The notes beneath the pieces were generated by a model that was given only the letters and a program-made list of their open reading frames with translations, did not search any database and had not been told where the DNA came from. Below, in pieces: positions 1 through 64,000 of a stretch of DNA of 64,000 bases. Numbering within the stretch: position 1 is the first letter of the stretch; every line of letters starts with the position of its first letter. The DNA is taken from positions 248,001 through 312,000 of the forward strand of contig NZ_NBDP01000005.1 in NCBI RefSeq assembly GCF_004123845.1. Direction: 5' to 3'. A program made the position numbers and the translations under genes. The DNA comes from Allobosea sp. Tri-44. Lineage in GTDB: Bacteria; Pseudomonadota; Alphaproteobacteria; Rhizobiales; Beijerinckiaceae.

Positions 1-2
1 CG

Positions 3-527
3 CGCGAAGACTCGCTGGCGCCACTGCTGATGGCGCCGGTGAACACGGTGCTGTCGACCCGCGGCGCGCGTGGATCCTATGCCCTTGCCACGCTGGCGGG
101 CGTGGTCGGCAAGGACAACGTCGCCGACTTCCTCGTCTTCGGCGAACCCTCGACCCCGACCGAGGACAAGTTCGCCATCGTCGACAGGCTGACGGGCTTC
201 GAGTACGTGCCGGCCGAGATCGAACGACCGAAATGCTTCGAGCGGACCAGCCCAACGACCGAACTCGCCACCGGAGCGAAAGCCCCGGCCGAGGGGGCGC
301 CTCCTCCCGCCGTGCCGAACCGGGCGACGGTGCTGAGGGAGGTGTCGATGAGCTGGTGGCTGTCGAAACCGGTTCAGGAATATCTCGACCGGCAGACCTA
401 TCACCGGCGCAATTGCCAATCGTTGCTCAAGGCCCGGATGTGGCTCAACGAGCCTCTCTCCGCGCCCGAGCAGAGGACCATCGCCGAGCAGCCCGCGAGC
501 GCGCCGGTCAAGATGCCGGACCGTTGA
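3..527 (+). CDS. C-terminal part of an unrecognised protein, cut by the window edge
   Basis: An open frame runs from the first bases to a stop near 527 with strong GC-rich third positions, so it is coding. The upstream end is missing. An internal ATG at 30 is preceded by in-frame codons, so I treat the gene as a fragment. The visible 174 residues have no signal peptide, membrane segment or motif I recognise. An Ala/Pro-rich linker (about residues 90-110) separates two better-structured halves. It ends about 20 bases into the 3' end of the convergent yidD. Function unknown. Confidence 0.6.
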   Translation, partial: REDSLAPLLMAPVNTVLSTRGARGSYALATLAGVVGKDNVADFLVFGEPSTPTEDKFAIVDRLTGFEYVPAEIERPKCFERTSPTTELATGAKAPAEGAPPPAVPNRATVLREVSMSWWLSKPVQEYLDRQTYHRRNCQSLLKARMWLNEPLSAPEQRTIAEQPASAPVKMPDR

Positions 528-849
528 CACCGCGCCAGCGGCCATAAGCCCAGGGCTTGTACCAGGCGCCTTGCGGCGGCAACTCCTCGCAGACGAGGTC
601 GATGCCGGAGGTGCCGAGTGGCGTGCAGCGGCAGATGCGGGCAAAGCCCACCCAGCCGCCGGCCCAGAGGCCGTGACGCTGGATCGCCTGGTCAGTGTAT
701 TCCGAGCAGGACGGCCAGTGTCGGCATTGCCGGCCGATCAGCATGGAGAGGCTGAGCTGATAGCCGCGGATCAGGAGGTGAGCGCCCCGGCGCGGAGCGA
801 GCGCGAGGCTGCGTCGCCAAGAAAGGCTTTTTTCAGCATGTTTAGGCAA
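508..849 (-). CDS. yidD: Membrane protein insertion efficiency factor YidD
   Basis: YidD proteins are small, membrane-associated by an amphipathic helix, and assist YidC-dependent insertion of inner-membrane proteins. The 113-residue product has the family hallmarks: the LLIRGYQLSLS helix at about residues 25-35, followed by a Cys-rich core with CRHWPSCSEYTDQAI and later ICRCTP. The start is uncertain. The frame opens with TTG at 849 and the next in-frame Met lies too deep in the domain. It is not next to yidC, rnpA or rpmH here, so it is detached from the usual operon. It is convergent with the partial gene on its right-hand reading end. Confidence 0.85.
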   Translation of the reverse strand: MPKHAEKSLSWRRSLALAPRRGAHLLIRGYQLSLSMLIGRQCRHWPSCSEYTDQAIQRHGLWAGGWVGFARICRCTPLGTSGIDLVCEELPPQGAWYKPWAYGRWRGVNGPAS

Positions 850-932
850 GTATGACTCGGCTGAACTCTGCCGACTCCCTCCCGCCGACCTTCCATCGCC
901 CCGCTTCGATCCCGCCTTCCCAGATCCCGGTC

Positions 933-1664
933 ATGATGCGCGCACGTTTCCTTGCCTCCGCCACCGCCCTCTGCGGGCCGCTGCTCGCGCTCGCCCTGGC
1001 CACGCCGGCGGCAGCGCAGCAGAGATCATATATGATCTGGCTCGACGCGGCCAAAATCGACGTCGCCAAGGTGATGGGCCTGCCGCCGGCCCAGAACTCA
1101 CCGGAGCACCGCGCCGAATTTGAAAAGGTTCTCGCCATCTCCTCGGCCCGCACGCCCGAACGCGAGAAGCAGGCGATCGCCGACCAGTATCAGACGCTCA
1201 ATGCGTTCCTGAACGGCATCGACCACGCTTATGTCGAGGGCACTCATCGCGAGACGCGCCTCCTGATGCGCGAGGCGCAGGTCGAGCTCGCCATCCTCCT
1301 GAAGAGCGTCAACCGCCTGACCAGCCGCATCCGTCCGTTCCAGATGTGGAACAAAGTCAGGGTCAAACCCTGCCCCGGCGGGCGCCCGGAGGGAACCTCC
1401 TTCCCCTCGGCGCACGCCGCGACGGCTGCGCTCTATGCCACCCTGCTGTCCGAAACGGTTCCGGAGCTCGCCAACAAGTTCGAGGAGCGGGTCAAGAGCT
1501 ATGACGAGAGCCGCCTCGTCTGCGGCTTCCACTATCCGACGGATCTGGAAGCCGGCGACAGGATCGGCCGCGTCGTTGCCAAGGCGCTGCTCGCCGACAA
1601 GACGTTCAGGGTCCGCTTCGACGAGACACGGGGTGAAACCCGGCAGGCCTTCGGGCTGAAATAG
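933..1664 (+). CDS. Periplasmic PAP2-type acid phosphatase
   Basis: A secreted phosphatase of the PAP2/class A non-specific acid phosphatase type, expected to hydrolyse phosphomonoesters in the periplasm. The start at 933 (or 936) gives a clean signal peptide ending near TPAAAQQ; the frame stays open upstream to 852 but that stretch is not signal-like. Conserved phosphatase segments follow: RPF at about residue 134, FPSAHAATAA at about 158, and SRLVCGFHYPTD at about 193-203 with the catalytic His. The first motif normally reads K-x6-RP. Here the Lys position is Asn (followed by Arg), so catalysis may be altered. It lies head-to-head with yidD. Confidence 0.8.
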   Translation: MMRARFLASATALCGPLLALALATPAAAQQRSYMIWLDAAKIDVAKVMGLPPAQNSPEHRAEFEKVLAISSARTPEREKQAIADQYQTLNAFLNGIDHAYVEGTHRETRLLMREAQVELAILLKSVNRLTSRIRPFQMWNKVRVKPCPGGRPEGTSFPSAHAATAALYATLLSETVPELANKFEERVKSYDESRLVCGFHYPTDLEAGDRIGRVVAKALLADKTFRVRFDETRGETRQAFGLK

Positions 1665-1667
1665 CGC

Positions 1668-2117
1668 TCAGCCCGCGACCCTCTCGCGCCGCTTCGCCTC
1701 GATCTGGCCGATCGCATCGACGACCGCGTCGAAGGTCAGCATGGTCGAGGCGTGGCGGGCCTTGAAGTCGCGGACCGGCACGAGCACGGACAGCTCGGCC
1801 CATTTGCCGCCGGGCGGCTCGGCTCCCTCCTTCAGGATCGCGCGGGCCCGCTCACGAATTTCGCGCAGCTCCGTGGCGGTCGAGCCGACGACATGGCGCG
1901 CCATGATCGAGGACGAGGCCTGGCCGAGCGCGCAGGCGCGGACGTCGTGGCCGAAGCCGGTGACGACATCCTCGTCCATGTTGAGGTCGATGGTGACCGT
2001 CGAACCGCACAGGCGCGAATGGGCGGTCGCCGTCGCGTCGGGCGTCGGCAGGCGCTCGAGCAGCGGGATGTTTCCTGCCAATTCCAGGATTCGCTTGTTG
2101 TAGACGTCGTTCAGCAT
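1668..2117 (-). CDS. IscU/SufU-like iron-sulfur scaffold protein with a His in place of the third Cys
   Basis: A 149-residue NifU N-terminal-type protein. Members build or hand over Fe-S clusters in the cytoplasm. Starting at the Met of MLNDVYNKR (2117), two ligand cysteines are visible: Cys37 (SRLCGS) and Cys62 (RACALG). The third ligand, which sits in an (I/V)KCAT-type segment in SufU, is His here (FKARHAST, about residue 122). The Ala/Ser-rich helix GQASSSIMA after Cys62 is typical of the family. No suf or isc genes are adjacent; divergent folE lies downstream. It may be a scaffold with an alternative ligand, or a cluster carrier. Confidence 0.8.
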   Translation of the reverse strand: MLNDVYNKRILELAGNIPLLERLPTPDATATAHSRLCGSTVTIDLNMDEDVVTGFGHDVRACALGQASSSIMARHVVGSTATELREIRERARAILKEGAEPPGGKWAELSVLVPVRDFKARHASTMLTFDAVVDAIGQIEAKRRERVAG

Positions 2118-2270
2118 GGGTTGCCCTGCCGGGTCTGGAGTTGCCGGCCTTCGCAACCAATATAGAGTGCCGGCGCGCTCTTAGGGAGAGCGCGCCATCG
2201 CTGGACGAGCGGGCGAACTTGTCTGACCTGCCGGTCGTGAGGCCGGCGCAACCGAAACGGGAGGCTCCAC

Positions 2271-2912
2271 ATGGACAATGTGGTTAAGTCCTTGTCCGTA
2301 GAGCGGGCGCGCAGCCCCTCCGCAGACAAGTTCATCATCAACCAGCCGACGCAGAATGAGGCCGAGGAGGCCGTGCGTACCCTGATCCGCTGGGCCGGCG
2401 ACGATCCGTCGCGGGAAGGGCTGCTCGATACGCCGCAGCGCGTCGCCAAGGCCTATCGCGAGTTCTACAAGGGCTATCGCGAGGACGCGCACGACATGCT
2501 CGAGCGCGTTTTCGAGGAGGTCGACGGCTACAAGGACATGGTCCTCGTCCGCGACATCCCGTTCTATTCGCATTGCGAACATCACATGGTGCCCTTCGTC
2601 GGCAAGGTCCATATCGGCTACTATCCGAGCGGCGGCGTGGTCGGCCTGTCGAAGTTTGCCCGGGTGGTCGAGGTCTATGCGCGCCGGCTGCAGACGCAGG
2701 AGACGATGACGGCGCAGATCGCCAAGGCGATCGAACGGACGCTGAAGCCCGGCGGGGTCGCCGTCCTCGTCGAAGCCGAGCACATGTGCATGTCGATGCG
2801 CGGCGTACAGAAGCAGGGCTCGTCGACGATGACCACGCAGTACACCGGCCGCTTCCGCGACCCAGCCGAGCAGGTCCGCTTCTTCACCATGGTGAAGTCG
2901 CCGGGGCTGTGA
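2271..2912 (+). CDS. folE: GTP cyclohydrolase I
   Basis: FolE opens GTP to dihydroneopterin triphosphate, the first step of tetrahydrofolate (and queuosine) synthesis. The 213-residue length fits type IA enzymes. The zinc site is intact: Cys102 and His105 in the [11 protein letters not shown] segment, and Cys173 in HMCMSMRGV. The GSSTMTTQ segment that contacts the triphosphate follows. A GGGAGG Shine-Dalgarno lies just before the ATG. It is monocistronic and is followed by a dispersed palindrome and then hisI. Confidence 0.95.
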
Positions 2913-2930
2913 TCCTGTCCATTGAAGCGC

Positions 2931-3038
2931 GTCATGCTCGGGCTTGGCCCGGGCATCTCAGACCGGATGGAGCTCCGGTCGGCGCCTGCTGGTCCTGAGA
3001 TTCTCGGGTCTGCGCTTCGCTCAGCCCGAGAATGACGG
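2931..3038. repeat. Dispersed intergenic palindrome, GCTCGGG type, copy 1
   Basis: About 108 bases made of two hairpin arms. The left one has the form GTCATGCTCGGG..CCCGGGCATC. The right one reads GATTCTCGGG...CCCGAGAATGAC. Copies with the same plan occur at 12947-13052 and, inverted, at 26835-26942. It lies between folE and hisI. Confidence 0.8.
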
Positions 3039-3108
3039 CCAGGCGCCGCCGGCAATGACGGCGCGCCTTGCGTGTCCTATATGCGAGGGATTACCTCAGG
3101 ATCCTCAC

Positions 3109-3510
3109 ATGACCGCCTTTCCCACCCTCTCCAGCAAGGCCGAGATCGAGGAGGGCGCGGTGCTCGCGCCGAAGTTCGATCGCGACGGCCTCGTCACCTG
3201 TGTGACCACCGATGCCGCGACCGGCGATGTGCTGATGGTGGCGCATATGAATGCGGAATCACTGCGGTTGAGCATCGAGACCGGGCAGGCCTGGTACTGG
3301 TCGCGCTCGCGTCAGGCACTCTGGCGCAAAGGCGAGACCTCCGGTCAGCTCCAGAGCATCACCGAGATGCGGGTCGACTGCGATCAGGACGCGATCTGGA
3401 TCAAGGTCGATGTCGGCGGCGACGGCGGCTGCTGCCATACGGGTCGCCACAGCTGCTTCTATCGGGTTAAGCCGGTCGGCACGGCGGCCGACGGGCCATT
3501 GGCCTTCTGA
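3109..3510 (+). CDS. hisI: Phosphoribosyl-AMP cyclohydrolase
   Basis: HisI hydrolyses the purine ring of phosphoribosyl-AMP, the third step of histidine synthesis. The ATG at 3109 gives a 133-residue protein of normal length for the stand-alone alphaproteobacterial form, with no HisE fusion. Key segments are [17 protein letters not shown], the metal-binding VDCDQDA, and [12 protein letters not shown] with the catalytic zinc cysteines and His. The frame is open further upstream, but that part is translated repeat DNA. No other his genes are nearby, which is common in Rhizobiales. Confidence 0.95.
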
Positions 3511-3659
3511 ACCGGGACTGCCTGCTTCGTTGGCAATCCTTTCACCAAGCTTTCATGTTTCCTTCAAAAGCAACTGATAGCCGCCTAGGGTCCCGGCGCC
3601 GTTCACCTTTCACTCATCGGCTGGCGCGATCCTGATTCTCCCGCGGAGGGATCGCGCCG

Positions 3660-4676
3660 ATGATGCTGGAGAACATCGCTAGACGGGCTTTCGGATTGGG
3701 CGGCAGCGGAGCTGCGATGAACCATCTCGTTTCCGAACCGGCCCCGCGCTTCAGCAGGCCGAGGATCGGCCTGGCGCTCGGTGGCGGCGCCGCGCGCGGC
3801 TGGGCGCATATCGGCGTCCTCGACGTCCTGACCGAGGCCGGCTACGCGCCGGAGGTGATCGCCGGCACCTCGATCGGTGCGGTGGTCGGCGGCTGCTACG
3901 CCGCCGGCAAGATGGAGCCGCTGCGCGAGTTCGCGCTCGGCCTGACCAAGCGCCGCGTCGTCGGCCTGATGGACTTCCATCTCGGCGGCGCCGGGCTGAT
4001 TTCGGGCGGCCGTCTGAAGCGCCTGCTCGAGCGCGACCTCGCGGGGCTGCAGATCAGCGAGCTGAAGCAGACCTATGCCGCCGTCGCCACCGAACTCGGC
4101 ACCGGCCACGAAATCTGGCTGACCCGCGGCTCGCTGGTCGACGCGCTGCGCGCCTCCTATGCGCTGCCCGGTGTGTTCGACCCCGTGAAGCTGGGTGGTC
4201 GCTGGCTGATGGACGGTGCGCTGGTCAATCCGGTGCCGGTCACGGTGGCCCGCGCGCTCGGCGCCGACGTCGTGCTCTGCGTCAATCTCAACAGCGACAT
4301 GACCGGCCGCGGCACAGTGATCCAGTCCTACGGCGCCGATGCAGACCCGGAGCCGGCGCACGAGCAGCGTCCAGCCGCCGGCTGGTTCGGCGGCATGCGC
4401 GAGCGCATGCGCGGCATCGTCGGCAAGGCCAACAACGACCAGCCGGGGCTCGCCGGCGTGATGGTCGATGCCTTCAACATCACCCAGGACCGGATCTCGC
4501 GCTCGCGCCTCGCCGGCGATCCGCCCGATGTGATGATCGGCCCCAAGCTCGGCCGCGTCGGCCTGTTCGACTTCCATCGCGCCGACGAGGCGATCGCGCT
4601 CGGTCGGCAGGCGGCCGAACGTGCGCTCGACGAGATCGGCGCGATCGTCGCCGCCAACCACCTGCCGCTGAACTAG
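3660..4676 (+). CDS. Patatin-like phospholipase family protein
   Basis: A 338-residue patatin/RssA-type serine lipid acyl hydrolase with a Ser-Asp dyad. The oxyanion loop is LALGGGAARGWAHIGVL (about 38-54), the nucleophile Ser71 lies in GTSIGA, and the partner Asp185 in LMDGALVNP. There is no signal peptide, so it is probably cytoplasmic or peripheral at the inner membrane. A GGAGGG element 9 bases before the ATG supports the start at 3660; a second Met is at 3717. About 60 residues before the C-terminal helix form a Pro/Glu-rich insertion. The substrate is not deducible. Confidence 0.85.
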   Translation: MMLENIARRAFGLGGSGAAMNHLVSEPAPRFSRPRIGLALGGGAARGWAHIGVLDVLTEAGYAPEVIAGTSIGAVVGGCYAAGKMEPLREFALGLTKRRVVGLMDFHLGGAGLISGGRLKRLLERDLAGLQISELKQTYAAVATELGTGHEIWLTRGSLVDALRASYALPGVFDPVKLGGRWLMDGALVNPVPVTVARALGADVVLCVNLNSDMTGRGTVIQSYGADADPEPAHEQRPAAGWFGGMRERMRGIVGKANNDQPGLAGVMVDAFNITQDRISRSRLAGDPPDVMIGPKLGRVGLFDFHRADEAIALGRQAAERALDEIGAIVAANHLPLN

Positions 4677-4696
4677 GCGCGAGCCGTCCGCACTTT

Positions 4697-4796
4697 CCGT
4701 CATGGTCGGGCTTGTCCCGACCATCCACGTCTTCGCTGAGGTCAGCGAGGGTCGTGTTCAAGACGTGGATGCTCGCCACAAGGGCGAGCATGACGG
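4697..4796. repeat. Dispersed intergenic palindrome, ACGTCTT type, copy 1
   Basis: Two arms (GTCATGGTCGGG..CCCGACCATC and GGATGCTCGCC..GGCGAGCATGAC) flank a core in which CACGTCTT is answered by AAGACGTG. Related copies lie at 8021-8115 (inverted) and 25343-25435. It sits between two convergent genes, where it may serve as a bidirectional transcription stop. Confidence 0.8.
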
Positions 4797-4807
4797 CAAT
4801 GGAGCGC

Positions 4808-5239
4808 TCAGGCCATCGCGATGTAGTCGCGCATCGCCCGGCTCTCGGCCTCGATCTCGGCGACGCGATGCTTGACGACGTCGCCGATCGAGACGATGCC
4901 CGCGATGCGGCCGCCATCCACCACCGGCACATGCCGGAAGCGGCCCGAGGTCATGATTTCCATCAGTTCGTCGACGCTGGTGTCCGACCGGCAGGTCACG
5001 ACCTTGGCGGTCATCGCCCGTGACACCGGCGTCTCCAGCGCTGCGGCGCCTTCCGTGCCCAGGGCCTTGATGATGTCACGCTCGGACAGGATGCCGAGCA
5101 GGCCGCCATCCGCGCCGGTCACGACGACGGCACCGATCCGCTTCTCGGCCAGGGTCCGCGTCGCCTCGCCAAGCGTCCGGTGCGGCTGTACGGAAACGAC
5201 GTCTCCGCCCTTGTTGCCGAGAATATGAGCGACGTTCAT
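4808..5239 (-). CDS. Tandem CBS domain protein
   Basis: A 143-residue stand-alone CBS pair. Such proteins bind adenosine nucleotides and act as energy or ligand sensors for partner proteins. CBS1 spans about residues 12-60 (ending GILSERDIIKAL) and CBS2 about 75-130 (FRHVPVVDGGRIAGIVSIGDVVKH). I chose the ATG at 5239 because GGAGGAGAAG precedes it and the protein then begins directly at MNVAHIL, the usual start of this family. The open frame upstream is not coding-like. No obvious partner gene is adjacent. Confidence 0.9.
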   Translation of the reverse strand: MNVAHILGNKGGDVVSVQPHRTLGEATRTLAEKRIGAVVVTGADGGLLGILSERDIIKALGTEGAAALETPVSRAMTAKVVTCRSDTSVDELMEIMTSGRFRHVPVVDGGRIAGIVSIGDVVKHRVAEIEAESRAMRDYIAMA

Positions 5240-5444
5240 CGACTTCTCCTCCGACGGTAGCGGCGCCGTTGGCCGGCGCACGTTTATGAGTTGCGACGAG
5301 AGCAGCACCGGGGCCAACGGACTATTTCGCCCGCGGCGCGACGCCACGCTGGACTGAGTCCAATGTGAGCGAAGTCTGAGGCGACGGCAAGGCGATTGCG
5401 GGCGGAAGCCTGCCCGCTCCGGTTGTGCATTTCTCGTACAGGCA

Positions 5445-5492
5445 GGCATCGGATTGATCCGAAAAGTGGTTTCCACTTTTCGGTCCGATGCC
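5445..5492. repeat. Hairpin element of the CCGAAAAGTGG type
   Basis: A nested dyad: outer 9-base arms GGCATCGGA/TCCGATGCC and inner 11-base arms CCGAAAAGTGG/CCACTTTTCGG around a TTT loop. I recall this element as common between genes in Rhizobiales. It directly abuts the stop codon of the rhomboid gene and could end that transcript. Confidence 0.75.
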
Positions 5493-6311
5493 CTAGCGCC
5501 GGACCGGCCCGCGATCCAGCAGCGGGAATAATAGCAGCCCGGCAAGGAAGCCGCCGATATGCGCTTCCCAGGCGATGCTGGTCTCCTCGCCGAGAATCGG
5601 GACAAGACCGGCCCCGAACAGGATGTTGGTGACGAACCAGATCACCACGAAAAGCATCGCCCGCGAATTGCGCCAGAGGCCGCCGAGCGGCTCGGCGGGT
5701 ATCGCTCGCACCGCCTCGTCATGGCCGAGCCCGCCGAAATGCACGCCGGGCGAAAAGACGAAGCGGATCGCCGCCGCCGTCGCGCCCGAGACACCGGCGG
5801 AGGCTCCGACCAGCGGCAGCACGTCGAGCTCCCGCGACCACCAGTGCAGCAAGGCGCCGGCGATGGTCGAGAGCGCCATCAGCACCAGGAAGCGCCCTGC
5901 CCCGAGCCGCCTTGCGACCGGACTGCCGAAGGCCGCCAGCCAGACGACGTTCGAGATCAGGTGCAGCCAGGAGCCATGCAGCAGCCCGTAGCTGAGCAGG
6001 GTCCAGAGCTGGCCGCCGCCATCCGCCAGCAGCAGGCGCACCAGTTGCAGGCGCTGGACGAAATCAGGCGTGCCGATAGCCCCCAGGCTCCGGGCGACCT
6101 CTTCGAGGCGCTCGGGCGCGAACCAGAGCGTCAGCCGCGCCGGCACGAAGGACAGCCAGGAGACGAGAAGGAAGTCGTCGCGGGCGCTGAGCAGCTCGCG
6201 CGCGCCTTGGATCAGCGCCAGTGCGGCGATCAGCCAGACGACGGCACCGGGCAGGTTGAAGACCGGCTCGCGCGCCGGAGGACCGTAAGGATCGTCTGGA
6301 TGTTCCGCCAT
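5493..6311 (-). CDS. Rhomboid-family intramembrane serine protease
   Basis: A 272-residue polytopic membrane protein of the GlpG/rhomboid type, which cleaves substrates within the bilayer. Six or so hydrophobic segments are visible. The catalytic Ser is in LVGASAGVSGA, the His in AHIGGFLAGLLLF near the C-terminus, and the upstream HGSWLHLISNVVWL segment supplies the conserved His/Asn. The Met of MAEHPDDP at 6311 is preferred because the frame before it has no ribosome site. The N-terminal 20 residues are Pro-rich and cytoplasmic. It is convergent with the CBS gene. Confidence 0.88.
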   Translation of the reverse strand: MAEHPDDPYGPPAREPVFNLPGAVVWLIAALALIQGARELLSARDDFLLVSWLSFVPARLTLWFAPERLEEVARSLGAIGTPDFVQRLQLVRLLLADGGGQLWTLLSYGLLHGSWLHLISNVVWLAAFGSPVARRLGAGRFLVLMALSTIAGALLHWWSRELDVLPLVGASAGVSGATAAAIRFVFSPGVHFGGLGHDEAVRAIPAEPLGGLWRNSRAMLFVVIWFVTNILFGAGLVPILGEETSIAWEAHIGGFLAGLLLFPLLDRGPVRR

Positions 6312-6679
6312 CACGCCCTCAGTCGCGCATCGGTCGTCGGCAGGCAACAGAAAAGGGGAGAGCTGACGCCCTCCCCTTTCCTCCCCGGCCGGTCACGCCC
6401 CCGCGCCCCCCGCCTTTCCGGTTGAGCCCGAACGGTTCGGACGGACTCGAATTCGACGCCTGAACTATCCGGCATTTTAGCGATCTTCCACAAGCTTAAC
6501 CCTTGCTTAACCTTAACAACCCCTGCCGCCTCCCCCTGTCCGGGCCGCGTGGCAAGACGGCATGCGTGCTGCGTCCTGTTGATTCGCAAGGACCCGACCG
6601 TCCCCGCCTCGAACGAATGCGCTCCGATTTGGCACGCCTTCGCACGACCGGGGACAGCACAGATCGGACTGGACAGGAT
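6312..6679. other. Long divergent intergenic region (rhomboid / PAS_5)
   Basis: No credible gene is seen in these 368 bases. The left third is C-rich. The middle (about 6465-6520) is locally AT-rich and contains a CtrA-type box. The frame of the downstream PAS_5 gene remains open through part of it, but without a start supported by a ribosome site. Confidence 0.5.
6496..6511 (+). promoter_or_regulatory. CtrA-type box upstream of the PAS_5 gene
   Basis: TTAACCCTTGCTTAAC is an exact TTAA-N7-TTAAC match to the CtrA consensus of alphaproteobacteria. It lies in the AT-rich part of the region upstream of the PAS_5 gene. It is followed at once by a further CTTAAC. Confidence 0.6.
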
Positions 6680-7249
6680 ATGAAAAACCCGAGCACCCGC
6701 CTGGTTTTCGACTACTGGGACACGCTGCGCGGCGAACGGAGCGCACCCGAACGGGGCGAGATCGAGCCGGGCGCGCTGCGTCATGCGCTCGCCGACACTT
6801 TCGTTCTCGAGAACGAGCCGATCGGACCGGTCTTCCGCCTGGCCGGAACGCGGCTCTGCGCCCTGTTCGGACGCGAGCTGCGTGGACGCGCGCTCGTCGC
6901 GCTCTGGCCGGATGTCGAGGCGCAAGGCGACATCCGCCGCCTCGTCCAGACCGTGATGGACGAAACGGCAGGCGCCGTCGCCGGACTCTCGGCACAGACG
7001 CAGAACGGCGCCACAGTCCACCTCGAGCTGTTGCTGCTGCCATTGCGCTATCGCGGCCGCACCCATGCCCGCATCCTCGGCGCGCTCTCGCCGACCCTGT
7101 CACCGGAATGGCTCGGCCTCGACACGCTCGATTCGATGCGGATGATCTCGCTCAGGATGATCTGGCCGGATGCGCGCGCCCTGCGTAAGGCCGAGCCACC
7201 GGAAGACAAGCGGCCGAAACTGATGCTTCTGCCGGGTGGGCGTGTTTGA
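6680..7249 (+). CDS. PAS_5 family protein (PF07310-like)
   Basis: A 189-residue PAS-fold protein of a family largely restricted to alphaproteobacteria and usually of unknown ligand. The Met at 6680 gives the typical opening MKNPSTRLVFDYWDTLRGER, then ALADTFVLEN and a G-R-x-L core (FGRELRGRALVALWP). There is no output domain, so it probably acts through a partner. Many members sit in cell-cycle or surface regulons, and the CtrA box upstream fits that. A tandem PilZ gene follows after about 60 bases with its own CtrA-like site. Confidence 0.8.
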   Translation: MKNPSTRLVFDYWDTLRGERSAPERGEIEPGALRHALADTFVLENEPIGPVFRLAGTRLCALFGRELRGRALVALWPDVEAQGDIRRLVQTVMDETAGAVAGLSAQTQNGATVHLELLLLPLRYRGRTHARILGALSPTLSPEWLGLDTLDSMRMISLRMIWPDARALRKAEPPEDKRPKLMLLPGGRV

Positions 7250-7254
7250 TACGA

Positions 7255-7270
7255 CTAACCAGCTCTTAAC
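7255..7270 (+). promoter_or_regulatory. CtrA-like box upstream of the PilZ gene
   Basis: CTAACCAGCTCTTAAC fits TTAA-N7-TTAAC except for the first base (C for T). It lies about 43 bases before the PilZ start codon, immediately after the PAS_5 stop codon. Confidence 0.45.
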
Positions 7271-7312
7271 CCGCAGACCGCTAGCATGACCCTGTTAGGA
7301 ACAAGGTCTGCA

Positions 7313-7927
7313 ATGCTGACGGCGCCCCAAAATCCGAAAACGGGCTCGGTTCCGGTCGAGCGCCGGCGGCATCAACGCATGAAAGTCGTCCTGCTGGGGC
7401 GCTACATGCTGCCTAACCGCATGGAATATCCCTGCCAGACCACCGACATCTCGCCAGGCGGCCTGCACATGGTTGCGCCGGCGAAGGCCGCGGTCGGCGA
7501 TCGCGTCATCGTCTATCTCGAACATCTCGGCCGCATCGAAGGCACGGCCGTGCGCACGACTCCCGCCGGCTTCGCCATGACCATCACCGCAACCAGCCGC
7601 AAACGTGAAAAGTTCACGGCACAGTTGACCTGGCTCGCCAATCGCGAGGAGCTCGGCCTGCCCGAAGACCGCCGGCACGAACGGATCGTGCCGCGCAACC
7701 CGCGCTGCATTCTGGTCCTCGATGACGGGACCGAGCATGCCGTGCGGCTGATCGACTTCTCGCTGTCGGGCGCGGCCTTCGCCAGCGACCATCAGTTCGA
7801 GATGGGCACCGCGGTCCGGCTCGGCAGCACTGCGGCGATGATCGTGCGCCGCTTCGATGGGGGCTACGCGGCCCAGTTCCGCATGCCGCTCTCCGCCGAC
7901 CTGCTCGACGAGAATCTCGAGCTCTGA
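7313..7927 (+). CDS. Protein with two PilZ (c-di-GMP-binding) domains
   Basis: A 204-residue cytoplasmic protein with two successive PilZ domains and little else. Domain 1 has the Arg motif RRHQR and DISPGG (about residue 50); domain 2 has RRHER and DFSLSGAAF (about 145-155). Both c-di-GMP motifs, RxxxR and (D/N)xSxxG, therefore look intact, which suggests a receptor that binds two ligands or dimerises internally. An AGGAACAAGG stretch before the ATG at 7313 supports this start over the one at 7286. Likely targets are surface polysaccharide or motility; a polysaccharide locus lies 20 kb away. Confidence 0.88.
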   Translation: MLTAPQNPKTGSVPVERRRHQRMKVVLLGRYMLPNRMEYPCQTTDISPGGLHMVAPAKAAVGDRVIVYLEHLGRIEGTAVRTTPAGFAMTITATSRKREKFTAQLTWLANREELGLPEDRRHERIVPRNPRCILVLDDGTEHAVRLIDFSLSGAAFASDHQFEMGTAVRLGSTAAMIVRRFDGGYAAQFRMPLSADLLDENLEL

Positions 7928-8020
7928 GCATAAGCTCGGGCGTCCTTCCTTCTGGCTGAACCGCGTAGTCATCCCGGGAGCATAGCTACGCTCTGAGTCT
8001 TAGCCACGGTGCAGCGCCAA

Positions 8021-8115
8021 CCGTCATGCTCGCCCTTGTGGCGAGCATCCACGTCTTGAACACAGCCCTCGATCAGTGAAGACGTGGATGGTCGGGACAA
8101 GCCCGACCATGACGG
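8021..8115. repeat. Dispersed intergenic palindrome, ACGTCTT type, copy 2 (inverted)
   Basis: The same two arms as the copy at 4697-4796 but in opposite orientation: the GCTCGCC arm comes first and the GGTCGGG arm last. CACGTCTT and AAGACGTG again form the core. It ends the region downstream of the PilZ gene. Confidence 0.8.
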
Positions 8116-8185
8116 ACAATATCGTCCCAGTGGCCTCGCCTGTGTCTCCCCGCTAAACCTGCAGTCACACCCCTCCCTCAGCCAT

Positions 8186-8224
8186 GGTTAAGAGACTGGA
8201 TGGTTAAGAAAACCCACGGTTAAG
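8186..8224 (+). promoter_or_regulatory. Three GGTTAAG direct repeats with a 16-base period
   Basis: GGTTAAG occurs at 8186, 8202 and 8218, exactly 16 bases apart, with the next base always A. The spacing is not the 11-base period of a CtrA site, though each unit contains a GTTAA half-site. The array lies about 170 bases before the BTLCP start and is a candidate operator. Confidence 0.4.
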
Positions 8225-8392
8225 ATTTCCTGATGCGAGCGCTGAAAATTCTTACTCTCAACTTTATACATGCTTTTCTCTAAGTACTTTTGCGCTCTAT
8301 AGGCTCGATTTCAGTAAAATTGTCCGCTTTCATTTCAAGCGATCTCTACAGCGCACAAGCATGGTCGTTCCCGGGACAGGAAAGGGGACGAC

Positions 8393-9025
8393 ATGTTTTC
8401 GAGCTTCCGGGGATTTCGCGGCTTGGCCGCCGCTACCATCATCGCTTGCGCCAGCGTGACTGGCGCCGAGGCGCAGCAGAGCGCCGGCCTGCCGATCGCC
8501 AGCGCACCCATCGTCGCCGGCGGCGAGGCCCGCGCACCCTACGCCTGGACGGATTTTTGCAAGCGCATGCCGAGCGAATGCGCCGTAGACACCCGCGAAG
8601 CCGAGTCGGTCGAGCTGACGCCGAAGCTTTGGAAGCTGATTGTCGCAAACAACGTCAAGGCCAATCGCGAGATCGAGGCGATCACCGATCAGGACCATTG
8701 GGGCGTGGTCGACCGCTGGGACATCCCGACCGACGGCAAGGGCGACTGCGAGGATTATGTCCTGCTGAAGCGCCAGCGCCTCGCCGAGGCCGGCGTGCCG
8801 CGCCGGGCCATGCGCGTCACCGTCGTGATCGACGAGGAGAATGCCGGCCACGCCGTGCTGATGATCCGCACCGATCGCGGTGACTTCATCCTCGACAACA
8901 AGCGCAACGCGATCCTGCCCTGGAGCCAGACCGGCTACACCTATGTGAAGCGTGAATCCCAGGCCCGCACCGGCTGGGCCTCGCTTGGCGGCCTCTCGAC
9001 CGCGACGGTGGCCTCGCTGCGCTGA
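8393..9025 (+). CDS. Periplasmic transglutaminase-like cysteine peptidase (BTLCP)
   Basis: A 210-residue secreted protein of the bacterial transglutaminase-like cysteine proteinase family (PF06035), which includes the adhesin-releasing protease LapG. A signal peptide ends near the GAEAQQ segment. The triad is visible: Cys in GDCEDYVLLK (about 119), His in AGHAVLMIRT (about 152) and Asp in FILDNKR (about 165). A CKRMPSECA pair near residue 60 may form a disulfide. No LapD-like receptor or giant adhesin is adjacent, so regulation by c-di-GMP cannot be claimed. The gene is followed by two strong hairpins. Confidence 0.88.
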   Translation: MFSSFRGFRGLAAATIIACASVTGAEAQQSAGLPIASAPIVAGGEARAPYAWTDFCKRMPSECAVDTREAESVELTPKLWKLIVANNVKANREIEAITDQDHWGVVDRWDIPTDGKGDCEDYVLLKRQRLAEAGVPRRAMRVTVVIDEENAGHAVLMIRTDRGDFILDNKRNAILPWSQTGYTYVKRESQARTGWASLGGLSTATVASLR

Positions 9026-9034
9026 CCAACAAGA

Positions 9035-9064
9035 CGCGCCGGGCGGGGACGAAAACCCGGCGCG
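9035..9064. terminator. Hairpin downstream of the BTLCP gene
   Basis: Nine-base arms CGCGCCGGG and CCCGGCGCG enclose a 12-base loop just after the stop codon. There is no T-run, so a stop role is uncertain. Confidence 0.4.
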
Positions 9065-9156
9065 ACGAGACATCGGCGAAGTCCAGGCGGGCTTCGCCAC
9101 CAGACGACGAGTCCGGTCACGTCCCCACCCACCCGTCCCCGACCGGGCATCGTCCA

Positions 9157-9185
9157 GGGCCGGCTCCTTCCCCGGGAGCCGGCCC
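9157..9185. terminator. Probable terminator hairpin between convergent genes
   Basis: Perfect 11-base arms GGGCCGGCTCC/GGAGCCGGCCC with a 7-base loop, followed by GCTTCGTTTTC. It lies between the convergent BTLCP and carbonic anhydrase genes. Confidence 0.65.
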
Positions 9186-9223
9186 GCTTCGTTTTCAGGA
9201 ATAGACAGAGCCGCGCGGCGCGA

Positions 9224-9754
9224 TCAGTCGATCTGCTTCATGCTCTTGGCGAACAGCTTCCAGCGCTCGGCATAGCCGGCAGCCGTGGCGCGCAGGCCTG
9301 CGATCGCCGCCTCGTCGAGCGTGCGGATCGCCCGGGCGGGTGAGCCGACGATCAGCGAATTGTCCGGGAATTCCTTGCCCTCGGTCACCAGCGCATTGGC
9401 GCCGACCAGGCAGTTGCGGCCGATCTTGACATGATTGAGCACGCTCGCGCCCATGCCGACCAGGCTGTTATCGCCGATGATGCAGCCATGCAGGATGGCG
9501 CGGTGGCCGATGGTGCAGCCGGCGCCGACCCTAAGCGGCGCGCCCATATCGGTATGGAGCACACAGCCTTCCTGGAGGTTGGTAGCCTCGCCGATTTCGA
9601 TCCATTCATTGTCGCCGCGCAGCACCGCGCCGAACCAGATCCCGACATCCCTCGCCAGCCTGACACGCCCGATCACATGCGCGTCGGGCGCGAGCCACCA
9701 TTGCCCTTCCGGCGGCGTCTCCGGCGCGGTCCCGTCGAGCGAATAAAGTGGCAT
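9224..9754 (-). CDS. Gamma-class carbonic anhydrase family protein
   Basis: A 176-residue left-handed beta-helix protein of the YrdA/PaaY/gamma-carbonic-anhydrase group. Hexapeptide repeats run through most of the chain (VIGRVRLARD, CTIGHRAILHG, VGMGASVLNHVKIG). The metal His residues are present in VLHTDMG, GHRAILHGC and the GCIIGDN region. The ATG at 9754 is chosen because AGGAGG lies just upstream. Members may hydrate CO2 or act on acyl-CoA thioesters; nothing here decides between these. Confidence 0.88.
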   Translation of the reverse strand: MPLYSLDGTAPETPPEGQWWLAPDAHVIGRVRLARDVGIWFGAVLRGDNEWIEIGEATNLQEGCVLHTDMGAPLRVGAGCTIGHRAILHGCIIGDNSLVGMGASVLNHVKIGRNCLVGANALVTEGKEFPDNSLIVGSPARAIRTLDEAAIAGLRATAAGYAERWKLFAKSMKQID

Positions 9755-9806
9755 AGCGTATCCTCCAAGTTTCAACCGGAGGATTGCAGGGGTGCTCCCC
9801 TCGTCG

Positions 9807-10169
9807 TCAAGCCGCGCCGAACATCATCAGGAGATCGAGCACGACCCGGCCGCTGATCAGGCTCCAGAGCGAGGCGATCATGCTAGCGGCCATGACGAAG
9901 AAGAACGGCCTCCCCTCGATCTGCCGGCCGCGCACGGTGTTGCGCAGGATCAGGAACGGTGCGCTGAACACCACCACGGGCACGCTCGCCACTGCGCCGA
10001 CACCGCCGCCCTGCAACAGCTCGAAGCCGGCACGCTTCTGCGTGAACAACTCGAAGGCGCTCGCCAGCAGCCCGGCGAAGGCGAAGCCGAGGACCAGCGA
10101 TTTCAGGGCCTCGACGGCGGAGGGTTCGAGCGTCACGGGCACGGCTTCCAGCGGATACCAGCAAACCAT
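9807..10169 (-). CDS. Small membrane protein, conserved hypothetical
   Basis: About 120 residues with three to four hydrophobic segments (LVLGFAFAGLLASAFELF, VASVPVVVFSAPFLIL, FFFVMAASMIASLWSLISG). I do not recognise the function. The Met at 10169 gives a protein starting MVCWYPLE; a GTG at 10220 is possible but would begin inside the CtrA-type box upstream. It is divergent from the next gene, sharing a 140-base control region that contains that box. Confidence 0.65.
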   Translation of the reverse strand: MVCWYPLEAVPVTLEPSAVEALKSLVLGFAFAGLLASAFELFTQKRAGFELLQGGGVGAVASVPVVVFSAPFLILRNTVRGRQIEGRPFFFVMAASMIASLWSLISGRVVLDLLMMFGAA

Positions 10170-10201
10170 GGCGCAAGGTCGCTCAACGCGGAAGCAAAGC
10201 T

Positions 10202-10217
10202 TTAACCGATGGTTAAC
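10202..10217. promoter_or_regulatory. CtrA-type box in a divergent promoter region
   Basis: TTAACCGATGGTTAAC is an exact TTAA-N7-TTAAC site and is nearly palindromic, so it could serve either neighbour. It lies 33 bases from the leftward gene and about 93 from the rightward one. Confidence 0.6.
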
Positions 10218-10309
10218 CACGCCGGCGCGGACATGGTTTACGGGACGTTAAGACGGCTCTGATTGAGTTTACTGACAGGGTCGCGCGCCGGCCCCTAGGG
10301 ACGAATCCG

Positions 10310-11035
10310 ATGAGCCTCTACGCCGCGCCTGACCAGGCCCAACCGCTCAACAACGCCACTGATGTCGCGACGCTGATCCGCAATCACCTGCGGCGCCGCC
10401 CGGCGCCGGTCCTGCCCCGTGGTGACCGGGCGCTGCTGCGACTTGCAGCCGCCATCGTCGTCCTCGGCTTGGCAGGCACCGGCCTTGCCCTGTTCGCCAC
10501 CCGCCTCAATCCCGATGCCGGGACCGAGCTGCACCCGACGAGGGTCGGCGATGTGGTGCTGGCGATTCCGGCCAATCTGACCGGCGCCGACAGCGACGAA
10601 GGGCGCCTGGTCGGGATGGCGCGCCTGCGCCTCGACTGGCCGAGCCTCGGCCCGGTGACGCCGGAGAGCCGTCAGCGCCTGCTGGTGACGCTGAGTCCAC
10701 CGGACAAGGTCAACGAGCCGGCGACGCAGCTTTCCGTCTATGCCCGCTTCCTGACGCCGACGGTCTGGTCAAATCCGGGCGGGCTGGTCGTGCGCGGCTT
10801 CCGCAAGGCCTCGCCCTATGAGGGCGATGAGCTCTATGTCTCGGTGCCGGATGCGCGCGGCTTTGCGGCACGCTGCCCGGTCGAGACCGCGCAGACCGGC
10901 CTCGACGAGCCCTGCCGCGTGACCTTCCGCCATCGCGGTGTCGATGTGAACATCCGCTTTCCGCGCGCCATCGTCGCCGACTGGCAGGTGATGCTCGGCA
11001 GCGTACGCCGCAGCATCGACGGGCTGATGCGCTGA
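10310..11035 (+). CDS. Single-span membrane protein of unknown function
   Basis: A 241-residue protein with a cytoplasmic Arg-rich N-terminus, one transmembrane helix at about residues 45-66 (LLRLAAAIVVLGLAGTGLALFA) and a periplasmic domain of about 170 residues. That domain holds two Cys that could pair (AARCPVE and EPCRVTF, about 20 apart). I recognise no family. The composition and codon use match its neighbours. The CtrA-type box upstream hints at cell-cycle control. A palindromic repeat follows the stop codon. Confidence 0.7.
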   Translation: MSLYAAPDQAQPLNNATDVATLIRNHLRRRPAPVLPRGDRALLRLAAAIVVLGLAGTGLALFATRLNPDAGTELHPTRVGDVVLAIPANLTGADSDEGRLVGMARLRLDWPSLGPVTPESRQRLLVTLSPPDKVNEPATQLSVYARFLTPTVWSNPGGLVVRGFRKASPYEGDELYVSVPDARGFAARCPVETAQTGLDEPCRVTFRHRGVDVNIRFPRAIVADWQVMLGSVRRSIDGLMR

Positions 11036-11060
11036 GCTGAGCCCAAGGCCTTCGCCCCAA

Positions 11061-11178
11061 AGCCCTCATCCTGAGGAGCGGACGACAGTCCGCGTCTCGA
11101 AGGATGCTTCAGGAGGCTCGGGAGGCGGCTGGACCATCCTTCGAGACGGCCCTTTCGGGCCTCCTCAGGATGAGGGCT
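11061..11178. repeat. Dispersed intergenic palindrome, CCTCATCCTGAGGAG type
   Basis: The ends AGCCCTCATCCTGAGGAG and CTCCTCAGGATGAGGGCT are inverted copies. Inside, TCTCGAAGGATG is mirrored by CATCCTTCGAGA. It lies between convergent genes. I recall this element as widespread in Rhizobiales genomes. Confidence 0.8.
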
Positions 11179-11202
11179 GAAAGTTGGCTGAGCGACCTAG
11201 CC

Positions 11203-11415
11203 TCAATCCTCGAGATCGACGTCGAGGATTGCCATGGTGAAGTTGAACGAGCGGTCGCCATCCTCGTCGTCGACATGGATGATGCCGATGAACTCGTCAG
11301 CGAGATAGACCTCGGCCGAGTCGGTCTTCTTCAGGCGGGCGCGCACGCTGATGCCATGGTTGGCGAAGGTGCGGCGCAGATACGCTTCGAGCTTGGCGAG
11401 TTCGGTCTTGTCCAC
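11203..11415 (-). CDS. DUF3126 family protein
   Basis: A 70-residue cytoplasmic protein typical of alphaproteobacteria, function unknown. The sequence DKTELAKLEAYLRRTFAN followed by FIGIIHVDDEDGDRSFNF is characteristic. The start is GTG at 11415: TAAGGA lies 8 bases before it and no ATG fits. The acidic C-terminus ends in DVDLED. It lies between a palindromic repeat and a divergent serine hydrolase. Confidence 0.85.
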   Translation of the reverse strand: MDKTELAKLEAYLRRTFANHGISVRARLKKTDSAEVYLADEFIGIIHVDDEDGDRSFNFTMAILDVDLED

Positions 11416-11571
11416 GGTAACGATCCTTATGTGTTGCCCGGACGGATGCCACGCGTAAGGCGCGAGGGCAAGGACCAAGGCGATCCGGCCACAACGCATG
11501 GCTCCCGCGCTTTGCGGCGCTGACGCAGCGCCATCACCCGTGCCAAGCTGCGTTTCCTGCCCCGCTCGACG

Positions 11572-12963
11572 ATGGATTCCCCGATGAAGCCCTGGCTGCC
11601 CGCCGCGCTCGACTATGTCGCAAGCTGGCTCGAATTCCAGCGCCGTTTCCATGATCAGCCCGGCTGCGCGGTTGCGATCGCCGATGGCGGCGAGATCGTG
11701 CTCGAGGCCGCCTTCGGCAGCGCCGACCTTTCGACTGGCGAGGCGCTGACGCCGCGCCACGGCTTCCGCATCGCCTCGCATTCTAAGAGCTTCACGGCCG
11801 CGGGCATCCTGCACCTCGTCGAACAGGGGCGCCTGCGCCTCGACGACAAGGCCGGCGCCTATGTCGAGGGCCTGCATCCCGAGGTCGCGGCGGTGACGCT
11901 GACGCAGCTCCTCTCCAACAGCGCCGGGCTTACCCGCGACGGCGTCGATTGCGGCCAGTTCTTCGATCGCAAGCCTTATCTGCGCAAGGATGAGCTCTTC
12001 GCCGATCTCGCTCGCCCGCCGGTCTTCCCGGCCTCGCAGCGCTTCAAATACTCCAATCACGGCTTCGGCCTGCTCGGCCTCGTGATCGAGGCGGTGACCG
12101 GCAAGCCTTACGCCGACTGGATCGCCCGGGAGATCGTCGGGCCCGCCGGTCTGAAGGAGACCAGGCCCGATATCACGCTCTGGTCCGGACCGATGGCGAA
12201 GGGCCATAGCGGCAAGCTGCCCCTCGGCCGGCGCGTGGTGATCCCGGCCGATAATCCCGGCAATGCCATGGTCTCGGCCGCCGGCTTTGTCGCGACCGCG
12301 GCCGACATCGCCCGCTATATTGCCCAGATCTCGCCGAAGGCTGAAGCCAGCGTCCTGTCAGAGCTCAGCCGCCGCGAGATGACGCGCCGGCTCTGGCCCG
12401 ACGCCGAGAGCAGTCTCGGCCGGCATTACGGGCTCGGCACCATCTCGGGTGGCGGCGACGGCTGGGACTGGGTCGGCCATTCCGGCGGTTTCCAGGGCTT
12501 CATCACGCGCACGGCGACTGTGCCCGAGCAGGGTCTCACCGTCTCGGTCCTGACCAACGCCATCGACGGCCTCGCCCATCCCTGGCTCGACGGCGTGATC
12601 CATATCTTCAAGAGCTTCGCCGAGCATGGCGCGCCGACACCCACGACCGAGCGCTGGCGCAAGCGCCTGTGGACGATCTGGGGCGCCGGCGACCTCGTGC
12701 CGGTCGGCGGCAAGGTGCTGATGGCCAATCCAGCGCTGTTCAACCCGTTCCTGGATGCCGGCGAGATCGCGGTCGAAACCGAGGATCAGGGCCGCATCGT
12801 CAAGGCCCCGGGCTTCGCCAGTCCCGGCGAGCCGGCCCGGCTCATTCGCAATGCCGCAGGCGAGATCGAGTCGGCCTGGCTTGGCGCAGCGCATGTCATC
12901 GCGGAAGAGGCGCTGCAGGCAGAGATGCTGGAACGGTATGACCAGCGTCATGCTCGGGCTTGA
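11572..12963 (+). CDS. Beta-lactamase-related serine hydrolase
   Basis: A 463-residue penicillin-binding-protein-like esterase or peptidase (class C beta-lactamase fold). The catalytic SxxK is SHSK at about residue 68 and the YxN motif is KYSNHG at about 163. HSGG near residue 304 replaces KTG as the third motif, common in esterases and D-aminopeptidases. No signal peptide is visible, so it is probably cytoplasmic. A C-terminal domain of about 110 residues follows the catalytic part. The last codons and the stop lie within a dispersed repeat, so the C-terminal RHARA is repeat-derived. Confidence 0.82.
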   Translation: MDSPMKPWLPAALDYVASWLEFQRRFHDQPGCAVAIADGGEIVLEAAFGSADLSTGEALTPRHGFRIASHSKSFTAAGILHLVEQGRLRLDDKAGAYVEGLHPEVAAVTLTQLLSNSAGLTRDGVDCGQFFDRKPYLRKDELFADLARPPVFPASQRFKYSNHGFGLLGLVIEAVTGKPYADWIAREIVGPAGLKETRPDITLWSGPMAKGHSGKLPLGRRVVIPADNPGNAMVSAAGFVATAADIARYIAQISPKAEASVLSELSRREMTRRLWPDAESSLGRHYGLGTISGGGDGWDWVGHSGGFQGFITRTATVPEQGLTVSVLTNAIDGLAHPWLDGVIHIFKSFAEHGAPTPTTERWRKRLWTIWGAGDLVPVGGKVLMANPALFNPFLDAGEIAVETEDQGRIVKAPGFASPGEPARLIRNAAGEIESAWLGAAHVIAEEALQAEMLERYDQRHARA

Positions 12964-13052
12964 CCCGAGCATCTCAGGCCGGAAGAGGCCCCGATAGCGC
13001 CTTCTCGTCATGAGATTCTCGGGTCTGCGCTTTGCTCCGCCCGAGAATGACG
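12947..13052. repeat. Dispersed intergenic palindrome, GCTCGGG type, copy 2
   Basis: Same plan as 2931-3038: GTCATGCTCGGG..CCCGAGCATCTC, a central GC-rich spacer, then GAGATTCTCGGG..CCCGAGAATGACG. It overlaps the final codons of the serine hydrolase gene and supplies its TGA. Confidence 0.8.
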
Positions 13053-13062
13053 CGCTCCGGCC

Positions 13063-14394
13063 TCACCTCACATAGTGCAGCCGTCCGAACCGCCGCCGGA
13101 AGGCGGTGACGTCGCGGGCGATAGCCTCGTCAGAACGCGCGCCTGAAAGCCCATCGGCGATGTAGCCGGCGAGTTCCGGCATGTGCTCGGGCTTCATGCC
13201 GAAGCGGGCGATCTCGGGCGTGCCAAGTCGCAGGCCATTGACGTCGCCCTCCACCTCCGCGATCGGCAGGCCGATGCCACAGCTCAATATGTTGACGGCG
13301 CGCAGCCGCTTCGCCGCCGCCTGCCCGCCACCATAGGGCGCAGCCTCGATCGCGAACTGGTGCGAGGTCGTCATGCCGCGATCGCGCGCGAAGACCGGCA
13401 CCTGCCGCTCTGCCAAAGCCTCGGCGAGCGCCTTGGCCGTCGCCGCCATCATCGCCGCGTAGTCGCGACCAAATTCCTGCCAGTCCATCATGGTGATCGC
13501 CAGTGAAGCCGACTTCGCCGCGTCGAAATTAGCAGTCAGGCCGGGATAGGCGATGGCGTCGAGCTTCTCGGCGAGGCCTGCATCGTTGGTGACGATCAGC
13601 CCCGAGGGCGGCCCGCCCAAGCTCTTATAGGTGCTCATCGTCATGACGTGAGCGCCCTCCTCCAGCGGCTGCTGCCAGCCACCACCTGCGATCATGCCGG
13701 AGAGATGGGCCGCGTCGAACAGCACGATCGCGCCGACCTCGTCGGCGATGGCACGGATCTCGCGGATCGGGTGCGGGAACAAATTCAGGCTGCCGCCAAT
13801 GCTGATGACCTTCGGCTTCAATCGCAGCGCGTCCTCGCGCAAGCGCGCGACGTCGACAGTATAGCCGTCGGCATCGATGGGGGCCGGATGACTGACGACG
13901 CCATAGAGCCCGGCGGCGCCGGCGCCATGATGGGTGACATGACCGCCGATCGCAGGCGGCGGCGCGATCACGACGTCCCCCGGTTTGGCCGCCGCCATGA
14001 AGACGTAGAGATTGGCGATCGCGCCGGAGGGCACGCGGATCTCGGCATAGGACGCGCCGAAGACCTGCGCCGCCAGCTCGGCCGCCATCACCTCGATCTG
14101 CTCGATCGCCTCGAGGCCCATCTCGTATTTGTCGCCGGGATAGCCGAGCGAAGGCCGCGTTCCGAGCCCCTGCCCGAGCACCGCCTCGGCGCGCGGGTTC
14201 ATCACATTGGTCGCCGGGTTGAGATTGACGCAGTCGCGTTCGTGGATGGTGCGGTTCTCGGTGATGAGATCGGCAAGCCTGGTCTCGCGCGCCGCCCGAT
14301 CCTGGCCGGCGATCTCGCCGGCGATCCGGAGCACATAGTCCTCGCTCGCCGCCGGCACCCAACCCCGTCGCGCCAGTTTCACCGTCATCGCCAT
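13063..14394 (-). CDS. Serine hydroxymethyltransferase-like PLP enzyme (alpha-methylserine type candidate)
   Basis: A 443-residue fold-type I PLP enzyme of the SHMT family. The cofactor Asp is in LFDAAHLSGMIAGG (about 225), and the PLP Lys in TMSTYKSLGGPPSGLI (about 255). In housekeeping GlyA that segment reads TTTTHKTL.GPRGG, so both the His before the Lys and the RGG are changed. The N-terminal NLNPATNVMNPRAEAVLGQGL replaces the usual LIASENxxS. This fits the branch with alpha-methylserine hydroxymethyltransferases and aldolases, which I recall from Bosea and relatives. It is divergent from a GcvA-like regulator. The substrate is inferred. Confidence 0.75.
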   Translation of the reverse strand: MAMTVKLARRGWVPAASEDYVLRIAGEIAGQDRAARETRLADLITENRTIHERDCVNLNPATNVMNPRAEAVLGQGLGTRPSLGYPGDKYEMGLEAIEQIEVMAAELAAQVFGASYAEIRVPSGAIANLYVFMAAAKPGDVVIAPPPAIGGHVTHHGAGAAGLYGVVSHPAPIDADGYTVDVARLREDALRLKPKVISIGGSLNLFPHPIREIRAIADEVGAIVLFDAAHLSGMIAGGGWQQPLEEGAHVMTMSTYKSLGGPPSGLIVTNDAGLAEKLDAIAYPGLTANFDAAKSASLAITMMDWQEFGRDYAAMMAATAKALAEALAERQVPVFARDRGMTTSHQFAIEAAPYGGGQAAAKRLRAVNILSCGIGLPIAEVEGDVNGLRLGTPEIARFGMKPEHMPELAGYIADGLSGARSDEAIARDVTAFRRRFGRLHYVR

Positions 14395-14499
14395 CCCTCG
14401 CCGAGCCTTGTTTCGTCAGGCCATTGCAGCGATTTGCCGACATCAATGCAAACCAGTTATCGTCGCCGGCAGGGCTAGAAAATCTAGGCCTGCAACCTC

Positions 14500-15390
14500 G
14501 TGCCGCCGATGCCCGTCAGACCGCCCCGCCCGCCCTTGCCGCCACTCAACGCATTACGCGCCTTCGAGGCTGCGGTGCGGCTGGGCAGCTTCTCGAAGGC
14601 GGCCGAGGAGATCGGGGTGACGCAAGGCGCCGTCGCCCAGCAGGTACGCCATCTCGAGGCTTTTCTCGGCCTGACCTTGTTCCGCCGGCTGCCGCAGGGT
14701 GTGGAACCGACGGAAGCTGCGCAGGAGGCAAGGCCACGTCTCAGCGCCGCCTTCGATGCATTGGCGATGACCGTGCAAGAGCTCAAGGCGAGCCATGCCG
14801 GCCGGGCGCTCGCCATCGCCGCCCTGCCCTGCATCGCCCAGCTCTGGCTGTCACCGCGCCTGCCGGCACTGCAACAGGCCTTCCCGGGCCTGCCGATCTC
14901 GATCAGCGCGATGGAGGAGCCGCCGGCCGGACGGCACGACAGTTTCGACCTCGCGTTGTTCTATCTCGCCAAGCCGCCGGCCGACGCGCTGGCGCTCGGC
15001 GAGGACAGCCTTTTTCCGGTCTGCACCCCGGCGCTCGCCCGCGCACTGCGGACGCCGTCGGACCTTACCGGCCAGACCCTGCTGCACGACGCCGTCTGGC
15101 GCAGCGACTGGGCGCGCTGGCTGCGCCATGTCGGCGCTGATGGGATCGATGCCGGCCGCGGTTCGTCCTATTCGCTTTATGCGCTGGCGCTCGACGCGGC
15201 GCTCGGCGGCGGCGGCGTCCTGGTCGGCCGCAGGAGCCTCATTGCGGCCTATCTCGCCGATGGGCGGCTGGTCCGGCCGTTCGCCGAGGAACTCCCGAGC
15301 GATGACCGGCTGACTCTGCTGTTCCCCCCGGCCGGCAAGCCGCATCCGCAGCGGGCCGAGGTCGTCGCCTGGCTGGAAGCCAGCGGCTGA
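14500..15390 (+). CDS. LysR-family regulator, GcvA-like
   Basis: A 296-residue LysR protein. The helix-turn-helix covers about residues 15-75 (LNALRAFEAAVRLGSFSKAAEEIGVTQGAV, written in part here), with the GcvA-type LPPLNALR opening. The effector domain fills the rest. The start is GTG at 14500 or ATG at 14509. It is divergent from the SHMT-like gene, 105 bases apart, and most likely controls it and itself. GcvA relatives respond to glycine or related amino acids, which suits an SHMT-like target. Confidence 0.85.
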   Translation: MPPMPVRPPRPPLPPLNALRAFEAAVRLGSFSKAAEEIGVTQGAVAQQVRHLEAFLGLTLFRRLPQGVEPTEAAQEARPRLSAAFDALAMTVQELKASHAGRALAIAALPCIAQLWLSPRLPALQQAFPGLPISISAMEEPPAGRHDSFDLALFYLAKPPADALALGEDSLFPVCTPALARALRTPSDLTGQTLLHDAVWRSDWARWLRHVGADGIDAGRGSSYSLYALALDAALGGGGVLVGRRSLIAAYLADGRLVRPFAEELPSDDRLTLLFPPAGKPHPQRAEVVAWLEASG

Positions 15391-15574
15391 TCCGACCCGT
15401 TGACCATCAGGGTGCACGCCATGGCTGAAGGATGATGCAATAGGAGCGGGCAAGTCGGTAGGGATCGCCTCCAGTATCTGTTACCTTGCGGAACAGGCGA
15501 TCCTCCCGTGAAGCACACGCGGTGGCGCCGACGGCCAATATCGCAATTGACGGCATTTGCTCTGGACGAGTGCC

Positions 15575-16159
15575 ATGAAAGCTATCGGACCCTGTCTGAT
15601 CGCGGGTGCTGCCGCGCTCGTGTCATCCTTGCCTCTTGAAGTCCAGGCGCGCGACGAGACAATCGAACGCCTGCGCCTCGGCTCGGGCTTTGAAATCGTT
15701 CTCGGTGAAAGGCAACCCGATCCGGGAGGGCGGCTGCTGGAAGCCCTCGCGACCTGGCTCGGCGCGAAGCTGGGCCAGCCGGTGCCCACCTCATTGCCGA
15801 GGCTCGTCTTCAAGCCGGCTGGCCAAATCGCCGTGTTACGGTTCAAGCAATATGCGTCCGAAATGGTGCAGCAACAGGATCAGCCAAATATCATCTCGAT
15901 CTACGATGCGCGCGAAAACACCATCTATCTGAGAGACACCTGGAGCGGCGCGACGGCAGCGGATCTGTCTGTCCTGGTTCACGAACTGGTTCATCATTTC
16001 CAGGAAGTGCACCAGACAAAATTCGAATGCGAGGCAGCGCGCGAGGCCAAGGCTTTTGAACTGCAGGAGAAGTGGCTGAGACTGTTCGGGGAATCACTGG
16101 AAGAGGAATTCCAGATCGATCCGTTCACACTCCTGATCAGGACATCCTGCGCGATGTGA
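15575..16159 (+). CDS. Exported small HExxH protein (DUF6647-like)
   Basis: A 194-residue protein with a signal peptide (MKAIGPCLIAGAAALVSS...) and a zinc-protease-like HELVHHFQE at about residue 143. A Cys in TKFECEAAREAKAFELQEKW follows. The Cys/Glu arrangement after the HExxH resembles the small DUF6647 family, for which no substrate is known. The ATG at 15575 is chosen over an upstream TTG because it starts the signal peptide. Base composition is slightly lower in GC than its neighbours. It is convergent with rpsI. Confidence 0.7.
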   Translation: MKAIGPCLIAGAAALVSSLPLEVQARDETIERLRLGSGFEIVLGERQPDPGGRLLEALATWLGAKLGQPVPTSLPRLVFKPAGQIAVLRFKQYASEMVQQQDQPNIISIYDARENTIYLRDTWSGATAADLSVLVHELVHHFQEVHQTKFECEAAREAKAFELQEKWLRLFGESLEEEFQIDPFTLLIRTSCAM

Positions 16160-16201
16160 ACTCGGCGTTTCCATCCGTCAGCGGCAACCTGTCAAAACGA
16201 A

Positions 16202-16227
16202 AAGGGGCGGCATTGCTGCCGCCCCTT
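16202..16227 (-). terminator. Terminator of the rplM-rpsI operon
   Basis: Perfect 11-base arms AAGGGGCGGCA/TGCCGCCCCTT with a 4-base loop. On the minus strand the hairpin is followed by TTCGTTTTG, giving a T-rich tail right after rpsI. Confidence 0.8.
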
Positions 16228-16252
16228 GAACAAACGTTCTGTCTGACGCCGA

Positions 16253-16732
16253 TCAGCGCTTCGAGAACTGGAAGCTGCGGCGGGCCTTGGCCTTGCCGAA
16301 CTTCTTGCGCTCGACGACGCGCGAGTCGCGGGTCAGGAAGCCTTCCTTCTTGAGCGGGCCGCGCAGGTCCGGCTCATAGAAGGTCAGAGCCTTGGAGATG
16401 CCGTGGCGGACCGCGCCGGCCTGGCCGGAGAGGCCGCCGCCCTTGACCGTGACGACGACGTCGTACTGCGTCAGGCGATCGACCAGCATCAGCGGCTGCT
16501 GCAGGATCAGGCGCAGCACCGGGCGGGCGAAGTAGACTTCCTGGTCACGGGTGTTGACCGTGATCTTGCCGGAGCCCGGCTTGATCCAGACGCGGGCAAT
16601 GGCGTTCTTGCGCTTGCCGGTGGCATAGGCGCGGCCCTGCGCGTCGACCTTCTTGACGTGGACAGGAGCCTCGGGCTGGACGCCCTTGGCGACCTGACCG
16701 AGCTGCTCGAGAGACTGGAGAACCTCGGCCAT
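16253..16732 (-). CDS. rpsI: 30S ribosomal protein S9
   Basis: S9 binds the 16S rRNA 3' major domain; its C-terminal tail reaches the decoding site. The 159-residue protein shows the family core [22 protein letters not shown], the [24 protein letters not shown] segment and the basic end [10 protein letters not shown]. The 35-residue N-terminal extension is normal for alphaproteobacteria. It follows rplM after 2 bases, so they share a transcript, and a strong hairpin terminator follows. Confidence 0.97.
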
Positions 16733-16734
16733 CG

Positions 16735-17196
16735 TCAGACCCTCGCATTCTTGCGGTTGAGTGCCGCGACGTCGAGCGCCTCGGGCGACTGGGCGGCATG
16801 CGGATGCTCAGCGCCCTTGTAGACGCGCAGATTGCCGAGGATCTGGCGGAAGAGCGGGCCGCGCGGCAGCATGCGCTCGACAGCCTTCTCGACGATGCGC
16901 TCCGGGAAGCGACCTTCGAGAATGAACTTGGCGGAGCGCTCCTTGATGCCGCCGGCATAGCCGGTGTGATGGTAGTAGATCTTCTGGTCGCGCTTGCGAC
17001 CGGTCAGCACCACCTTATCGGCGTTGATGACGATGATGTTGTCGCCGCAGTCGACATGCGGGGTGTAGGCGGCCTTGTGCTTGCCGCGCAGACGCATCGC
17101 CACCAGGGTGGCGAGACGGCCGACGACGAGCCCGGAGGCATCGATCACAACCCACTTCTTCTCGACATCGGCGGGCTTGAGCGAGATGGTCTTCAT
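16735..17196 (-). CDS. rplM: 50S ribosomal protein L13
   Basis: L13 is an early-assembly large-subunit protein. The 153-residue sequence has [39 protein letters not shown] and [29 protein letters not shown], all typical. It is the first gene of the rplM-rpsI operon. The 300-base region upstream, shared with the divergent MerR operon, holds no gene. Confidence 0.97.
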
Positions 17197-17450
17197 CGCG
17201 GCACCCTTCGGCTGCTTGAAAAAAGGACAAGCCGCCAGCGAACCGGCGGCGGTGTGGGCGCTGGATAGGCGGCTACCCTGTCGATGTCAAGCAAAGACAG
17301 TGGGCCATTTTTCCCAAAAACGCATTGTTTTCAGCGCAATGTAAGAAGCGGTATTTAGATACCGTAATAGCCGCATGTTTTCCCTCACCGTCCACCACGG
17401 GATCGTGATCTCTTATCGGCAGGCGGACCTGTGTTTGCGCGGCCGGCCGC
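17197..17450. other. Gene-free region between divergent rplM and the MerR operon
   Basis: No gene is seen. The segment from about 17300 to 17390 is AT-rich and should hold the rplM promoter. It contains the small inverted repeat CGGTAT-TTAG-ATACCG at 17349-17364. Confidence 0.4.
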
Positions 17451-17481
17451 TTGACTTAGAGCGCGCTCGAAGCCGTAGCAG
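17451..17481 (+). promoter_or_regulatory. MerR-type promoter/operator
   Basis: TTGACT at 17451 is followed, after a 19-base spacer, by TAGCAG at 17476. The spacer carries an 18-base dyad, CTTAGAGCGCGCTCGAAG (17455-17472), with a single mismatched pair. A long spacer filled by a dyad is the classic architecture of MerR-activated promoters. It ends 30 bases before the MerR start codon, implying autoregulation of the operon. Confidence 0.7.
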
Positions 17482-17510
17482 AATCAGCGTCGTGACGAAC
17501 AAGGCAGATG

Positions 17511-17939
17511 ATGAAGATCGGCGACCTCGCCAGGCGCACAGGACTGTCAGCACATACGATCCGCTACTATGAGCGGATCGGGCTGCTGCCCTACGCGCCG
17601 CGCGATCCCTCACGCCAGCGCGGCTATGACGCCTCGATCCTGACCTGGATCGCGTTTCTCGGCCGTCTCAGGACGACCGGGATGCCGATCCGGGACATGC
17701 TGCGCTACACGCAGCTGCGCGAGCGTGGCCCGGATACCCTGGACGAACGCCGGATCATCCTCGAGGCGCACCGCACCAAGGTCCGCGCTCACCTCGCCGA
17801 ACTGCAGGACTGCCTTGTCGTCCTCGACACCAAGATCGCCGGCTATGCCGGCTCCGACACGGTGGAGATGGACAATGACGCTACGGACCAACCAACACGA
17901 GCGCTTCGAGAGAGGCTTGCGCGCCCTATCGGAGATTGA
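17511..17939 (+). CDS. MerR-family transcriptional regulator
   Basis: A 142-residue MerR protein with the winged HTH at the N-terminus (MKIGDLARRTGLSAHTIRYYE), the dimerisation helix at about 80-115 and a short tail. It has a single Cys (LQDCLVV, about 103), so it is not a metal-site MerR; the group resembles regulators of aldehyde, quinone or organic stress. AAGG 6 bases before 17511 favours that ATG over 17508. Its 3' end overlaps the next gene by 65 bases in another frame, indicating translational coupling. Confidence 0.85.
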   Translation: MKIGDLARRTGLSAHTIRYYERIGLLPYAPRDPSRQRGYDASILTWIAFLGRLRTTGMPIRDMLRYTQLRERGPDTLDERRIILEAHRTKVRAHLAELQDCLVVLDTKIAGYAGSDTVEMDNDATDQPTRALRERLARPIGD

Positions 17940-18288
17940 CGGCCATGCCGGCGAGAACGTCATCGCGCAACTTTCCGATATCGCCCCGGATTTCGCGCGC
18001 TACGTGATCGAGTTCCCCTTTGGCGACGTCTATTCCCGGCCCGGGCTGGACCTCAGAAGCCGCGAGGTTGCGACCATCGCCGCGCTGGCGGCACTCGGCA
18101 ATGCAGCCCCGCAATTGAAGGTGCATATCGAGGCCGGATTGAATGTCGGGCTCAGCCGCGACGAGATCGTCGAAATCCTGATTCAGATGGCGGTCTATGC
18201 CGGCTTCCCCGCCGCGTTGAACGGGTTATTCGCCGCCAAGGAGGTTTTTGCGGCCCGTGGGCGTTCCGAAGCGGAGCGCGCGGCATGA
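17875..18288 (+). CDS. Carboxymuconolactone decarboxylase / AhpD-like protein
   Basis: A 137-residue all-helical CMD-family protein. The core LDLRSREVATIAALAALGNAAPQLKVHI and the following helix (EIVEILIQMAVYAGFPAALNG) match the family. It lacks the CxxC pair of AhpD peroxidases, so a lactone decarboxylase or other role is more likely than thiol peroxidase. The ATG at 17875 lies inside the end of the MerR gene. The stop overlaps the next start (ATGA), giving a tightly coupled three-gene operon. Confidence 0.82.
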   Translation: MTLRTNQHERFERGLRALSEIDGHAGENVIAQLSDIAPDFARYVIEFPFGDVYSRPGLDLRSREVATIAALAALGNAAPQLKVHIEAGLNVGLSRDEIVEILIQMAVYAGFPAALNGLFAAKEVFAARGRSEAERAA

Positions 18289-19127
18289 TGGCATCTCTCT
18301 TCCGCGCCGCCCTCGCGAGCGGCATCGTCAGCCTCGGCGCAGCGTCCTTCCCGGCTCCCTTCGTGTTGTCGGCGATCGCCCAAGATAACGCAAAGGCTGC
18401 AGTTCCAGAGAAATTATGGAGCGGTTTCAGTTCCCCGGTCGGCATGGGCTTCGATGCGGCGGGAAATCTCTATGTCGCGGAATGGGGCGCGGGGCGCATT
18501 GCGCGGATCGATCCGCAAGGCCGTCGCTCGATCTTCGCCGATGGGCTTTCGGGTCCGTCAGGGCTGGCGGTCGGCCCTGATAACTCGATCTATGTCGCAT
18601 CCTATTCGCGCGACGAGATCTACCGCTTCGCTCCGGATGGCTCGCGCAGCGTTCACGTCACCGGACTGGCGACGCCGGCCGGGATCGGCTTCGACCGCGC
18701 CGGCAGGCTGATCATCGCCAACCGGCGCACCAATCAAATCCTGGCGGTGAATGGAAACCGCGAGCTCGTGCCGGTGATCGACGGATTGAACACCCCGGTC
18801 GGGGCCGTGCAGACGCCGGATGGCGGCTATGTCGTCGCCAATATCGGCGGCGGCGTCACGATCCTTCGCCCGGACGGCACGCGCATCGAGGCCGGCTCCG
18901 CCTTCGCCACTCCCGGGCCGGGCGTGGCGATGAGCAAGGAAGGGCGAGTCTTCACCGTCGACTACGGCGGCACCACGGTCCAGGAAATCCTGCCAGACGG
19001 CCGCAGTCGCGCGGTCGCCGGCGGTTTGAGAAGCCCGGTCGGGCTGACGCTTGCCCCTGACGGCCGTTCCCTGCTGACCGCCGCCTGGGGTGACGGAACG
19101 ATCTACAGGATTCCGCTACCGGACTGA
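18285..19127 (+). CDS. Exported SMP-30/gluconolactonase-like beta-propeller
   Basis: A 280-residue protein with a signal peptide ending near the LSAIAQDNA segment, then about five NHL/SMP-30 blade repeats (each GxxxDxxGxLYVA-like, for example GMGFDAAGNLYVAEWG, GLAVGPDNSIYVASYS, GIGFDRAGRLIIANRR). Relatives hydrolyse lactones or bind ligands in the periplasm. It overlaps the CMD gene by four bases. Together with CMD it suggests handling of a lactone, with the final hydrolysis outside the cytoplasm; this is inference. Confidence 0.82.
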   Translation: MMASLFRAALASGIVSLGAASFPAPFVLSAIAQDNAKAAVPEKLWSGFSSPVGMGFDAAGNLYVAEWGAGRIARIDPQGRRSIFADGLSGPSGLAVGPDNSIYVASYSRDEIYRFAPDGSRSVHVTGLATPAGIGFDRAGRLIIANRRTNQILAVNGNRELVPVIDGLNTPVGAVQTPDGGYVVANIGGGVTILRPDGTRIEAGSAFATPGPGVAMSKEGRVFTVDYGGTTVQEILPDGRSRAVAGGLRSPVGLTLAPDGRSLLTAAWGDGTIYRIPLPD

Positions 19128-19162
19128 ATTGGAGCCGGCTCCTAGAGCGCGAAGCACCCGCC

Positions 19163-19591
19163 TCAGCGTTCAGCCGGGATCGAATAGGTCCCGGTGGCGT
19201 GGCAGACCATCTCGCTCTCGCCGGCCGAATACATCCGGACCTCGCCGACGGCGAGCCGTTTCCCGAGCTTGAGCAGCTGGCACTCTGCGATCAGTGCCGC
19301 CTGCCCCGGCTTGCGCAGGAAATTGTAGTTGAGGCTCGTCGTCACCGCGAGCCCGACCGGGCCGATCTGGGCGAGGATGGCGACATAGAGCGCGAGATCG
19401 GCGAGCGCCATCATGGTCGGACCGGAAATGGTGCCGCCCGGTCGCAGGTGCTTCTCGTGGTAGTCACAGCGCATGCGCGCCGAGAGCTTGCCGACCTCCT
19501 CGACGAAATAGGTCCGCCCGCCATAGTGCAGCTGCGGGAAGACCTGATCGAGATAGGCCTCGACCTCGGCGGCGGTCATGCGGGTCGTCAT
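19163..19591 (-). CDS. PaaI-family hotdog thioesterase
   Basis: A 142-residue hotdog-fold protein, probably an acyl-CoA thioesterase. The core HLRPGGTISGPTMMALADLALYVAI (split here) and TTSLNYNFLRKP match the PaaI/YbgC-type 4HBT group with the catalytic Asp in the ALADLA helix. The Met of MTTRMTAAEVEAYL at 19591 starts the protein; a second Met is 12 bases further in. It is divergent from an enoyl-CoA hydratase gene 95 bases away, a plausible functional pair. Confidence 0.85.
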   Translation of the reverse strand: MTTRMTAAEVEAYLDQVFPQLHYGGRTYFVEEVGKLSARMRCDYHEKHLRPGGTISGPTMMALADLALYVAILAQIGPVGLAVTTSLNYNFLRKPGQAALIAECQLLKLGKRLAVGEVRMYSAGESEMVCHATGTYSIPAER

Positions 19592-19685
19592 CGTGCGGAA
19601 AACCGGGGTCTGATCGGACGTGACACCCCTTGCAGCACGGCACCTGCCTTCCGACAATAGGACAAACAGCGAAAGGCCTTTCGCC

Positions 19686-20492
19686 ATGAACGCCCATGCC
19701 GGACCGCAACTGCTGCTGCGCGAAGATGCCGACGGCATCGCGATCCTGACCCTGAACCGACCGGAGGCGCGCAATCCGCTGAGCGAGGCGATGCTCGCCG
19801 CCCTGTCGGAGACGCTCGCTGCGATCGCGGCCGACGGAAGCGTTCGCGCCGTGGTGCTGGCGGCGGCCGGTCCGGTCTTTTCAGCGGGGCATGACCTCAA
19901 GGAGATGAGCGCGCGCCGGGCCGATCCCGACCGCGGCCGCGCCTATTTCGCCGATATCCTCGGACGCTGCTCAGGCGTGATGCAGCAGATCACCGCCCTG
20001 CCCCAGCCGGTCATCGCAGCGGTCGAGGGCACGGCGACCGCGGCCGGCTGCCAGCTCGTCGCCAGCTGCGATCTCGCCGTTGCCGGCGAAGGCGCGCGCT
20101 TCTGCACGCCGGGTGTCCATATCGGCCTGTTCTGCTCGACGCCGATGGTGGCGCTCTCGCGCAACCTTTCGGCCAAGCATGCGATGGAGATGCTGCTGCT
20201 CGGCGAGATGGTGCCGGCACAGGAGGCCGCCCGCATGGGGCTGGTCAATCGCGTCGTAGCGACAGGCGAAGCGCTGACCGAAGCCAAGCGGCTCGCAGCG
20301 GCGATCGCCTCGAAATCTGCCGCGACGGTCAAGGTCGGCAAGCGCGCCTTCTACGAGCAGCGCGAGATGGGGCTGAAGGCGGCCTATGACCATGCCTCTG
20401 CGGTGATGGTCGAGAACATGCTGGCGCGCGATGCGCAGGAAGGCATCGGCGCCTTCATGGAGAAGCGCCAGCCGGATTGGCGTCACAGCTGA
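19686..20492 (+). CDS. Enoyl-CoA hydratase/isomerase family protein
   Basis: A 268-residue crotonase-fold protein. The oxyanion segments are visible: VFSAGHDLKEMSARR (about 62-76) and AAVEGTATAAGCQLVASCDLAVAG (about 112-135, in part). The catalytic Glu positions of true hydratases are not both clear, so it may be an isomerase, a hydrolase or an enoyl-CoA hydratase-3-like protein. The ATG at 19686 begins MNAHAGPQLLL. The open frame upstream overlaps the divergent thioesterase promoter and is not used. Confidence 0.85.
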   Translation: MNAHAGPQLLLREDADGIAILTLNRPEARNPLSEAMLAALSETLAAIAADGSVRAVVLAAAGPVFSAGHDLKEMSARRADPDRGRAYFADILGRCSGVMQQITALPQPVIAAVEGTATAAGCQLVASCDLAVAGEGARFCTPGVHIGLFCSTPMVALSRNLSAKHAMEMLLLGEMVPAQEAARMGLVNRVVATGEALTEAKRLAAAIASKSAATVKVGKRAFYEQREMGLKAAYDHASAVMVENMLARDAQEGIGAFMEKRQPDWRHS

Positions 20493-20560
20493 AAGGGCGG
20501 GCTCGCCCGAAGACGAGTCCGCCGCAGAGAATGGATGCCTACGTGCCTATGACCGTGCGG

Positions 20561-20995
20561 TCAGATGCCGAAGATGTAGATCGGCTCCGCTTGCGCCGGC
20601 TCCGCCTCGGTCTTCGCCGCCCGCTGCGCCTGCTCATCCGCAGGCAATTGCAGCACGGTCGCGGTCTGGCCTTCCGAGAGGTTGGTCAGCAGCACGATCT
20701 GCCCGTCGGGCAGCTCGATCGCATCGTGATGGGCGTAGGGCTTGTCGAGATCGACCTGGCGGAAACGCGCCACCGTCGCCGCGAGCCGGCGATGCGGCAG
20801 GAAGCCGACCGCCCTGTCGCATTCGATCTCCGACGCGAACGCCAGCTCCGTGCCGGGCAGCACGCAGACCGCGACAGTCGGATCGCCAGCAGCGCAGAAG
20901 CCCCTGGTGCTCGATCCGATGAAGCTGGTGGTCTTGAGGACATCGCCGACTTTGGCAGGAGTCGACATCACATGGTGCAGACTGTAGTCGCACAT
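20561..20995 (-). CDS. Conserved hypothetical protein starting MCDYSLHHV
   Basis: A 144-residue cytoplasmic protein with no membrane segment. I recognise the pattern as a conserved Rhizobiales protein (MCDYSLHHV, VAVCVLPGTELAF, ECDRAVGFLPHR, RFRQVDLDKP, HHDAIELPDGQIVLL) but know no function. Conserved Cys at 2, about 34, 44 and 60, and the HH pairs, suggest metal binding. An Ala/Glu-rich tail follows. The 150 bases upstream hold no gene. Confidence 0.65.
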   Translation of the reverse strand: MCDYSLHHVMSTPAKVGDVLKTTSFIGSSTRGFCAAGDPTVAVCVLPGTELAFASEIECDRAVGFLPHRRLAATVARFRQVDLDKPYAHHDAIELPDGQIVLLTNLSEGQTATVLQLPADEQAQRAAKTEAEPAQAEPIYIFGI

Positions 20996-21149
20996 GGCAG
21001 GCCCTCCTCATTGATGAAGAGCGGGATATGCCCCTCCTCTTCAATGTGGGGAACGAGCTTGCCGACGCTATGTTCCGGGCATCGGCGCAGCTTCGCCGCT
21101 GATTCAGGACGACTAGGCAACTCTTTCAATTCGCTGGGATTTTAGCTCC

Positions 21150-21680
21150 GTGAATCATGACGTTTATGATGATGCGCTCATTCGCCGCATCCTGCGCGAG
21201 GTGAAGACGATCGCCCTTGTCGGCGCCTCCGCCAACGAGGCGCGGCCGAGCTGGATCGTCACCAAATACCTGCTCGATCGCGGCTATGACGTCATCCCGG
21301 TCAATCCCGGGCTCGCCGGCCAGACGCTGCTGGGCAAGACCGTCTACGGCTCGCTGAAGGACATCCCTGGCCCGGTCGACATGGTCGAGATCTTCCGCAA
21401 TTCGGAAGCAGCCGGGCCGATCACCGACGAGGCGCTCGGCCTGGAGCCGCTGCCCAAGGTGATCTGGATGCAGCTTTCGGTTCGCAATGACGAGGCCGCA
21501 GCAAAGGCCGAGGCCAAAGGCGTCACCGTGATCATGAACCGCTGCCCGAAGATCGAATATGGCCGGCTCTCCGGCGAGATCGGCTGGCAGGGCATCAATT
21601 CGCGCATCCTGTCGGCGAAGAAGCCGGTGCTCGCCGGCAAGGGCTTCCAGAAGCTGTCGATCAACCGCCCGGGAACGTAA
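21150..21680 (+). CDS. CoA-binding domain protein (YccU-like)
   Basis: A 176-residue Rossmann-fold protein of the succinyl-CoA-synthetase alpha-like CoA_binding_2 family. The nucleotide segment TIALVGASANEARPSW (about 20-36), GYDVIPVNPG and the late VIMNRCPKIEYGRL (the position of the active His in the parent family is not kept) are visible. The start is GTG at 21150. It probably binds CoA or an acyl-CoA as a sensor or modifier. It stands alone. Confidence 0.85.
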   Translation: MNHDVYDDALIRRILREVKTIALVGASANEARPSWIVTKYLLDRGYDVIPVNPGLAGQTLLGKTVYGSLKDIPGPVDMVEIFRNSEAAGPITDEALGLEPLPKVIWMQLSVRNDEAAAKAEAKGVTVIMNRCPKIEYGRLSGEIGWQGINSRILSAKKPVLAGKGFQKLSINRPGT

Positions 21681-21756
21681 AGACCACGGGAAGGCTCTTC
21701 CCCGCCGGCGGGCGATCGCTAATCTCGGCGCTCCCGCTCTTCGCCGGAGAAGGCCG

Positions 21757-22731
21757 ATGCCCCCTCTCGATCGCCGCACCATCCTGCTCGCCGGTCTCGC
21801 GAGCGCGCTCGGCACCGGAGGCGCCCGCGCCGCATTCCCCGAACGGCCGATCCAGCTCGTCGTGCCGTTCGCGCCGGCAGGTGGCACCGACATCGCGGCG
21901 CGCCGGCTCGGCGAGACCCTGGCGAGACAGCTCGGTCAGTCGGTGATCATCGACAACCGGCCAGGCGCCAACGGCATCGTCGCCGGGCAGGCAGTGGTGA
22001 AGGCGCCGGCCGATGGCCATATGCTCCTCGTCGCCACTGCAGCGAGCTTCGCCGCCGCCCCGGCGCTCGGCCAGAAGCTGCCCTATGACGTCGCGCAGGA
22101 TTTCGTGCCGATCGGCATGCTCGGCCTGTTCCCGCTGGTGCTGAACGCCTCGCCGACGCTGCCGGTCAATTCGCTCGGCGAGTTCATTGCCTATGCCAGG
22201 CAGCGGCCGGGCGAGCTCAACTTCGCCTCGGCCGGCATCGGCGGCACCAACCACCTCGTCTTCGAGATGATCATGCAGGCGGCCGGTATCAGGCTCGCGC
22301 ATGTGCCCTATCGCGGCGCCGGGCTCGCTGCGGCCGATCTGATGTCGGGCCAGGTCCATGTGATGATCGACAGCCTCGCCGCCAGCCTCGGCAACATCCA
22401 GGGCGGCAAGCTGAAGGCGCTCGCCGTCACCACCGATGCCCGCCAGCCGCAGCTGCCGGATTTGCCGACACTGAAGGAACAAGGCGTCGACGTGGTCTAT
22501 CCGGGCTGGGCCTCGATCGTCGCGCCGGCCGGCATCGCGCCGGAGACGCTGCGCATCCTCAGCATCGCGATCAACGCGGCGATGGGTAATGCCGAGCTCG
22601 TCGCCCGCTATCGCGAGCTGGTGATCGAGCCCGTCGCCTGGAGCCCGCAGGAGACCGGCGCCTTCATGGCCCGCGACCGCGCGATCCTGACCGAGCTCGT
22701 CGCCAAGACCGGGATCAAGCTGACCGAATAG
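21757..22731 (+). CDS. Bug-family (tripartite tricarboxylate) solute-binding protein
   Basis: A 324-residue periplasmic binding protein of the TctC/Bug type. MPPLDRRTILLAGLASALGTGGARA is a secretion signal with an RR pair. The Bug signatures VVPFAPAGGTDIAARRL and VIIDNRPGANGIVAGQAV (both about residues 35-75) follow, then FASAGIGGTNHL and HVPYRGAG for carboxylate binding. No tctA/tctB membrane genes are adjacent, as is usual for orphan Bug proteins. The ligand is unknown. An aromatic hydroxylase gene starts 20 bases downstream, so the ligand may be an aromatic acid. Confidence 0.88.
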   Translation: MPPLDRRTILLAGLASALGTGGARAAFPERPIQLVVPFAPAGGTDIAARRLGETLARQLGQSVIIDNRPGANGIVAGQAVVKAPADGHMLLVATAASFAAAPALGQKLPYDVAQDFVPIGMLGLFPLVLNASPTLPVNSLGEFIAYARQRPGELNFASAGIGGTNHLVFEMIMQAAGIRLAHVPYRGAGLAAADLMSGQVHVMIDSLAASLGNIQGGKLKALAVTTDARQPQLPDLPTLKEQGVDVVYPGWASIVAPAGIAPETLRILSIAINAAMGNAELVARYRELVIEPVAWSPQETGAFMARDRAILTELVAKTGIKLTE

Positions 22732-22751
22732 GCGGACGCGGGGGCAAGGCC

Positions 22752-23975
22752 ATGCACCAGGAGAGCACGACCTGTTGTATCGCCGGCGGTGGCCCGGCCG
22801 GGATGATGCTCGGCTTCCTCTTGGCGCGCGCCGGCGTCGATGTGATTGTGCTGGAGAAGCACGCCGATTTCCTGCGCGATTTCCGCGGCGACACCATCCA
22901 TCCCTCGACCATGGAGGTGATGCACGAACTCGGCCTGCTGGAAGAGTTCCTGAAACTGCCCCATATCAGGGAAGACGATCTCGTCGCCCGTTTCGGCAGC
23001 GAAGACATCACCATCGCCGATTTCAGCCATCTGCCGGTCAAGGCGCCGTTCATCGCCTTCATGCCGCAATGGGACTTCCTCGATTTCCTCGCCGATCACG
23101 GGCGGGAATATCCGAGTTTCCGGTTGCTGATGCAGACGAAGGCAATCGGCCTCATCGAGGAGAATGGGCGTGTCGGAGGACTGAAGGCGGAGGGGCCCGA
23201 TGGCCCGCTGGAGATCCGTGCCGATCTCGTCGTCGCGGCGGATGGGCGGCGTTCAGATGTCCGCGCCGCAGCAGGCTTCACAGTCACGGAACTGGGCGCG
23301 CCAATGGATGTGCTCTGGTTCCGCCTGAGCCGGCGGCCGGACGAGCCGGCGCAGGCCTTCGGGCAGGTCGCGGCCGGGCGCTTCTTCATCCGGCTCAACC
23401 GCGGCGACTACTGGCAATGCGCCTTCATCATTCCGAAGGGCTCGCTCGACAAGCTGCGCACCGCCGGGCTCGACGCCTTCGAGGCCGGGCTCGTCGCGCT
23501 CGCGCCGGAACTTGCCGACCGTACCGGCGAGCTTGCCTCATGGGACGACATCAAGCTGCTCTCGGTCGCGGTCGACCGTCTGCAACGCTGGTGGCGACCG
23601 GGCCTCATCTGCATCGGCGACGCCGCGCACGCCATGTCGCCGATCGGCGGCGTCGGCATCAACCTGGCGATCCAGGATGCGGTTGCCGCCGCCAACCTGC
23701 TGGCGCGCCCGCTGCGCGAACATAGGCTAACCGACGCCGATCTCGCTGCCGTGCAGAGGCGGCGCTCATGGCCGGCAAGGGTCACGCAAGCGGCCCAGAT
23801 CACGATTCAGAACCGGGTGATCACGCCGCTGCTCGCGGCGGACAAACCGATCACGCCGCCTTGGCCACTCAAGCTGCTGCAACGCTTCCCGCTGCTTCGC
23901 CGCCTGCCGGCGCGCATGGTCGGGATGGGCGTGCGGCCGGAGCATGTCGGGCCGGAACTGAGGCCGCGGCGCTGA
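22752..23975 (+). CDS. FAD-dependent aromatic hydroxylase-like monooxygenase
   Basis: A 407-residue class A flavoprotein monooxygenase. The dinucleotide fold is CIAGGGPAGMMLGFLLARAG (about 10-29), the DG motif VVAADGRRSDVR (about 158) and the FAD motif IGDAAHAMSPIGGVGINLAIQDA (about 290). The Pro/Ile spacing resembles the UbiH/PobA/TfdB family. The closest named homologues in Rhizobiales are generic FAD-dependent oxidoreductases. It starts 20 bases after the Bug gene, so the two may form an uptake-and-oxidation unit. Confidence 0.82.
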   Translation: MHQESTTCCIAGGGPAGMMLGFLLARAGVDVIVLEKHADFLRDFRGDTIHPSTMEVMHELGLLEEFLKLPHIREDDLVARFGSEDITIADFSHLPVKAPFIAFMPQWDFLDFLADHGREYPSFRLLMQTKAIGLIEENGRVGGLKAEGPDGPLEIRADLVVAADGRRSDVRAAAGFTVTELGAPMDVLWFRLSRRPDEPAQAFGQVAAGRFFIRLNRGDYWQCAFIIPKGSLDKLRTAGLDAFEAGLVALAPELADRTGELASWDDIKLLSVAVDRLQRWWRPGLICIGDAAHAMSPIGGVGINLAIQDAVAAANLLARPLREHRLTDADLAAVQRRRSWPARVTQAAQITIQNRVITPLLAADKPITPPWPLKLLQRFPLLRRLPARMVGMGVRPEHVGPELRPRR

Positions 23976-23992
23976 TTTGACGCCTCGCGGAC

Positions 23993-24010
23993 CGTTCGTT
24001 AAATCGAACG
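23993..24010. promoter_or_regulatory. Inverted repeat upstream of metY
   Basis: Six-base arms CGTTCG/CGAACG flank TTAAAT, 37 bases before the metY start. It could be an operator or a small leader hairpin. I see no SAM-II riboswitch architecture around it. Confidence 0.35.
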
Positions 24011-24047
24011 ACACCGTTTCACGATCAGAATTGTCAGGGAGCACGCC

Positions 24048-25325
24048 ATGACCGACCGCGCACCGGGTTTCCACACGCTCGCCGTCCATGCCGGCGCCGC
24101 TCCCGACGCAGCCACCGGCGCGCGTGCCACGCCGATCTACCAGACGACCTCGTTCGTCTTCGACGATGTCGACCACGCCGCTTCGCTGTTCGGGCTGCAG
24201 GCCTTCGGCAACATCTACACCCGCATCGGCAACCCGACGAACGCGGTGCTGGAGGAGCGCGTTGCAGCGCTCGAGGGCGGCACCGCCGCGCTGGCGGTGG
24301 CCTCCGGCCACGCCGCCGAGTTCCTCTGTTTCCATGCGCTGATGCAGCCGGGCGACGAGTTCGTTGCGGCCAAGAAGCTCTATGGCGGCTCGATCAACCA
24401 GTTCAACCATTCCTACAAGAACTTCGGCTGGAACGTGATCTGGGCCGATTCCGATGATCTGGAGGCCTTCGCCGCGGCGGTGACGCCGAAGACCAAGGCG
24501 ATCTTCATCGAGTCGATCGCCAATCCGGGCGGCGTCATCGTCGACATCGCTGGCATCGCCGCGATCGCCAAGAAGCACAACATCCCGCTGATCGTCGACA
24601 ACACGATGGCGAGCCCCTACCTGATCCGCCCCTTCGAGCACGGGGCCGACATCGTCGTGCATTCGGCGACCAAGTTCCTCGGCGGCCATGGCAACTCGAT
24701 CGGCGGGTTGATCGTCGATGGCGGCTCGTTCAACTGGGTCGGCGACGAGCGTTACCCGATGCTGTCCAAGCCGCGGCCGGAATATAACGGCATGGTGCTG
24801 GGCGAGACCTTCGGCAATTTCGCCTTCGCTATAGCGACCCGCGTGCTCGGCCTGCGCGACATGGGCCCGGCGCTCTCGCCCTTCAACGCCTTCATGATCC
24901 TGACCGGCATCGAGACGCTGCCGCTGCGCATGCAACGCCATTGCGAGAACACGGTGAAGGTCGCGACCCATCTCGCCAGGCACCCGGCTGTCGAGTGGGT
25001 GAACTATGCCGGCCTGGCCGACAACAAGTATCACGCGCTCGCCCAGCGCTATTGCCCCAAGGGCGCCGGCGCGGTGTTCACCTTCGGCCTCAAGGGCGGC
25101 TACGACGCCGGCGTCCAGCTGGTCACGAATCTCAAGCTGTTTTCGCACCTCGCCAATATCGGCGACACGCGCTCGCTGGTGATCCACCCGGCTTCGACCA
25201 CGCATCGCCAGCTCTCGGACGCACAGAAGACCGCGTCCGGCGCCGGCCCCGAGGTGGTGCGCCTGTCGATCGGCATCGAGGATGTCGAGGATCTGATCGC
25301 TGATCTCGATCAGGCGCTGGCCTGA
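24048..25325 (+). CDS. metY: O-acetylhomoserine sulfhydrylase (MetY type)
   Basis: A 425-residue Cys/Met-metabolism PLP enzyme that makes homocysteine from O-acetylhomoserine and sulfide. Characteristic segments are [25 protein letters not shown], the PLP Lys in [16 protein letters not shown] (about 208) and [12 protein letters not shown]. The ~425 length and the NSIGG after the Lys separate MetY from MetB/MetC (about 380). A GGGAG ribosome site precedes the ATG. The gene stands alone, between a small inverted repeat and a dispersed palindrome. Confidence 0.92.
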
Positions 25326-25342
25326 TCCCGCGGACGCATCGT

Positions 25343-25435
25343 CGTCATGGTCGGGCTTGTCCCGACCATCTACGTCTTCGCTAGTCGCGAGTGCTGTTCA
25401 AGACGTGGATGCTCGGGTCAAGCCCGAGCATGACG
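25343..25435. repeat. Dispersed intergenic palindrome, ACGTCTT type, copy 3
   Basis: Left arm and ACGTCTT core as at 4697-4796. The right arm, GGATGCTCGGG..CCCGAGCATGAC, is instead the one used by the GCTCGGG-type elements, so this copy is a hybrid. It lies between convergent metY and ctaA. Confidence 0.8.
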
Positions 25436-25439
25436 CGCT

Positions 25440-26498
25440 TCAGCTCGTCGCCTGCTGCGTGCGTGTCAGATGCACCACGCCCATCGCCAATACGGTGAAG
25501 CCGAGCGCCTGATGGGCGAGGCCGGCCCAGAGCGGCACGACCAGGAGCAGCGTCACGATGCCGAGCGCTGATTGCGCCAGCACGAGCCCGGCGATGGCAG
25601 TGGCCCGACTGGCGCTGCCTGAACCCGGAGCGACGCGGCGCAAACTCAGCATGTGCCAGAGCGCGAAGGCAAGCAGGGCATAGGCGCCGAGGCGGTGGTT
25701 GAACTGCACCAGCGCGACATTGTCGACGAAGTTCTCCCAGAAAGGCGTGCCGGCGAACAGCGTCGAGGCGGAAGGCACCAGCGCCCCGTCCATCAGCGGC
25801 CAGGTGTTGAAGGTGAAGCCGGCCTTGGAGCCGGCGACGAGGCCGCCGAGCGCGATCTGCGCGAACAGCAGCGAAAGCAGGAGCCAGGCAGCCGCCCTGC
25901 CCCACGCCGGCTCGATGCGGCGCAGCGGTGTCAGCCAGGTGGCGAAGGCGACGACGCTGGCGAAGAAGAAGCCGGCGAAGGTCAGGTGCAGGGTCAGCTT
26001 CACCGGCGCGACCGCGACCATGCCGGGCTCCAGCCCCGACGCGACCATGATCCAGCCGATCGCGCCCTGCAGGCCGAGCAGCAGGCCCATGCCGAACAGG
26101 ATCGCAGTCTGCCGCCACGGCATCAGCCGCCGCACCAGCACGACGAGGAAGCCGGCGAGATAGAGCAGCCCAATGAAGCGGCCGAGCTGGCGATGGCCCC
26201 ATTCCCACCAGTAGATGAACTTGAAATCGGCGAGCTCCATGCCTGAATTCAGGAGCTGGAATTGCGGGCTCAAGCGGTACTTCTCGAATTCGAGCGCCCA
26301 GGCGGCATCGCCCAGCGGCGGGATCGCGCCGGTGACGGGCCGCCATTCGGTGATCGAGAGGCCGGAGCCGGTCAATCGCGTCGCGCCGCCGACCACGACC
26401 ATGACAAAGACGAGGAAGGCGACGGCCCAGAGCCAGCGGCGGATGCCGGCATGGTTCGCAGCGGCCGGAACGGCAGGCTGATCGAGCGCGATCGTCAC
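25440..26498 (-). CDS. ctaA: Heme A synthase (COX15/CtaA type 2)
   Basis: CtaA oxidises the C8 methyl of heme O to give heme A for aa3 oxidases, in the inner membrane. The 352-residue protein has about eight membrane helices and the conserved segments GGATRLTGSGLSITEWRPVTG, IYWWEWGHRQLGRFIG (heme His), LTLHLTFAGFFFA and FNHRLGAYALLAFALWH. It is of type 2, lacking the Cys pairs of Gram-positive CtaA. No ctaB or cta structural genes are near. Confidence 0.95.
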   Translation of the reverse strand: MTIALDQPAVPAAANHAGIRRWLWAVAFLVFVMVVVGGATRLTGSGLSITEWRPVTGAIPPLGDAAWALEFEKYRLSPQFQLLNSGMELADFKFIYWWEWGHRQLGRFIGLLYLAGFLVVLVRRLMPWRQTAILFGMGLLLGLQGAIGWIMVASGLEPGMVAVAPVKLTLHLTFAGFFFASVVAFATWLTPLRRIEPAWGRAAAWLLLSLLFAQIALGGLVAGSKAGFTFNTWPLMDGALVPSASTLFAGTPFWENFVDNVALVQFNHRLGAYALLAFALWHMLSLRRVAPGSGSASRATAIAGLVLAQSALGIVTLLLVVPLWAGLAHQALGFTVLAMGVVHLTRTQQATS

Positions 26499-26626
26499 GG
26501 CGGCGGGACCTCGGGTCGCAGGCAGCGGAGTTGATTGCGCTTCACAAGCGCGGCGGCGGGTGACAGATAGTCCGCCCTTGAAGCCCGAACAACGCCCGCA
26601 ATGCCGCAGCCCGGACCAGAATCGCC

Positions 26627-26833
26627 ATGAGGCAGACCCATCGCAAGCTCATCGGCACGGTCGTGATGATCGTCTTCGTCTGCGTCTACGCGCTCGTCGC
26701 CATGGCACTGGCGCAGGGCCGGATCACCGAGTCCTCGAAGCTCGTGCAGACCATCGCCTATATCGTGCTCGGGTTGGTCTGGGTGTTGCCGCTGCTGCCG
26801 CTGATCAAGTGGATGGAGCGGAAGGACGGATAG
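26627..26833 (+). CDS. DUF2842 family small membrane protein
   Basis: A 68-residue protein with two membrane helices (VVMIVFVCVYALVAMALAQG and TIAYIVLGLVWVLPLLPLI), typical of alphaproteobacterial DUF2842. Function is unknown. It is divergent from ctaA, 128 bases away; in Rhizobiales it is often found next to cytochrome oxidase assembly genes, so a link to heme A or the oxidase is possible. Confidence 0.85.
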   Translation: MRQTHRKLIGTVVMIVFVCVYALVAMALAQGRITESSKLVQTIAYIVLGLVWVLPLLPLIKWMERKDG

Positions 26834-26834
26834 C

Positions 26835-26942
26835 CGTCATTCTCGGCCGCAGCGAAGCGGAGAGCCGAGAATCTCATGACGAGAAGGTGCTGGTTGGAGC
26901 CTCATTCCGCCTGAGATGCTCGGGTCAAGCCCGAGCATGACG
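26835..26942. repeat. Dispersed intergenic palindrome, GCTCGGG type, copy 3 (inverted)
   Basis: An inverted copy of the element at 2931-3038 and 12947-13052. It begins CGTCATTCTCGG and ends GCTCGGGTCAAGCCCGAGCATGACG. It lies between the convergent DUF2842 and deacetylase genes. Confidence 0.8.
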
Positions 26943-26948
26943 GCAAAT

Positions 26949-28001
26949 CTACCCCACGCTCACCTTCCGCCCCCGATTCCACGCCAAGAACGGCAACCCC
27001 GACAGAAGCGCCCGGAGCGCTGCTTCGCTCTGGTGCAACCCGTTCAGCGAAACCCGCGGCAGTGCGTGCAGGTGCTGGGTGTGCCCGGCGAAGAGGTGTC
27101 CCGGCCTTGTCGTCACCGCACTGGCGAACCCGGCTTCCTTCGCCAGCGCGAATTCGCGGGGCCCGGCGGAGGTAGGGTCGCCGACCGGATAGGCGAAGTG
27201 GCGGATGGGCATGCCAAGCGCCTCCTCCAGCCAAGCCTTGCTCTCGACGATCTCGCGGCGCGCGACCTCTTCGGGGTGCTTGGCCAGCATCGGATGGCTC
27301 AACGTATGCGCGCCGATGGTGACGCCGGGCGCCCCCGCCAGCGAACGCAGTGTCTCTACCGGCAGGCATTCGCGCTCGACCAGCGCAGCGGGATCGATGC
27401 CGGCCTGCCGTCCGAGGTCGGAAATCGTCGAGAGCAGAATCGCTTCCGGCCCCTTGCGCAGACGCCAGTAGAGCTGATCGAAGGCTTTCTGCTTCTCGAC
27501 ATCGCTGCCGGCTGGCGCATCGAAGCCGCCATCGGGCAAGTCGAGCGAGAGGCGCGGCAAGGCGCGGATCGCCTCCTCCAGCTCCAGCCACCAGAGCCGC
27601 GCCGTGCGCTCGGCAAAGCCGCGCACGACGTAGAGCGTCCACGGTGCCTCGTGCTTCGCCAGCACCGGCCAGGCGTGGTCGAGATTGTCGCGATAGCCGT
27701 CATCGAAGGTGAGCGTGACGAAGAAGCGGCCGGGCTTGGAATCAGCCAGTCGCACCAGTGCCTCGTCAAGCGAGACGATGTCGTAGCCCTCGGCGCGGAT
27801 CAGGGTCAGCGCCCGGTCGAGGAAGCCCGGCGTGATCTCGAGCAGCCCGTTCGGGCGGAAGCCGCCTGGCGCCGCGGGGCGGACATGGTGCAGCGTCAGG
27901 ATCGCGCCCTTGCCCTGGGCGAGCCCCCTGCCCCAGCGGTCGGCGCCGGTCGCCGAAATCGCCCGGAACGCAGCGGAAAAAGCCTTGTGGCGCAGGCTCA
28001 T
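26949..28001 (-). CDS. Polysaccharide deacetylase (NodB homology), HfsH-like candidate
   Basis: A 350-residue carbohydrate esterase family 4 protein. The NodB motifs are TLTFDDGYRDNLDH (catalytic Asp and metal Asp, about 97) and GAHTLSHPMLAKH (the HxxxH metal pair, about 222), followed by RHFAYPVGDP. There is no signal peptide, so it would act in the cytoplasm on lipid-linked or short glycans, as HfsH does for holdfast GlcNAc residues. It is divergent from an N-acyltransferase gene and borders the polysaccharide locus. Confidence 0.88.
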   Translation of the reverse strand: MSLRHKAFSAAFRAISATGADRWGRGLAQGKGAILTLHHVRPAAPGGFRPNGLLEITPGFLDRALTLIRAEGYDIVSLDEALVRLADSKPGRFFVTLTFDDGYRDNLDHAWPVLAKHEAPWTLYVVRGFAERTARLWWLELEEAIRALPRLSLDLPDGGFDAPAGSDVEKQKAFDQLYWRLRKGPEAILLSTISDLGRQAGIDPAALVERECLPVETLRSLAGAPGVTIGAHTLSHPMLAKHPEEVARREIVESKAWLEEALGMPIRHFAYPVGDPTSAGPREFALAKEAGFASAVTTRPGHLFAGHTQHLHALPRVSLNGLHQSEAALRALLSGLPFLAWNRGRKVSVG

Positions 28002-28117
28002 GCCCGGCGTCTCCGAGACATCGATTCAACCCTTCGCTAACGCTGTTCGGCGATGGCGTCATGCAACGCCAGCGATCATGGCAGGTCCGTTCACAATGCC
28101 GGGTTAAGGATCGCGGC

Positions 28118-29353
28118 ATGTCAGCCGTCGCCGATAGCGTGCCCAGCCTGCCCGTCCTTCCTGCCGTGCGGCGGGATGCGGGAGCGCGCCCCTGGCACCG
28201 TCTCGGCGTCGACAGCGATATCGCCGCACTGGAAGCAAATTGGCGCGCGCTCGAAGCGAGCGCCCTGGTGACGCCGTACCAGGCCTATGACTGGGTCCGG
28301 CCCTTCGTCGAGACGATCGGGCGAGCCGAAGGCCTGGCGTTCCGCTTCGTCCGGGTCGAAGACGAGCATGGCGAGCTGCTGGCACTGTTCCCGCTGGTGA
28401 TCACCCGACGCCTCGGCACGCGCTTCGCCGAGTTCATCGGCGGCAAGCACGCCAATTATCATATGGCGCTGTACCGGCCGGGTTTCGCCGCGGCGCTCGA
28501 TGCGGCCGCGACGCAAGCACTGCTGAAGGAGATCGGCGCGGCGCTCGGCGGGATCGACGCACTGTTCCTGATCAACCAGCCGACCGACTGGCAGGGCGTC
28601 GCCAATCCGCCGGCAGGGCTCGCCGCGGGGCAGAGCCCCAGCCGCGCCTACAAGCTCGCGCTCGAACCGGGCGATTGCGAGGGCACGCTCAGGCGCTCGA
28701 TGAGCAAGCATGCGCGCAAGAAGCTGACGACGAAGCGCAACCGCTTCGCCGAATTCGGCCCGTCCGAGCTGGTCAGGGCCGATAGCGACGCAGAGATCGA
28801 GCGCGTGCTCGACGCTTTCCTGGCGCAGAAGGCCACCCGCTTCGCCCAGATGGGCGTGCCCGACCCGTTCGCTGCGCCGGCGATCCGCGCCTTCCTGCAT
28901 CAGGGGGCGACCCAGCAGCCGGGTCGGCCGCCGGTGATCGAACTCTATTCGCTCGACCTCGCGGGCCGTTCGGTCGCGACCTATGTCGGCGCCGTCCAGG
29001 GCGCGCGCTTCTCCGGCATGGCGACCTCCTTCGACCTTCTCTCCGAAACGGCGCGCACTAGCCCCGGCGAGCTCCTCCTGGTCGAGCTGATCAAGCGCAA
29101 ATGCCAGGCCGGTCTCACCATGTTCGACCTCGGCATCGGCGAGGCGCGCTACAAGACGACGATCTGCGACGGCAGCGACGATCTGGTCGACACCTTCTTT
29201 CCGCTGACCGCCAAGGGGCGGGCCTATGCCAGCTACAGCCAGGCCAAGCGCGCGTTGAAGCGGCGGATCAAGGCCTCGCCCATCGCCCTCAAGGCAGCGC
29301 AACGCGTCCTTGGCTGGCTGAGGCGACGCAAGCCAGCCGAAGCGGACGAGTAG
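28118..29353 (+). CDS. CelD/BcsL-type GNAT N-acyltransferase, HfsK-like candidate
   Basis: A 411-residue protein of the acetyltransferase-6 (CelD/BioF2) group with a duplicated GNAT fold. A characteristic centre is LRRSMSKHARKKLTTKRN (about 209-226), then the C-terminal GNAT part with GELLLVELIKRKCQAGLTMFDLGIGEARYK (in part) at about 325-355. HfsK in Caulobacter, which modifies holdfast polysaccharide, has this architecture. ATG at 28118 follows a GGTTAAGGA ribosome site. Its pairing with the divergent deacetylase (116 bases) suggests a deacetylate-then-acylate pair. Confidence 0.82.
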   Translation: MSAVADSVPSLPVLPAVRRDAGARPWHRLGVDSDIAALEANWRALEASALVTPYQAYDWVRPFVETIGRAEGLAFRFVRVEDEHGELLALFPLVITRRLGTRFAEFIGGKHANYHMALYRPGFAAALDAAATQALLKEIGAALGGIDALFLINQPTDWQGVANPPAGLAAGQSPSRAYKLALEPGDCEGTLRRSMSKHARKKLTTKRNRFAEFGPSELVRADSDAEIERVLDAFLAQKATRFAQMGVPDPFAAPAIRAFLHQGATQQPGRPPVIELYSLDLAGRSVATYVGAVQGARFSGMATSFDLLSETARTSPGELLLVELIKRKCQAGLTMFDLGIGEARYKTTICDGSDDLVDTFFPLTAKGRAYASYSQAKRALKRRIKASPIALKAAQRVLGWLRRRKPAEADE

Positions 29354-29423
29354 CTCACTCCTGCCACATGCTGACAAGAAGCTAGGGTTGATCAGTCCGC
29401 ATCACTCTTTCGGAGCGGGCGAC

Positions 29424-29795
29424 ATGACGATCATCAGCGGCGGCTGCCATTGCGGCGCGACGAAGTTCGAAGTCCTGGAGCCGGTCACCGAGGTGGTCGC
29501 CTGTACCTGCTCGATCTGCTCCAAGCGCGGCGCGCTATGGAGCTATCACAAGCCCGCCCAGTTCCGGCTGCTGACGCCACGCGAGAGCCTGTCGACCTAT
29601 CGCTGGCAGAGCAAGATGGTGGCGCATCATTTCTGCGGCGCGTGCGGTTGCACCACCTTCACCGAATCGCCGGACTGGTCGAGCGGCGAGCCCGATTTCG
29701 ACACTCCGAAGGTCGCGGTGAACGCGCGCGTGCTCGACGATTTCGATCTCGGCGCCGTTCCCGTCACGGTGATCGACGGCAAGAACCTCTGGTAA
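29424..29795 (+). CDS. GFA-family zinc protein
   Basis: A 123-residue protein of the glutathione-dependent formaldehyde-activating (GFA)/CENP-V fold. Zinc cysteines are visible in GGCHCGATKF, ACTCSICSKRG and CGACGCTTF. Most such paralogues have no proven activity; formaldehyde-glutathione addition is known only for a few. The ATG at 29424 has GGAG upstream. It is convergent with the co-polymerase gene, seven bases apart. Confidence 0.85.
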   Translation: MTIISGGCHCGATKFEVLEPVTEVVACTCSICSKRGALWSYHKPAQFRLLTPRESLSTYRWQSKMVAHHFCGACGCTTFTESPDWSSGEPDFDTPKVAVNARVLDDFDLGAVPVTVIDGKNLW

Positions 29796-29801
29796 CGGCC
29801 T

Positions 29802-31979
29802 TCAGGCCGGCACCGGGTCCTTCTCCTGAGCGACCAACTCGACCCGCTCCGGCGCATCGATCATGACCAGCGCGATCGGGGCGCCGGTCAGGTCGGTGAG
29901 GCGATAGGCGGCTTCGACCGCGTGGCCGTTGCCGGCATGGCCGGCCATGACCAGCGCACCCTGGGCCCGCGCCAGCAGGGGCGTCAGCACCTCGGCCTCG
30001 TCGGTCGAGGCGGCGGCGACCAGCACCCAGTCATAGGTCTCGCAGAGCGCGTCGAGCGCGACATCGACGATATCCGGCGCCGCCAGCACCGCAGCGCGCC
30101 CGGCCCGACCCGGCGCGATCTCGTGCAGGCGCGAATCCTCCTCGCGGGTGATGATGTCGGAGAACATCGCCTCGCCGGCGAGCAGTTCGGAGAAGCCGGC
30201 CCGGTCGCGGCTATCGCTGGCGAGATCGACCAGGATGCAGCGGCTGCGCTCGGACAGGAGCTGCGCCAAAGCGCGCGGCGAGGCTTCGCCGGGCTCGGCT
30301 CCGTCGAGCACCAGGACGAGCGGCGCATGGCCCTCGCTCGCCTTGTTGACGCTGGCGGCGAGTTCGGCCGCGCCGGCATCGGGATCAGTGAGATCGAGAT
30401 TGAGCTGGCCGATGCGCCCGCCATGGGTCAGGAGCCCGGCGATGCGCTCGCGGCGACGCGGCGGTGGGGCTGCCACCTCGCCCTCGCCGTCCTCGTCCTC
30501 GGATGCGCCGACGGCCGGTTCGACACGGCCCGGCGCCTTGCGCCGCGGCGCGTCTTCGGCCGGCGCAGGCGAGCCGCCGTTCAGGAGTTCGCGCGAGACG
30601 ACGGCGGCGAGTGCCACCAGGAAGGTCGCCAGCGTCGCAACGAGCATCGTCGGCAGCTTCTTCGGGAACGAGGGCTGCGTCGGCTCGATGGCGCGCGAAA
30701 TGACGCGCGCATCGGCCGGCGTCGCGTTCTGGCTGTCGCGGGCGAGCGCCTCGCGATAGCGCAGCATGTATTGCTCGAGCTGGTCGCGCTGGGTCCGCGC
30801 CTCGCGCTCGAGCGCGCGCAGCTGGACCTCGTCGTCATTGGCGCCCGAGGCGGTCTTCTTCTGGCCTTCGAGCGCGGCGGTGACGCTCTCGACGCGCTGG
30901 CCGGCGATCTTGGCCTCATTCTCCAGCGTGCGCACGGCGCGCTCGGCGGCGGCGCGGATCTGGCCCTCGAGATCGGCGAGCTGGGCGTTCAGCTCCTTGA
31001 TGCGCGGATGCTCGGAGAGAAGATTGCGCGATTCGAGCGCGAGCTGGGCCCGCAGGTTCACGCGCTGCTCGATCAGGCGGCGGACGAGTTCGTTGTTGGC
31101 GACATCCGGAATCTCGAAGGTGCGCCCAGCCTTGATCGCGTCGCGGATGATCGAGGCCTTGGCCTGCGATTCGGCCTGCTGGTTGCGCGCATTGGAGAGC
31201 TGCGTCGACAGATCGGCGAGCTGCTGGGCCGTGATCGTGGTGTTGTTGGCGCCGACGAGCAGGCCATGGCGGGAGCGGAATTCCTCGACCCTGGCTTCCG
31301 ATTCCGCCAACCGCTTGCGCAGCGGCTCGATCGTGGTCGAGAGCCAGGACGAGGCGCTGCGGGCCGTGTCCTGCTTGGCCGCCTCCTGCATCTCCAGATA
31401 GACGGCAGCGATCTCGTTGGCCGCCTTGGCGGCGAGCGCCGGATCCTGCGAGGTGAACTCGATCGAGACGATGCGCGAGCGCCCGACAGGAAACACCAGG
31501 AGCCGGTCGTAATACTTCTCCAGCACCCGCTCCTCCGGCGAACGGTCGGCCGGGTGGGCGCCGATGCCGAGCAGGACACCGACCTTCTTCAGCGCGCCCA
31601 GTGCGCCTGCGCCTGAGTCGAACTCCGAATTGCCGACGAGGCCGATCCGCTTGATCGCCTCACGCGCCAGATCGCGCGACATGATGACCTGGACCTGGCT
31701 CTGCACGCCCTCTGAGTCGAACTGCTGGCCGGAGGTCTCCGACGGCGCCTGCCCCGGCCGCGTGTAGAAGCTGTCGCGATTTTCGAGCAGCAGCCGCGCC
31801 TCGCCGGTGTAGCGCGGCGTGACGGCGTTGACCGCGACGAAGGACAGCCCGAGCGCGGCCAGCGTCGGCCCGATGATCCAGAGCTTGCGCGCCTTGATCG
31901 CGGCCCAGAGAGCCGGCAGGTCGAGCAGATCGGAGCGGCTCTCGCCGGCGGCCGCGACGGTATCGTAGCGAGCGGTCAT
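29802..31979 (-). CDS. Wzz/GumC-type polysaccharide co-polymerase with degenerate tyrosine-kinase domain
   Basis: A 725-residue inner-membrane chain-length protein. Helix 1 is at about residues 31-50, a periplasmic domain with long coiled coils (about 180-400) follows, and helix 2 (MLVATLATFLVALAAVV) ends near 450. A cytoplasmic domain resembling BY-kinases covers about 540-725. Its P-loop position reads GAEPGEASP instead of GEGKS, Walker A' is ILVDLASDS, and there is no Tyr-rich tail, so kinase activity is improbable. In Caulobacter the holdfast functions are split between HfsA and HfsB; here they look fused. GGAAG upstream supports 31979. It is divergent from the exporter. Confidence 0.88.
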   Translation of the reverse strand: MTARYDTVAAAGESRSDLLDLPALWAAIKARKLWIIGPTLAALGLSFVAVNAVTPRYTGEARLLLENRDSFYTRPGQAPSETSGQQFDSEGVQSQVQVIMSRDLAREAIKRIGLVGNSEFDSGAGALGALKKVGVLLGIGAHPADRSPEERVLEKYYDRLLVFPVGRSRIVSIEFTSQDPALAAKAANEIAAVYLEMQEAAKQDTARSASSWLSTTIEPLRKRLAESEARVEEFRSRHGLLVGANNTTITAQQLADLSTQLSNARNQQAESQAKASIIRDAIKAGRTFEIPDVANNELVRRLIEQRVNLRAQLALESRNLLSEHPRIKELNAQLADLEGQIRAAAERAVRTLENEAKIAGQRVESVTAALEGQKKTASGANDDEVQLRALEREARTQRDQLEQYMLRYREALARDSQNATPADARVISRAIEPTQPSFPKKLPTMLVATLATFLVALAAVVSRELLNGGSPAPAEDAPRRKAPGRVEPAVGASEDEDGEGEVAAPPPRRRERIAGLLTHGGRIGQLNLDLTDPDAGAAELAASVNKASEGHAPLVLVLDGAEPGEASPRALAQLLSERSRCILVDLASDSRDRAGFSELLAGEAMFSDIITREEDSRLHEIAPGRAGRAAVLAAPDIVDVALDALCETYDWVLVAAASTDEAEVLTPLLARAQGALVMAGHAGNGHAVEAAYRLTDLTGAPIALVMIDAPERVELVAQEKDPVPA

Positions 31980-32145
31980 GAGGCTTCCATTCACGCAGAA
32001 CTCTCGCCTCTCGCGAGAGACGCAGCGTCATGTGAGCCCATTAAGGTTAGTGCTGGGTTAAGAGCCGCAACCTTTAATATGCGGCGAAGGGCGACCCGAT
32101 CAGGTTTTGTTAACCATGACGACCTATCCCTAGGGGCATGTCTCG

Positions 32146-32721
32146 ATGGGTTTGCCGGCGATGATGAGTAGACATCCCGTCTGTCTGGTGCTTGCCGCCG
32201 TGCTAGCCATGGCCGGCTGCGCGCCTCGCATGGTTGCGCCGGAATTCGCCGTGGAGACCGCAGCTCCCTACCAGCTCGCCAGCGGCGACCGACTGCGCGT
32301 CATCGTCTTCGGCCAGGACAACCTCTCGAACGTCTATGCCGTCGACGGCTCCGGCCGCATCTCGATGCCGCTGATCGGCGCGGTCGAGGTTCAGGGGCGC
32401 ACGACGCAGCAGCTCGAGCGCGCGATCGAGGCGAAGCTGCGCGGCGGTTATCTGCGCGAGCCCAAGGTTTCGGTCGAGGTCGACGCCTACCGCCCGTTCT
32501 TCGTGCTCGGCGAAGTCACCAATTCCGGCCAGTTCCCCTTCGTCAACGGCATGACGGTGCAGACGGCGGTCGCGATCGCTGGCGGTTTCACGCCGCGCGG
32601 CCAGCGCAATTATGCCGAGGTCACCCGGCTGATGGACGGCCAGCTCGTCACCGGCACCGTGCCTGTCACCTATCCGGTCAGGCCCGGCGACACGATCGTG
32701 ATCAAGGAACGCTGGTTCTGA
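32146..32721 (+). CDS. Outer-membrane polysaccharide export lipoprotein (Wza/GumB/HfsD type)
   Basis: A 191-residue lipoprotein with lipobox LAMAGC (Cys at about 25), then a polysaccharide-export domain (YQLASGDRLRVIVFGQDNLS, YAVDGSGRISMPLIGAVEV) and one SLBB-like domain (FFVLGEVTNSGQFPFVNGMTVQTAVAIAGG, in part). It forms the periplasmic and outer-membrane export ring. AGGGG lies 9 bases before the ATG at 32146. The short length (Wza has about 380) matches GumB/HfsD forms. It is the first gene of a rightward pair with the glycosyltransferase. Confidence 0.92.
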   Translation: MGLPAMMSRHPVCLVLAAVLAMAGCAPRMVAPEFAVETAAPYQLASGDRLRVIVFGQDNLSNVYAVDGSGRISMPLIGAVEVQGRTTQQLERAIEAKLRGGYLREPKVSVEVDAYRPFFVLGEVTNSGQFPFVNGMTVQTAVAIAGGFTPRGQRNYAEVTRLMDGQLVTGTVPVTYPVRPGDTIVIKERWF

Positions 32722-32743
32722 CCACGACCCGGAGCGTTTGACC

Positions 32744-33907
32744 ATGTCCGCCGCGGCCGGCTCCGCTCCCCTGACGATTCTGCACGTCTTCCGCGCGCCG
32801 CTCGGCGGCCTCTTCCGGCATGTGCTCGACCTCGCCCGCGGCCAGATCGCGCGGGGTCACGCGGTCGGCATTTTCTGCGATTCAACCACCGGCGGCGCGC
32901 GCGCCGACCAGGTCTTCGCCGAGCTCGAGCCGCAGCTCTCGCTTGGCGTCACGCGTGTGCCGATGTCGCGCTATCCGAGCCTCGCCGACATGCGCGCGCA
33001 AGCTTCAGCTGCGTCGACACGCAAGCGGATCGGGCCACAGATCGTGCATGCGCACGGCTCGAAGGGCGGCGTCTATGCCCGCCTGCCCGCTCTGGTCTCG
33101 CCCGGGCGGAGCTATGCCACTGCCTACACGCCGCATGGCGGCAGCTTCAACTACAAGCCGGGCAGCGCCGAACACCGCATCTACATGGCGATCGAGCGCC
33201 TGTTCGAGCCGGCGACGGACATGTTCCTGTTCGAGAGCGCCTTCATCGCCGGGCGTTTCGAGGCCCATGTCGGGCACAAGCCGCGCACTGACCATCGCAT
33301 CGTCTTGAACGGCATCTCGGAGGCCGAATTCGAGCCGATCGACCATGGCGAGGCCGCGTTCGATCTCGTCTATCTCGGCGAATTGCGCTCGGCCAAGGGC
33401 GTCGACACGCTGATCGAGGCGCTGGCGCTGCTGAAGCGCCGCGATGGGCTGACGCCGCGCATCCTGATCGTCGGCTCCGGCCCGGACGAGGCGCTGCTGC
33501 GACAGATGACTGTCGACCAGGGCGTCGCCGCGCAATGCGTGTTCGAGCCGCCGGGGCCGATCCGCGCCGCGCTCGCCAAGGCGCATGTCATGGTGATCCC
33601 GTCGCGTGCGGAATCGCTGCCTTACGTCATCCTGGAGGCGGCGGCCGCGGCGCAGCCGCTGATCGCGACGGATGTCGGCGGCATCAAGGAAATCTACGGC
33701 CCCGGCCATGCCGGCCGGTTGATCCCGCCGAACGAGCCGATCGTCCTGGCCGACACCATCCAGAAAACGCTGGCGACACCAGCCGCCGAGAGAATGGCGC
33801 AAGCGGCCGATCTCGCCGCGCATGTGAAGGCCAATTTCCGGCTCGACGCCATGGTCGACGGCGTTCTCGACGCCTATCGGGCCGCACTCGCCAAGCGCGT
33901 CGGCTGA
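32744..33907 (+). CDS. Family 4 glycosyltransferase
   Basis: A 387-residue GT-B retaining glycosyltransferase, expected to add a sugar to the lipid-linked repeat unit. The N-terminal acceptor half includes FRAPLGGLFRHVLDLARGQ and HAHGSKGGVYARL. The C-terminal half has VYLGELRSAKGVDTLIEA, ILIVGSGPDEALLR and the E-x7-E region SRAESLPYVILEAAAAAQPLIATDVGG (in part, about 288-315). It starts 23 bases after the exporter gene with GGAG before ATG 32744, so both are co-transcribed. Confidence 0.9.
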   Translation: MSAAAGSAPLTILHVFRAPLGGLFRHVLDLARGQIARGHAVGIFCDSTTGGARADQVFAELEPQLSLGVTRVPMSRYPSLADMRAQASAASTRKRIGPQIVHAHGSKGGVYARLPALVSPGRSYATAYTPHGGSFNYKPGSAEHRIYMAIERLFEPATDMFLFESAFIAGRFEAHVGHKPRTDHRIVLNGISEAEFEPIDHGEAAFDLVYLGELRSAKGVDTLIEALALLKRRDGLTPRILIVGSGPDEALLRQMTVDQGVAAQCVFEPPGPIRAALAKAHVMVIPSRAESLPYVILEAAAAAQPLIATDVGGIKEIYGPGHAGRLIPPNEPIVLADTIQKTLATPAAERMAQAADLAAHVKANFRLDAMVDGVLDAYRAALAKRVG

Positions 33908-34032
33908 AAGCCGGCTGAGCGGTATCTGCTGATCGGCCGATCCAGAGCGGTACCTTGCCGGTAGAATAATCTTCTGGGTTCGCGCATCCTCCTCACCGGA
34001 TGCAGGATCAACCGTGCCCCCAGGAGGAAACG

Positions 34033-35403
34033 ATGGCGAAGCCGGAACGCTCCCTCAGCGAACTCTATGGCGATGATCCGGAACGCGGCGACGCGCTGGC
34101 CTTCGGCCGCCGTACCGGTTCCTCGCGCCGCGGCTTCCTGGGTGGCGCCGGGCTCGTGACGATGGGCGCCGCGGTCGGCGGCACGATCCCGTTCTCGGAG
34201 CAGATGCCGGCCGGACTGATCCCGGCCGCGCTGGCGCAGGGCGCACCGCCTGCCTCTCCCGCCCCGTCCGCGGCCCCGGCAACCGCTGCGCCGAAGGGGC
34301 CGCAATTGCTCGATTTCCCCGGCAAGGCCAAGGGCCTCGTCCTGCTCGGCGACCGGCCGCTCGTCGCCGAGACACCCGAGCACCTGCTCGACGACGACAC
34401 CACGCCGTTCGAGAAGTTCTTCGTCCGCAACAACGGCCAGACCCCGGACGACTTCAAGGAAGGCGACGCCTGGGAGTTTTCGATCGACGGCGAGGTCAAC
34501 ACGCCGCTGAAGCTCAAGCTCGGCGAACTCAAGCAGAAGTTCACGCACAAGACCTACCGTATGGTGCTGGAATGCGGCGGCAATGGCCGCTCCTTCTTCC
34601 AGCCGCAGGCGCGCGGCAACCAGTGGACCAATGGCGGCGCCGGCTGTGCCGAATGGACCGGCGTGCCGCTCGCCGACGTGCTGCAGAGCGCCGGCATCAA
34701 GTCGAGCGCCATCCACACCGGCAATTACGGCGCCGACCAGCACCTTTCCGGCGATGCGACCAAGGATGCGATCTCGCGCGGCGTGCCGATCGCGGCGGCG
34801 CTGGAACCGCATGCGCTGTTGGTCTGGGCGATGAACGGCCAGCCGCTCCCGGCCATCCATGGCGGGCCGCTACGGGTGGTCATCCCCGGCTTCCCGGCCT
34901 CGGTCTCGCATAAATGGTTGAAGCGGATCGCCATCCGCGACAAGGAGCATGACGGCCAGGGCATGGGCGGCACCTCCTATTCGGTCGCGATCAAGCCGAT
35001 GATCCCCGGCGGCAAGACCGACGATTCCAACATGCGCACCATGACCGACATGCCGGTGCGCGGCATCATCACCAACCCCGCGAACGGCACGCGCATCGCA
35101 GCCGGCACGCGCAAGCTCGCTTTGCGCGGCGCAGCATGGGACGGACATGAAGGCGTCTCGCGCGTCGACGTCTCGATCGACTTCGGTGCGACCTGGCAGC
35201 CGGCCAAGGCCGCCGAGCCACGCAACCGTTATGACTGGCGGCGCTGGACGGCCGAGGTCGAATTGCCCTCCGACGGCTATTACGAGCTCTGGGTCCGCGC
35301 GACCGACAGCAAGGGCCGCGGGCAGCCGCATGTCGCCGGCGGCTGGAACCCGCAAGGCTACGGCGCCAACCCGATGCACCGGGTCGCGGTTCTGGTCGGG
35401 TGA
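34033..35403 (+). CDS. sorA: Sulfite dehydrogenase, molybdenum subunit
   Basis: A 456-residue sulfite-oxidase-family protein. A twin-arginine signal (SSRRGFLGGAGLVTMG) sends the folded molybdopterin enzyme to the periplasm. The Mo ligand Cys is in MVLECGGNGRSFF (about 182). GNYGADQHLSGD and the PPAIHGGPLR-like segment complete the active site. The C-terminal Mo-co dimerisation domain covers about 330-456. It oxidises sulfite to sulfate and passes electrons to the SorB cytochrome encoded next. CAGGAGG precedes the ATG. It is inserted between polysaccharide genes. Confidence 0.92.
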   Translation: MAKPERSLSELYGDDPERGDALAFGRRTGSSRRGFLGGAGLVTMGAAVGGTIPFSEQMPAGLIPAALAQGAPPASPAPSAAPATAAPKGPQLLDFPGKAKGLVLLGDRPLVAETPEHLLDDDTTPFEKFFVRNNGQTPDDFKEGDAWEFSIDGEVNTPLKLKLGELKQKFTHKTYRMVLECGGNGRSFFQPQARGNQWTNGGAGCAEWTGVPLADVLQSAGIKSSAIHTGNYGADQHLSGDATKDAISRGVPIAAALEPHALLVWAMNGQPLPAIHGGPLRVVIPGFPASVSHKWLKRIAIRDKEHDGQGMGGTSYSVAIKPMIPGGKTDDSNMRTMTDMPVRGIITNPANGTRIAAGTRKLALRGAAWDGHEGVSRVDVSIDFGATWQPAKAAEPRNRYDWRRWTAEVELPSDGYYELWVRATDSKGRGQPHVAGGWNPQGYGANPMHRVAVLVG

Positions 35404-35408
35404 GCGCC

Positions 35409-35768
35409 ATGATCGGACGCATCCGCCGCGCCGGGCTCGTGCTCGGCGCGGGGCTTCTGTTCGCCGCGTCGTCGGCGCTGGCGCAGGCCCCTGCTCCCTC
35501 GGAGGAAACGCCGGAGATGTTCCCGGCCGGACCGAACCGCGACGAGGCCTTCTATGCCTGCATCGCCTGCCACAACTTCAAGCTGGTCGCTGCCCAGGGG
35601 CTGAGCCGTGAGAAATGGGGCGAGACGCTCGACTGGATGGTCAGCAAGCACAACATGCCGGCCCTCGAAGCAGAAGAGCGCGGCAAGGTGTTGACCTATC
35701 TCGCCGAGACCTTCCCGGCCAAGGCGCCGGCCCAGCAGGGCGGGTGGAAGAACCCGTTCCTGAACTGA
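35409..35768 (+). CDS. sorB: Cytochrome c subunit of sulfite dehydrogenase
   Basis: A 119-residue monohaem cytochrome c. The signal peptide ends near SSALAQAPA. The haem site is CIACHNF (about 52) and the distal Met is probably in SKHNMPALEAEE (about 84). It takes electrons from SorA to the respiratory chain. A GTG at 35400 would overlap the sorA stop; I prefer ATG 35409. Five bases separate the two genes, so they form an operon. Confidence 0.9.
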   Translation: MIGRIRRAGLVLGAGLLFAASSALAQAPAPSEETPEMFPAGPNRDEAFYACIACHNFKLVAAQGLSREKWGETLDWMVSKHNMPALEAEERGKVLTYLAETFPAKAPAQQGGWKNPFLN

Positions 35769-35783
35769 GGCAGCGCCTTCCGG

Positions 35784-36122
35784 TCAAAAGAACTTGAGCG
35801 CGACCACGCCGGCGACGACCAGCGCGATACCGAGCCAGCCGGCCGGGCGGATGCGCTGACCGAAGGCAAGCGAACCGACCACGGCCGTCAGCACCAGGCC
35901 GACGCCACCCCAGACGGCGTAGGCGACCGAGAGGTCCATGCCGCGGATCGCCTGCGCCAGGGCGGCAAAGGCGCCGACGACGCAGAGCACGCCGAGGGCG
36001 CCGACGAGCCGGCGCTTGAGCCCGTCGGAGAGCTTGAGCAGGCTGGTGCCGATCACCTCGAGGGTAACGGCGAGCGCGAGCCAGGCAAGCGCGAAGGCCT
36101 GCGCGGAGGCAGCGAAGGTCAC
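35784..36122 (-). CDS. SMR-family transporter, second subunit of a pair
   Basis: A 112-residue four-helix small multidrug resistance protein. The proton/substrate Glu is in LALAVTLEVIGTSLLKLSDG (about residue 22). The third helix has AYAVWGGVGLVLTAVVG. It overlaps the preceding SMR gene by four bases, so the two are translationally coupled and probably form a heterodimer like EbrAB or MdtIJ, exporting a cation or polyamine. It lacks the [11 protein letters not shown] of guanidinium exporters. Confidence 0.85.
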   Translation of the reverse strand: MTFAASAQAFALAWLALAVTLEVIGTSLLKLSDGLKRRLVGALGVLCVVGAFAALAQAIRGMDLSVAYAVWGGVGLVLTAVVGSLAFGQRIRPAGWLGIALVVAGVVALKFF

Positions 36123-36475
36123 ACCAGCCTCCGCTCATCCTTCTCGGGAGCGTCGTGACCGACGCCGCGTTCCAGCAGCACGATGCCGCCGATGATCAGG
36201 GCCAGCGCCAGGATGCGCGAGACCGTGAGGTGCTCGGCGAAGAAGGCATGGCCGATCAGGGCGATGCCGACGATGCCGAGGCCTTCCCAGACCGCATAGG
36301 CAACGGCCATGGGGATGACGCGCAGCGCGATGCTGAGCAGGGCGAAGGATAACCCGATCAGCACGAGCGGCAGAACCGCGACGAGGACCGGGGCTGCGAC
36401 AAAGGCCTTCAGCGCCGACGTCGCGAGCAACTCGACGGCGATGGCCGCGAGCAGGATCAACCAATGGAAAGACAT
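36119..36475 (-). CDS. SMR-family transporter, first subunit of a pair
   Basis: A 118-residue four-helix SMR protein. The helix 1 Glu is in LLAAIAVELLATSALKAF (about residue 15) and helix 3 has AYAVWEGLGIVGIALIG, so an additional Glu lies in the membrane. An acidic/basic tail (DAPEKDERRLV) distinguishes it from its partner. It is the first gene of the pair, with a 515-base gene-poor region upstream. I searched that region for guanidine-riboswitch hairpins and saw none. Confidence 0.85.
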   Translation of the reverse strand: MSFHWLILLAAIAVELLATSALKAFVAAPVLVAVLPLVLIGLSFALLSIALRVIPMAVAYAVWEGLGIVGIALIGHAFFAEHLTVSRILALALIIGGIVLLERGVGHDAPEKDERRLV

Positions 36476-36540
36476 AAGTCACACAGGGGCGCTGGCCCAG
36501 GGCGCAGGCGGCGCGGGTGCGGCGTCTGCGGGGTGCGCAT

Positions 36541-36950
36541 CGTTAGCGTTTAAAAGACGATGTTCGAGATGAAGGGAGCGCTCAGGCTTTCGCCGAAGGC
36601 CAGCACACCACCATGCCCAAATGTTACGGAAATACCCGTGGGCAAAGTCGATAAACTATGTGCTTCTCAGACACTCATCGGAGCCTAAATGCCTGAATCT
36701 ATGCTTTTTGTCAACTCGACCATGACTTTCACGGTACTTTTCGACCCATTTTCGGCCGGTGAAGCCCCCAGCTAATACCTTGAAGGCCCGAGCGAAAATC
36801 GCCCTTTCTCCAGCCGTGAAAAATCTCTCTCGAAGACGCTGCTTCAGACCGTTCGCAATGGGCAGAAATCGCTTCAAATCCCGATCGCTTCCGCAGAGTC
36901 CGATTAAGTCTTCCGAGAGCAATTTGCGCTAGGTCACGATGGCTTTCAGC
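36541..36950. other. Gene-poor, AT-richer island upstream of the initiating transferase
   Basis: This stretch is visibly less GC-rich than its surroundings and has mixed codon positions. On the minus strand a TTG-started frame of 88 codons (36922 to 36656) is open, but has no ribosome site and unusual codons. It could be a gene remnant, a horizontally acquired scrap or a regulatory region of the polysaccharide transferase. I cannot assign it. Confidence 0.35.
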
Positions 36951-36990
36951 GCGGATGGCGTGTCCGTCCCGCGCGCGAGGACTGGATGAG

Positions 36991-38532
36991 ATGGGCGCTT
37001 TCGACGTTCGCGACCTGATCAAGGCGGATTCGGCCGGCACGGCGCCGACCAGCGGCGAGCCCGCCAGCACGCGGGCCTTCCATCCGCTGGCCGAGCGCAT
37101 CGCCGCCATGCCGGTCAAGCAGACTCTGTCGCCGGTGCTCACCGAAGGGCTGGTCCGCCTCGCCGACGTGCTGGTGATCCTCGGCGTCGGTGGGCTGGTC
37201 TTCGCCTTCTATGTCGCCGGCGCGGTCGATTACACCCTGCCCTACCAGGTCACCGTACCGCTGATGGCGGTCGGCGCGCTCGCCGTCTTCCAGGCGCTGC
37301 ACCTCTACCATGTCGGCGCGCTGCGCAACTTCATCAGCATGGCGGTGCGGATCATTGCCGGCTGGACCGTGCTGTTCCTGCTGGCGCTCGCCGGCTTCTT
37401 CTTCCTCAAGGTCGGCGACCAGGTCTCGCGCGTTTGGCTCGCCAGCTTCTACGCGATCGGCCTCGTGCTGCTGCTCGCCGAACGCCTGGCGGTCTCGCTC
37501 ATCGTGCTGCGCCTCACCCGGATGGGGCGCCTCGAGCGACGCACAGCGGTCGTCGGCGGCGGACCGGCCGGCGAGGAACTGATCAAGGCACTGGAAGCGC
37601 AACGCGACACCGGGCTTCGGATCTGCGGCGTGTTCGACGATCGCAATGACGACCGCTCGCCCGATCTCGTCGCCGGCTATCCCAAGCTCGGCACGATCGA
37701 CGATCTCGTCGAGTTCGCGCGCCGCACCAAGCTCGACCTTGTGATCTTCACGCTGCCGATCTCGGCCGAGGCGCGCCTGCTCACCATGCTGCGCAAGCTC
37801 TGGGTGCTGCCGATCGACATCCGGCTCTCGGCCCATATGTCGAAGCTCAGGTTCCGGCCGCGCTCCTATTCCTATATCGGCGCGGTGCCGGTGCTCGACG
37901 TGTTCGACCGGCCGATCGCCGATTGGGACATCGTCGTCAAATGGCTGTTCGACAAGATCGTCGGCACATTGGCGCTGATCGCGCTCTCGCCGCTGATGCT
38001 GGCGACCGCCATCGCGGTCAAACTCGACTCCAGGGGGCCGATCCTGTTTCGCCAGAAGCGCTACGGCTTCAACAACGAGATGATCGAGGTACTGAAATTC
38101 CGCTCGCTCTATCACGAGATGAGCGACCACGCCGCAGCCAAGCAGGTGACCAAGGACGATCCGCGCGTCACCCGCGTCGGCCGCTTCATCCGCAAGACCT
38201 CGATCGACGAGCTTCCGCAGCTCCTCAACGTCGTGTTCAAGGGTAATCTCTCGCTGGTCGGCCCGCGCCCGCATGCCATCCACGCCACCGCCTCGAACCG
38301 CGCCTATGAGCAGGTCGTCGACGGCTATTTCGCCCGCCACAAGGTCAAGCCCGGCATCACCGGCTGGGCCCAGGTCCATGGCTGGCGCGGCGAGACCGAC
38401 ACGGAGGACAAGATCCAGCGCCGCGTCGAGCATGATCTCTACTACATCGAGAACTGGTCGGTACTGCTCGACCTCTACATCCTGATCAAGACGCCGTTCT
38501 CGCTGATGACCAAGAACGAGAACGCCTATTGA
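36991..38532 (+). CDS. Undecaprenyl-phosphate sugar phosphotransferase (WcaJ/WbaP type), HfsE-like candidate
   Basis: A 513-residue polyprenol-phosphate hexose-1-phosphate transferase that starts repeat-unit synthesis. Four N-terminal helices (about 50-165), a CoA-binding-like domain ([16 protein letters not shown], about 187-330) and the catalytic domain ([55 protein letters not shown]) are in place. The ATG at 36991 has GAGG 10 bases before it. Its stop overlaps the next start (TTGA), coupling it to the polymerase. Confidence 0.92.
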
Positions 38533-39782
38533 GCGCGCTGGCGCAGGCGCAGGCCGGTGAAGCCCGCCACAGGCGGCTGACGATCTCCCATGCTGCGATC
38601 AAGCGCGGCGCGCTCTGGCTGCTGACGGCCGTGAGCGGCTTCGCCCTGATCGAACCCTCGCCCTACGAGTTCGTCTTTCTCGTCGCGCTCCTGGTCTACG
38701 CGCTCACCGGCATCCGCTTCTCGCAGAAGCTGCTGCCGATGATGACCCTGCTGCTGATCTACAATATCGGCGGCGTGATCTCACTGGTCCCGTGGATGGA
38801 CGACCCGGCCTCGGTCCGCTTCACCGCCGTCTCGGTCTATCTGATGCTGACCGCGCTCTTCTTCGCGGCGATCATGACGGAAGACCCCCTCGGCCGCCTC
38901 GAGACGCTGCGCAAGGGCTATCTGTTCGCCGCCTGGTGCGCGGGCCTTGCCGCGGTGCTTGGCTATTTCGATGTCGGCGGCCTCTCCGGCGTGTTCACCT
39001 ACGCCTCCCGGGCGTCCGGCACGTTCAAGGACCCGAACGTGCTCGGACCGTTCCTGGTGGTGCCGCTGATCTATCTGCTCCACGCCGTACTCACCGGCCG
39101 GATCGGGCTGGCGAAGGGTTTCCTGCTGATGAGCGTCCCGCTGCTGGCACTGTTCCTGTCGTTCTCGCGCGGCGCATGGGGCAATCTCGTCGCCTCGACG
39201 CTGCTGATGACGGGACTGACCTTCCTGACCTCGACCAGCACCGCGCAGCGCGCCCGCATCGTCTTCCTGACGCTGGTCTCGCTGGTGCTGGTCGTGGTGC
39301 TGCTCCTGATCGCGCTCTCGTTCGAGCCCATCCGCAGCGTCTTCGAGATCCGCGCCAGCCTGGACCAGTCCTATGACCAGGGCGTCACCGGCCGCTTCGG
39401 CAACCAGCTGCGCTCGATCCCGATGCTGCTCGAACTGCCGAACGGCTTCGGGCCGCTACGCTTCCGCTGGTTCTTCCCGGAAGACCCGCACAATGTCTAC
39501 ATCAACGCCTTCGCCTCCTATGGCTGGCTCGGCGGCTTCGCATACCTCGCGCTCACGGCCGCGACCTGCATCGCGGGCTGGCGAGTCGCATTCCGGCGCG
39601 CGCCCTGGCAGGGCCATGCGATCGTGCTCTGGTCGGTCCTGTTCGTCACCATCCTGCAAGGGGTGCAGATCGACACGGACCATTGGCGGCATTTCTATCT
39701 GCTGCTCGGCCTGATCTGGGGGCTGGCGGCCTTGCCTTCACCCGCGGCGAGCGATCAACGCTCCTTGCGGACGACGACATAG
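38529..39782 (+). CDS. Wzy/O-antigen-ligase-like polysaccharide polymerase, HfsC-like candidate
   Basis: A 417-residue membrane protein with about eleven helices and one large periplasmic loop (about 270-325, RSVFEIRASLDQSYDQGVTGRF in part). Near its end lies the Wzy_C type EDPHNVYINAFASYGWLGG. It should polymerise or transfer lipid-linked repeats in the periplasm. TTG at 38529 is the start, overlapping the transferase stop. Its 3' end overlaps the convergent methyltransferase gene by 28 bases. Confidence 0.85.
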   Translation: MSALAQAQAGEARHRRLTISHAAIKRGALWLLTAVSGFALIEPSPYEFVFLVALLVYALTGIRFSQKLLPMMTLLLIYNIGGVISLVPWMDDPASVRFTAVSVYLMLTALFFAAIMTEDPLGRLETLRKGYLFAAWCAGLAAVLGYFDVGGLSGVFTYASRASGTFKDPNVLGPFLVVPLIYLLHAVLTGRIGLAKGFLLMSVPLLALFLSFSRGAWGNLVASTLLMTGLTFLTSTSTAQRARIVFLTLVSLVLVVVLLLIALSFEPIRSVFEIRASLDQSYDQGVTGRFGNQLRSIPMLLELPNGFGPLRFRWFFPEDPHNVYINAFASYGWLGGFAYLALTAATCIAGWRVAFRRAPWQGHAIVLWSVLFVTILQGVQIDTDHWRHFYLLLGLIWGLAALPSPAASDQRSLRTTT

Positions 39783-40567
39783 GCGTAGGTCGTCACGAAG
39801 CGCCAATCCGCCCTGGCGGCTAGCCGGTTGAACGCCGCGTCGAGGCCGCGCAGGCCGGGCATGCGCTTGAAATACTCATGTCCCCAAAAGGGCTGGATGT
39901 GGATGTCGCGGAAGCCGGCGCGCCGCAGCATCGGCTCGAGCGTGGCGCGGCTGCCGCGGCAGCAATCGTAGAAGGCCGGGAAGATCGGGTCGTCGCCGCC
40001 TTCGCGGCGGGCGGGGAAGAGCGCCTGCACGATGGCGCGCGAGGCCTTCTTCGGCAGGACATGGTTGAGCGCGAAGACCGGAGCCCAGAGCGTCGGCATG
40101 AAGGCGAGGCCGATTCCGCCCGGCGCCAGCAGGGCGTGGATATTGCTCCAGGCGCGCTCGACGTCATGGACATGCTCGAAGACCATGCGCGAGACCATCA
40201 TGTCATGGCCGCTGCGCGCGACATCCGGCTCCGAGAGATCCCCGGCGATGTCGAAGCGGGCGGTGCGCAGCCCCTTCGGCGTCAGGGCGAGCTCGCCTGC
40301 GTCGATGTCGTTGACGACGAGGTCGAGCCCGTAGCGGCGCGCTTCCTCCACAGTGAACAGCGGATCGCGGCCGCCACCGATCTCGCAGAGCCGCTGCAGG
40401 CCGAACTGATGCATCAGCGCCAGGATCGTCGCTTCGTAGTGGTCCCAGGCCCAGCTGGAATGCCAATCGGGCTGGAGTCCGGCGAAGAAACTCTCAAGCG
40501 AGCCCCGGCCAGTCGCGGCGGCGCCCTGCGGCCGGACCGGCCGATCATCGGTCAACGCCATCGACAT
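39755..40567 (-). CDS. Class I SAM-dependent methyltransferase
   Basis: A 270-residue methyltransferase. The SAM site is LCEIGGGRDPLFTVEEARRYG (about 58-78, in part), the acidic end of strand 2 is VVNDIDAGEL, and motif HDMMVSRMVFEHVHDVERAW follows. It probably modifies the neighbouring polysaccharide or its precursor; that link is from position only. The Met at 40567 (MSMALTDD) is followed by a second two codons later. The gene is convergent and overlaps the polymerase end. The 235 bases upstream hold no gene. Confidence 0.85.
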   Translation of the reverse strand: MSMALTDDRPVRPQGAAATGRGSLESFFAGLQPDWHSSWAWDHYEATILALMHQFGLQRLCEIGGGRDPLFTVEEARRYGLDLVVNDIDAGELALTPKGLRTARFDIAGDLSEPDVARSGHDMMVSRMVFEHVHDVERAWSNIHALLAPGGIGLAFMPTLWAPVFALNHVLPKKASRAIVQALFPARREGGDDPIFPAFYDCCRGSRATLEPMLRRAGFRDIHIQPFWGHEYFKRMPGLRGLDAAFNRLAARADWRFVTTYAYVVVRKER

Positions 40568-40803
40568 GACGACACTCCGCGCTCTTCTGCTGTGAGGTGT
40601 CGATCCTGCGCCTGCCGTGACAGCTGCGCAATCGAAGCCTTAAGAGAGAGTTAATGCCAAGCAGGCCCGTCCGCATCGAAACGAGACGGACGCTCTCTAT
40701 CCCGCATGCGCTGCGCGACGCCGATCGAGCAAGCCCGAGGGGTGATGACCGACAGCCTGAAGACAATGCGCCGGCAGCCTCCCGTCGGCGAGGCCCGCCC
40801 GAT

Positions 40804-41238
40804 TCAGGACGTCGCGGCCCGCCCTCTGCGACCGCGCTGAACCGGCGCAGCACGAGGCTTTGCGATCGGCTCCATCCTGGCGAAGACGGGATTCGGCTTG
40901 TGGTCGAGCGCGGCTCCGGTGGCCACGTCGACGCCCATGCCGATCACGCCACCAATCAGGACGTTGCCCGCGAAACCGGCCGCCCCGCCACCGCTGACAT
41001 CGGTCGTGACATTCACCTGCTGATCCCTGTGGCCCTCCAGCGAGAAGGTCGCGACGAACTCCTGACGCCGCGAGATCGGCAGCGTGCAGGGCGTGACCGG
41101 ACAGGTCAGCCCGGTCGAAGTCCGCATTTCTGCCCCAGGCGGCTCGGAATTGAAGGTCACGTCATTCGTCGTGCCACGCGTAACCGTGCCGCACGCGCCC
41201 AGCCCGAGCGCGACGGCACATGCCATCAGCTTCTTCAT
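40804..41238 (-). CDS. Small lipoprotein, PEGA-like
   Basis: A 144-residue exported protein with lipobox LGLGAC (Cys at about 16) after MKKLMACAVA. A PEGA-like stretch (NSEPPGAEMRTSTG...TPCTLPI) with a probable disulfide between two cysteines follows, then a Gly-rich hydrophobic segment (about 95-112) that may touch the membrane. The C-terminus is basic (RAAPVQRGRRGRAA). I know no specific function. The Met at 41238 gives the correct lipoprotein signal. No gene in the flanks suggests a role. Confidence 0.75.
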   Translation of the reverse strand: MKKLMACAVALGLGACGTVTRGTTNDVTFNSEPPGAEMRTSTGLTCPVTPCTLPISRRQEFVATFSLEGHRDQQVNVTTDVSGGGAAGFAGNVLIGGVIGMGVDVATGAALDHKPNPVFARMEPIAKPRAAPVQRGRRGRAATS

Positions 41239-41471
41239 GTGATTGCAGCCCCATATTCCCCGTACCGGGAGTTGCATAGGCGGCTGCATTCGTCGACCGG
41301 TTCCGCAACTTTTCCACAGCGGCCAGGCTGTTTCGTCGAAGCGTCAGCGGCACTCAGTCAATTCGCCGTTGCTGATCTTATGCGTATGGCAAGTCGCAGG
41401 ATGCGCCTCATCGCCTGCGCCGGCCGAGGCCGTCAGAGCCAAGCTCAAATAATTCAAATATAAGAAGAAAA

Positions 41472-41549
41472 TGGTCGGAGCGAGAGGATTCGAACCTCCG
41501 ACCCCTTGTCCCCCAGACAAGTGCGCTAACCGGGCTGCGCTACGCTCCG
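41472..41549 (-). tRNA. tRNA-Pro (anticodon GGG)
   Basis: On the minus strand the acceptor stem CGGAGCG pairs with CGCTCCG, the D arm reads GCGCAGCCCGGTTAGCGC, the anticodon arm CTTGT-CTGGGGG-ACAAG shows anticodon GGG, and GGTTCGAATCC is the T loop. The CCA end is encoded. Length is 78 bases with CCA. Confidence 0.97.
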
Positions 41550-41617
41550 ACGCGACGGCTTATAGAGGGCCGGCCGCCGCGATGCAACGCGTCAATCGCC
41601 GGGTGACGCTGCTCGAT

Positions 41618-41821
41618 TCACAGCTGTCGATCATCATGTGAGGGCGGCGCGACCTCGGCCGGCGTGATGCCTCTCCGGCCCGAGCGGCGGACCAGCGTGC
41701 GGATGAGGCCGGCAAGCACGATCACCAGCGGCAGGGCCAGCGCCGCATTGTTCTCGAAGGCGAGCCAGAGCGAGGCGGCCAGCGTCGCGATGATCCCCAG
41801 GATCAGGAGGATGTTGGTCAT
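41618..41821 (-). CDS. Small single-pass or two-pass membrane protein
   Basis: A 67-residue protein with two close hydrophobic segments (ILLILGIIATLAASLWLAF and ALALPLVIVLAGLIRTL), then a basic cytoplasmic tail (RRSGRRG) and a polar end. GGAGGCAGC directly before the ATG is a strong ribosome site, which persuades me that it is a real gene. Function unknown. It stands alone, next to the tRNA. Confidence 0.7.
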   Translation of the reverse strand: MTNILLILGIIATLAASLWLAFENNAALALPLVIVLAGLIRTLVRRSGRRGITPAEVAPPSHDDRQL

Positions 41822-41936
41822 GCTGCCTCCGTCCGGCTACGGAGCGCCTGGCGGTGAGGCAGGCCCCCGCGCCACGGCCAATCTACCATTCAGCCGGCCA
41901 ACCATATCCGGACTTTCCGGGCGAAACCTGAAACCG

Positions 41937-42221
41937 TCAAGCGAAGGTGGATGCGAGACCCCTGCCTTGGCGCTGAGGTCGCTTGACCGCGGGGCCGGAA
42001 CTCACCTTTTCGCGGCGCTCGCTTCTCGGACGTGGCGGGCGCAAGCTTGCGCTGGCAGCCGACACAGGCACCAGCGAGGGTTCGACCGCGGCCAATGTCA
42101 TATTAAAGGGATCGGCGACGTGCGCGAGGGTCCGTGCGCCGATACGCGCCTGCGCGCTGGCATAGTCGGCAGCCTGATCGCGCACCCTGTCGGCGATCAC
42201 CTCGAAAAGCTGGAAGATCAT
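41937..42221 (-). CDS. Small protein of unknown function, phasin-like N-terminus
   Basis: About 94 residues. The first 40 (MIFQLFEVIADRVRDQAADY...) are helical and reminiscent of phasin-type amphipathic proteins, followed by a Pro/Arg/Lys-rich, probably disordered tail. GGAG lies 9 bases before the ATG at 42221. The frame upstream continues open but is not coding-like. It is divergent from the SH3-like gene (129 bases). The family call is only a resemblance. Confidence 0.5.
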   Translation of the reverse strand: MIFQLFEVIADRVRDQAADYASAQARIGARTLAHVADPFNMTLAAVEPSLVPVSAASASLRPPRPRSERREKVSSGPAVKRPQRQGRGLASTFA

Positions 42222-42350
42222 GGCGTTGTTCTCCGCGCCGCATCGCGGCTCCGCGATGACAACGCGCGAAAACGGCATAGGTGCCGCTGGACGGCGACGG
42301 CCGAGGCGTTTCGCGGCATGGTGAGGTGCCCGAAGCCAAGGAACGGCACC

Positions 42351-42653
42351 ATGATCCGCCCTGCCCTGCTCGCTATGCTCGGCCTTCTTCTCCATGGCGG
42401 CGACGCCAGGGCCTCGCTGTTCTGTCTCGTTCCCGAAACGGCAGACAGCTTCGTCGCGCTTCGCGCCGCGCCTGGCGCGCAGGGCCGGCTGATCCTGCGC
42501 ATGAAGCCCGGCGACGAGGTCCAGATCGTCGAAGGCGGGCGCGGCGGCTGGAGCAAGGTCAGGCATTGGCCCGGCGATGCCAGACTGGCGAAGGGCTATG
42601 GCGGCTTCACCGAAGGCCATGTCGCGCGCCGCTTCCTCAGGGATTGCGGCTGA
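42351..42653 (+). CDS. Small exported SH3-like protein
   Basis: A 100-residue protein with a signal peptide (MIRPALLAMLGLLLHGGDARA) and a bacterial SH3-type fold (VALRAAPGAQGRLILRMKPGDEVQIVEGGRGGWSKVR, cited in part, about 35-70), ending in a lone Cys (RDCG) that may pair with Cys24. It is a periplasmic protein of unknown partner. AAGGAACGG precedes the ATG. The 3' end is 108 bases from the BKACE gene. Confidence 0.75.
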   Translation: MIRPALLAMLGLLLHGGDARASLFCLVPETADSFVALRAAPGAQGRLILRMKPGDEVQIVEGGRGGWSKVRHWPGDARLAKGYGGFTEGHVARRFLRDCG

Positions 42654-42761
42654 ACCGCAGCTTGGGACGCACAAGCGAGTTCCGGTCCATGAAACGCCGT
42701 CGGTGACTTTGCCGGCGCAAGTGGAATCGGCTTCAGTGGCCGGAACTGGAGAGCACCACCC

Positions 42762-43595
42762 ATGACCACGCCCTGCATCATCACGGTTGCGATCACCGGC
42801 TCGCTGCCGAGCAAGCGCGATAATCCGGCGGTGCCGATCACGATTCCCGAGCAGGTCGAATCGACGCAAGCAGCCTTCGAGGCCGGAGCGAGCCTGGCGC
42901 ACTGCCATGTCCGCAGCGACGAGGGCACGCCGAGCTCCGATCCCGAGCGCTTCGGGCGGCTGCTCGAAGGCCTGCGCAAGCATTGCCCCGGCATGATCGT
43001 GCAGTTCTCGACCGGAGGCCGCTCCGGCGCTGGGCGGGAGCGCGGCGGCATGATTCCGCTCAAGCCCGACATGGCCTCGCTCTCGACCGGTTCCTGCAAT
43101 TTCCCGACGCGGGTCTACGAGAACAGCCCGGAGCTGGTCGACTGGCTCGCAGCCGAGATGAAAGCCCATGGCGTCAAGCCGGAGATCGAGGCCTTTGACC
43201 TGTCGATGATCTTCAAGGCCGCCGAGATGGGGATGGCGGGCGCGATCGAGGGACCGCTGCACATCCAGTTCGTGATGGGCGTGAAGAACGCCATGCCGAT
43301 CGACCGCGCCGTCTTCGAATTCTACATCGCGACGCTGAAGCGCCTCGCCCCCGACGCGACCTGGACCGGGGCCGGCATCGGCCGCGACCAGATCACGCTG
43401 AACCGCTGGTCGCTCGAGCTCGGCGGCCATTGCCGTACCGGGCTGGAGGACAATGTCCGATTAGACCGCGACAGGCTGGCACCGTCGAACGCCGCGCTGG
43501 TCGAACGCATCGTCGCGCTCTGCCCAGAATATGGCCGCCGGCCGGCGACGGCGGCCGAGGCGCGCGCGCTGCTGAAATTGCCTCCGGCCGCATGA
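42762..43595 (+). CDS. BKACE-family beta-keto acid cleavage enzyme
   Basis: A 277-residue TIM-barrel Zn enzyme related to 3-keto-5-aminohexanoate cleavage enzyme (Kce). Such enzymes condense a beta-keto acid with acetyl-CoA to give acetoacetate and a new CoA ester. The metal pair is in LAHCHVRSDEGTPS (about 47-49). EIEAFDLSMIF (Glu near 143) and WTGAGIGRDQ are conserved. No lysine-fermentation genes are near, so it belongs to the large BKACE set with other substrates. The LysR-type contexts nearby are not linked. Confidence 0.88.
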   Translation: MTTPCIITVAITGSLPSKRDNPAVPITIPEQVESTQAAFEAGASLAHCHVRSDEGTPSSDPERFGRLLEGLRKHCPGMIVQFSTGGRSGAGRERGGMIPLKPDMASLSTGSCNFPTRVYENSPELVDWLAAEMKAHGVKPEIEAFDLSMIFKAAEMGMAGAIEGPLHIQFVMGVKNAMPIDRAVFEFYIATLKRLAPDATWTGAGIGRDQITLNRWSLELGGHCRTGLEDNVRLDRDRLAPSNAALVERIVALCPEYGRRPATAAEARALLKLPPAA

Positions 43596-43702
43596 GGAAG
43601 CACTCGCAAGAGTAAGATTTGATTAACGCATTCTGTTCAAATGCGGTTCACAGGGTGAAGGTTATCTTCATGATACTGGCACCGATTCGTGGAGGCCCCG
43701 TC

Positions 43703-43852
43703 ATGATCCTGGACTGGCGTAACAGCCTGATGCTCGGCTTCATCGCGGCCGTGTTCGTCGCCTGCCTGTTCGGCCCCTATATGATCTCGGTGATGCTCGG
43801 CGGGCTCGGCCTGACGTGCTATCTCTCGAAGCACATCAGGCCTGGAGCCTAG
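43703..43852 (+). CDS. 49-residue small membrane protein
   Basis: The peptide opens MILDWRNSLMLGFIAAVF and is mostly a membrane region with two hydrophobic stretches, ending with a basic tail (SKHIRPGA). GTGGAGG lies 7 bases before the ATG, a convincing ribosome site, and an in-frame Met further upstream lacks one. Function unknown. It ends six bases before the convergent esterase. Confidence 0.6.
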   Translation: MILDWRNSLMLGFIAAVFVACLFGPYMISVMLGGLGLTCYLSKHIRPGA

Positions 43853-43858
43853 GCGTAC

Positions 43859-44488
43859 TCAGGCTGCGAGCGCCGGACGCTGCGCGAACCAATCCCGCAC
43901 CAGCCCCAGATCCGCCTGCGACAGGCCATGACCGGTCGGCAGGCTGCGATGCTCGACCGCGGCTCCTGCCCCGCCAAGTGTCGCCGCCAGCCGCGCGGCG
44001 TTTTCCTCCGGAATGATCGGATCGAAACTGCCGGAGACGATCAGCACGGGCTTAGCCGTCAGTGCCGCCACCGGCGGCTTGACGAAAGGCGACATCGCCC
44101 GCAGCAGCACGGCCCCCGAGAGCGCCTCCGGCCTCAGCAGCAGCATCGCGGCGGCGATGTTGGCGCCATTGGAGAAGCCGAGCGCGATCGGGGCCGGCAG
44201 CCCGTATTCCGCCCTCGCCTGCTCGACGAAGTCGGCGAGCTCATGCGTGCGCCGGCGAAGATCGTCCTCGTCGAAGACGCCCTCGGCCAGTCGGCGGAAG
44301 AAGCGCGGCATGCCGGCCTCGAGCGTTCGGCCGCGTGGCGAGAGCAGCGCCGCGCCCGGCGCGACGCTGTGCCCGAGCGGCAGCAGATCGTTCTCGTCGC
44401 CACCGGTGCCGTGCAGCAGCAGGAGCGGCGGCAGGCCTGGCGCGGTCGCCGGCTCGAAGCGATGGATGAAGGTTTCGGGAGTGCTCAT
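43859..44488 (-). CDS. MhqD-like carboxylesterase (alpha/beta hydrolase)
   Basis: A 209-residue phospholipase/carboxylesterase-type hydrolase. The HGTGGDENDLLPLG oxyanion region (about 26-39), nucleophile Ser in LGFSNGANIAAAML (about 108), Asp in SGSFDPIIPEE and His in PTGHGLSQADL are present. In Bacillus the similar MhqD partners the ring-cleaving dioxygenases MhqE/MhqO in quinone detoxification. Here too it lies 69 bases downstream of an MhqO-like dioxygenase and in the same direction, so they probably form an operon. Confidence 0.88.
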   Translation of the reverse strand: MSTPETFIHRFEPATAPGLPPLLLLHGTGGDENDLLPLGHSVAPGAALLSPRGRTLEAGMPRFFRRLAEGVFDEDDLRRRTHELADFVEQARAEYGLPAPIALGFSNGANIAAAMLLLRPEALSGAVLLRAMSPFVKPPVAALTAKPVLIVSGSFDPIIPEENAARLAATLGGAGAAVEHRSLPTGHGLSQADLGLVRDWFAQRPALAA

Positions 44489-44557
44489 GGCACGACCTCC
44501 TCTCGTAATCTTGGTCCGTAGGGGCGCTCCGCCCGGAGGCGGAGCGCTTCTTGAGAT

Positions 44558-45490
44558 TCAAGCCAGCGCCGGCAGCACGGCCTCGATCTCGGCGCGGCGT
44601 TTCTCATACTGCGCCGGCAGCTTGAGTGCGCCGCCGAGCCCATCGGCCGGCTCGTCGACGGTGAAGCCGGGCGCATCGGTCGCGATCTCGAACAGCACGC
44701 CGCCGGGCTCGCGGAAGTAGACGGAGCGGAAATAATCCCGATCTCTCTGCCCGGTGGTGCGGAGCCCGAATGTCTCGGCGAGTTGCTTCACCATCCGCTC
44801 CTGCTCGGCGTCGTCGCCGGCGCGGAAAGCGATGTGGTGCACCGAGCCCGCCCCCATCCGAGCCGGCAGGAAACCGCCGGCTGCGCGCAGGTCGACGATG
44901 CCGCCATGAGCTACACCTTCAGCCCGCATCCGGACGGTGTTGTCCTCACGGCCCGCTTCGACGAAGCCGAAGACATCGCGCAGGATCGCTGCAGTCGTCT
45001 CCGTCTTGTCGAGCAGCAGGGTGACGCCGTGGAAGCCGCGGACCGCGACCTCGACGGGCACCTCGCCATTGTCCCAGGCCGGCTCGCTCTCGCTGCCGGG
45101 CACCGCGACGAGTGCGAGCCGCGTGCCGTCCGGGTCACGGAAGGCAAGCACCGTCTCACCGAGGCGCTTCTGCGGCGTGTCATGCGCGACGCCAAGGGCA
45201 ATGAACCGATGCGTCCAGTAGCCGATCGCCGCTTCCGGGATACGGAACGCAGTCTCCTGCGTCTCGCCGACACCGAGCCGGCCGGGCGCGACATGCTCCC
45301 AGGGGAAGAAGGTCAGGATCGTGCCCGGATTGCCGTCGGCATCGCCGAAATAGAGGTGCCAGGTGGTCGGGTCGTCGAAGTTCACCGTCTTCTTGACCAG
45401 GCGCAGGCCGAGCACGCGGCTATAGAAGTCGAGATTGCGGCGCGCCGGGCCGGCGATGGCGGTGACGTGATGGATGCCGTTGATCTGCAT
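44558..45490 (-). CDS. MhqO-like ring-cleaving dioxygenase (glyoxalase/VOC family)
   Basis: A 310-residue protein with two VOC modules. The first opens INGIHHVTAIAGPARRNLDFYSRVLGLRLVKKTVNFDD (in part), the second about residue 155 (GFHGVTLLLDKTETTAAILRD). The metal ligands are likely His8, a His near 157-220 (SVHHIAF) and Glu in EPGGVLFEIATD. It is expected to open hydroquinone-type rings with Fe(II). GGAGG lies 8 bases before ATG 45490. It is divergent from DoxX, and the intergenic region holds two dyads. Confidence 0.88.
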   Translation of the reverse strand: MQINGIHHVTAIAGPARRNLDFYSRVLGLRLVKKTVNFDDPTTWHLYFGDADGNPGTILTFFPWEHVAPGRLGVGETQETAFRIPEAAIGYWTHRFIALGVAHDTPQKRLGETVLAFRDPDGTRLALVAVPGSESEPAWDNGEVPVEVAVRGFHGVTLLLDKTETTAAILRDVFGFVEAGREDNTVRMRAEGVAHGGIVDLRAAGGFLPARMGAGSVHHIAFRAGDDAEQERMVKQLAETFGLRTTGQRDRDYFRSVYFREPGGVLFEIATDAPGFTVDEPADGLGGALKLPAQYEKRRAEIEAVLPALA

Positions 45491-45571
45491 GATGTCGTCC
45501 TCCGGGCTGCAGGAGGCTGCCCTCGTTGACGCCAAGATGGGGCGGCGGGCTCGGAAAGTCAGCGGCCGATC

Positions 45572-45603
45572 ATTGCTTTGATGCAATATCGATCTGTCGA
45601 TAT
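45572..45603. promoter_or_regulatory. LysR-type operator and overlapping dyad in the dioxygenase/DoxX divergent region
   Basis: ATTGC-TTTGAT-GCAAT (45572-45587) is a typical T-N11-A LysR box. The partly overlapping dyad ATATCGA-TCTG-TCGATAT (45586-45603) follows it. They lie about 80 bases from each divergent start. The nearby LysR gene is the obvious candidate for their binding protein. Confidence 0.55.
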
Positions 45604-45674
45604 ACCAACTGGAATTGCGAATGAGCTGAGAGCAACTTTTGTCGCAACCCAACCCGGTCCTTCGGAGAAAGACC

Positions 45675-46100
45675 ATGATCGATACCCGTTTCGCTCCCTA
45701 TGGCGCGCTTGCCCTGCGCGTCGCGCTCGGCACCATGTTCATCGCCCACGCCTATCTGAAGCTCGTCATCTTCACGGTTCCCGGCTTTGCCGGCTTCCTC
45801 GGCCAGATCGGTCTGCCCGGCTTCCTCGCCTGGCCGATCATCCTGGCGGAGACGCTTGGCGGGCTCGCCATCCTCACCGGCTTCTATGGCCGCTATGTCT
45901 CGCTCGCCCTGCTGCCGATCCTGCTCGGTGCGCTCAGCGTCCACGCCCCCAATGGCTGGCTGTTCACCGCCCCGAACGGCGGCTGGGAATATCCCGCCTT
46001 CCTCGCCGTCGCTGCCCTTGCCCATGTCCTGATCGGCGACGGCGCGCTGGCGCTGCGCCCTGCCGCCTTCGGCGGCGCTTCGAAGCCCGCTCTCGCCTGA
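45675..46100 (+). CDS. DoxX-family membrane protein (MhqP-like)
   Basis: A 141-residue four-helix DoxX protein. The opening RVALGTMFIAHAYLKLVIF and WPIILAETLGGLAILTGFYGRY (in part) are the family pattern. In Bacillus mhqNOP the DoxX-like MhqP accompanies the ring-cleaving MhqO, and this gene is divergent from such a dioxygenase here. CGGAGAAAG precedes ATG 45675. It is likely a quinone-linked redox or membrane-protection protein. Confidence 0.88.
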   Translation: MIDTRFAPYGALALRVALGTMFIAHAYLKLVIFTVPGFAGFLGQIGLPGFLAWPIILAETLGGLAILTGFYGRYVSLALLPILLGALSVHAPNGWLFTAPNGGWEYPAFLAVAALAHVLIGDGALALRPAAFGGASKPALA

Positions 46101-46121
46101 GCGCTTTTACTGTCAGACAGA

Positions 46122-46154
46122 ACGGGCGACAGGTTGCTGCAACCTGTCGCCCGT
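46122..46154. promoter_or_regulatory. Perfect 33-base inverted repeat between DoxX and LysR genes
   Basis: Sixteen-base arms, ACGGGCGACAGGTTGC and its complement, flank a single T at 46138. No T-run follows, so a simple terminator is not assured. It lies 22 bases after the DoxX stop and about 40 before the LysR start codon; it may be an operator or an RNA stem that separates the two transcripts. Confidence 0.55.
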
Positions 46155-46194
46155 ACCATGTTCAGATGAATTGATCCCGCCTGGAGCCGCCTGC

Positions 46195-47148
46195 TTGCCG
46201 AACGCCACCTCGCCGATCGCCTGGGACGACTTTCGGCTGATCCGTGCCATCGCCGAAGCGCGCAGCCTGCCAGCCGCCGCCGAGCTGATCGGCCTCAACC
46301 ACTCCACCGTCTTCCGCCGGCTAGGCCAGATCGAAGCTTCTCTCGGCACGCGCCTGTTCGAGCGGCATCGCTCCGGCTACGTGCCGACGCCGGCGGGCGA
46401 GGAGATGGCCGGCCTCGCCGAGCGGCTGGAGACCGACATCGCCGGCTTCACCCGCCGCCTCGCCGGGCGCGAGATCCTGCCGGCAGGCGAATTGCGCGTC
46501 ACCACCAACGACTCGCTATTGGTCGAACTGCTGACGCCGCTCTTTGCCGCCTTCATGAAGCAATGCCCGGACATCCGGCTCGACGTGCTGCTCGGCAACC
46601 AGGCGCTCAACCTCAGCAAGCGCGACGCCGATGTCGCGATCCGCGCCACCGACAGCCCGCCGGAGAACCTGATCGGCCGGCGCGTCGCCCAGATCGGCTG
46701 GGCGCTCTACGGGCGCGCAACCGACTTTCCGGAGGGCGCGCCCTCCGACCAGGCCGAACTCGCGCAGCTGCGCTGGATCTCGCTCGGCGACCAGTTCAGC
46801 AATTTCAAGGTGGTGCAATACCGGCAGAAGCACATCCCGGCCGATCGGACCGTCTACAAGCTTAACACGGTGCTTGGCCTCGCCGAAGCGGTCGAGGCAG
46901 GCATCGGCATCGGCTTCCTGCCCTGCTTCATCGCCGACAAGCGGCCCGGCTTGAAACGGCTCGCGCCACCACAGACCGGCTATGCCGCCGATCTCTGGCT
47001 GCTGACCCATCCGGATCTGCGCCATTCGCCGCGGGTGCGGCTCTTCCTCGACTTCATGGCAGCCGAGCTCACCAAGCTCCGGCCACTGATGGAGGGCGGC
47101 GCGACAAGCCGGGAGGACGCCGAGGCGCCCTCACCGGCAGAGTTCTGA
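46195..47148 (+). CDS. LysR-family regulator near the quinone-stress genes
   Basis: A 317-residue LysR protein; the HTH covers about residues 8-65 (WDDFRLIRAIAEARSLPAAAELIGLNHSTVFRRL, in part) and the effector domain follows from about 95. The start is not ATG: TTG at 46195 has GGAG 8 bases upstream; a TTG at 46171 is the alternative. It lies downstream of DoxX and in line with it, and is the best candidate to bind the LysR box between the dioxygenase and DoxX. The C-terminal tail is Ser/Glu-rich. Confidence 0.82.
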   Translation: MPNATSPIAWDDFRLIRAIAEARSLPAAAELIGLNHSTVFRRLGQIEASLGTRLFERHRSGYVPTPAGEEMAGLAERLETDIAGFTRRLAGREILPAGELRVTTNDSLLVELLTPLFAAFMKQCPDIRLDVLLGNQALNLSKRDADVAIRATDSPPENLIGRRVAQIGWALYGRATDFPEGAPSDQAELAQLRWISLGDQFSNFKVVQYRQKHIPADRTVYKLNTVLGLAEAVEAGIGIGFLPCFIADKRPGLKRLAPPQTGYAADLWLLTHPDLRHSPRVRLFLDFMAAELTKLRPLMEGGATSREDAEAPSPAEF

Positions 47149-47167
47149 CGAAAGGCCGGGCCAGGCG

Positions 47168-47671
47168 TCAGGCCGCCTGGCGGTTGATCCCGGATTCGGC
47201 CAGCTTGGTCAGCTTGCTGTCAGCGGCGTGTTCCTCGTCGAGATTCTGCTGCAGCAGGGCAGCGCAGTCCTCGCGGCCGAGCTGCTTTGCCCAGGCGGTG
47301 AGCGTGCCGTAGCGCGTGATCTCGTAGTGCTCGACGGCCTGCGCCGCGGCAATGATCGCCGCATCCAGCACCTGCTTGTCCTCAACTTCGCCGGTCACGT
47401 CATCGGCCTCCTCGAGAATGCCGTCGATCGCCGGGCAGTCGACGCCCTTGGCTTCGGCGCCATGCTGCTGGAAGACCTGCTCGAGCCGGCGAATATGGCC
47501 TTCGGTCTCGCCAAGATGAGCCTGCAGCCCGCTGCGCAGCTGCGCATCCGTCGCTTTTTCGATCATCTTCGGCAGCGCCTTGATGATCTGCTTCTCGGCG
47601 TAATACACATCCTGGAGCTGATGCACGAAGAGATCGTCCATCGTCTTGATATCCTTTGAAAATAGACCCAT
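47168..47671 (-). CDS. DUF892 (YciE/YciF) ferritin-like protein
   Basis: A 167-residue four-helix-bundle protein of the YciF family, found in stress islands and thought to bind a di-metal site or protect under stress. MKTMDDLFVHQLQDVYYAEKQIIKALPKM (in part) is the family opening; Glu in the YAEKQ segment and the later EHYEITRYGTL helix provide candidate ligands. It stands alone, convergent with the LysR gene. A 55-residue membrane gene is divergent upstream. Confidence 0.92.
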   Translation of the reverse strand: MGLFSKDIKTMDDLFVHQLQDVYYAEKQIIKALPKMIEKATDAQLRSGLQAHLGETEGHIRRLEQVFQQHGAEAKGVDCPAIDGILEEADDVTGEVEDKQVLDAAIIAAAQAVEHYEITRYGTLTAWAKQLGREDCAALLQQNLDEEHAADSKLTKLAESGINRQAA

Positions 47672-47821
47672 GCCGTCCTCCTGCTCGTATTGTCCGGATT
47701 GCTGACCGGCGCCGCCTTTCTAGCGACGCGCTTCCCTGTCGCTGCAACGTGTGCCGCCGCGAACTGTTCCGGAGCCCCGATGGTGGATGCGGCCCATGCC
47801 GGCCTGCGCTAGGCTCGCCCG

Positions 47822-47989
47822 ATGGAACTGCTCATTCCCCTGCTCGCCGGCATGGCGCTGATCTGGCTGGTCGGCCGCCACGTCCCCTGGAACGCCAAGC
47901 TGATCATCGTCGTGACCCTGGCGGTCATCGTCGTGATCGTTCTGCTCGAGCGCAACGGCTTCTGGCCCGAGGCGTTCCGGCGGCAGTGA
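47822..47989 (+). CDS. 55-residue small membrane protein
   Basis: A short gene with strong GC third positions. The peptide starts MELLIPLLAGMALIWLVG and has two hydrophobic helices separated by RHVPWNAK, ending with RNGFWPEAFRRQ. I recognise no family. It is convergent with the gdx gene and divergent from the DUF892 gene. The small size leaves some doubt. Confidence 0.6.
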   Translation: MELLIPLLAGMALIWLVGRHVPWNAKLIIVVTLAVIVVIVLLERNGFWPEAFRRQ

Positions 47990-48021
47990 ACCGCCGCCGG
48001 CTGGGCTCGGCGAGCCGCTTC

Positions 48022-48336
48022 TCAGGAGACGAGTTTCAGCCCGACGATGCCGGCGACGATCAACCCGATGCAGGCAAGGCGCAGCGCCGTCGCCGGCTCC
48101 CCGAACAGGATGATGCCGAGGATGGCGGTGCCGATCGTGCCGATCCCGGTCCAGATCGCGTAGGCCGTGCCGAGCGGCAGACTCTTCAGCGCAAGACCAA
48201 GCAGCCCGAGGCTCACCACCATGCTGCCGACCGTCAGAACAGTCGGGATGAAGCGGGTGAAGCCGTGCGTGTATTTCAGCCCGATGGCCCAGCCGATTTC
48301 GAACAGACCGGCGAAGAAAAGATAAGTCCAGGCCAT
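48022..48336 (-). CDS. gdx: Guanidinium exporter Gdx (SugE)
   Basis: A 104-residue SMR-family protein of the Gdx subtype, which exports guanidinium in exchange for protons. Subtype hallmarks are all present: [22 protein letters not shown] with Glu13 and Trp16, [16 protein letters not shown] and the helix 4 Gly-rich end. This separates it from the paired SMR genes at 36 kb. The ATG at 48336 has AGGAGGG 6 bases upstream. That site is masked by a hairpin belonging to the riboswitch described separately. Confidence 0.93.
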
Positions 48337-48339
48337 GGC

Positions 48340-48420
48340 GGCCCTCCTCATGAGAAGGGCGGGGTCGTCCACGCCTGTTGGAAAACGCGCGCTCAAGGCA
48401 CCGCGGAGGTCGTCCTCGCC
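48340..48420 (-). ncRNA. Guanidine-II (mini-ykkC) riboswitch candidate
   Basis: In transcript order two hairpins carry ACGA loops: P1 GAGG-ACGA-CCTC (48417-48406) and P2 GGCGTGG-ACGA-CCCCGCC (48375-48358, one mismatch). A 30-base linker separates them. ACGR loops in a hairpin pair are the defining feature of this class. Next to P2, CCCTTCT-CATG-AGGAGGG (48359-48342) encloses the gdx Shine-Dalgarno. The last two bases of P2 and the first of that hairpin are shared, so guanidine-stabilised P2 should free the ribosome site. Folding is mine; binding is inferred. Confidence 0.75.
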
Positions 48421-48465
48421 GCTGATCTAGCGATCCTTGACCGGCGGTTCAAGCGCCCGAAGCGC

Positions 48466-49059
48466 TCAGGCGTCCTCGGTTGCCGCCGTCGCCAGGGCGC
48501 CATGCAGCAGGCGCCGGCATTCGATCAGTTCGGAGAGCGTCGCCTTCAGGAAGGCGAGATCGTCGGCGCCGATCAGCGGTTGGGCCGAGCGCGGCAGGGA
48601 GGAGAGCAGCGCCTTTGCAGCAAAGCCGGGCTCGGCGGCGGCCGCAGGATGATGGTACTGCGCCGATGGCGGCGCCTGCATCGGCTCCGGGCGCGGCGGT
48701 GCGGTTTGCGCAGCAGACTGGGCACCGGGAGCGCCGACGATCTCGCCGCCGCGGCCGATCGCCTGGACATGGCGCGGCCCCTGTTCCTTCAGGATGCGCT
48801 GCAGGCCCTTGATGGTGTAGCCCTCGCCGTAGAGCAGACGGCGGATGCCCTTCAGCAGGGCGACGTCGTCGGGCCGGTAATAGCGCCGGCCGCCACCGCG
48901 CTTCAGCGGCTTGATCTGGGAGAAGCGCGTTTCCCAGAAACGCAGGACGTGCTGGGGAATGTCGAGGTCGTCTGCGACCTCGCTGATGGTTCTGAATGCG
49001 TCTGGGCTCTTGTTATCCAATTCGGCCTCATATCCGCCGTCGTGGAACTCCAGAGTCAC
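48466..49059 (-). CDS. MerR-family regulator downstream of ihfA
   Basis: A 197-residue MerR-type protein with HTH at about residues 20-80 ([41 protein letters not shown], in part), then a Pro/Ala/Gln-rich linker and a C-terminal helix ([24 protein letters not shown]). This conserved gene sits after ihfA in most Rhizobiales. Its start overlaps the ihfA stop by four bases. The role is not established; the RYY after GGGRR is typical of this group. Confidence 0.9.
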
Positions 49060-49370
49060 TCTTCCTCACCCACGCCATTCAATCCGTTGATCCTCGCCTT
49101 CATCACGTTCGACGGCTTGAACACCATCACGCGACGCGGCTCGATCGGAACTTCGACGCCGGTTTTCGGATTACGCCCGATTCGCTCGCCTTTGTCGCGC
49201 ACCACGAAGGAGCCGAACGAGGACAATTTGACGTTTTCCCCACGCGCGACCGCGTCGCAGATCTCGTCCAGCACTGTTTCAACGAGCTTGGACGACTCCG
49301 TCCGTGACAGGCCGATCTTCTGGTAGACTGCCTCGCACAGATCAGCCCGCGTAATCGTTTGCCCCGCCAT
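49056..49370 (-). CDS. ihfA: Integration host factor subunit alpha
   Basis: A 104-residue DNA-bending protein of the HU/IHF family. [33 protein letters not shown] and [30 protein letters not shown] (both in part) are the IHF-alpha pattern, with the intercalating Pro in NPKTG. ATG 49370 has GGAGGAATTG before it. It is part of the plsX-fabH-ihfA-merR block. A 201-base gap to fabH probably holds its own promoter; that gap has no gene. Confidence 0.95.
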
Positions 49371-49571
49371 CAATTCCTCCAAGGCGTTTCTTCAAACAGC
49401 GGCGTCCCTATCAACCTCGCCCCACCGGAGGCGGACGCTAGGCGGCGAGGCGATTGCGGTCAATCCTCGGCGCGCTCGCACAGGTTGAAAAACGCGGAAA
49501 ATCCGCGCTGACGCCGCTAAGAAAATGTCATAAATCCAAAGCGCTTAGCTTGGACGGCCAATCCGCCGCCG

Positions 49572-50549
49572 CTACCAGCGGATCAGCGCCGAGCCCCAGG
49601 TGAAGCCGCCACCCATCGCCTCGATCAGGACGAGCTGCCCCGGCTTGATGCGCCCGTCCATATGGGCCTGCGCCAAAGCGAGCGGAATCGAGGCGGCCGA
49701 GGTGTTGCCGTGCTTGTCGACGGTGACGACCACCCGGTCCTCATCGATGCCGAGCTTGTGGGCGGTGGCGTCGATGATACGGCGATTGGCCTGATGCGGC
49801 ACGAACCAGTCGATGTCGGCGCCGGTGAGCCCGGTTTCCTCGAAGGTGTGGCGCACCGTATCGGCCAAGTTGACCACCGCGTGCTTGAAGACCTCCCGGC
49901 CCTCCATGCGCAGGAAGCCGACCGTCTTGGTCGAGCCCGGGCCGCCATCGACATAGAGCTTGTTCATGTAACGCCCGTCCGAGCGGATATGGGTGGTCAG
50001 CACGCCGCGATCGGCCAGCGTACCCTCGCCTTCCTCCGCCCTGAGCACCACGGCGCCTGCTCCGTCGCCGAAGAGCACGCAGGTGGCGCGGTCCTCCCAG
50101 TCGAGAATGCGCGAGAAGGTCTCGGCGCCGATGACCAGGGCCGTCTTCGCCGCGCCGCTGGTCAGGAACTTGTCGGCAGTGGCAAGCGCGAAGACGAAGC
50201 CGGAACAGACGGCCTGCAGATCGAAAGCCGCGCCTTGCGTGATGTCGAGCGCGGCCTGAATCTCGGTCGCGGTCGCAGGGAAGGTATGATCGGGCGTGGC
50301 GGTCGCGACGATGATGAGGTCGACCTCGCTCGCCGGAATCCCGGCATCGGCGAGCGCGGCCTTAGCCGCCTTCAGGCCGAGCGTGCCGGTGGTCTCGTCA
50401 TCGGCAGCGATATGACGGGCGCGGATGCCGGTGCGCTGGACGATCCATTCATCGTTGGTGTCGACCTTCGCCGCCAATTCGGCGTTGGTCAGGATTCGCG
50501 CCGGCAGGTAGGAGCCGCAGCCGCGCAGGACGGATCGCATTCTGGACAA
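49572..50549 (-). CDS. fabH: 3-oxoacyl-ACP synthase III
   Basis: FabH starts fatty-acid synthesis by condensing acetyl-CoA with malonyl-ACP. The 325-residue protein has the triad Cys in [11 protein letters not shown] (about 113), His in [11 protein letters not shown] (about 252) and Asn in [15 protein letters not shown] (about 282). It starts 15 bases after plsX ends, in the same direction, as usual in this order. Confidence 0.96.
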
Positions 50550-50564
50550 GGACGTTTCTCTTCC

Positions 50565-51629
50565 CTACTCGCCGGCCGCGACCTGCGGAACTGCCGGTGC
50601 TGCGCTGGGCCGCGCCGTCGCGGCGACCATCTCGCGCACCTTGGCCATCAGATTCTCGCGCGCCATCTCGTATCCGAGTTCGGTCGCGCTGGCGAACCCG
50701 ACGGCATCCGTGCCGCCATGGCTCTTGATCACAATGCCTTCAAGACCCAGAAAGACGCCGCCATTGACCTTGCGCGGGTCCATCTTGTCCTTCAGCGCCG
50801 CGAAGGCGCCACGGGCTAAAAGATAGCCGATTTTCGACATCAGCGAACGGCCCATCGCCGCACGCAGATATTCGCCGATCTGCTTGGCCGTGCCTTCGGC
50901 GGTCTTCAGGGCGATATTGCCGGTGAAACCCTCGGTGACGACGACGTCGACCGTGCCCTTGCCGAGATCGTCGCCTTCGACGAAGCCGTGATAATCGAGA
51001 TGCGGCAGGTTGCTCTCGCGCAGGATGCGGCCGGCCTCCTTGACCGCCTCGACACCCTTGATCTCCTCGACACCGACATTGAGCAGGCCGACGCTCGGCC
51101 GGTCGAGATCGAAGACGACGCGCGCCATCGCCGCGCCCATCACGGCAAGGTCGACCAGATGCTGGGCATCGGCGCCGATGGTGGCGCCGACATCGAGCAC
51201 GACGCTCTCGCCGCGCACCGTCGGCCACAGGCAGGCGATCGCCGGCCGGTCGACTTGTGGCATCGACTTCAGGCAGAATTTCGACATCGCCATCAGCGCG
51301 CCGGTGTTGCCGGCCGAGACGGTGACATCGGCCTCGCCGGTCTTGGTTGCGTCGATGGCGCGCCACATCGACGATTTGTAGCGGCCATAGCGCAAGGCCT
51401 GGCTCGGCTTGTCGTCCATCTTCACCGAGACCTCGGTGTGGTGGAAGGTCGTCACCGCCTTGAGCGCGGGGTGCGCCTCGAGGAGCGGCAGGACCAGCGC
51501 CTCGTCACCGAAGATCACGAACTTCGCATCGGGGCGGCGTTCGAGCGTGAGCGCGGCGCCTGGAATGACCACGGACGGGCCGTGATCACCGCCCATGGCG
51601 TCGAGCGCGATTGTAACCGGACGTGTCAT
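50565..51629 (-). CDS. plsX: Phosphate acyltransferase PlsX
   Basis: PlsX makes acyl-phosphate from acyl-ACP for phospholipid synthesis. The 354-residue protein begins [19 protein letters not shown] and contains [39 protein letters not shown] (in part) and GGAPLLGLEG-like [19 protein letters not shown] 51629 starts MTRPVTI; the longer frame upstream is Ala/Pro-rich and lacks support. The last 20 residues are an Ala/Pro tail. It precedes fabH. Confidence 0.96.
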
Positions 51630-51741
51630 GAGACGGTGGTCAATTCCAGCGGCTGCGCCTCCTGCCGGGGCGGCCGGGCGGGCGGCGGACCATAGCGGGT
51701 TGGCCGCCCGCCGCAAGCGAAAGCGCTGAGGTTTTTAGCGA

Positions 51742-52293
51742 TCATTCGCCGCGTTTCAGCTGCAGGAGCGCGGCGAAGGGCGATTCGGCTGCGGTCTCGG
51801 GGGCCGGTTCGCTGAACGCGACGCCAGGCTTGCGCGGATAGGGATCGAGCGCGAGCGCCAGGAATTCGAGCGTGACCACACCCAGATCGATCGTGCCGTC
51901 GATGATCGGCTCCGGCGGCTCCTCCTCGTTCAGCAGAACCTCGATGTCGATCTCGTCATCCTCCGACGGCCGCGCCAGGGCGGCGATCTCGGCCTCCGGC
52001 GCGAAGTCGAGCTTGACCGGCACATTGAGTTCAACCGGGAAGGCATCGAGGGTGACGACGCAGTTCTGGTGCAGGCTCGCCTTGATCATGCCCTCGAGCT
52101 TGAGCCGCTCGCCATTGCGCGACAGAGAATAGCTCGCCTTCAGCACCTCGGCCGATGCGACACCGAGGAAGGTCGCAACCGCCGCGAGGTCGCCCTGCTC
52201 CGCCACCACGTCGACGACGACCGGGCGCAGGGTGATGGTCTCGACACGGATCGGGCGGCGAAGAGGCAATGTGTCCTGGCTGGAAACGGTCAT
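51742..52293 (-). CDS. DUF177 (YceD) family protein
   Basis: A 183-residue protein of the YceD/DUF177 family, which in bacteria is often beside rpmF and plsX and may aid 23S rRNA accumulation. Conserved HQNCVVTLDAFPVELNVPVKLDFAP (in part) with its Cys, and IDLGVVTLEFLALALDPYPRKPGV near the C-terminus. It overlaps the upstream bc1 chaperone gene by four bases and lies 112 bases before plsX. rpmF is not here. Confidence 0.9.
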   Translation of the reverse strand: MTVSSQDTLPLRRPIRVETITLRPVVVDVVAEQGDLAAVATFLGVASAEVLKASYSLSRNGERLKLEGMIKASLHQNCVVTLDAFPVELNVPVKLDFAPEAEIAALARPSEDDEIDIEVLLNEEEPPEPIIDGTIDLGVVTLEFLALALDPYPRKPGVAFSEPAPETAAESPFAALLQLKRGE

Positions 52294-52841
52294 GTGGCGA
52301 TGCTGTCTGCGAAGAACGGGAACAAAGGATCGGCGGCGAGGATATCGTCGAGCGTGCGTGTGGCCAAGACGGCGGCGCCGGCTCTGACATGGCGTGCGAG
52401 CGCCGGCGCATCAACCCCAGCCCCGACATTGCGCAGCAGAGCCACATCGAGCGCATCGGGCGCCGCGGCGGCGAGCGCCTCCTCATAGCCGCCGAGGCGA
52501 CCATAGAAACTGCGCCCGATCTTCTTCATGCGCTTGGGCACCGCGACATCGCTGATGCCACCCTGGCGGAAGCCGAGCTCGAGATAAGCGAAGCTGGCAT
52601 CGATCAGGTCCTGCGCCACATCGGCCGCCGGAGCCGGCAATTCGCGCAGGCGACGCAGCACCAGGCAGAGGTGGAGTGTCAGGGCCTCGAACCGGCCCTC
52701 GAAATCATCGGGCACGCCCCCTTCACGATAGAGGGCGGGCTCGCGCGCGGCGCCGACGATGCGCTCCAGCAGCGCATTGACCGGCGCCATGCGCGCGCGC
52801 TTCCTGCCGAACAGGCCGAAGATCACAGCCTCTACCCTCAC
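52290..52841 (-). CDS. Ubiquinol-cytochrome c chaperone (CBP3/UQCC1-like)
   Basis: A 183-residue homologue of mitochondrial CBP3, which helps assemble cytochrome b of the bc1 complex. GLFGRKRARMAPVNALLERIVGAARE is the expected opening; FEALTLHLCLVLRRLRELP, DLIDASFAYLELGFRQGGISDVAVPKRMKKIGRSFYGR (in part) follow. The start is GTG at 52841 (or GTG 15 bases in). It begins the leftward block DUF177-plsX-fabH and is divergent from bamE. The cytochrome genes themselves are elsewhere. Confidence 0.92.
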   Translation of the reverse strand: MRVEAVIFGLFGRKRARMAPVNALLERIVGAAREPALYREGGVPDDFEGRFEALTLHLCLVLRRLRELPAPAADVAQDLIDASFAYLELGFRQGGISDVAVPKRMKKIGRSFYGRLGGYEEALAAAAPDALDVALLRNVGAGVDAPALARHVRAGAAVLATRTLDDILAADPLFPFFADSIAT

Positions 52842-52965
52842 CTTTCCCGACTTGCTTAGCTAAAAAGCGACTTGCCTTGCCAAAGCCATGCTCGGGCGTT
52901 ACGCCAAGCGCACCCACCCTGACAAGCGCGGCAGCACCGCGCGCCTGCCTCCGGATCCGCCAAGC

Positions 52966-53463
52966 ATGACCGCTCCGACCCGCCGTACCGTCCTGATCGG
53001 CTCGCTGGCCGCCGCGTTGCCGCTGGCAGGCTGCGGCACTGCAACCAATCTCGGCTTCCGCACCCCGACCTCCGCCGGCCTCAACGAGGAGTTCACCCGC
53101 GGCTTCGTCATGGACGACGAGCTGATCGGCAAGGTGAAGCCCGGCATGGACGTGCAGACGGTGCTGACCACGCTCGGCACGCCATCGACCACCTCGACCG
53201 TCGGCAACCGCACCTTCTATTACATCAGCCAGAGGGTGCGCCGGCGCTTCCAGTTCCAGGAGTTTGCCGTCATCGACCAGCAGGTCCTGGTGATCTATTT
53301 CAACAAGGGCTTCAAGGTCGAGCGTATCGCCAATTACGGCCTGCAGGACGGCGTGATCTTCGACTTCATCAGCCGCACCACGACGACCGGCGGCGAGGAG
53401 CAGAGCTTCCTGCGCAACCTGTTCCGCGGCGTCACCAAGTTCTCGCCGTTTGGAGCCAGCTGA
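52966..53463 (+). CDS. bamE: Outer membrane assembly lipoprotein BamE (SmpA/OmlA)
   Basis: BamE is a lipoprotein of the BAM complex that folds outer-membrane barrels. The 165-residue product has lipobox LPLAGC (Cys at about 24) and the SmpA/OmlA core LIGKVKPGMDVQTVLTTLGTPSTTSTVGNRTFYYIS (in part, about 55-90). The long C-terminal extension (to 165) is usual in Rhizobiales. ATG 52966 gives the lipoprotein signal; the frame upstream is not signal-like. A strong bidirectional terminator follows. Confidence 0.94.
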   Translation: MTAPTRRTVLIGSLAAALPLAGCGTATNLGFRTPTSAGLNEEFTRGFVMDDELIGKVKPGMDVQTVLTTLGTPSTTSTVGNRTFYYISQRVRRRFQFQEFAVIDQQVLVIYFNKGFKVERIANYGLQDGVIFDFISRTTTTGGEEQSFLRNLFRGVTKFSPFGAS

Positions 53464-53491
53464 CGGACGCGCCCTCGCATGAAACAAAAAA

Positions 53492-53514
53492 GCCCCGCGG
53501 CGCTGCCGCAGGGC
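53492..53514. terminator. Bidirectional rho-independent terminator
   Basis: GCCCCGCGGC-GCT-GCCGCAGGGC (one mismatch) is preceded by a run of A and followed by TTTTT, so it works on both strands: after bamE (rightward) and after the EamA gene (leftward). Confidence 0.85.
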
Positions 53515-53541
53515 TTTTTCTTTGTCACCCGCCCACAGGTC

Positions 53542-54462
53542 TCAGCCGGCCTTCGGCTTGCGCTCCGGCAGCGTCATCGCGAACACCCCGACGATGACCA
53601 GAGCGAGCCCAGCCCAGGCCGTCGTGCTCAAGCGCTCGCCGAGGAACAGGACGCCGATGGCGACGCCGGTCGGTACGCGCAGATAGGCGACCGAGGTCGT
53701 GCCGACCGTGCCGAGCCGGTCGATCAGCCGAAAATAGATGATGAAGGCGAGCGCAGTCGAGAACACCGACAGCGCCAGCAGCGCCTGGATCGATTCAGGG
53801 GACGGCAAGAGCGTCCAGGGCCGATCGACGAGCAGGCTGAAGGGGATCAGGATCACCGCGCCGCAGATCAGCGAGCCGGCCGCCGGCATGATCGGGTCGA
53901 GGCCCTTGAAATTGCGCCCGAACAGCGCCGCCCCGCCATAGCAGGCCGCTGCGGCGACGAGGGCGAACTGCGCCCAGAGCTCGCGGCCAAAGCCCGACAA
54001 CGCCTCGACGCCGATGATCAGGCAGACGCCGAGCATGCCGGCGGCGACGCCGAAGAGCTTCCGACCCGCAGCCGCCTCGGCGCGAAAGAGCAACAGGCTC
54101 AGCAGGAAAGCGAAGATCGGCGAGCCGGCGTTTAGGATTGCGGCGAGACCGGCATCGACGCTGGTCTCGGCCCAGGCGATCAGGGTGAAGGGGACGGCGC
54201 TGTTGAGGCAGGCCTGGATGAGGAAGCGCTGCCAGATGACCGGATCGCGCGGCAGCTTCAGCCCGCGCCAGCGGATGATGACGAGGAGAATCGCGCCGGC
54301 GATCAGCGTCCGCGCCGCGATCAGGGTCAGCGGCGGGATCGTCTCGACGCCGAGCTTGATGAAGCTGTAGGAAGCGCCCCAGAGCACGGCCAGTAGCACC
54401 AGCAGCGCGATGTCGGCGAGATGGCTGGATCGTGCGCTGGCGGAAGCGGCTGGGGCGGTCAT
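53542..54462 (-). CDS. EamA-family (DMT) transporter
   Basis: A 306-residue ten-helix drug/metabolite transporter with two EamA halves (GASYSFIKLGVETIPPLTLIAARTLIAG at about 24-50 and LSVFSTALAFIIYFRLIDRLG near 230). It exports an unknown amphiphile or amino acid. AAGGAGGACC before ATG 54462 fixes the start. It is not in an operon. A short DUF-like membrane gene lies 100 bases upstream. Confidence 0.88.
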   Translation of the reverse strand: MTAPAASASARSSHLADIALLVLLAVLWGASYSFIKLGVETIPPLTLIAARTLIAGAILLVIIRWRGLKLPRDPVIWQRFLIQACLNSAVPFTLIAWAETSVDAGLAAILNAGSPIFAFLLSLLLFRAEAAAGRKLFGVAAGMLGVCLIIGVEALSGFGRELWAQFALVAAAACYGGAALFGRNFKGLDPIMPAAGSLICGAVILIPFSLLVDRPWTLLPSPESIQALLALSVFSTALAFIIYFRLIDRLGTVGTTSVAYLRVPTGVAIGVLFLGERLSTTAWAGLALVIVGVFAMTLPERKPKAG

Positions 54463-54561
54463 CGGGTCCTCCTTGGATGGCCGGACCATGACAGGCGGCA
54501 GCACGTAGGTCGTGCTGGAACGCTACGGTTTCGGCCGTAGGTTCGCGAGTCTCGGCAATCT

Positions 54562-54801
54562 TCACCGGAGCAACACAAGAGCGACGATCACCACCGCGAT
54601 CCAGAAGAACAGGCCATACCAGCCTGCCATGGTCGCCTCGATCCGGCAGGAGCCGTCGGGATTGCGCGCGAAACCGAACCAGTTATGCCGCTGAGACTCA
54701 GCGCGAAGGGCCTGCACACGAACGCTCCCGAACGTAAAAATCGGAAAGAGAAGGCGCGCAGTCGTGTAGCCGAGAGCATCGAGAAGGACGCTGCCGATCA
54801 T
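54562..54801 (-). CDS. Small membrane protein of unknown function
   Basis: A 79-residue protein with two hydrophobic segments (IGSVLLDALGYTTARLLFPIFTFG at the N-terminus; GWYGLFFWIAVVIVALVLL at the C-terminus) and a polar middle (RVQALRAESQRHNWFGFARNPDG). The Met at 54801 is taken as the start since the upstream part is rich in polar, non-conserved residues. It is distinct in composition (less GC) from its neighbours. Function unknown. Confidence 0.6.
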   Translation of the reverse strand: MIGSVLLDALGYTTARLLFPIFTFGSVRVQALRAESQRHNWFGFARNPDGSCRIEATMAGWYGLFFWIAVVIVALVLLR

Positions 54802-54889
54802 GTCGATCAAGTCGTGGCTCCGAGTTTGATTCAAGCAGCTGAGAACTTGAATCTCATTCTCCTTCCAAACCATTCGCAACACACAAAAA

Positions 54890-54913
54890 ACCCCGCGGAT
54901 CGCTCCGCGGGGT
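54890..54913 (-). terminator. Terminator downstream of hppA
   Basis: On the minus strand ACCCCGCGGA-GCGA-TCCGCGGGGT is followed by TTTTTT. It lies 27 bases after the hppA stop codon. Confidence 0.9.
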
Positions 54914-54940
54914 CCGTGCTTGATCAGACTGCTCTCGCGC

Positions 54941-57097
54941 TCAGGAATGCGCCAGGATGGCGAGCAGCAGCAGCGCGATGATGTTGGTGATCTTGATCGC
55001 CGGGTTCACGGCGGGGCCGGCCGTGTCCTTGTAGGGGTCGCCGACAGTGTCGCCGGTGACCGAGGCCTTGTGTGCCTCCGAGCCCTTGAGATGGCGCACG
55101 CCGTCCTTGTCGACGAAGCCGTCCTCGAAGCTCTTCTTGGCGTTGTCCCAGGCGCCGCCGCCCGAGGTCATCGAGATCGCGACGAAGATGCCGGTGACGA
55201 TCACGCCCATCAGCATGGCGCCGACCGCGGCGAAAGCCTGGTTCTTGCCGGCGATGGCATTGATCGCGAAGAAGGTGACGATCGGGGCGAGCACCGGCAG
55301 CAGCGACGGCACGATCATCTCCTTGATCGCCGCCTTGGTCAGCAGGTCGACGGCGCGGGCGTAGTCCGGCCGTTCCGTGCCTTCCATGATGCCGGGCTTC
55401 TCCTTGAACTGGCGGCGGACTTCCTCGACCACCGAGCCGGCGGCGCGGCCGACCGCAGTCATGCCCATGCCGGCGAAGAGGAAGGGGATGAGGCCGCCGA
55501 GCAGCAGGCCGACGACGACATAGGGGTTCGACAGCGAGAAATCGACGACGACGCCCTTGAAGTACTGGAAGGTCGTCGAGCCCGCCTTGTTGGCCTCGGC
55601 CACGAAGAAGTTGAGGTCCGAGGTGTAGGCGGCGAACAGCACCAGCGCACCGAGGCCGGCCGAGCCGATGGCGTAGCCCTTGGTGATCGCCTTGGTGGTG
55701 TTGCCGACCGCGTCGAGCGCATCGGTGGAGTGGCGGACCTCCTTGGGCAGGCCAGCCATCTCGGCGATGCCGCCGGCATTGTCGGTGACCGGCCCGAAGG
55801 CGTCGAGCGCGACGACGACACCGGCCAGCGCCAGCATCGCGGTGGTGGCGATGGCGATGCCGAACAGGCCGGCGAGGCCATAGGAGACGATGATGCCGGC
55901 GATGATCACGATGGTCGGCATCGCCGTCGATTCCAGCGAGACCGCGAGGCCCTGGATGACGTTGGTGCCGTGGCCGGTGACCGAGGCCTGGGCGATCGAG
56001 ACGACCGGGCGCTTGCCGGTGCCGGTGTAGTATTCGGTGATGACGACGATCAGGAGCGTCACCGCGAGGCCGACCAGCGCGCAGCCGAACAGGGCGCCCG
56101 AGGTGAAGGTCACGCCCTGCCCCGTGGTGAACGAGGCCGCAAAGCCGCCGAACATCAGGTAGTTGACCGCCGCGATCGCGCCGACCGAGAGCACGCCGGC
56201 GGCGATGAAGCCCTTGTAGAGCGCGCCCATGATCGACTGGTTGGCGCCGAGCTTGACGAAGAAGGTGCCGATGATCGAAGTGACGACGCAGGCCGCGCCG
56301 ATCGCCATCGGGTAGAGCATCATCGTGCCGAGCACCGGCTGGCCGGCGAAGAAGATCGCAGACAGCACCATGGTCGCGACCAACGTCACCGCATAGGTCT
56401 CGAACAGGTCGGCGGCCATGCCGGCGCAGTCACCGACATTGTCGCCGACATTGTCGGCGATGGTGGCCGGGTTGCGCGGATCATCCTCCGGAATTCCGGC
56501 CTCGACCTTGCCGACAAGGTCGGCGCCGACATCGGCGCCCTTGGTGAAGATGCCGCCGCCGAGACGGGCGAAAATCGAGATCAGCGAGGCGCCGAAGCCG
56601 AGTGCGACGAGCGAGTCGATGACGACGCGGCTCGAGGGAGCAAAGCCCTGCATCGAGGTCAGGAAGCCGTAGTAGACGGCGACACCGAGCAGAGCGAGGC
56701 CCGCGACCAGCATGCCGGTGACAGCGCCCGCCTTGAAGGCGACGTCGAGGCCGTCGCCGAGCGACTGCATCGCGGCTTGCGCAGTGCGGACATTGGCGCG
56801 GACCGAGACGTTCATGCCAATGAAGCCGGCGACGCCCGAGAGCACGGCGCCGATCAGGAAGCCGATGCCGACATAGGCGCCGAGCAGATAGGTCAGCCCG
56901 ACGAAGAGCACGACACCGACCATGGCGATGGTGACGTATTGGCGCTTGAGATAAGCCTGCGCGCCTTCCGCGACCGCGCCGGAAATCTCCTGCATGCGCT
57001 GGTTGCCGGCATCGCGTTTCATCACGTCGCCATAGGCCCATAAGCCGTAGACGATCGATAACGCACTCAAGACAATGATGATGAGCAAGGCCGACAT
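54941..57097 (-). CDS. hppA: K+-insensitive proton-translocating pyrophosphatase
   Basis: HppA couples hydrolysis of PPi to proton export across the inner (or acidocalcisome) membrane. The 718-residue protein has about sixteen helices and the PPi loop [41 protein letters not shown] (in part, about 185-225). The Lys in [16 protein letters not shown] marks the K+-independent subtype. ATG 57097 starts MSALLIII; the upstream frame has no support. A strong terminator follows. The 268 bases upstream hold no gene. Confidence 0.96.
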
Positions 57098-57365
57098 CGA
57101 ATTTCCTATCCCTGAGAATTCGTCATCCGGGGCAGAACGCCCCGACGGAGCCGGTTTTCCGGTTCTTTGAACGCAAGGAAGGGCTCTGTCGGCCTCACGA
57201 AGAATCAGGCCTGCAGCGCCGATCACCAGTGTCGGCGGGATTGTTGCCCAGTTTCCGCCGGAATCGCAAACGGGTCGGCTGACAAAATCGCACGAATGTC
57301 AGGCAGTTGGGACAAGGGCCGACGCGCAGCGCATCACCGCATCGTCGGCCAGCGGCTCCATGAGG

Positions 57366-58163
57366 TCAGAGCGCAACGTCGCGGTTGACGTTCTTGTAGA
57401 GCAGATAGGCCGCATCATCGAAACCGGTCGGATAATATTGCTGCGGGCAGAATCCGCCCATCCAGATGAAGTCCCCTGCCCAGATCTCGTGCCATTCGGT
57501 GCCGAGAAAATAGAGGCCCTGCCCTCCCAGCATATAGAGCCCGTGCTCCATCACATGGGTCTCGACATCGGGGAAATAGGCGCCCGGCTTGAACCACATC
57601 AGGTTCATCTCGAAATCGAAGCGCATATCGCCGCGCGGCAACAGGAACTGGAAGCCACGTCCTTCCATGCCGGTATGGTTGGTGACCGGAACCTCGTCGC
57701 GATGGGACAGGATCGGGTCGGGCTGCGGCAGGCCGACCGCCTCGTAGCGCTTGCGCAGGCCGAGGACGCGCAACTGCTCCGAGCCGGTATTGCGAAGCGA
57801 GAAGGCGGCACCGGGCGGGACATAGGCGAAGCTGCCCGGCCGCAATTCCACAGCCGCCGCCTCGCCGATGGCGAAGCGGCCGGAGCCCGACAGGACGTAA
57901 TAGAAGTGCTGGATGCCGTCCTCGCCGAACGGCACCGGCGTGCCGCCTTTCGGCTCGATCTCCAGCAGATATTGCGCGAAACACGCGCCGAGCACCGGCG
58001 CGGCGAGAACACGCACGACCGTGTCGTCGAAATGCGGCAGGCGGCTGACCAGCACGCCCTCCGGCGGCATGAAGGCGTAGTTCGGCCGCACCACCCCGCG
58101 ATTATGGCCGATCGCCCCCGGAACAGGCCGTCCGGGTGTCGCGGGAAGCTGGTGCGGGCGCAT
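57366..58163 (-). CDS. allE: (S)-ureidoglycine aminohydrolase
   Basis: A 265-residue bicupin that releases ammonia from ureidoglycine in purine-ring (allantoin) breakdown. Both cupins are seen: the first around FGEDGIQHFYYVLSGSG (about 82-98), the second with the Mn ligands in FPDVETHVMEHGLYMLGGQGLYFLG (in part, Glu and His near 197-203) and GDFIWMGGFCPQQYY. The end LYKNVNRDVAL matches the E. coli YlbA/AllE pattern. No allantoinase, allantoate hydrolase or urate genes are adjacent. It follows an MFS gene in the same direction. Confidence 0.9.
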   Translation of the reverse strand: MRPHQLPATPGRPVPGAIGHNRGVVRPNYAFMPPEGVLVSRLPHFDDTVVRVLAAPVLGACFAQYLLEIEPKGGTPVPFGEDGIQHFYYVLSGSGRFAIGEAAAVELRPGSFAYVPPGAAFSLRNTGSEQLRVLGLRKRYEAVGLPQPDPILSHRDEVPVTNHTGMEGRGFQFLLPRGDMRFDFEMNLMWFKPGAYFPDVETHVMEHGLYMLGGQGLYFLGTEWHEIWAGDFIWMGGFCPQQYYPTGFDDAAYLLYKNVNRDVAL

Positions 58164-58235
58164 GGGAAAGCCTTTCGTCGAGAGCCGATGAATCGCGGTG
58201 ATCTTGCCGGCTCGACCTTGGCTAGGAAAGCCGCC

Positions 58236-59441
58236 TCAAGCGGGCCGCGCTTGCGTTTGCAGGCCTTGCCAGGCGACCAGCGCGAGCGCGATCACGACCG
58301 GCGGGAAGACCAGCCAGTTGACGCTGTCCCAGCCGCCGGCGCTGAGCAGGCCACCGGAGGAGAACGAGGCGATCGCGACCGAGCCGAAGACGAGGAAATC
58401 GTTGGCGGCCTGGACCTTGACCCGCTCCTCGGGGCGGTAGCAATCGGTGACCAGCGCGGTCGCGCCGATGAAGCCGAAATTCCAGCCGACGCCGAGCAGC
58501 ACGAGCGCGACCCAGAAATGCGCGACGCTGAGGCCGTTGAGGCCGACCACGGCGGCGAGTGCGGTCAGCACCAGGCCGGCAGCGGTGAGCTTCTCCTTGC
58601 CGAAGCGCGCGATCAGTCGGCCGGTGAAGAAGCTCGGCGCGAACATGGCGAGCACATGCCATTGGATGCCGAGCGCCGCATCGCCGACGCTGTGGCCGCA
58701 GCCCACCATGGCAAGCGGCGCCGCGGTCATGACGAAGCTCATCAGCCCATAAGTGACCAGCGCCGCGATCACCGAGGCGATGAACTTCGGCTGGCGCATG
58801 ATCTCGGAAAGCGGCCGGCCGCCGCTCGACTTCGCCTGCGCGACCGGCGGAGCGCGCAGCGCCAGCACGACGCCGATCGCGAGCAAGGCGAGCGCGCCCT
58901 GCGCCAGGAAGCTCGCGGCGAAGGGCGCGGCCGGCGTCAGGTCACGCGTCCAGTAGACCGATTGCGGCCCGATGACCGCCGCGGCCAGCCCGCCGATCAT
59001 CACCCAGGAGATGGCGCGCGGCTTGAAGCTGTCGCTCGCGGTGTCGGCGGCAGCGAAGCGGTAGCTCTGGACGTAGGAGCCGTAGAGCCCGCAGAGGAAG
59101 GTGCCGAGGCAGAACAGCCAGAACAGGCGCTCGGCCACGCCAGCGGCGGCAATTGCAGCACCGACCGCGCCAAGCAGCGCGCCGATGATATAGCCGCTGC
59201 GGCGGCCGAGCCGGCGCATCATGAACGCCGCCGGGATCACGCCAGCGGCAAGCCCAAGCTGCATCAGGCTGACCGGAACGGTGGCGAAGGCCTGGTTCGA
59301 GACCAGCTGCGAGCCGACGATGCCACCGAGCGAGATCACGATCGCCGGGCTCGCGCCGCCGAGCGCCTGGGCACCGGCGAGCACGAGCGCATTGCGCCTG
59401 GCGAGCGTGTCGCCGTCCATCACCGGAACATGCTGGTTCAT
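58236..59441 (-). CDS. MFS transporter
   Basis: A 401-residue twelve-helix major facilitator protein with a central cytoplasmic loop (RAPPVAQAKSSGGRPLSEIMRQ, about 190-210). The loop between helices 2 and 3 has a MRRLGRRSGYIIG motif. The substrate is unknown. The genes either side, thiL and ureidoglycine aminohydrolase, have the same direction; gaps of 35 and 72 bases allow co-transcription, and a purine-derived ligand is only a guess. Confidence 0.88.
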   Translation of the reverse strand: MNQHVPVMDGDTLARRNALVLAGAQALGGASPAIVISLGGIVGSQLVSNQAFATVPVSLMQLGLAAGVIPAAFMMRRLGRRSGYIIGALLGAVGAAIAAAGVAERLFWLFCLGTFLCGLYGSYVQSYRFAAADTASDSFKPRAISWVMIGGLAAAVIGPQSVYWTRDLTPAAPFAASFLAQGALALLAIGVVLALRAPPVAQAKSSGGRPLSEIMRQPKFIASVIAALVTYGLMSFVMTAAPLAMVGCGHSVGDAALGIQWHVLAMFAPSFFTGRLIARFGKEKLTAAGLVLTALAAVVGLNGLSVAHFWVALVLLGVGWNFGFIGATALVTDCYRPEERVKVQAANDFLVFGSVAIASFSSGGLLSAGGWDSVNWLVFPPVVIALALVAWQGLQTQARPA

Positions 59442-59476
59442 CGCAGCCGCCGCCCTTCGCGGCCGCTTGGCCGCCG

Positions 59477-60472
59477 TCAGAAATGAGCGAAGGAGCCGCG
59501 TGCGAAGGTTCGCGACCGGCCCGCTTCGGTATAGTGCACGCTCCCGGCCTCGGCGGTCACACGCCCGATGCGTGCAAGGCTTAAGCCCGCCGCCTCGGCG
59601 GCGGCAACCATAGAAGGATATTCTCCTTCTGGAACCGTACAGAGAATTTCGTAGTCGTCTCCGCCCGTCCAGGCCAGTTCCGCCAATGCGGGATCGGCCA
59701 TGACGGCATTGCGGGCCGCGGGCGAGAACGGCACGGCATCGAGATCGATCTGGGCGCCGACTTTCGATGCCGCCAGCAGCTTGGCGAGGTCACCGACCAG
59801 GCCGTCGGAGATGTCCATCGCTGCCGACGCGTTGCCCTGCAGAGCGGTAGCGAGTGCAATCCGCGGCTGCGGGTGCAGATAGCGGTCGGCGAGGAAGGCG
59901 CGGTCGGCTTCGGTGAGCTTGCCGACCCAGCTAGGGCGATCCGGCCCATGCGCCATCAGCCCGAGCGCACCATCACCGATCGTGCCGGTGACGGCGATGA
60001 TGTCGCCGGGCTTCGCTCCGGAGCGCAGCAGCATGCGGCCGGCCGGCACGCTGCCGAAGGCGGTGATCGAGAGCATCAGCGGTCCCGGCGTCGAGACCGT
60101 GTCGCCGCCGATCAGCGGGCAGGCGCCCTCGCCCGCCATGGCGCCGAGCCCTTCGGCAAAGCTGGCGAGCCAGCCCTCCGTCCAGCCTTTCGGCAGCGCA
60201 AGTGTCAGCACGAAGCCGTCGGGCCTGGCACCCTTGGCGGCGAGATCGGAGAGATTGACGCCAAGCGCCTTGCGCCCGATCGAGGCGGGCGGATCGTCCG
60301 GGAAGAAGTGCACGCCGGCGACGAGCGCATCCGCCGTAACGACGAGCTCATAGCCGCGCGCCGGGCGCAGCAGGGCGGCATCGTCGATGAGGCCGAGCCC
60401 GTCGCGGCCGGCGATCGGGGCGAAATAGCGGGCGATCAGTTCGAATTCGCCGGGCGTCTGGGGTCCGGCCAT
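59477..60472 (-). CDS. thiL: Thiamine-monophosphate kinase
   Basis: ThiL phosphorylates thiamine phosphate to the active diphosphate. The 331-residue protein begins FELIARYFAPIAGRDGLGLIDDAALL, with DDAAL binding Mg-ATP. VTADALVAGVHF, LGVNLSDLAAKGARPDGFVLTLALP and DISDGLVGDLAKLLAAS follow as in the PurM/ThiL fold. ATG 60472 is chosen over TTG 60484, which overlaps nusB. It is the last gene of the nrdR-rib-nusB-thiL operon. Confidence 0.95.
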   Translation of the reverse strand: MAGPQTPGEFELIARYFAPIAGRDGLGLIDDAALLRPARGYELVVTADALVAGVHFFPDDPPASIGRKALGVNLSDLAAKGARPDGFVLTLALPKGWTEGWLASFAEGLGAMAGEGACPLIGGDTVSTPGPLMLSITAFGSVPAGRMLLRSGAKPGDIIAVTGTIGDGALGLMAHGPDRPSWVGKLTEADRAFLADRYLHPQPRIALATALQGNASAAMDISDGLVGDLAKLLAASKVGAQIDLDAVPFSPAARNAVMADPALAELAWTGGDDYEILCTVPEGEYPSMVAAAEAAGLSLARIGRVTAEAGSVHYTEAGRSRTFARGSFAHF

Positions 60473-60480
60473 GGCGCCGC

Positions 60481-60948
60481 TCAAGCCGCCGGCGCGTCGA
60501 ATTCCTCGGCGCGGACGTCGCGGGCCAGCTTGTCGAGCACCGCGTTGACCATGCCAACCTCGTCGCCCTCATAGAAGGAGCGGGCGACCGCGACATATTC
60601 CGAGATCACGGCGCGGGCCGGCACGTCCTTGCGGAAGGCGATTTCATAGGCGCCGGCGCGCAGGATGGCGCGCACCACCGCCTCGACGCGCTTCAGCGGC
60701 CAGCCGGAGGCCAGCGTCTCGTCGACCGAGCGATCGACCAGGCGCTGCTCGCGGACGACGCCGCCGAGCAGGTCGCGGAAGAAAGCGATCTCGGCCTTGG
60801 GGAGCTCGATGTCCTCGACCTCCTTGCCGATCCAGAAGGCTTCGAACTCGGCCATGGCCTCGACCACGCCGCGTCCGCCGATCTCCATTTCGTAGAGCGC
60901 CTGCACGGCCGAGAGCCGGGCACCGCGGCGCATCTCGGATCGGCTCAT
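60481..60948 (-). CDS. nusB: Transcription antitermination factor NusB
   Basis: NusB binds boxA RNA with S10 and stabilises antitermination complexes in rRNA transcription. The 155-residue helical protein shows SRAREALLQALYEM-like [15 protein letters not shown] and [16 protein letters not shown] with [29 protein letters not shown] (in part). It overlaps the ribH stop by four bases (ATGA), so it is translated from the rib operon. Confidence 0.95.
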
Positions 60949-61442
60949 TTCGACTCCTCCGCCAGCGAGCGCTTGTAGCGCAGCACTGCGAGCGCAGCTT
61001 CCGCCGCGCCGCCGCCCTTGTCCATCTCGCTGCGGTTGGCGCGAGCCCAGGCCTGCGCCTCATTCTCGACGGTCAGGATGCCGTTGCCGAGCGGCAGGGC
61101 GAAAGCGACCGAGAGGTCCATCAAGGCGCGTGAGCTTTCGCCGGCGACGATGTCGTAGTGACCCGTCTCGCCGCGGATGACGGTGCCGAGTGCGACCACG
61201 GCCTCATAGGGATCGACCGACTCGTCGGCGGCGCGCAGGCCGATGACGATGGTGGAGGGGATTTCGAGCGCGCCGGGGACGGTCACGACGTCGACGCGGC
61301 AACCGGCCTTCTCGAGCGCGGCAAGCGCGCCCGCGAGCAGTTCGTCGGCGAGCGTGTCATAGAAGCGAGCCTCGACCACGAGCACGCGGGCGCCGTCGAG
61401 TGGGGTGACCGAAACAGCCGATGATTGCCGGGGTCCGGCCAT
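60945..61442 (-). CDS. ribH: 6,7-Dimethyl-8-ribityllumazine synthase
   Basis: RibH condenses the ribityl-uracil with dihydroxybutanone phosphate, the penultimate step of riboflavin synthesis. The 165-residue protein has [19 protein letters not shown], the active-site loop [11 protein letters not shown] and [28 protein letters not shown] (in part), with the catalytic His in GHYD. It sits 33 bases after ribE and overlaps nusB. Confidence 0.95.
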
Positions 61443-61475
61443 GATGAAGTCCTCGTCTGGGATTGAGGACGCTGG

Positions 61476-62123
61476 TTAGCCGCCCGGGCGCGCCTCCGCA
61501 AGCCGCGCGGCATACCGCGCCATCAGATCGACCTCGACATGGACGCCGTCTCCCTTCCTGCGCTCGCCCCAGGTGGTGACGCTGAAGGAATGCGGGATCA
61601 AGAGCACGGTGAAGACGTCGTCCTCGACCGTGTTGACCGTCAGAGATGTCCCGTCGAGGCAGATCGAGCCCTTGGCGGCGATGAAGCGGGCTAGCCCTTG
61701 CGGGGTCCGGATATGGAAGCGCGCCGTCGCACCCCAGGGCTCGCTCGGGTCAGCGGCGATCTCGTCGATCTTCAGGATCCTGCCGACGCCGTCGACATGG
61801 CCGGTGACGAGATGGCCGCCGAGCTCGTCGCCCATCTTGAGCGAGCGTTCGAGATTGATCTTGGTGCCGAGGCCCCACTCGCCGACCGACGTCTTCGCCA
61901 GGGTCTCGGCGGCCGCCTCGACCTGGAAGGCGCAGCCGGGCTCGCCATCCTGGCGCGGGTTCAGCGCCGTCACGGTCAGGCAGACGCCGGCGCAGGCGAT
62001 CGAGGCACCGATCTCGATGCCGGATGCTTCCCAGGGACAGGAAATATCGAACTGCTTGAGGCTGGGGCCCTTGCTCTCGGCGCGAGTGACGGTGCCGATG
62101 GCGGTGACGATGCCGGTGAACAT
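61476..62123 (-). CDS. ribE: Riboflavin synthase alpha chain
   Basis: RibE dismutates two lumazines to riboflavin. The 215-residue protein has the two tandem lumazine-binding halves ([14 protein letters not shown], then GVCLTVTALN; and GHLVTGHVDGVGRI, later GSICLDGTSLTVNTVEDDVFTVLLIPHS, in part). The TGATG junction shares one base with the ribD stop, a tight coupling. It precedes ribH. Confidence 0.95.
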   Translation of the reverse strand: MFTGIVTAIGTVTRAESKGPSLKQFDISCPWEASGIEIGASIACAGVCLTVTALNPRQDGEPGCAFQVEAAAETLAKTSVGEWGLGTKINLERSLKMGDELGGHLVTGHVDGVGRILKIDEIAADPSEPWGATARFHIRTPQGLARFIAAKGSICLDGTSLTVNTVEDDVFTVLLIPHSFSVTTWGERRKGDGVHVEVDLMARYAARLAEARPGG

Positions 62124-63253
62124 CAGGCGATCCTCGTGAAACGTTCGAAACGGTCGCAGCCGATCTGCCCCGCTTCGGTGACGGCGTAAATCTCGGGATC
62201 GGCGAGCAAAGCCGCAAGTCCCGGCCTGACCGCGACGATGCCATCGCCGCCGAGGGGGTTCGGCGAAGTCGAGACGATGACCTCGTCGGCGAAGCCTTGC
62301 AGCGCCAATTGTTCGCCCACGGTCGGCCCACCTTCGGAGAAGACGCGGGTGATCCCGCGCGTCGCCAGCAAGCGCAGCGCCTCGCCAAGATCGAGATGGC
62401 CATCGGCGGCGCGGGAGACGCGCATGACTTCGACACCGGCGGCGACCAGCTTCCCCTCCGCGGCGATCGGCGCATCCTCAGCCGCGATCACCCAGAGCGG
62501 TACGGTCGCAGCCCCTTGGACCAGCTTGGCGGTCAGCGGCAGGCGGAGCGCGGAATCGAGCACGACGCGGATGGGCGAGCGGATTTCGAGCCCGGGCAGA
62601 CGTACGGTCAGCAGTGGGTCATCGGCAAGGACGCTGCCGATGCCGAGCATGATCGCGTCGTGGCTGACGCGCAGGCGGTGCACCCATTCGCCCGATTCCG
62701 GGCAGGAGATGGAAAGGCGCGCGCCCCCTGCCCCGCCGGCGAAGCCATCAGCCGTACGCGCAACCTTGAAGGTCACCATCGGCCGGCCTTCAGTCACCCG
62801 CAGGACATGGCCGCGATGGCTGCGCTGCGCCTGATCCTCGAGCACGCCGACCTTGACCTCGACACCCGCCATGCGCAGCAGGGCGTGGCTGAGACCGGCG
62901 ATCTGCGGATTGGGATCGGCCATGGCGGAGACGACGCGCCTGACGCCGGCGAGCAAGGTGCGCTCGATGCAAGGGGTGCCGCCACGGACGGTGCGATGCG
63001 AGCAGGGCTCCAGCGTGACGTAGAGCGTACCGCCGCTCGCGGCCGCTCCGGCCTGCTCGAAGGCCATCGCCTCGCCATGCGGCCGGCCACCGGGCTGCGT
63101 GCGGCCCTCGCCGACGACCACGGGCCCATCCGGCCCGTCGCGCACCACGACGGCGCCGACGCTCGGATTCGGCCAGGTCTGGCCGAGCCCGCGCGCGCCG
63201 AGCTCCAGCGCCCGCGCCATGAAGGCGCGATCGATCTCGTCCTGGTCAGGCAT
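62123..63253 (-). CDS. ribD: Bifunctional riboflavin deaminase/reductase RibD
   Basis: RibD deaminates and then reduces the early pyrimidine intermediates. The 376-residue protein has an N-terminal deaminase ([10 protein letters not shown], then [22 protein letters not shown] with the zinc His/Cys, about 45-80) and a C-terminal reductase (from about 150: [31 protein letters not shown]). ATG 63253 overlaps the end of nrdR by eight bases; the frame before it is the nrdR gene in another frame. Confidence 0.95.
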
Positions 63254-63743
63254 CGTCGCGGGCAGGCGCCGGCTTGGTATCGGGCTCGATCTCGTCACTG
63301 CCGAGCTGGCCGAGGAGCTCCTCGAAATCGCGGGCCTCGCGGAAGTTCTTGTAGACCGAGGCGAAGCGGACATAGGCGACGTCGTCGAGCGCCTTCAGCC
63401 CTTCCATCACCAATTCGCCGATCGCCGAGCTCTGGATCTCGCCCTCGCCCGAGCTTTCGAGCTGGCGGACGATGCCATTGACCATGCGCTCGACGCGCTC
63501 GGGCGCAACGGAGCGCTTGCGCAGCGCCACCTCGATCGAGGTCTGCAGCTTGTCGCGATCGAAGACGGTGCGCCGGCCCGAGCGCTTGACCACGGTGAGC
63601 TCGCGCAGCTGCACGCGCTCGAAGGTGGTGAAGCGGCCGCCGCAATCGGGGCAGACGCGCCGGCGCCGGATCGAGGCGTGATCATCGGTCGGCCGCGAAT
63701 CCTTCACCTGCGTGTCGAGGGAGCCGCAATAGGGACAACGCAT
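63246..63743 (-). CDS. nrdR: Transcriptional regulator NrdR
   Basis: NrdR is the zinc-ribbon/ATP-cone repressor of ribonucleotide reductase genes. The 165-residue protein begins [18 protein letters not shown], with the second Cys pair in [13 protein letters not shown]; the ATP-cone runs about 48-140. It leads the riboflavin operon, as is usual in alphaproteobacteria (glyA would be expected just upstream, but is not within the window). The last 257 bases of the window hold no gene that I can support. Confidence 0.95.
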
Positions 63744-64000
63744 GGCGAGGCCTCGGGGTTACCGGGCAACGATATCGCCCGCGGCCCTTCATTGCCCCAG
63801 CCATGCCGTCGCAGGCCAGCGAAAAACGACCAGCCGTCGGCAAGAGAGCCAGCACGAGATCGCATGACGCCCCGGCCAACGGATCGCAGCCCCTCGCAAA
63901 AAGAACGCCGGGCGAGCCGCCTTCCCATGGCAAGGTGTCGTCCTGCGCCCCGCCTGCCAGTCACCTTTTGCGCCTGCCTTCCGATCTCCCCTGTTCGCCA

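Follow-up and report, generated by a model that had tools for sequence, protein, structure and literature searches.

Guanidine-II (mini-ykkC) riboswitches form an established class, as do their ligand, their kissing loops and their link with gdx (PMC5486947, PMC12186494, PMC7266159), and the first-pass annotation of the DNA analyzed here had relied on this knowledge with good reason. According to the published consensus, the linker of these elements is of variable length, mostly with at least 13 bases (PMC5486947). The described systems differ in how the Shine-Dalgarno (SD) sequence is blocked. For gdx (sugE) of Escherichia coli, an anti-SD was proposed in the linker (PMC9300104, PMC9094411), and constitutive expression of gdx is reported for a strain in which the authors map a 20-bp deletion to P2 and presume it to be the cause (PMC13064478). 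In Pseudomonas aeruginosa, where a translational ON switch was shown in vitro with ribosomes, the SD is proposed to be held by P0, a helix made with the 5' flank (PMC9561414). For Gloeobacter violaceus, a stem loop was proposed that overlaps P2 and the ribosome site and is exclusive with the folded riboswitch (PMC5486947). In the portions of the literature covered by our search, linker, P0 with the 5' flank and P2-overlapping stem loop are the three placements of the SD block in print.

In this work, we analyzed a gdx leader of Allobosea sp. Tri-44, located in a stretch of 64,000 nucleotides hereafter called the window. As in Gloeobacter, a hairpin at the ribosome site overlaps P2, but this hairpin, the SD mask, shares only two or three bases of P2, and a helix over the start codon is predicted besides. 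The gene is the same as in E. coli, from whose system the element differs in that the E. coli anti-SD lies in the linker; with P. aeruginosa it would share the translational ON switch but not the place of the SD block, which there is P0 with the 5' flank and here a mask behind P2. We consider it very probable that the element is a divergent guanidine-II riboswitch working as a translational ON switch of gdx. Its mechanism would be of a known kind with a start-codon twist, which is plausible but unproven. Our literature search found no paper uniting guanidine, riboswitch and Bosea, and the Bosea branch with its paired defects, the pattern of aptamer loss and the predicted start-codon lock seem to be new, as none of them appeared in the parts of the literature that were searched.

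The gdx locus and its leader

The gene lies on the minus strand, separated by 129 bases from a merR-like gene on the same strand. The parts of the locus, in window positions, are the following (basis in brackets):

48466-49059, minus strand: merR-like gene, upstream of gdx
48424..48452, minus strand: putative promoter TTGAAC-17-TAGATC (direct reading, promoter scoring)
48406..48417, minus strand: P1 core hairpin GAGG-ACGA-CCUC (direct reading, Rfam alignment, Bosea alignment, lineage model)
48376..48405, minus strand: linker of 30 bases with pyrimidine-rich UUUUCC (direct reading, Bosea alignment)
48358..48375, minus strand: P2 hairpin GGCGUGG-ACGA-CCCCGCC (direct reading, Bosea alignment, lineage model)
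48342..48359, minus strand: SD mask hairpin CCCUUCU-CAUG-AGGAGGG (direct reading, folding, near-clade alignment)
48342..48348, minus strand: SD sequence AGGAGGG (direct reading)
48329..48340, minus strand: start-codon stretch CGCCAUGGCCUG, predicted alternative partner of the P2 5' arm at 48377-48366 (prediction only)
48022..48336, minus strand: gdx, 104 aa, predicted guanidinium exporter of the SMR family (profile and structure matches)

The first-pass annotation had described two hairpins with ACGA loops and a 30-base linker ahead of gdx, followed by a third hairpin in which AGGAGGG pairs with CCCUUCU. This arrangement is real, with P1 at 48417-48406, P2 at 48375-48358 and the third hairpin at 48359-48342, and the linker measures 30 bases, or 27 once the outer pairs of P1 are counted. 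The ACGA loops occupy 48413-48410 in P1 and 48368-48365 in P2. P1 can be extended beyond its four pairs, by a few outer pairs, only if C48405 is bulged, as it also is in the Rfam alignment, and the P2 stem is imperfect, with U48371 opposite C48362 forming a pyrimidine mismatch at the third pair. Between the end of P2 and the start of gdx there are 21 bases. The stability of the whole 121-base leader is not unusual (z -0.22).

The putative promoter matches the consensus at 7 of 12 positions and is predicted to start transcription at the base of P1. Among the 29 Bosea leaders described below, the second hexamer of the best site starts 12-13 bases 5' of the P1 core in 23, and the mean promoter score is 6.97 for the real leaders vs 5.41 for shuffled ones; a stricter promoter scan of the leader reported no promoter.

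The 104-aa protein matches Multi_Drug_Res of Pfam and, at 142.2 bits vs a cut-off of 126, the NCBIfam profile PRK11431.1 (SugE). Its nearest solved structure is Gdx-Clo (6wk5, E 9.9e-32), to which it aligns free of gaps and in relation to which E13, W16, S42, Y59 and W62 are all kept. The tryptophan W16 is described as conserved among Gdx proteins and replaced by glycine or alanine in the Qac subtype (PMC7695847). Profile and residue matches both support what the annotation had read from the translation, that is, a member of the Gdx subtype of SMR transporters, for which export of guanidinium is predicted. Two other small SMR-family genes (112 and 118 aa), overlapping each other, lie about 12 kb from gdx (35784-36475, minus strand); they are likely a paired SMR, and similar pairs were found near gdx in other Bosea genomes.

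Assignment to the guanidine-II class

No match to RF01068 was obtained at the element at the gathering score, the only Rfam match of the window at that score being a tRNA gene (41475-41549, minus strand, 61.5 bits). At relaxed thresholds, RF01068 aligned with the element over its full length at 18.1 bits vs a cut-off of 32, which made it only the fifth of 13 weak matches in the genome. The first-pass annotation had expected a hit with this model and had taken the lack of one as grounds for giving up the class; on these terms the result comes close to a refutation, but the comparison with Bosea leaders overturns it. The gathering score is a threshold of the library and not a defining trait of the guanidine-II class, and it is reached by only four of 29 intact Bosea gdx leaders (G015, G023, G037 and G041; stricter filters).

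For this comparison, gdx was searched in 61 genomes of the genus, 119 genomes of the family and one named-genome collection (best 80 of 437). Genomes of the genus such as G035, G058 and G003 have leaders whose final 120 bases agree exactly with those of named Bosea records (L065, L066, L067), which identifies the genus as Bosea. We read 177 loci with a gdx-like gene, corresponding to 163 distinct leaders, 87 of them with two standard hairpins. An orthologue more than 78% identical to the window's gdx is present in 51 of the 61 Bosea genomes, and both ACGR hairpins are intact in 29 of these 51 leaders. Measured back from the start codon, the distance of the P2 loop in the intact leaders is 31-33 bases, except in L164 with 29, and that of the P1 loop is 64-84 bases. 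The P1 core GGACG + CC is invariant over the 29, except for the permitted A/G in the loop, and one P1 pair has changed on both sides, from A-U to G-C, in five rows. The two loop-adjacent pairs are kept in all 29 rows in P1 and in 28 in P2, the odd row (L164) being misaligned. The third pair of P2, on the other hand, is non-standard in 24 of the 29 leaders, the window's included, and standard in L025, L030, L151, L161 and L164, four of which are close kin. In other lineages (Massilia, Devosia; L096, L097, L099), one of the guanidine-II hairpins likewise has U.U as its third pair.

We built a lineage covariance model from 19 Bosea leaders, without the SD or the start codon. The near clade of the window's leader (nine leaders, its own included) was left out to avoid circularity, as was the poorly aligned L164. 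This model found 48425-48355 in the window at 57.4 bits (E 2.5e-11), the next match having 13.2; in the whole genome the E value was 2.3e-9, and the runner-up (L283), at E 0.019, had one core only. A model from all 29 leaders, which contains the window's own row by construction, found one place in the genome at E <=0.05. The two ACGR-loop hairpins, the G-C closure of the loops, a linker of at least 13 bases and a guanidine-related gene downstream are those of guanidine-II, and together with the Gdx protein the score of the clade-excluded model supports the class and the gene that had been proposed at first reading. The element shares with RF01068 the two G+C-rich ACGR hairpins, the G-C loop closure, the variable linker and the guanidinium exporter gene downstream, but differs in the bulged C of P1, in the pyrimidine mismatch at the third pair of P2 and in its score below the cut-off. 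Judged by its sequence, it belongs to a divergent branch of guanidine-II that Rfam mostly misses.

The motif GGACGRCC-N8-38-GGACGRCC occurs once in the window vs 0.02 expected. As a proof, however, this count was dropped: genome-wide there are four such double cores vs 16 in a backwards control, so the motif alone proves little and the proof is comparative. Of the other 12 weak RF01068 matches of the genome, seven were read, and a second GGACGRCC core was present in none of these seven. The guanidine-I and guanidine-III models gave nothing above cut-off in this genome.

A hairpin over the Shine-Dalgarno sequence

In the free ensemble of the window's leader, the spacer that follows P2 pairs with the SD at 0.95. 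The local pairing of the SD (0.96) exceeds that of shuffles in which linker, spacer and 5' flank were permuted (0.48), a level reached by only one of 60 shuffles when set against the real value. For the 29 Bosea leaders, the corresponding values were 0.53 vs 0.28 in shuffles, with 22 leaders above the shuffle mean; over the 87 double-hairpin leaders, to which our ensemble figures on SD pairing refer, it was 0.49 vs 0.30, with 58 above. The arms of the mask, GCCCUUC and GGAGGGC, are invariant in all nine intact leaders of the near clade (own included), and the loop of 5-6 bases takes seven forms among them. Invariant arms around a variable loop are the pattern expected of a hairpin, and P2 itself does not require CUUC. 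The mask is weaker in the full set of 29 rows, with 72.7% of its cells paired and covariation not beyond that of shuffles. The SD mask is supported in the near clade, and we think it probable, though by no means assured, that it is the working block.

The published models would place the block elsewhere, with an anti-SD in the linker, as in E. coli, or in the 5' flank, as in P0 of P. aeruginosa (PMC9300104, PMC9094411, PMC9561414). The window's own linker holds UUUUCC, and some Bosea leaders have the linker (L032, L158, L162) or the 5' flank as their predicted SD partner. When the 87 leaders are sorted by the predicted main partner of the SD, 57 use P2 plus spacer, 10 use the linker, six the 5' flank or P1 and four the coding region; the remaining 10 have none. 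Nevertheless, the window's linker takes a 0.00 share of the SD, against 0.95 for the spacer behind P2, and we regard a linker or 5'-flank block as unlikely at this locus.

Two other candidate signals were rejected. A wobble signature for re-pairing of the SD (G.U with U in the P2 3' arm) gave even counts (10/9 in P2, 7/9 in P1), and the conserved GCGCCGNC between the SD and AUG, taken as a possible anti-P2 signal, is present also in leaders without an intact aptamer.

Aptamer loss and second gdx loci in Bosea

The intact aptamer is absent from the first gdx in 22 of the 51 Bosea orthologues. In three, the whole leader is gone and gdx stands 7-33 bases behind merR (L033, L026, L019); others keep stems recognizable by eye around changed loops (e.g. 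L145, L148, L150, L165). L015 (genome G050), with a gdx 92% identical to that of the window and placed inside its clade on the gdx tree, lacks the element. SD pairing is 0.85 in the 29 intact and 0.70 in the 22 non-intact leaders (U-test p ~1e-3 to 1e-4, uncorrected for kinship). Hairpin remains with altered ACGR loops were noticed by eye in the gdx leaders L145, L146, L147, L148, L150, L152, L154, L155, L156, L165 and L038; these are candidates for naturally disabled riboswitches.

In 14 genomes, a locus with a guanidine-II-type leader holds another gdx-like gene, which shares 48-57% identity with the first; for the first gdx itself, two of these genomes (G016, G017) gave no close match. With genomes sorted by hand, all of the 12 others are non-intact at the first gdx, vs 10 of the 39 in which no second locus was found (Fisher p 4e-6). 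None of the 29 genomes with an intact element was found to have a second gdx locus led by a guanidine-II-type element, and as a control, none of the 12 gdx-like paralogues of intact genomes among the matches listed (L177-L184, L233-L235, L238) has a double hairpin. The gdx tree is based on one short gene and has good support for 14 of its 48 branches. Six changes are required to explain the distribution of the second locus on it, of which three or more are forced; the independent events are therefore few and the independent evidence for the loss pattern is modest. The pattern fits a first switch that was relieved once another guanidine-controlled exporter existed.

The leaders of the second loci are themselves diverse. 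Those of L166 and L176 have an intact double hairpin directly upstream of the gene, and in L167 and L171-L175 P1 reads GAGG-CCACGA-CCUC, a loop two bases larger. The second leaders of G055 and G060 are a variant with a single standard core (24.4 Rfam bits), and the second-locus elements of G045, G053 and G057 score 31.5-31.6 bits, just below the cut-off.

Losses of this kind raise the question of whether the window's element is itself a decaying riboswitch, its P1 bulge and P2 mismatch being signs of a guanidine response already gone, as may hold for the loop-changed relatives. Its score below the RF01068 cut-off would agree with decay, as would the 22 non-intact orthologues, several with stems kept and loops changed, and the loss in L015 within its own clade. 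Against this, inner pairs are constant and the linker variable in the nine intact near-clade leaders, a set chosen for intact loops, so that its loop conservation is not independent evidence. In addition, the P2 mismatch is common to 24 of the 29 intact-loop leaders and thus looks like an old trait, and no second gdx locus led by guanidine-II was found in the window's genome. We consider decay highly improbable and retain a functional guanidine-II switch as the preferred reading.

In 10 of the 14 second-locus genomes, a gene for the F0F1 ATP synthase a subunit lies beside gdx and is itself directly preceded by a guanidine-II-type double hairpin (L225:1821-2871, L226, L227, L228:2539-1701 on the minus strand, L229-L232, L280, L281). 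The two a subunits tested scored 363.5 and 333.6 bits with NCBIfam, vs a cut-off of 225. These 10 genomes have two a-subunit genes each and the other four have one each, so the riboswitch-led gene is an extra copy; the a subunit of L228 is 60% identical to the single one of the window's genome. A wider spread of this AtpB paralogue was rejected, since in 297 genomes of the order identity did not exceed 63% among the best matches, and a double hairpin was absent from all of the 30 best AtpB loci (L246-L275). In the titles and abstract openings covered by our literature search, there was no report of a guanidine riboswitch ahead of ATP synthase or atpB genes. A guanidine-induced alternative a subunit, if true, would surprise.

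P2, the mask and the start codon

At first reading, P2 and the mask had been proposed to compete because they share bases. The shared bases do exist: they are two (48359-48358), or three if the eighth pair of the mask (G48360-C48341) is counted. In our models, P2 has -8.3 kcal/mol and the eight-pair mask -12.7 kcal/mol, but P2 can coexist with a five-pair remnant of the mask at -11.4 kcal/mol vs -12.7 for the full mask alone. By these energies the two-base overlap is by itself a poor switch, and the competition through it is weak. It would become strong only with a predicted helix that the first-pass annotation had not seen. In the lowest-energy fold (-26.5 kcal/mol), the mask is predicted to stand together with a duplex in which the P2 5' arm CAGGCGUGG pairs with CCAUGgCCUG round the start codon, the mismatched U48371 being paired to the A of AUG.

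Over the 29 rows, 92.7% of the cells of this start-codon helix are paired, vs 24-58% when the strands are slid, P2 having 85.7%. These values are suggestive only, since the start codon and the protein fix one side of the helix and P2 the other, and covariation equals that of shuffles. Of 48 natural P2 arms compared against the window's start region, the window's own ranks first, and 2.8% of random arms match it. Pairing of the start codon with the arm reaches at least 0.5 in 10 of the 29 Bosea leaders (seven among the near-clade nine) and in seven of the 58 others. The arm-start duplex has -4.3 to -9.5 in the five rows with a standard third pair vs a mean of -9.9 in the other 24. Computed with G at 48371, P2 goes to -14.5 vs -7.7 kcal/mol, and the start-codon duplex is little affected (-11.3 vs -12.7).

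A start-codon lock by the P2 5' arm is unproven. Tentatively, and with more doubt than confidence, we suggest that P2 may serve two purposes in a double lock. As long as the switch is OFF, the 3' end of P2 would seed the mask and its 5' arm would lie over the start codon; the mismatch conserved in Bosea would be the price of this second pairing rather than a defect. By keeping P2 weak, the mismatch would ensure that only guanidine closes P2 in the brief interval between the synthesis of P2 and that of the mask.

Proposed order of events

Without guanidine, a small and toxic compound, the SD sequence AGGAGGG would be held in the hairpin with CCCUUCU, and the P2 5' arm would be paired over the start codon, as in the predicted lowest-energy fold. 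With guanidine, by analogy with other members of the class, from which we take ligand binding, kissing and the direction of the switch, the two ACGA loops would bind guanidine and kiss, holding P2 closed. This would free the start codon together with the foot of the mask, and ribosomes could load. That the switch acts mainly on the fate of the transcript, by Rho-dependent termination or RNA decay, is the least probable of the alternatives, for although coupling of a translation block to termination or decay is known in other riboswitches and counts in its favor, the elements directly overlap the SD and the start codon, and a scan of 48300-48560 gave no terminator-like site, a result that speaks only against an intrinsic terminator.

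Under the preferred translational reading, the choice is probably made during RNA synthesis, since the polymerase reaches the end of P2 (48358) before that of the mask (48342). When the growing transcript was folded in silico, P2 had a probability of 0.11-0.34 as long as P2 was complete and the mask was not, and of 0-0.08 once the mask was complete as well. In the free transcript the prediction of P1 is weak, ranging from 0 to 0.92 with the choice of ends. Forcing P1 and P2 together costs 8.3 kcal/mol, and even then the paired fraction of the SD is 0.75, of which 0.49 falls to the mask remnant and 0.25 to the coding region, so that these energies do not describe a clean equilibrium switch. From the weak P2 window and the cost of forcing, we infer that either guanidine captures P2 during synthesis or the ribosome completes the opening. 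The guanidine-II riboswitch of P. aeruginosa is reported to behave as a thermodynamic switch (PMC9561414), which argues against carrying over a kinetic reading untried.

Implications

Of the 29 intact Bosea gdx leaders, 25 fall short of the RF01068 cut-off, and surveys that rely on this model will therefore undercount such elements. With aptamers intact, loop-changed or absent at orthologous genes, Bosea offers a natural experiment on this riboswitch class. If the start-codon lock is true, a conserved mismatch in an aptamer helix would be explained by the second partner of that helix.
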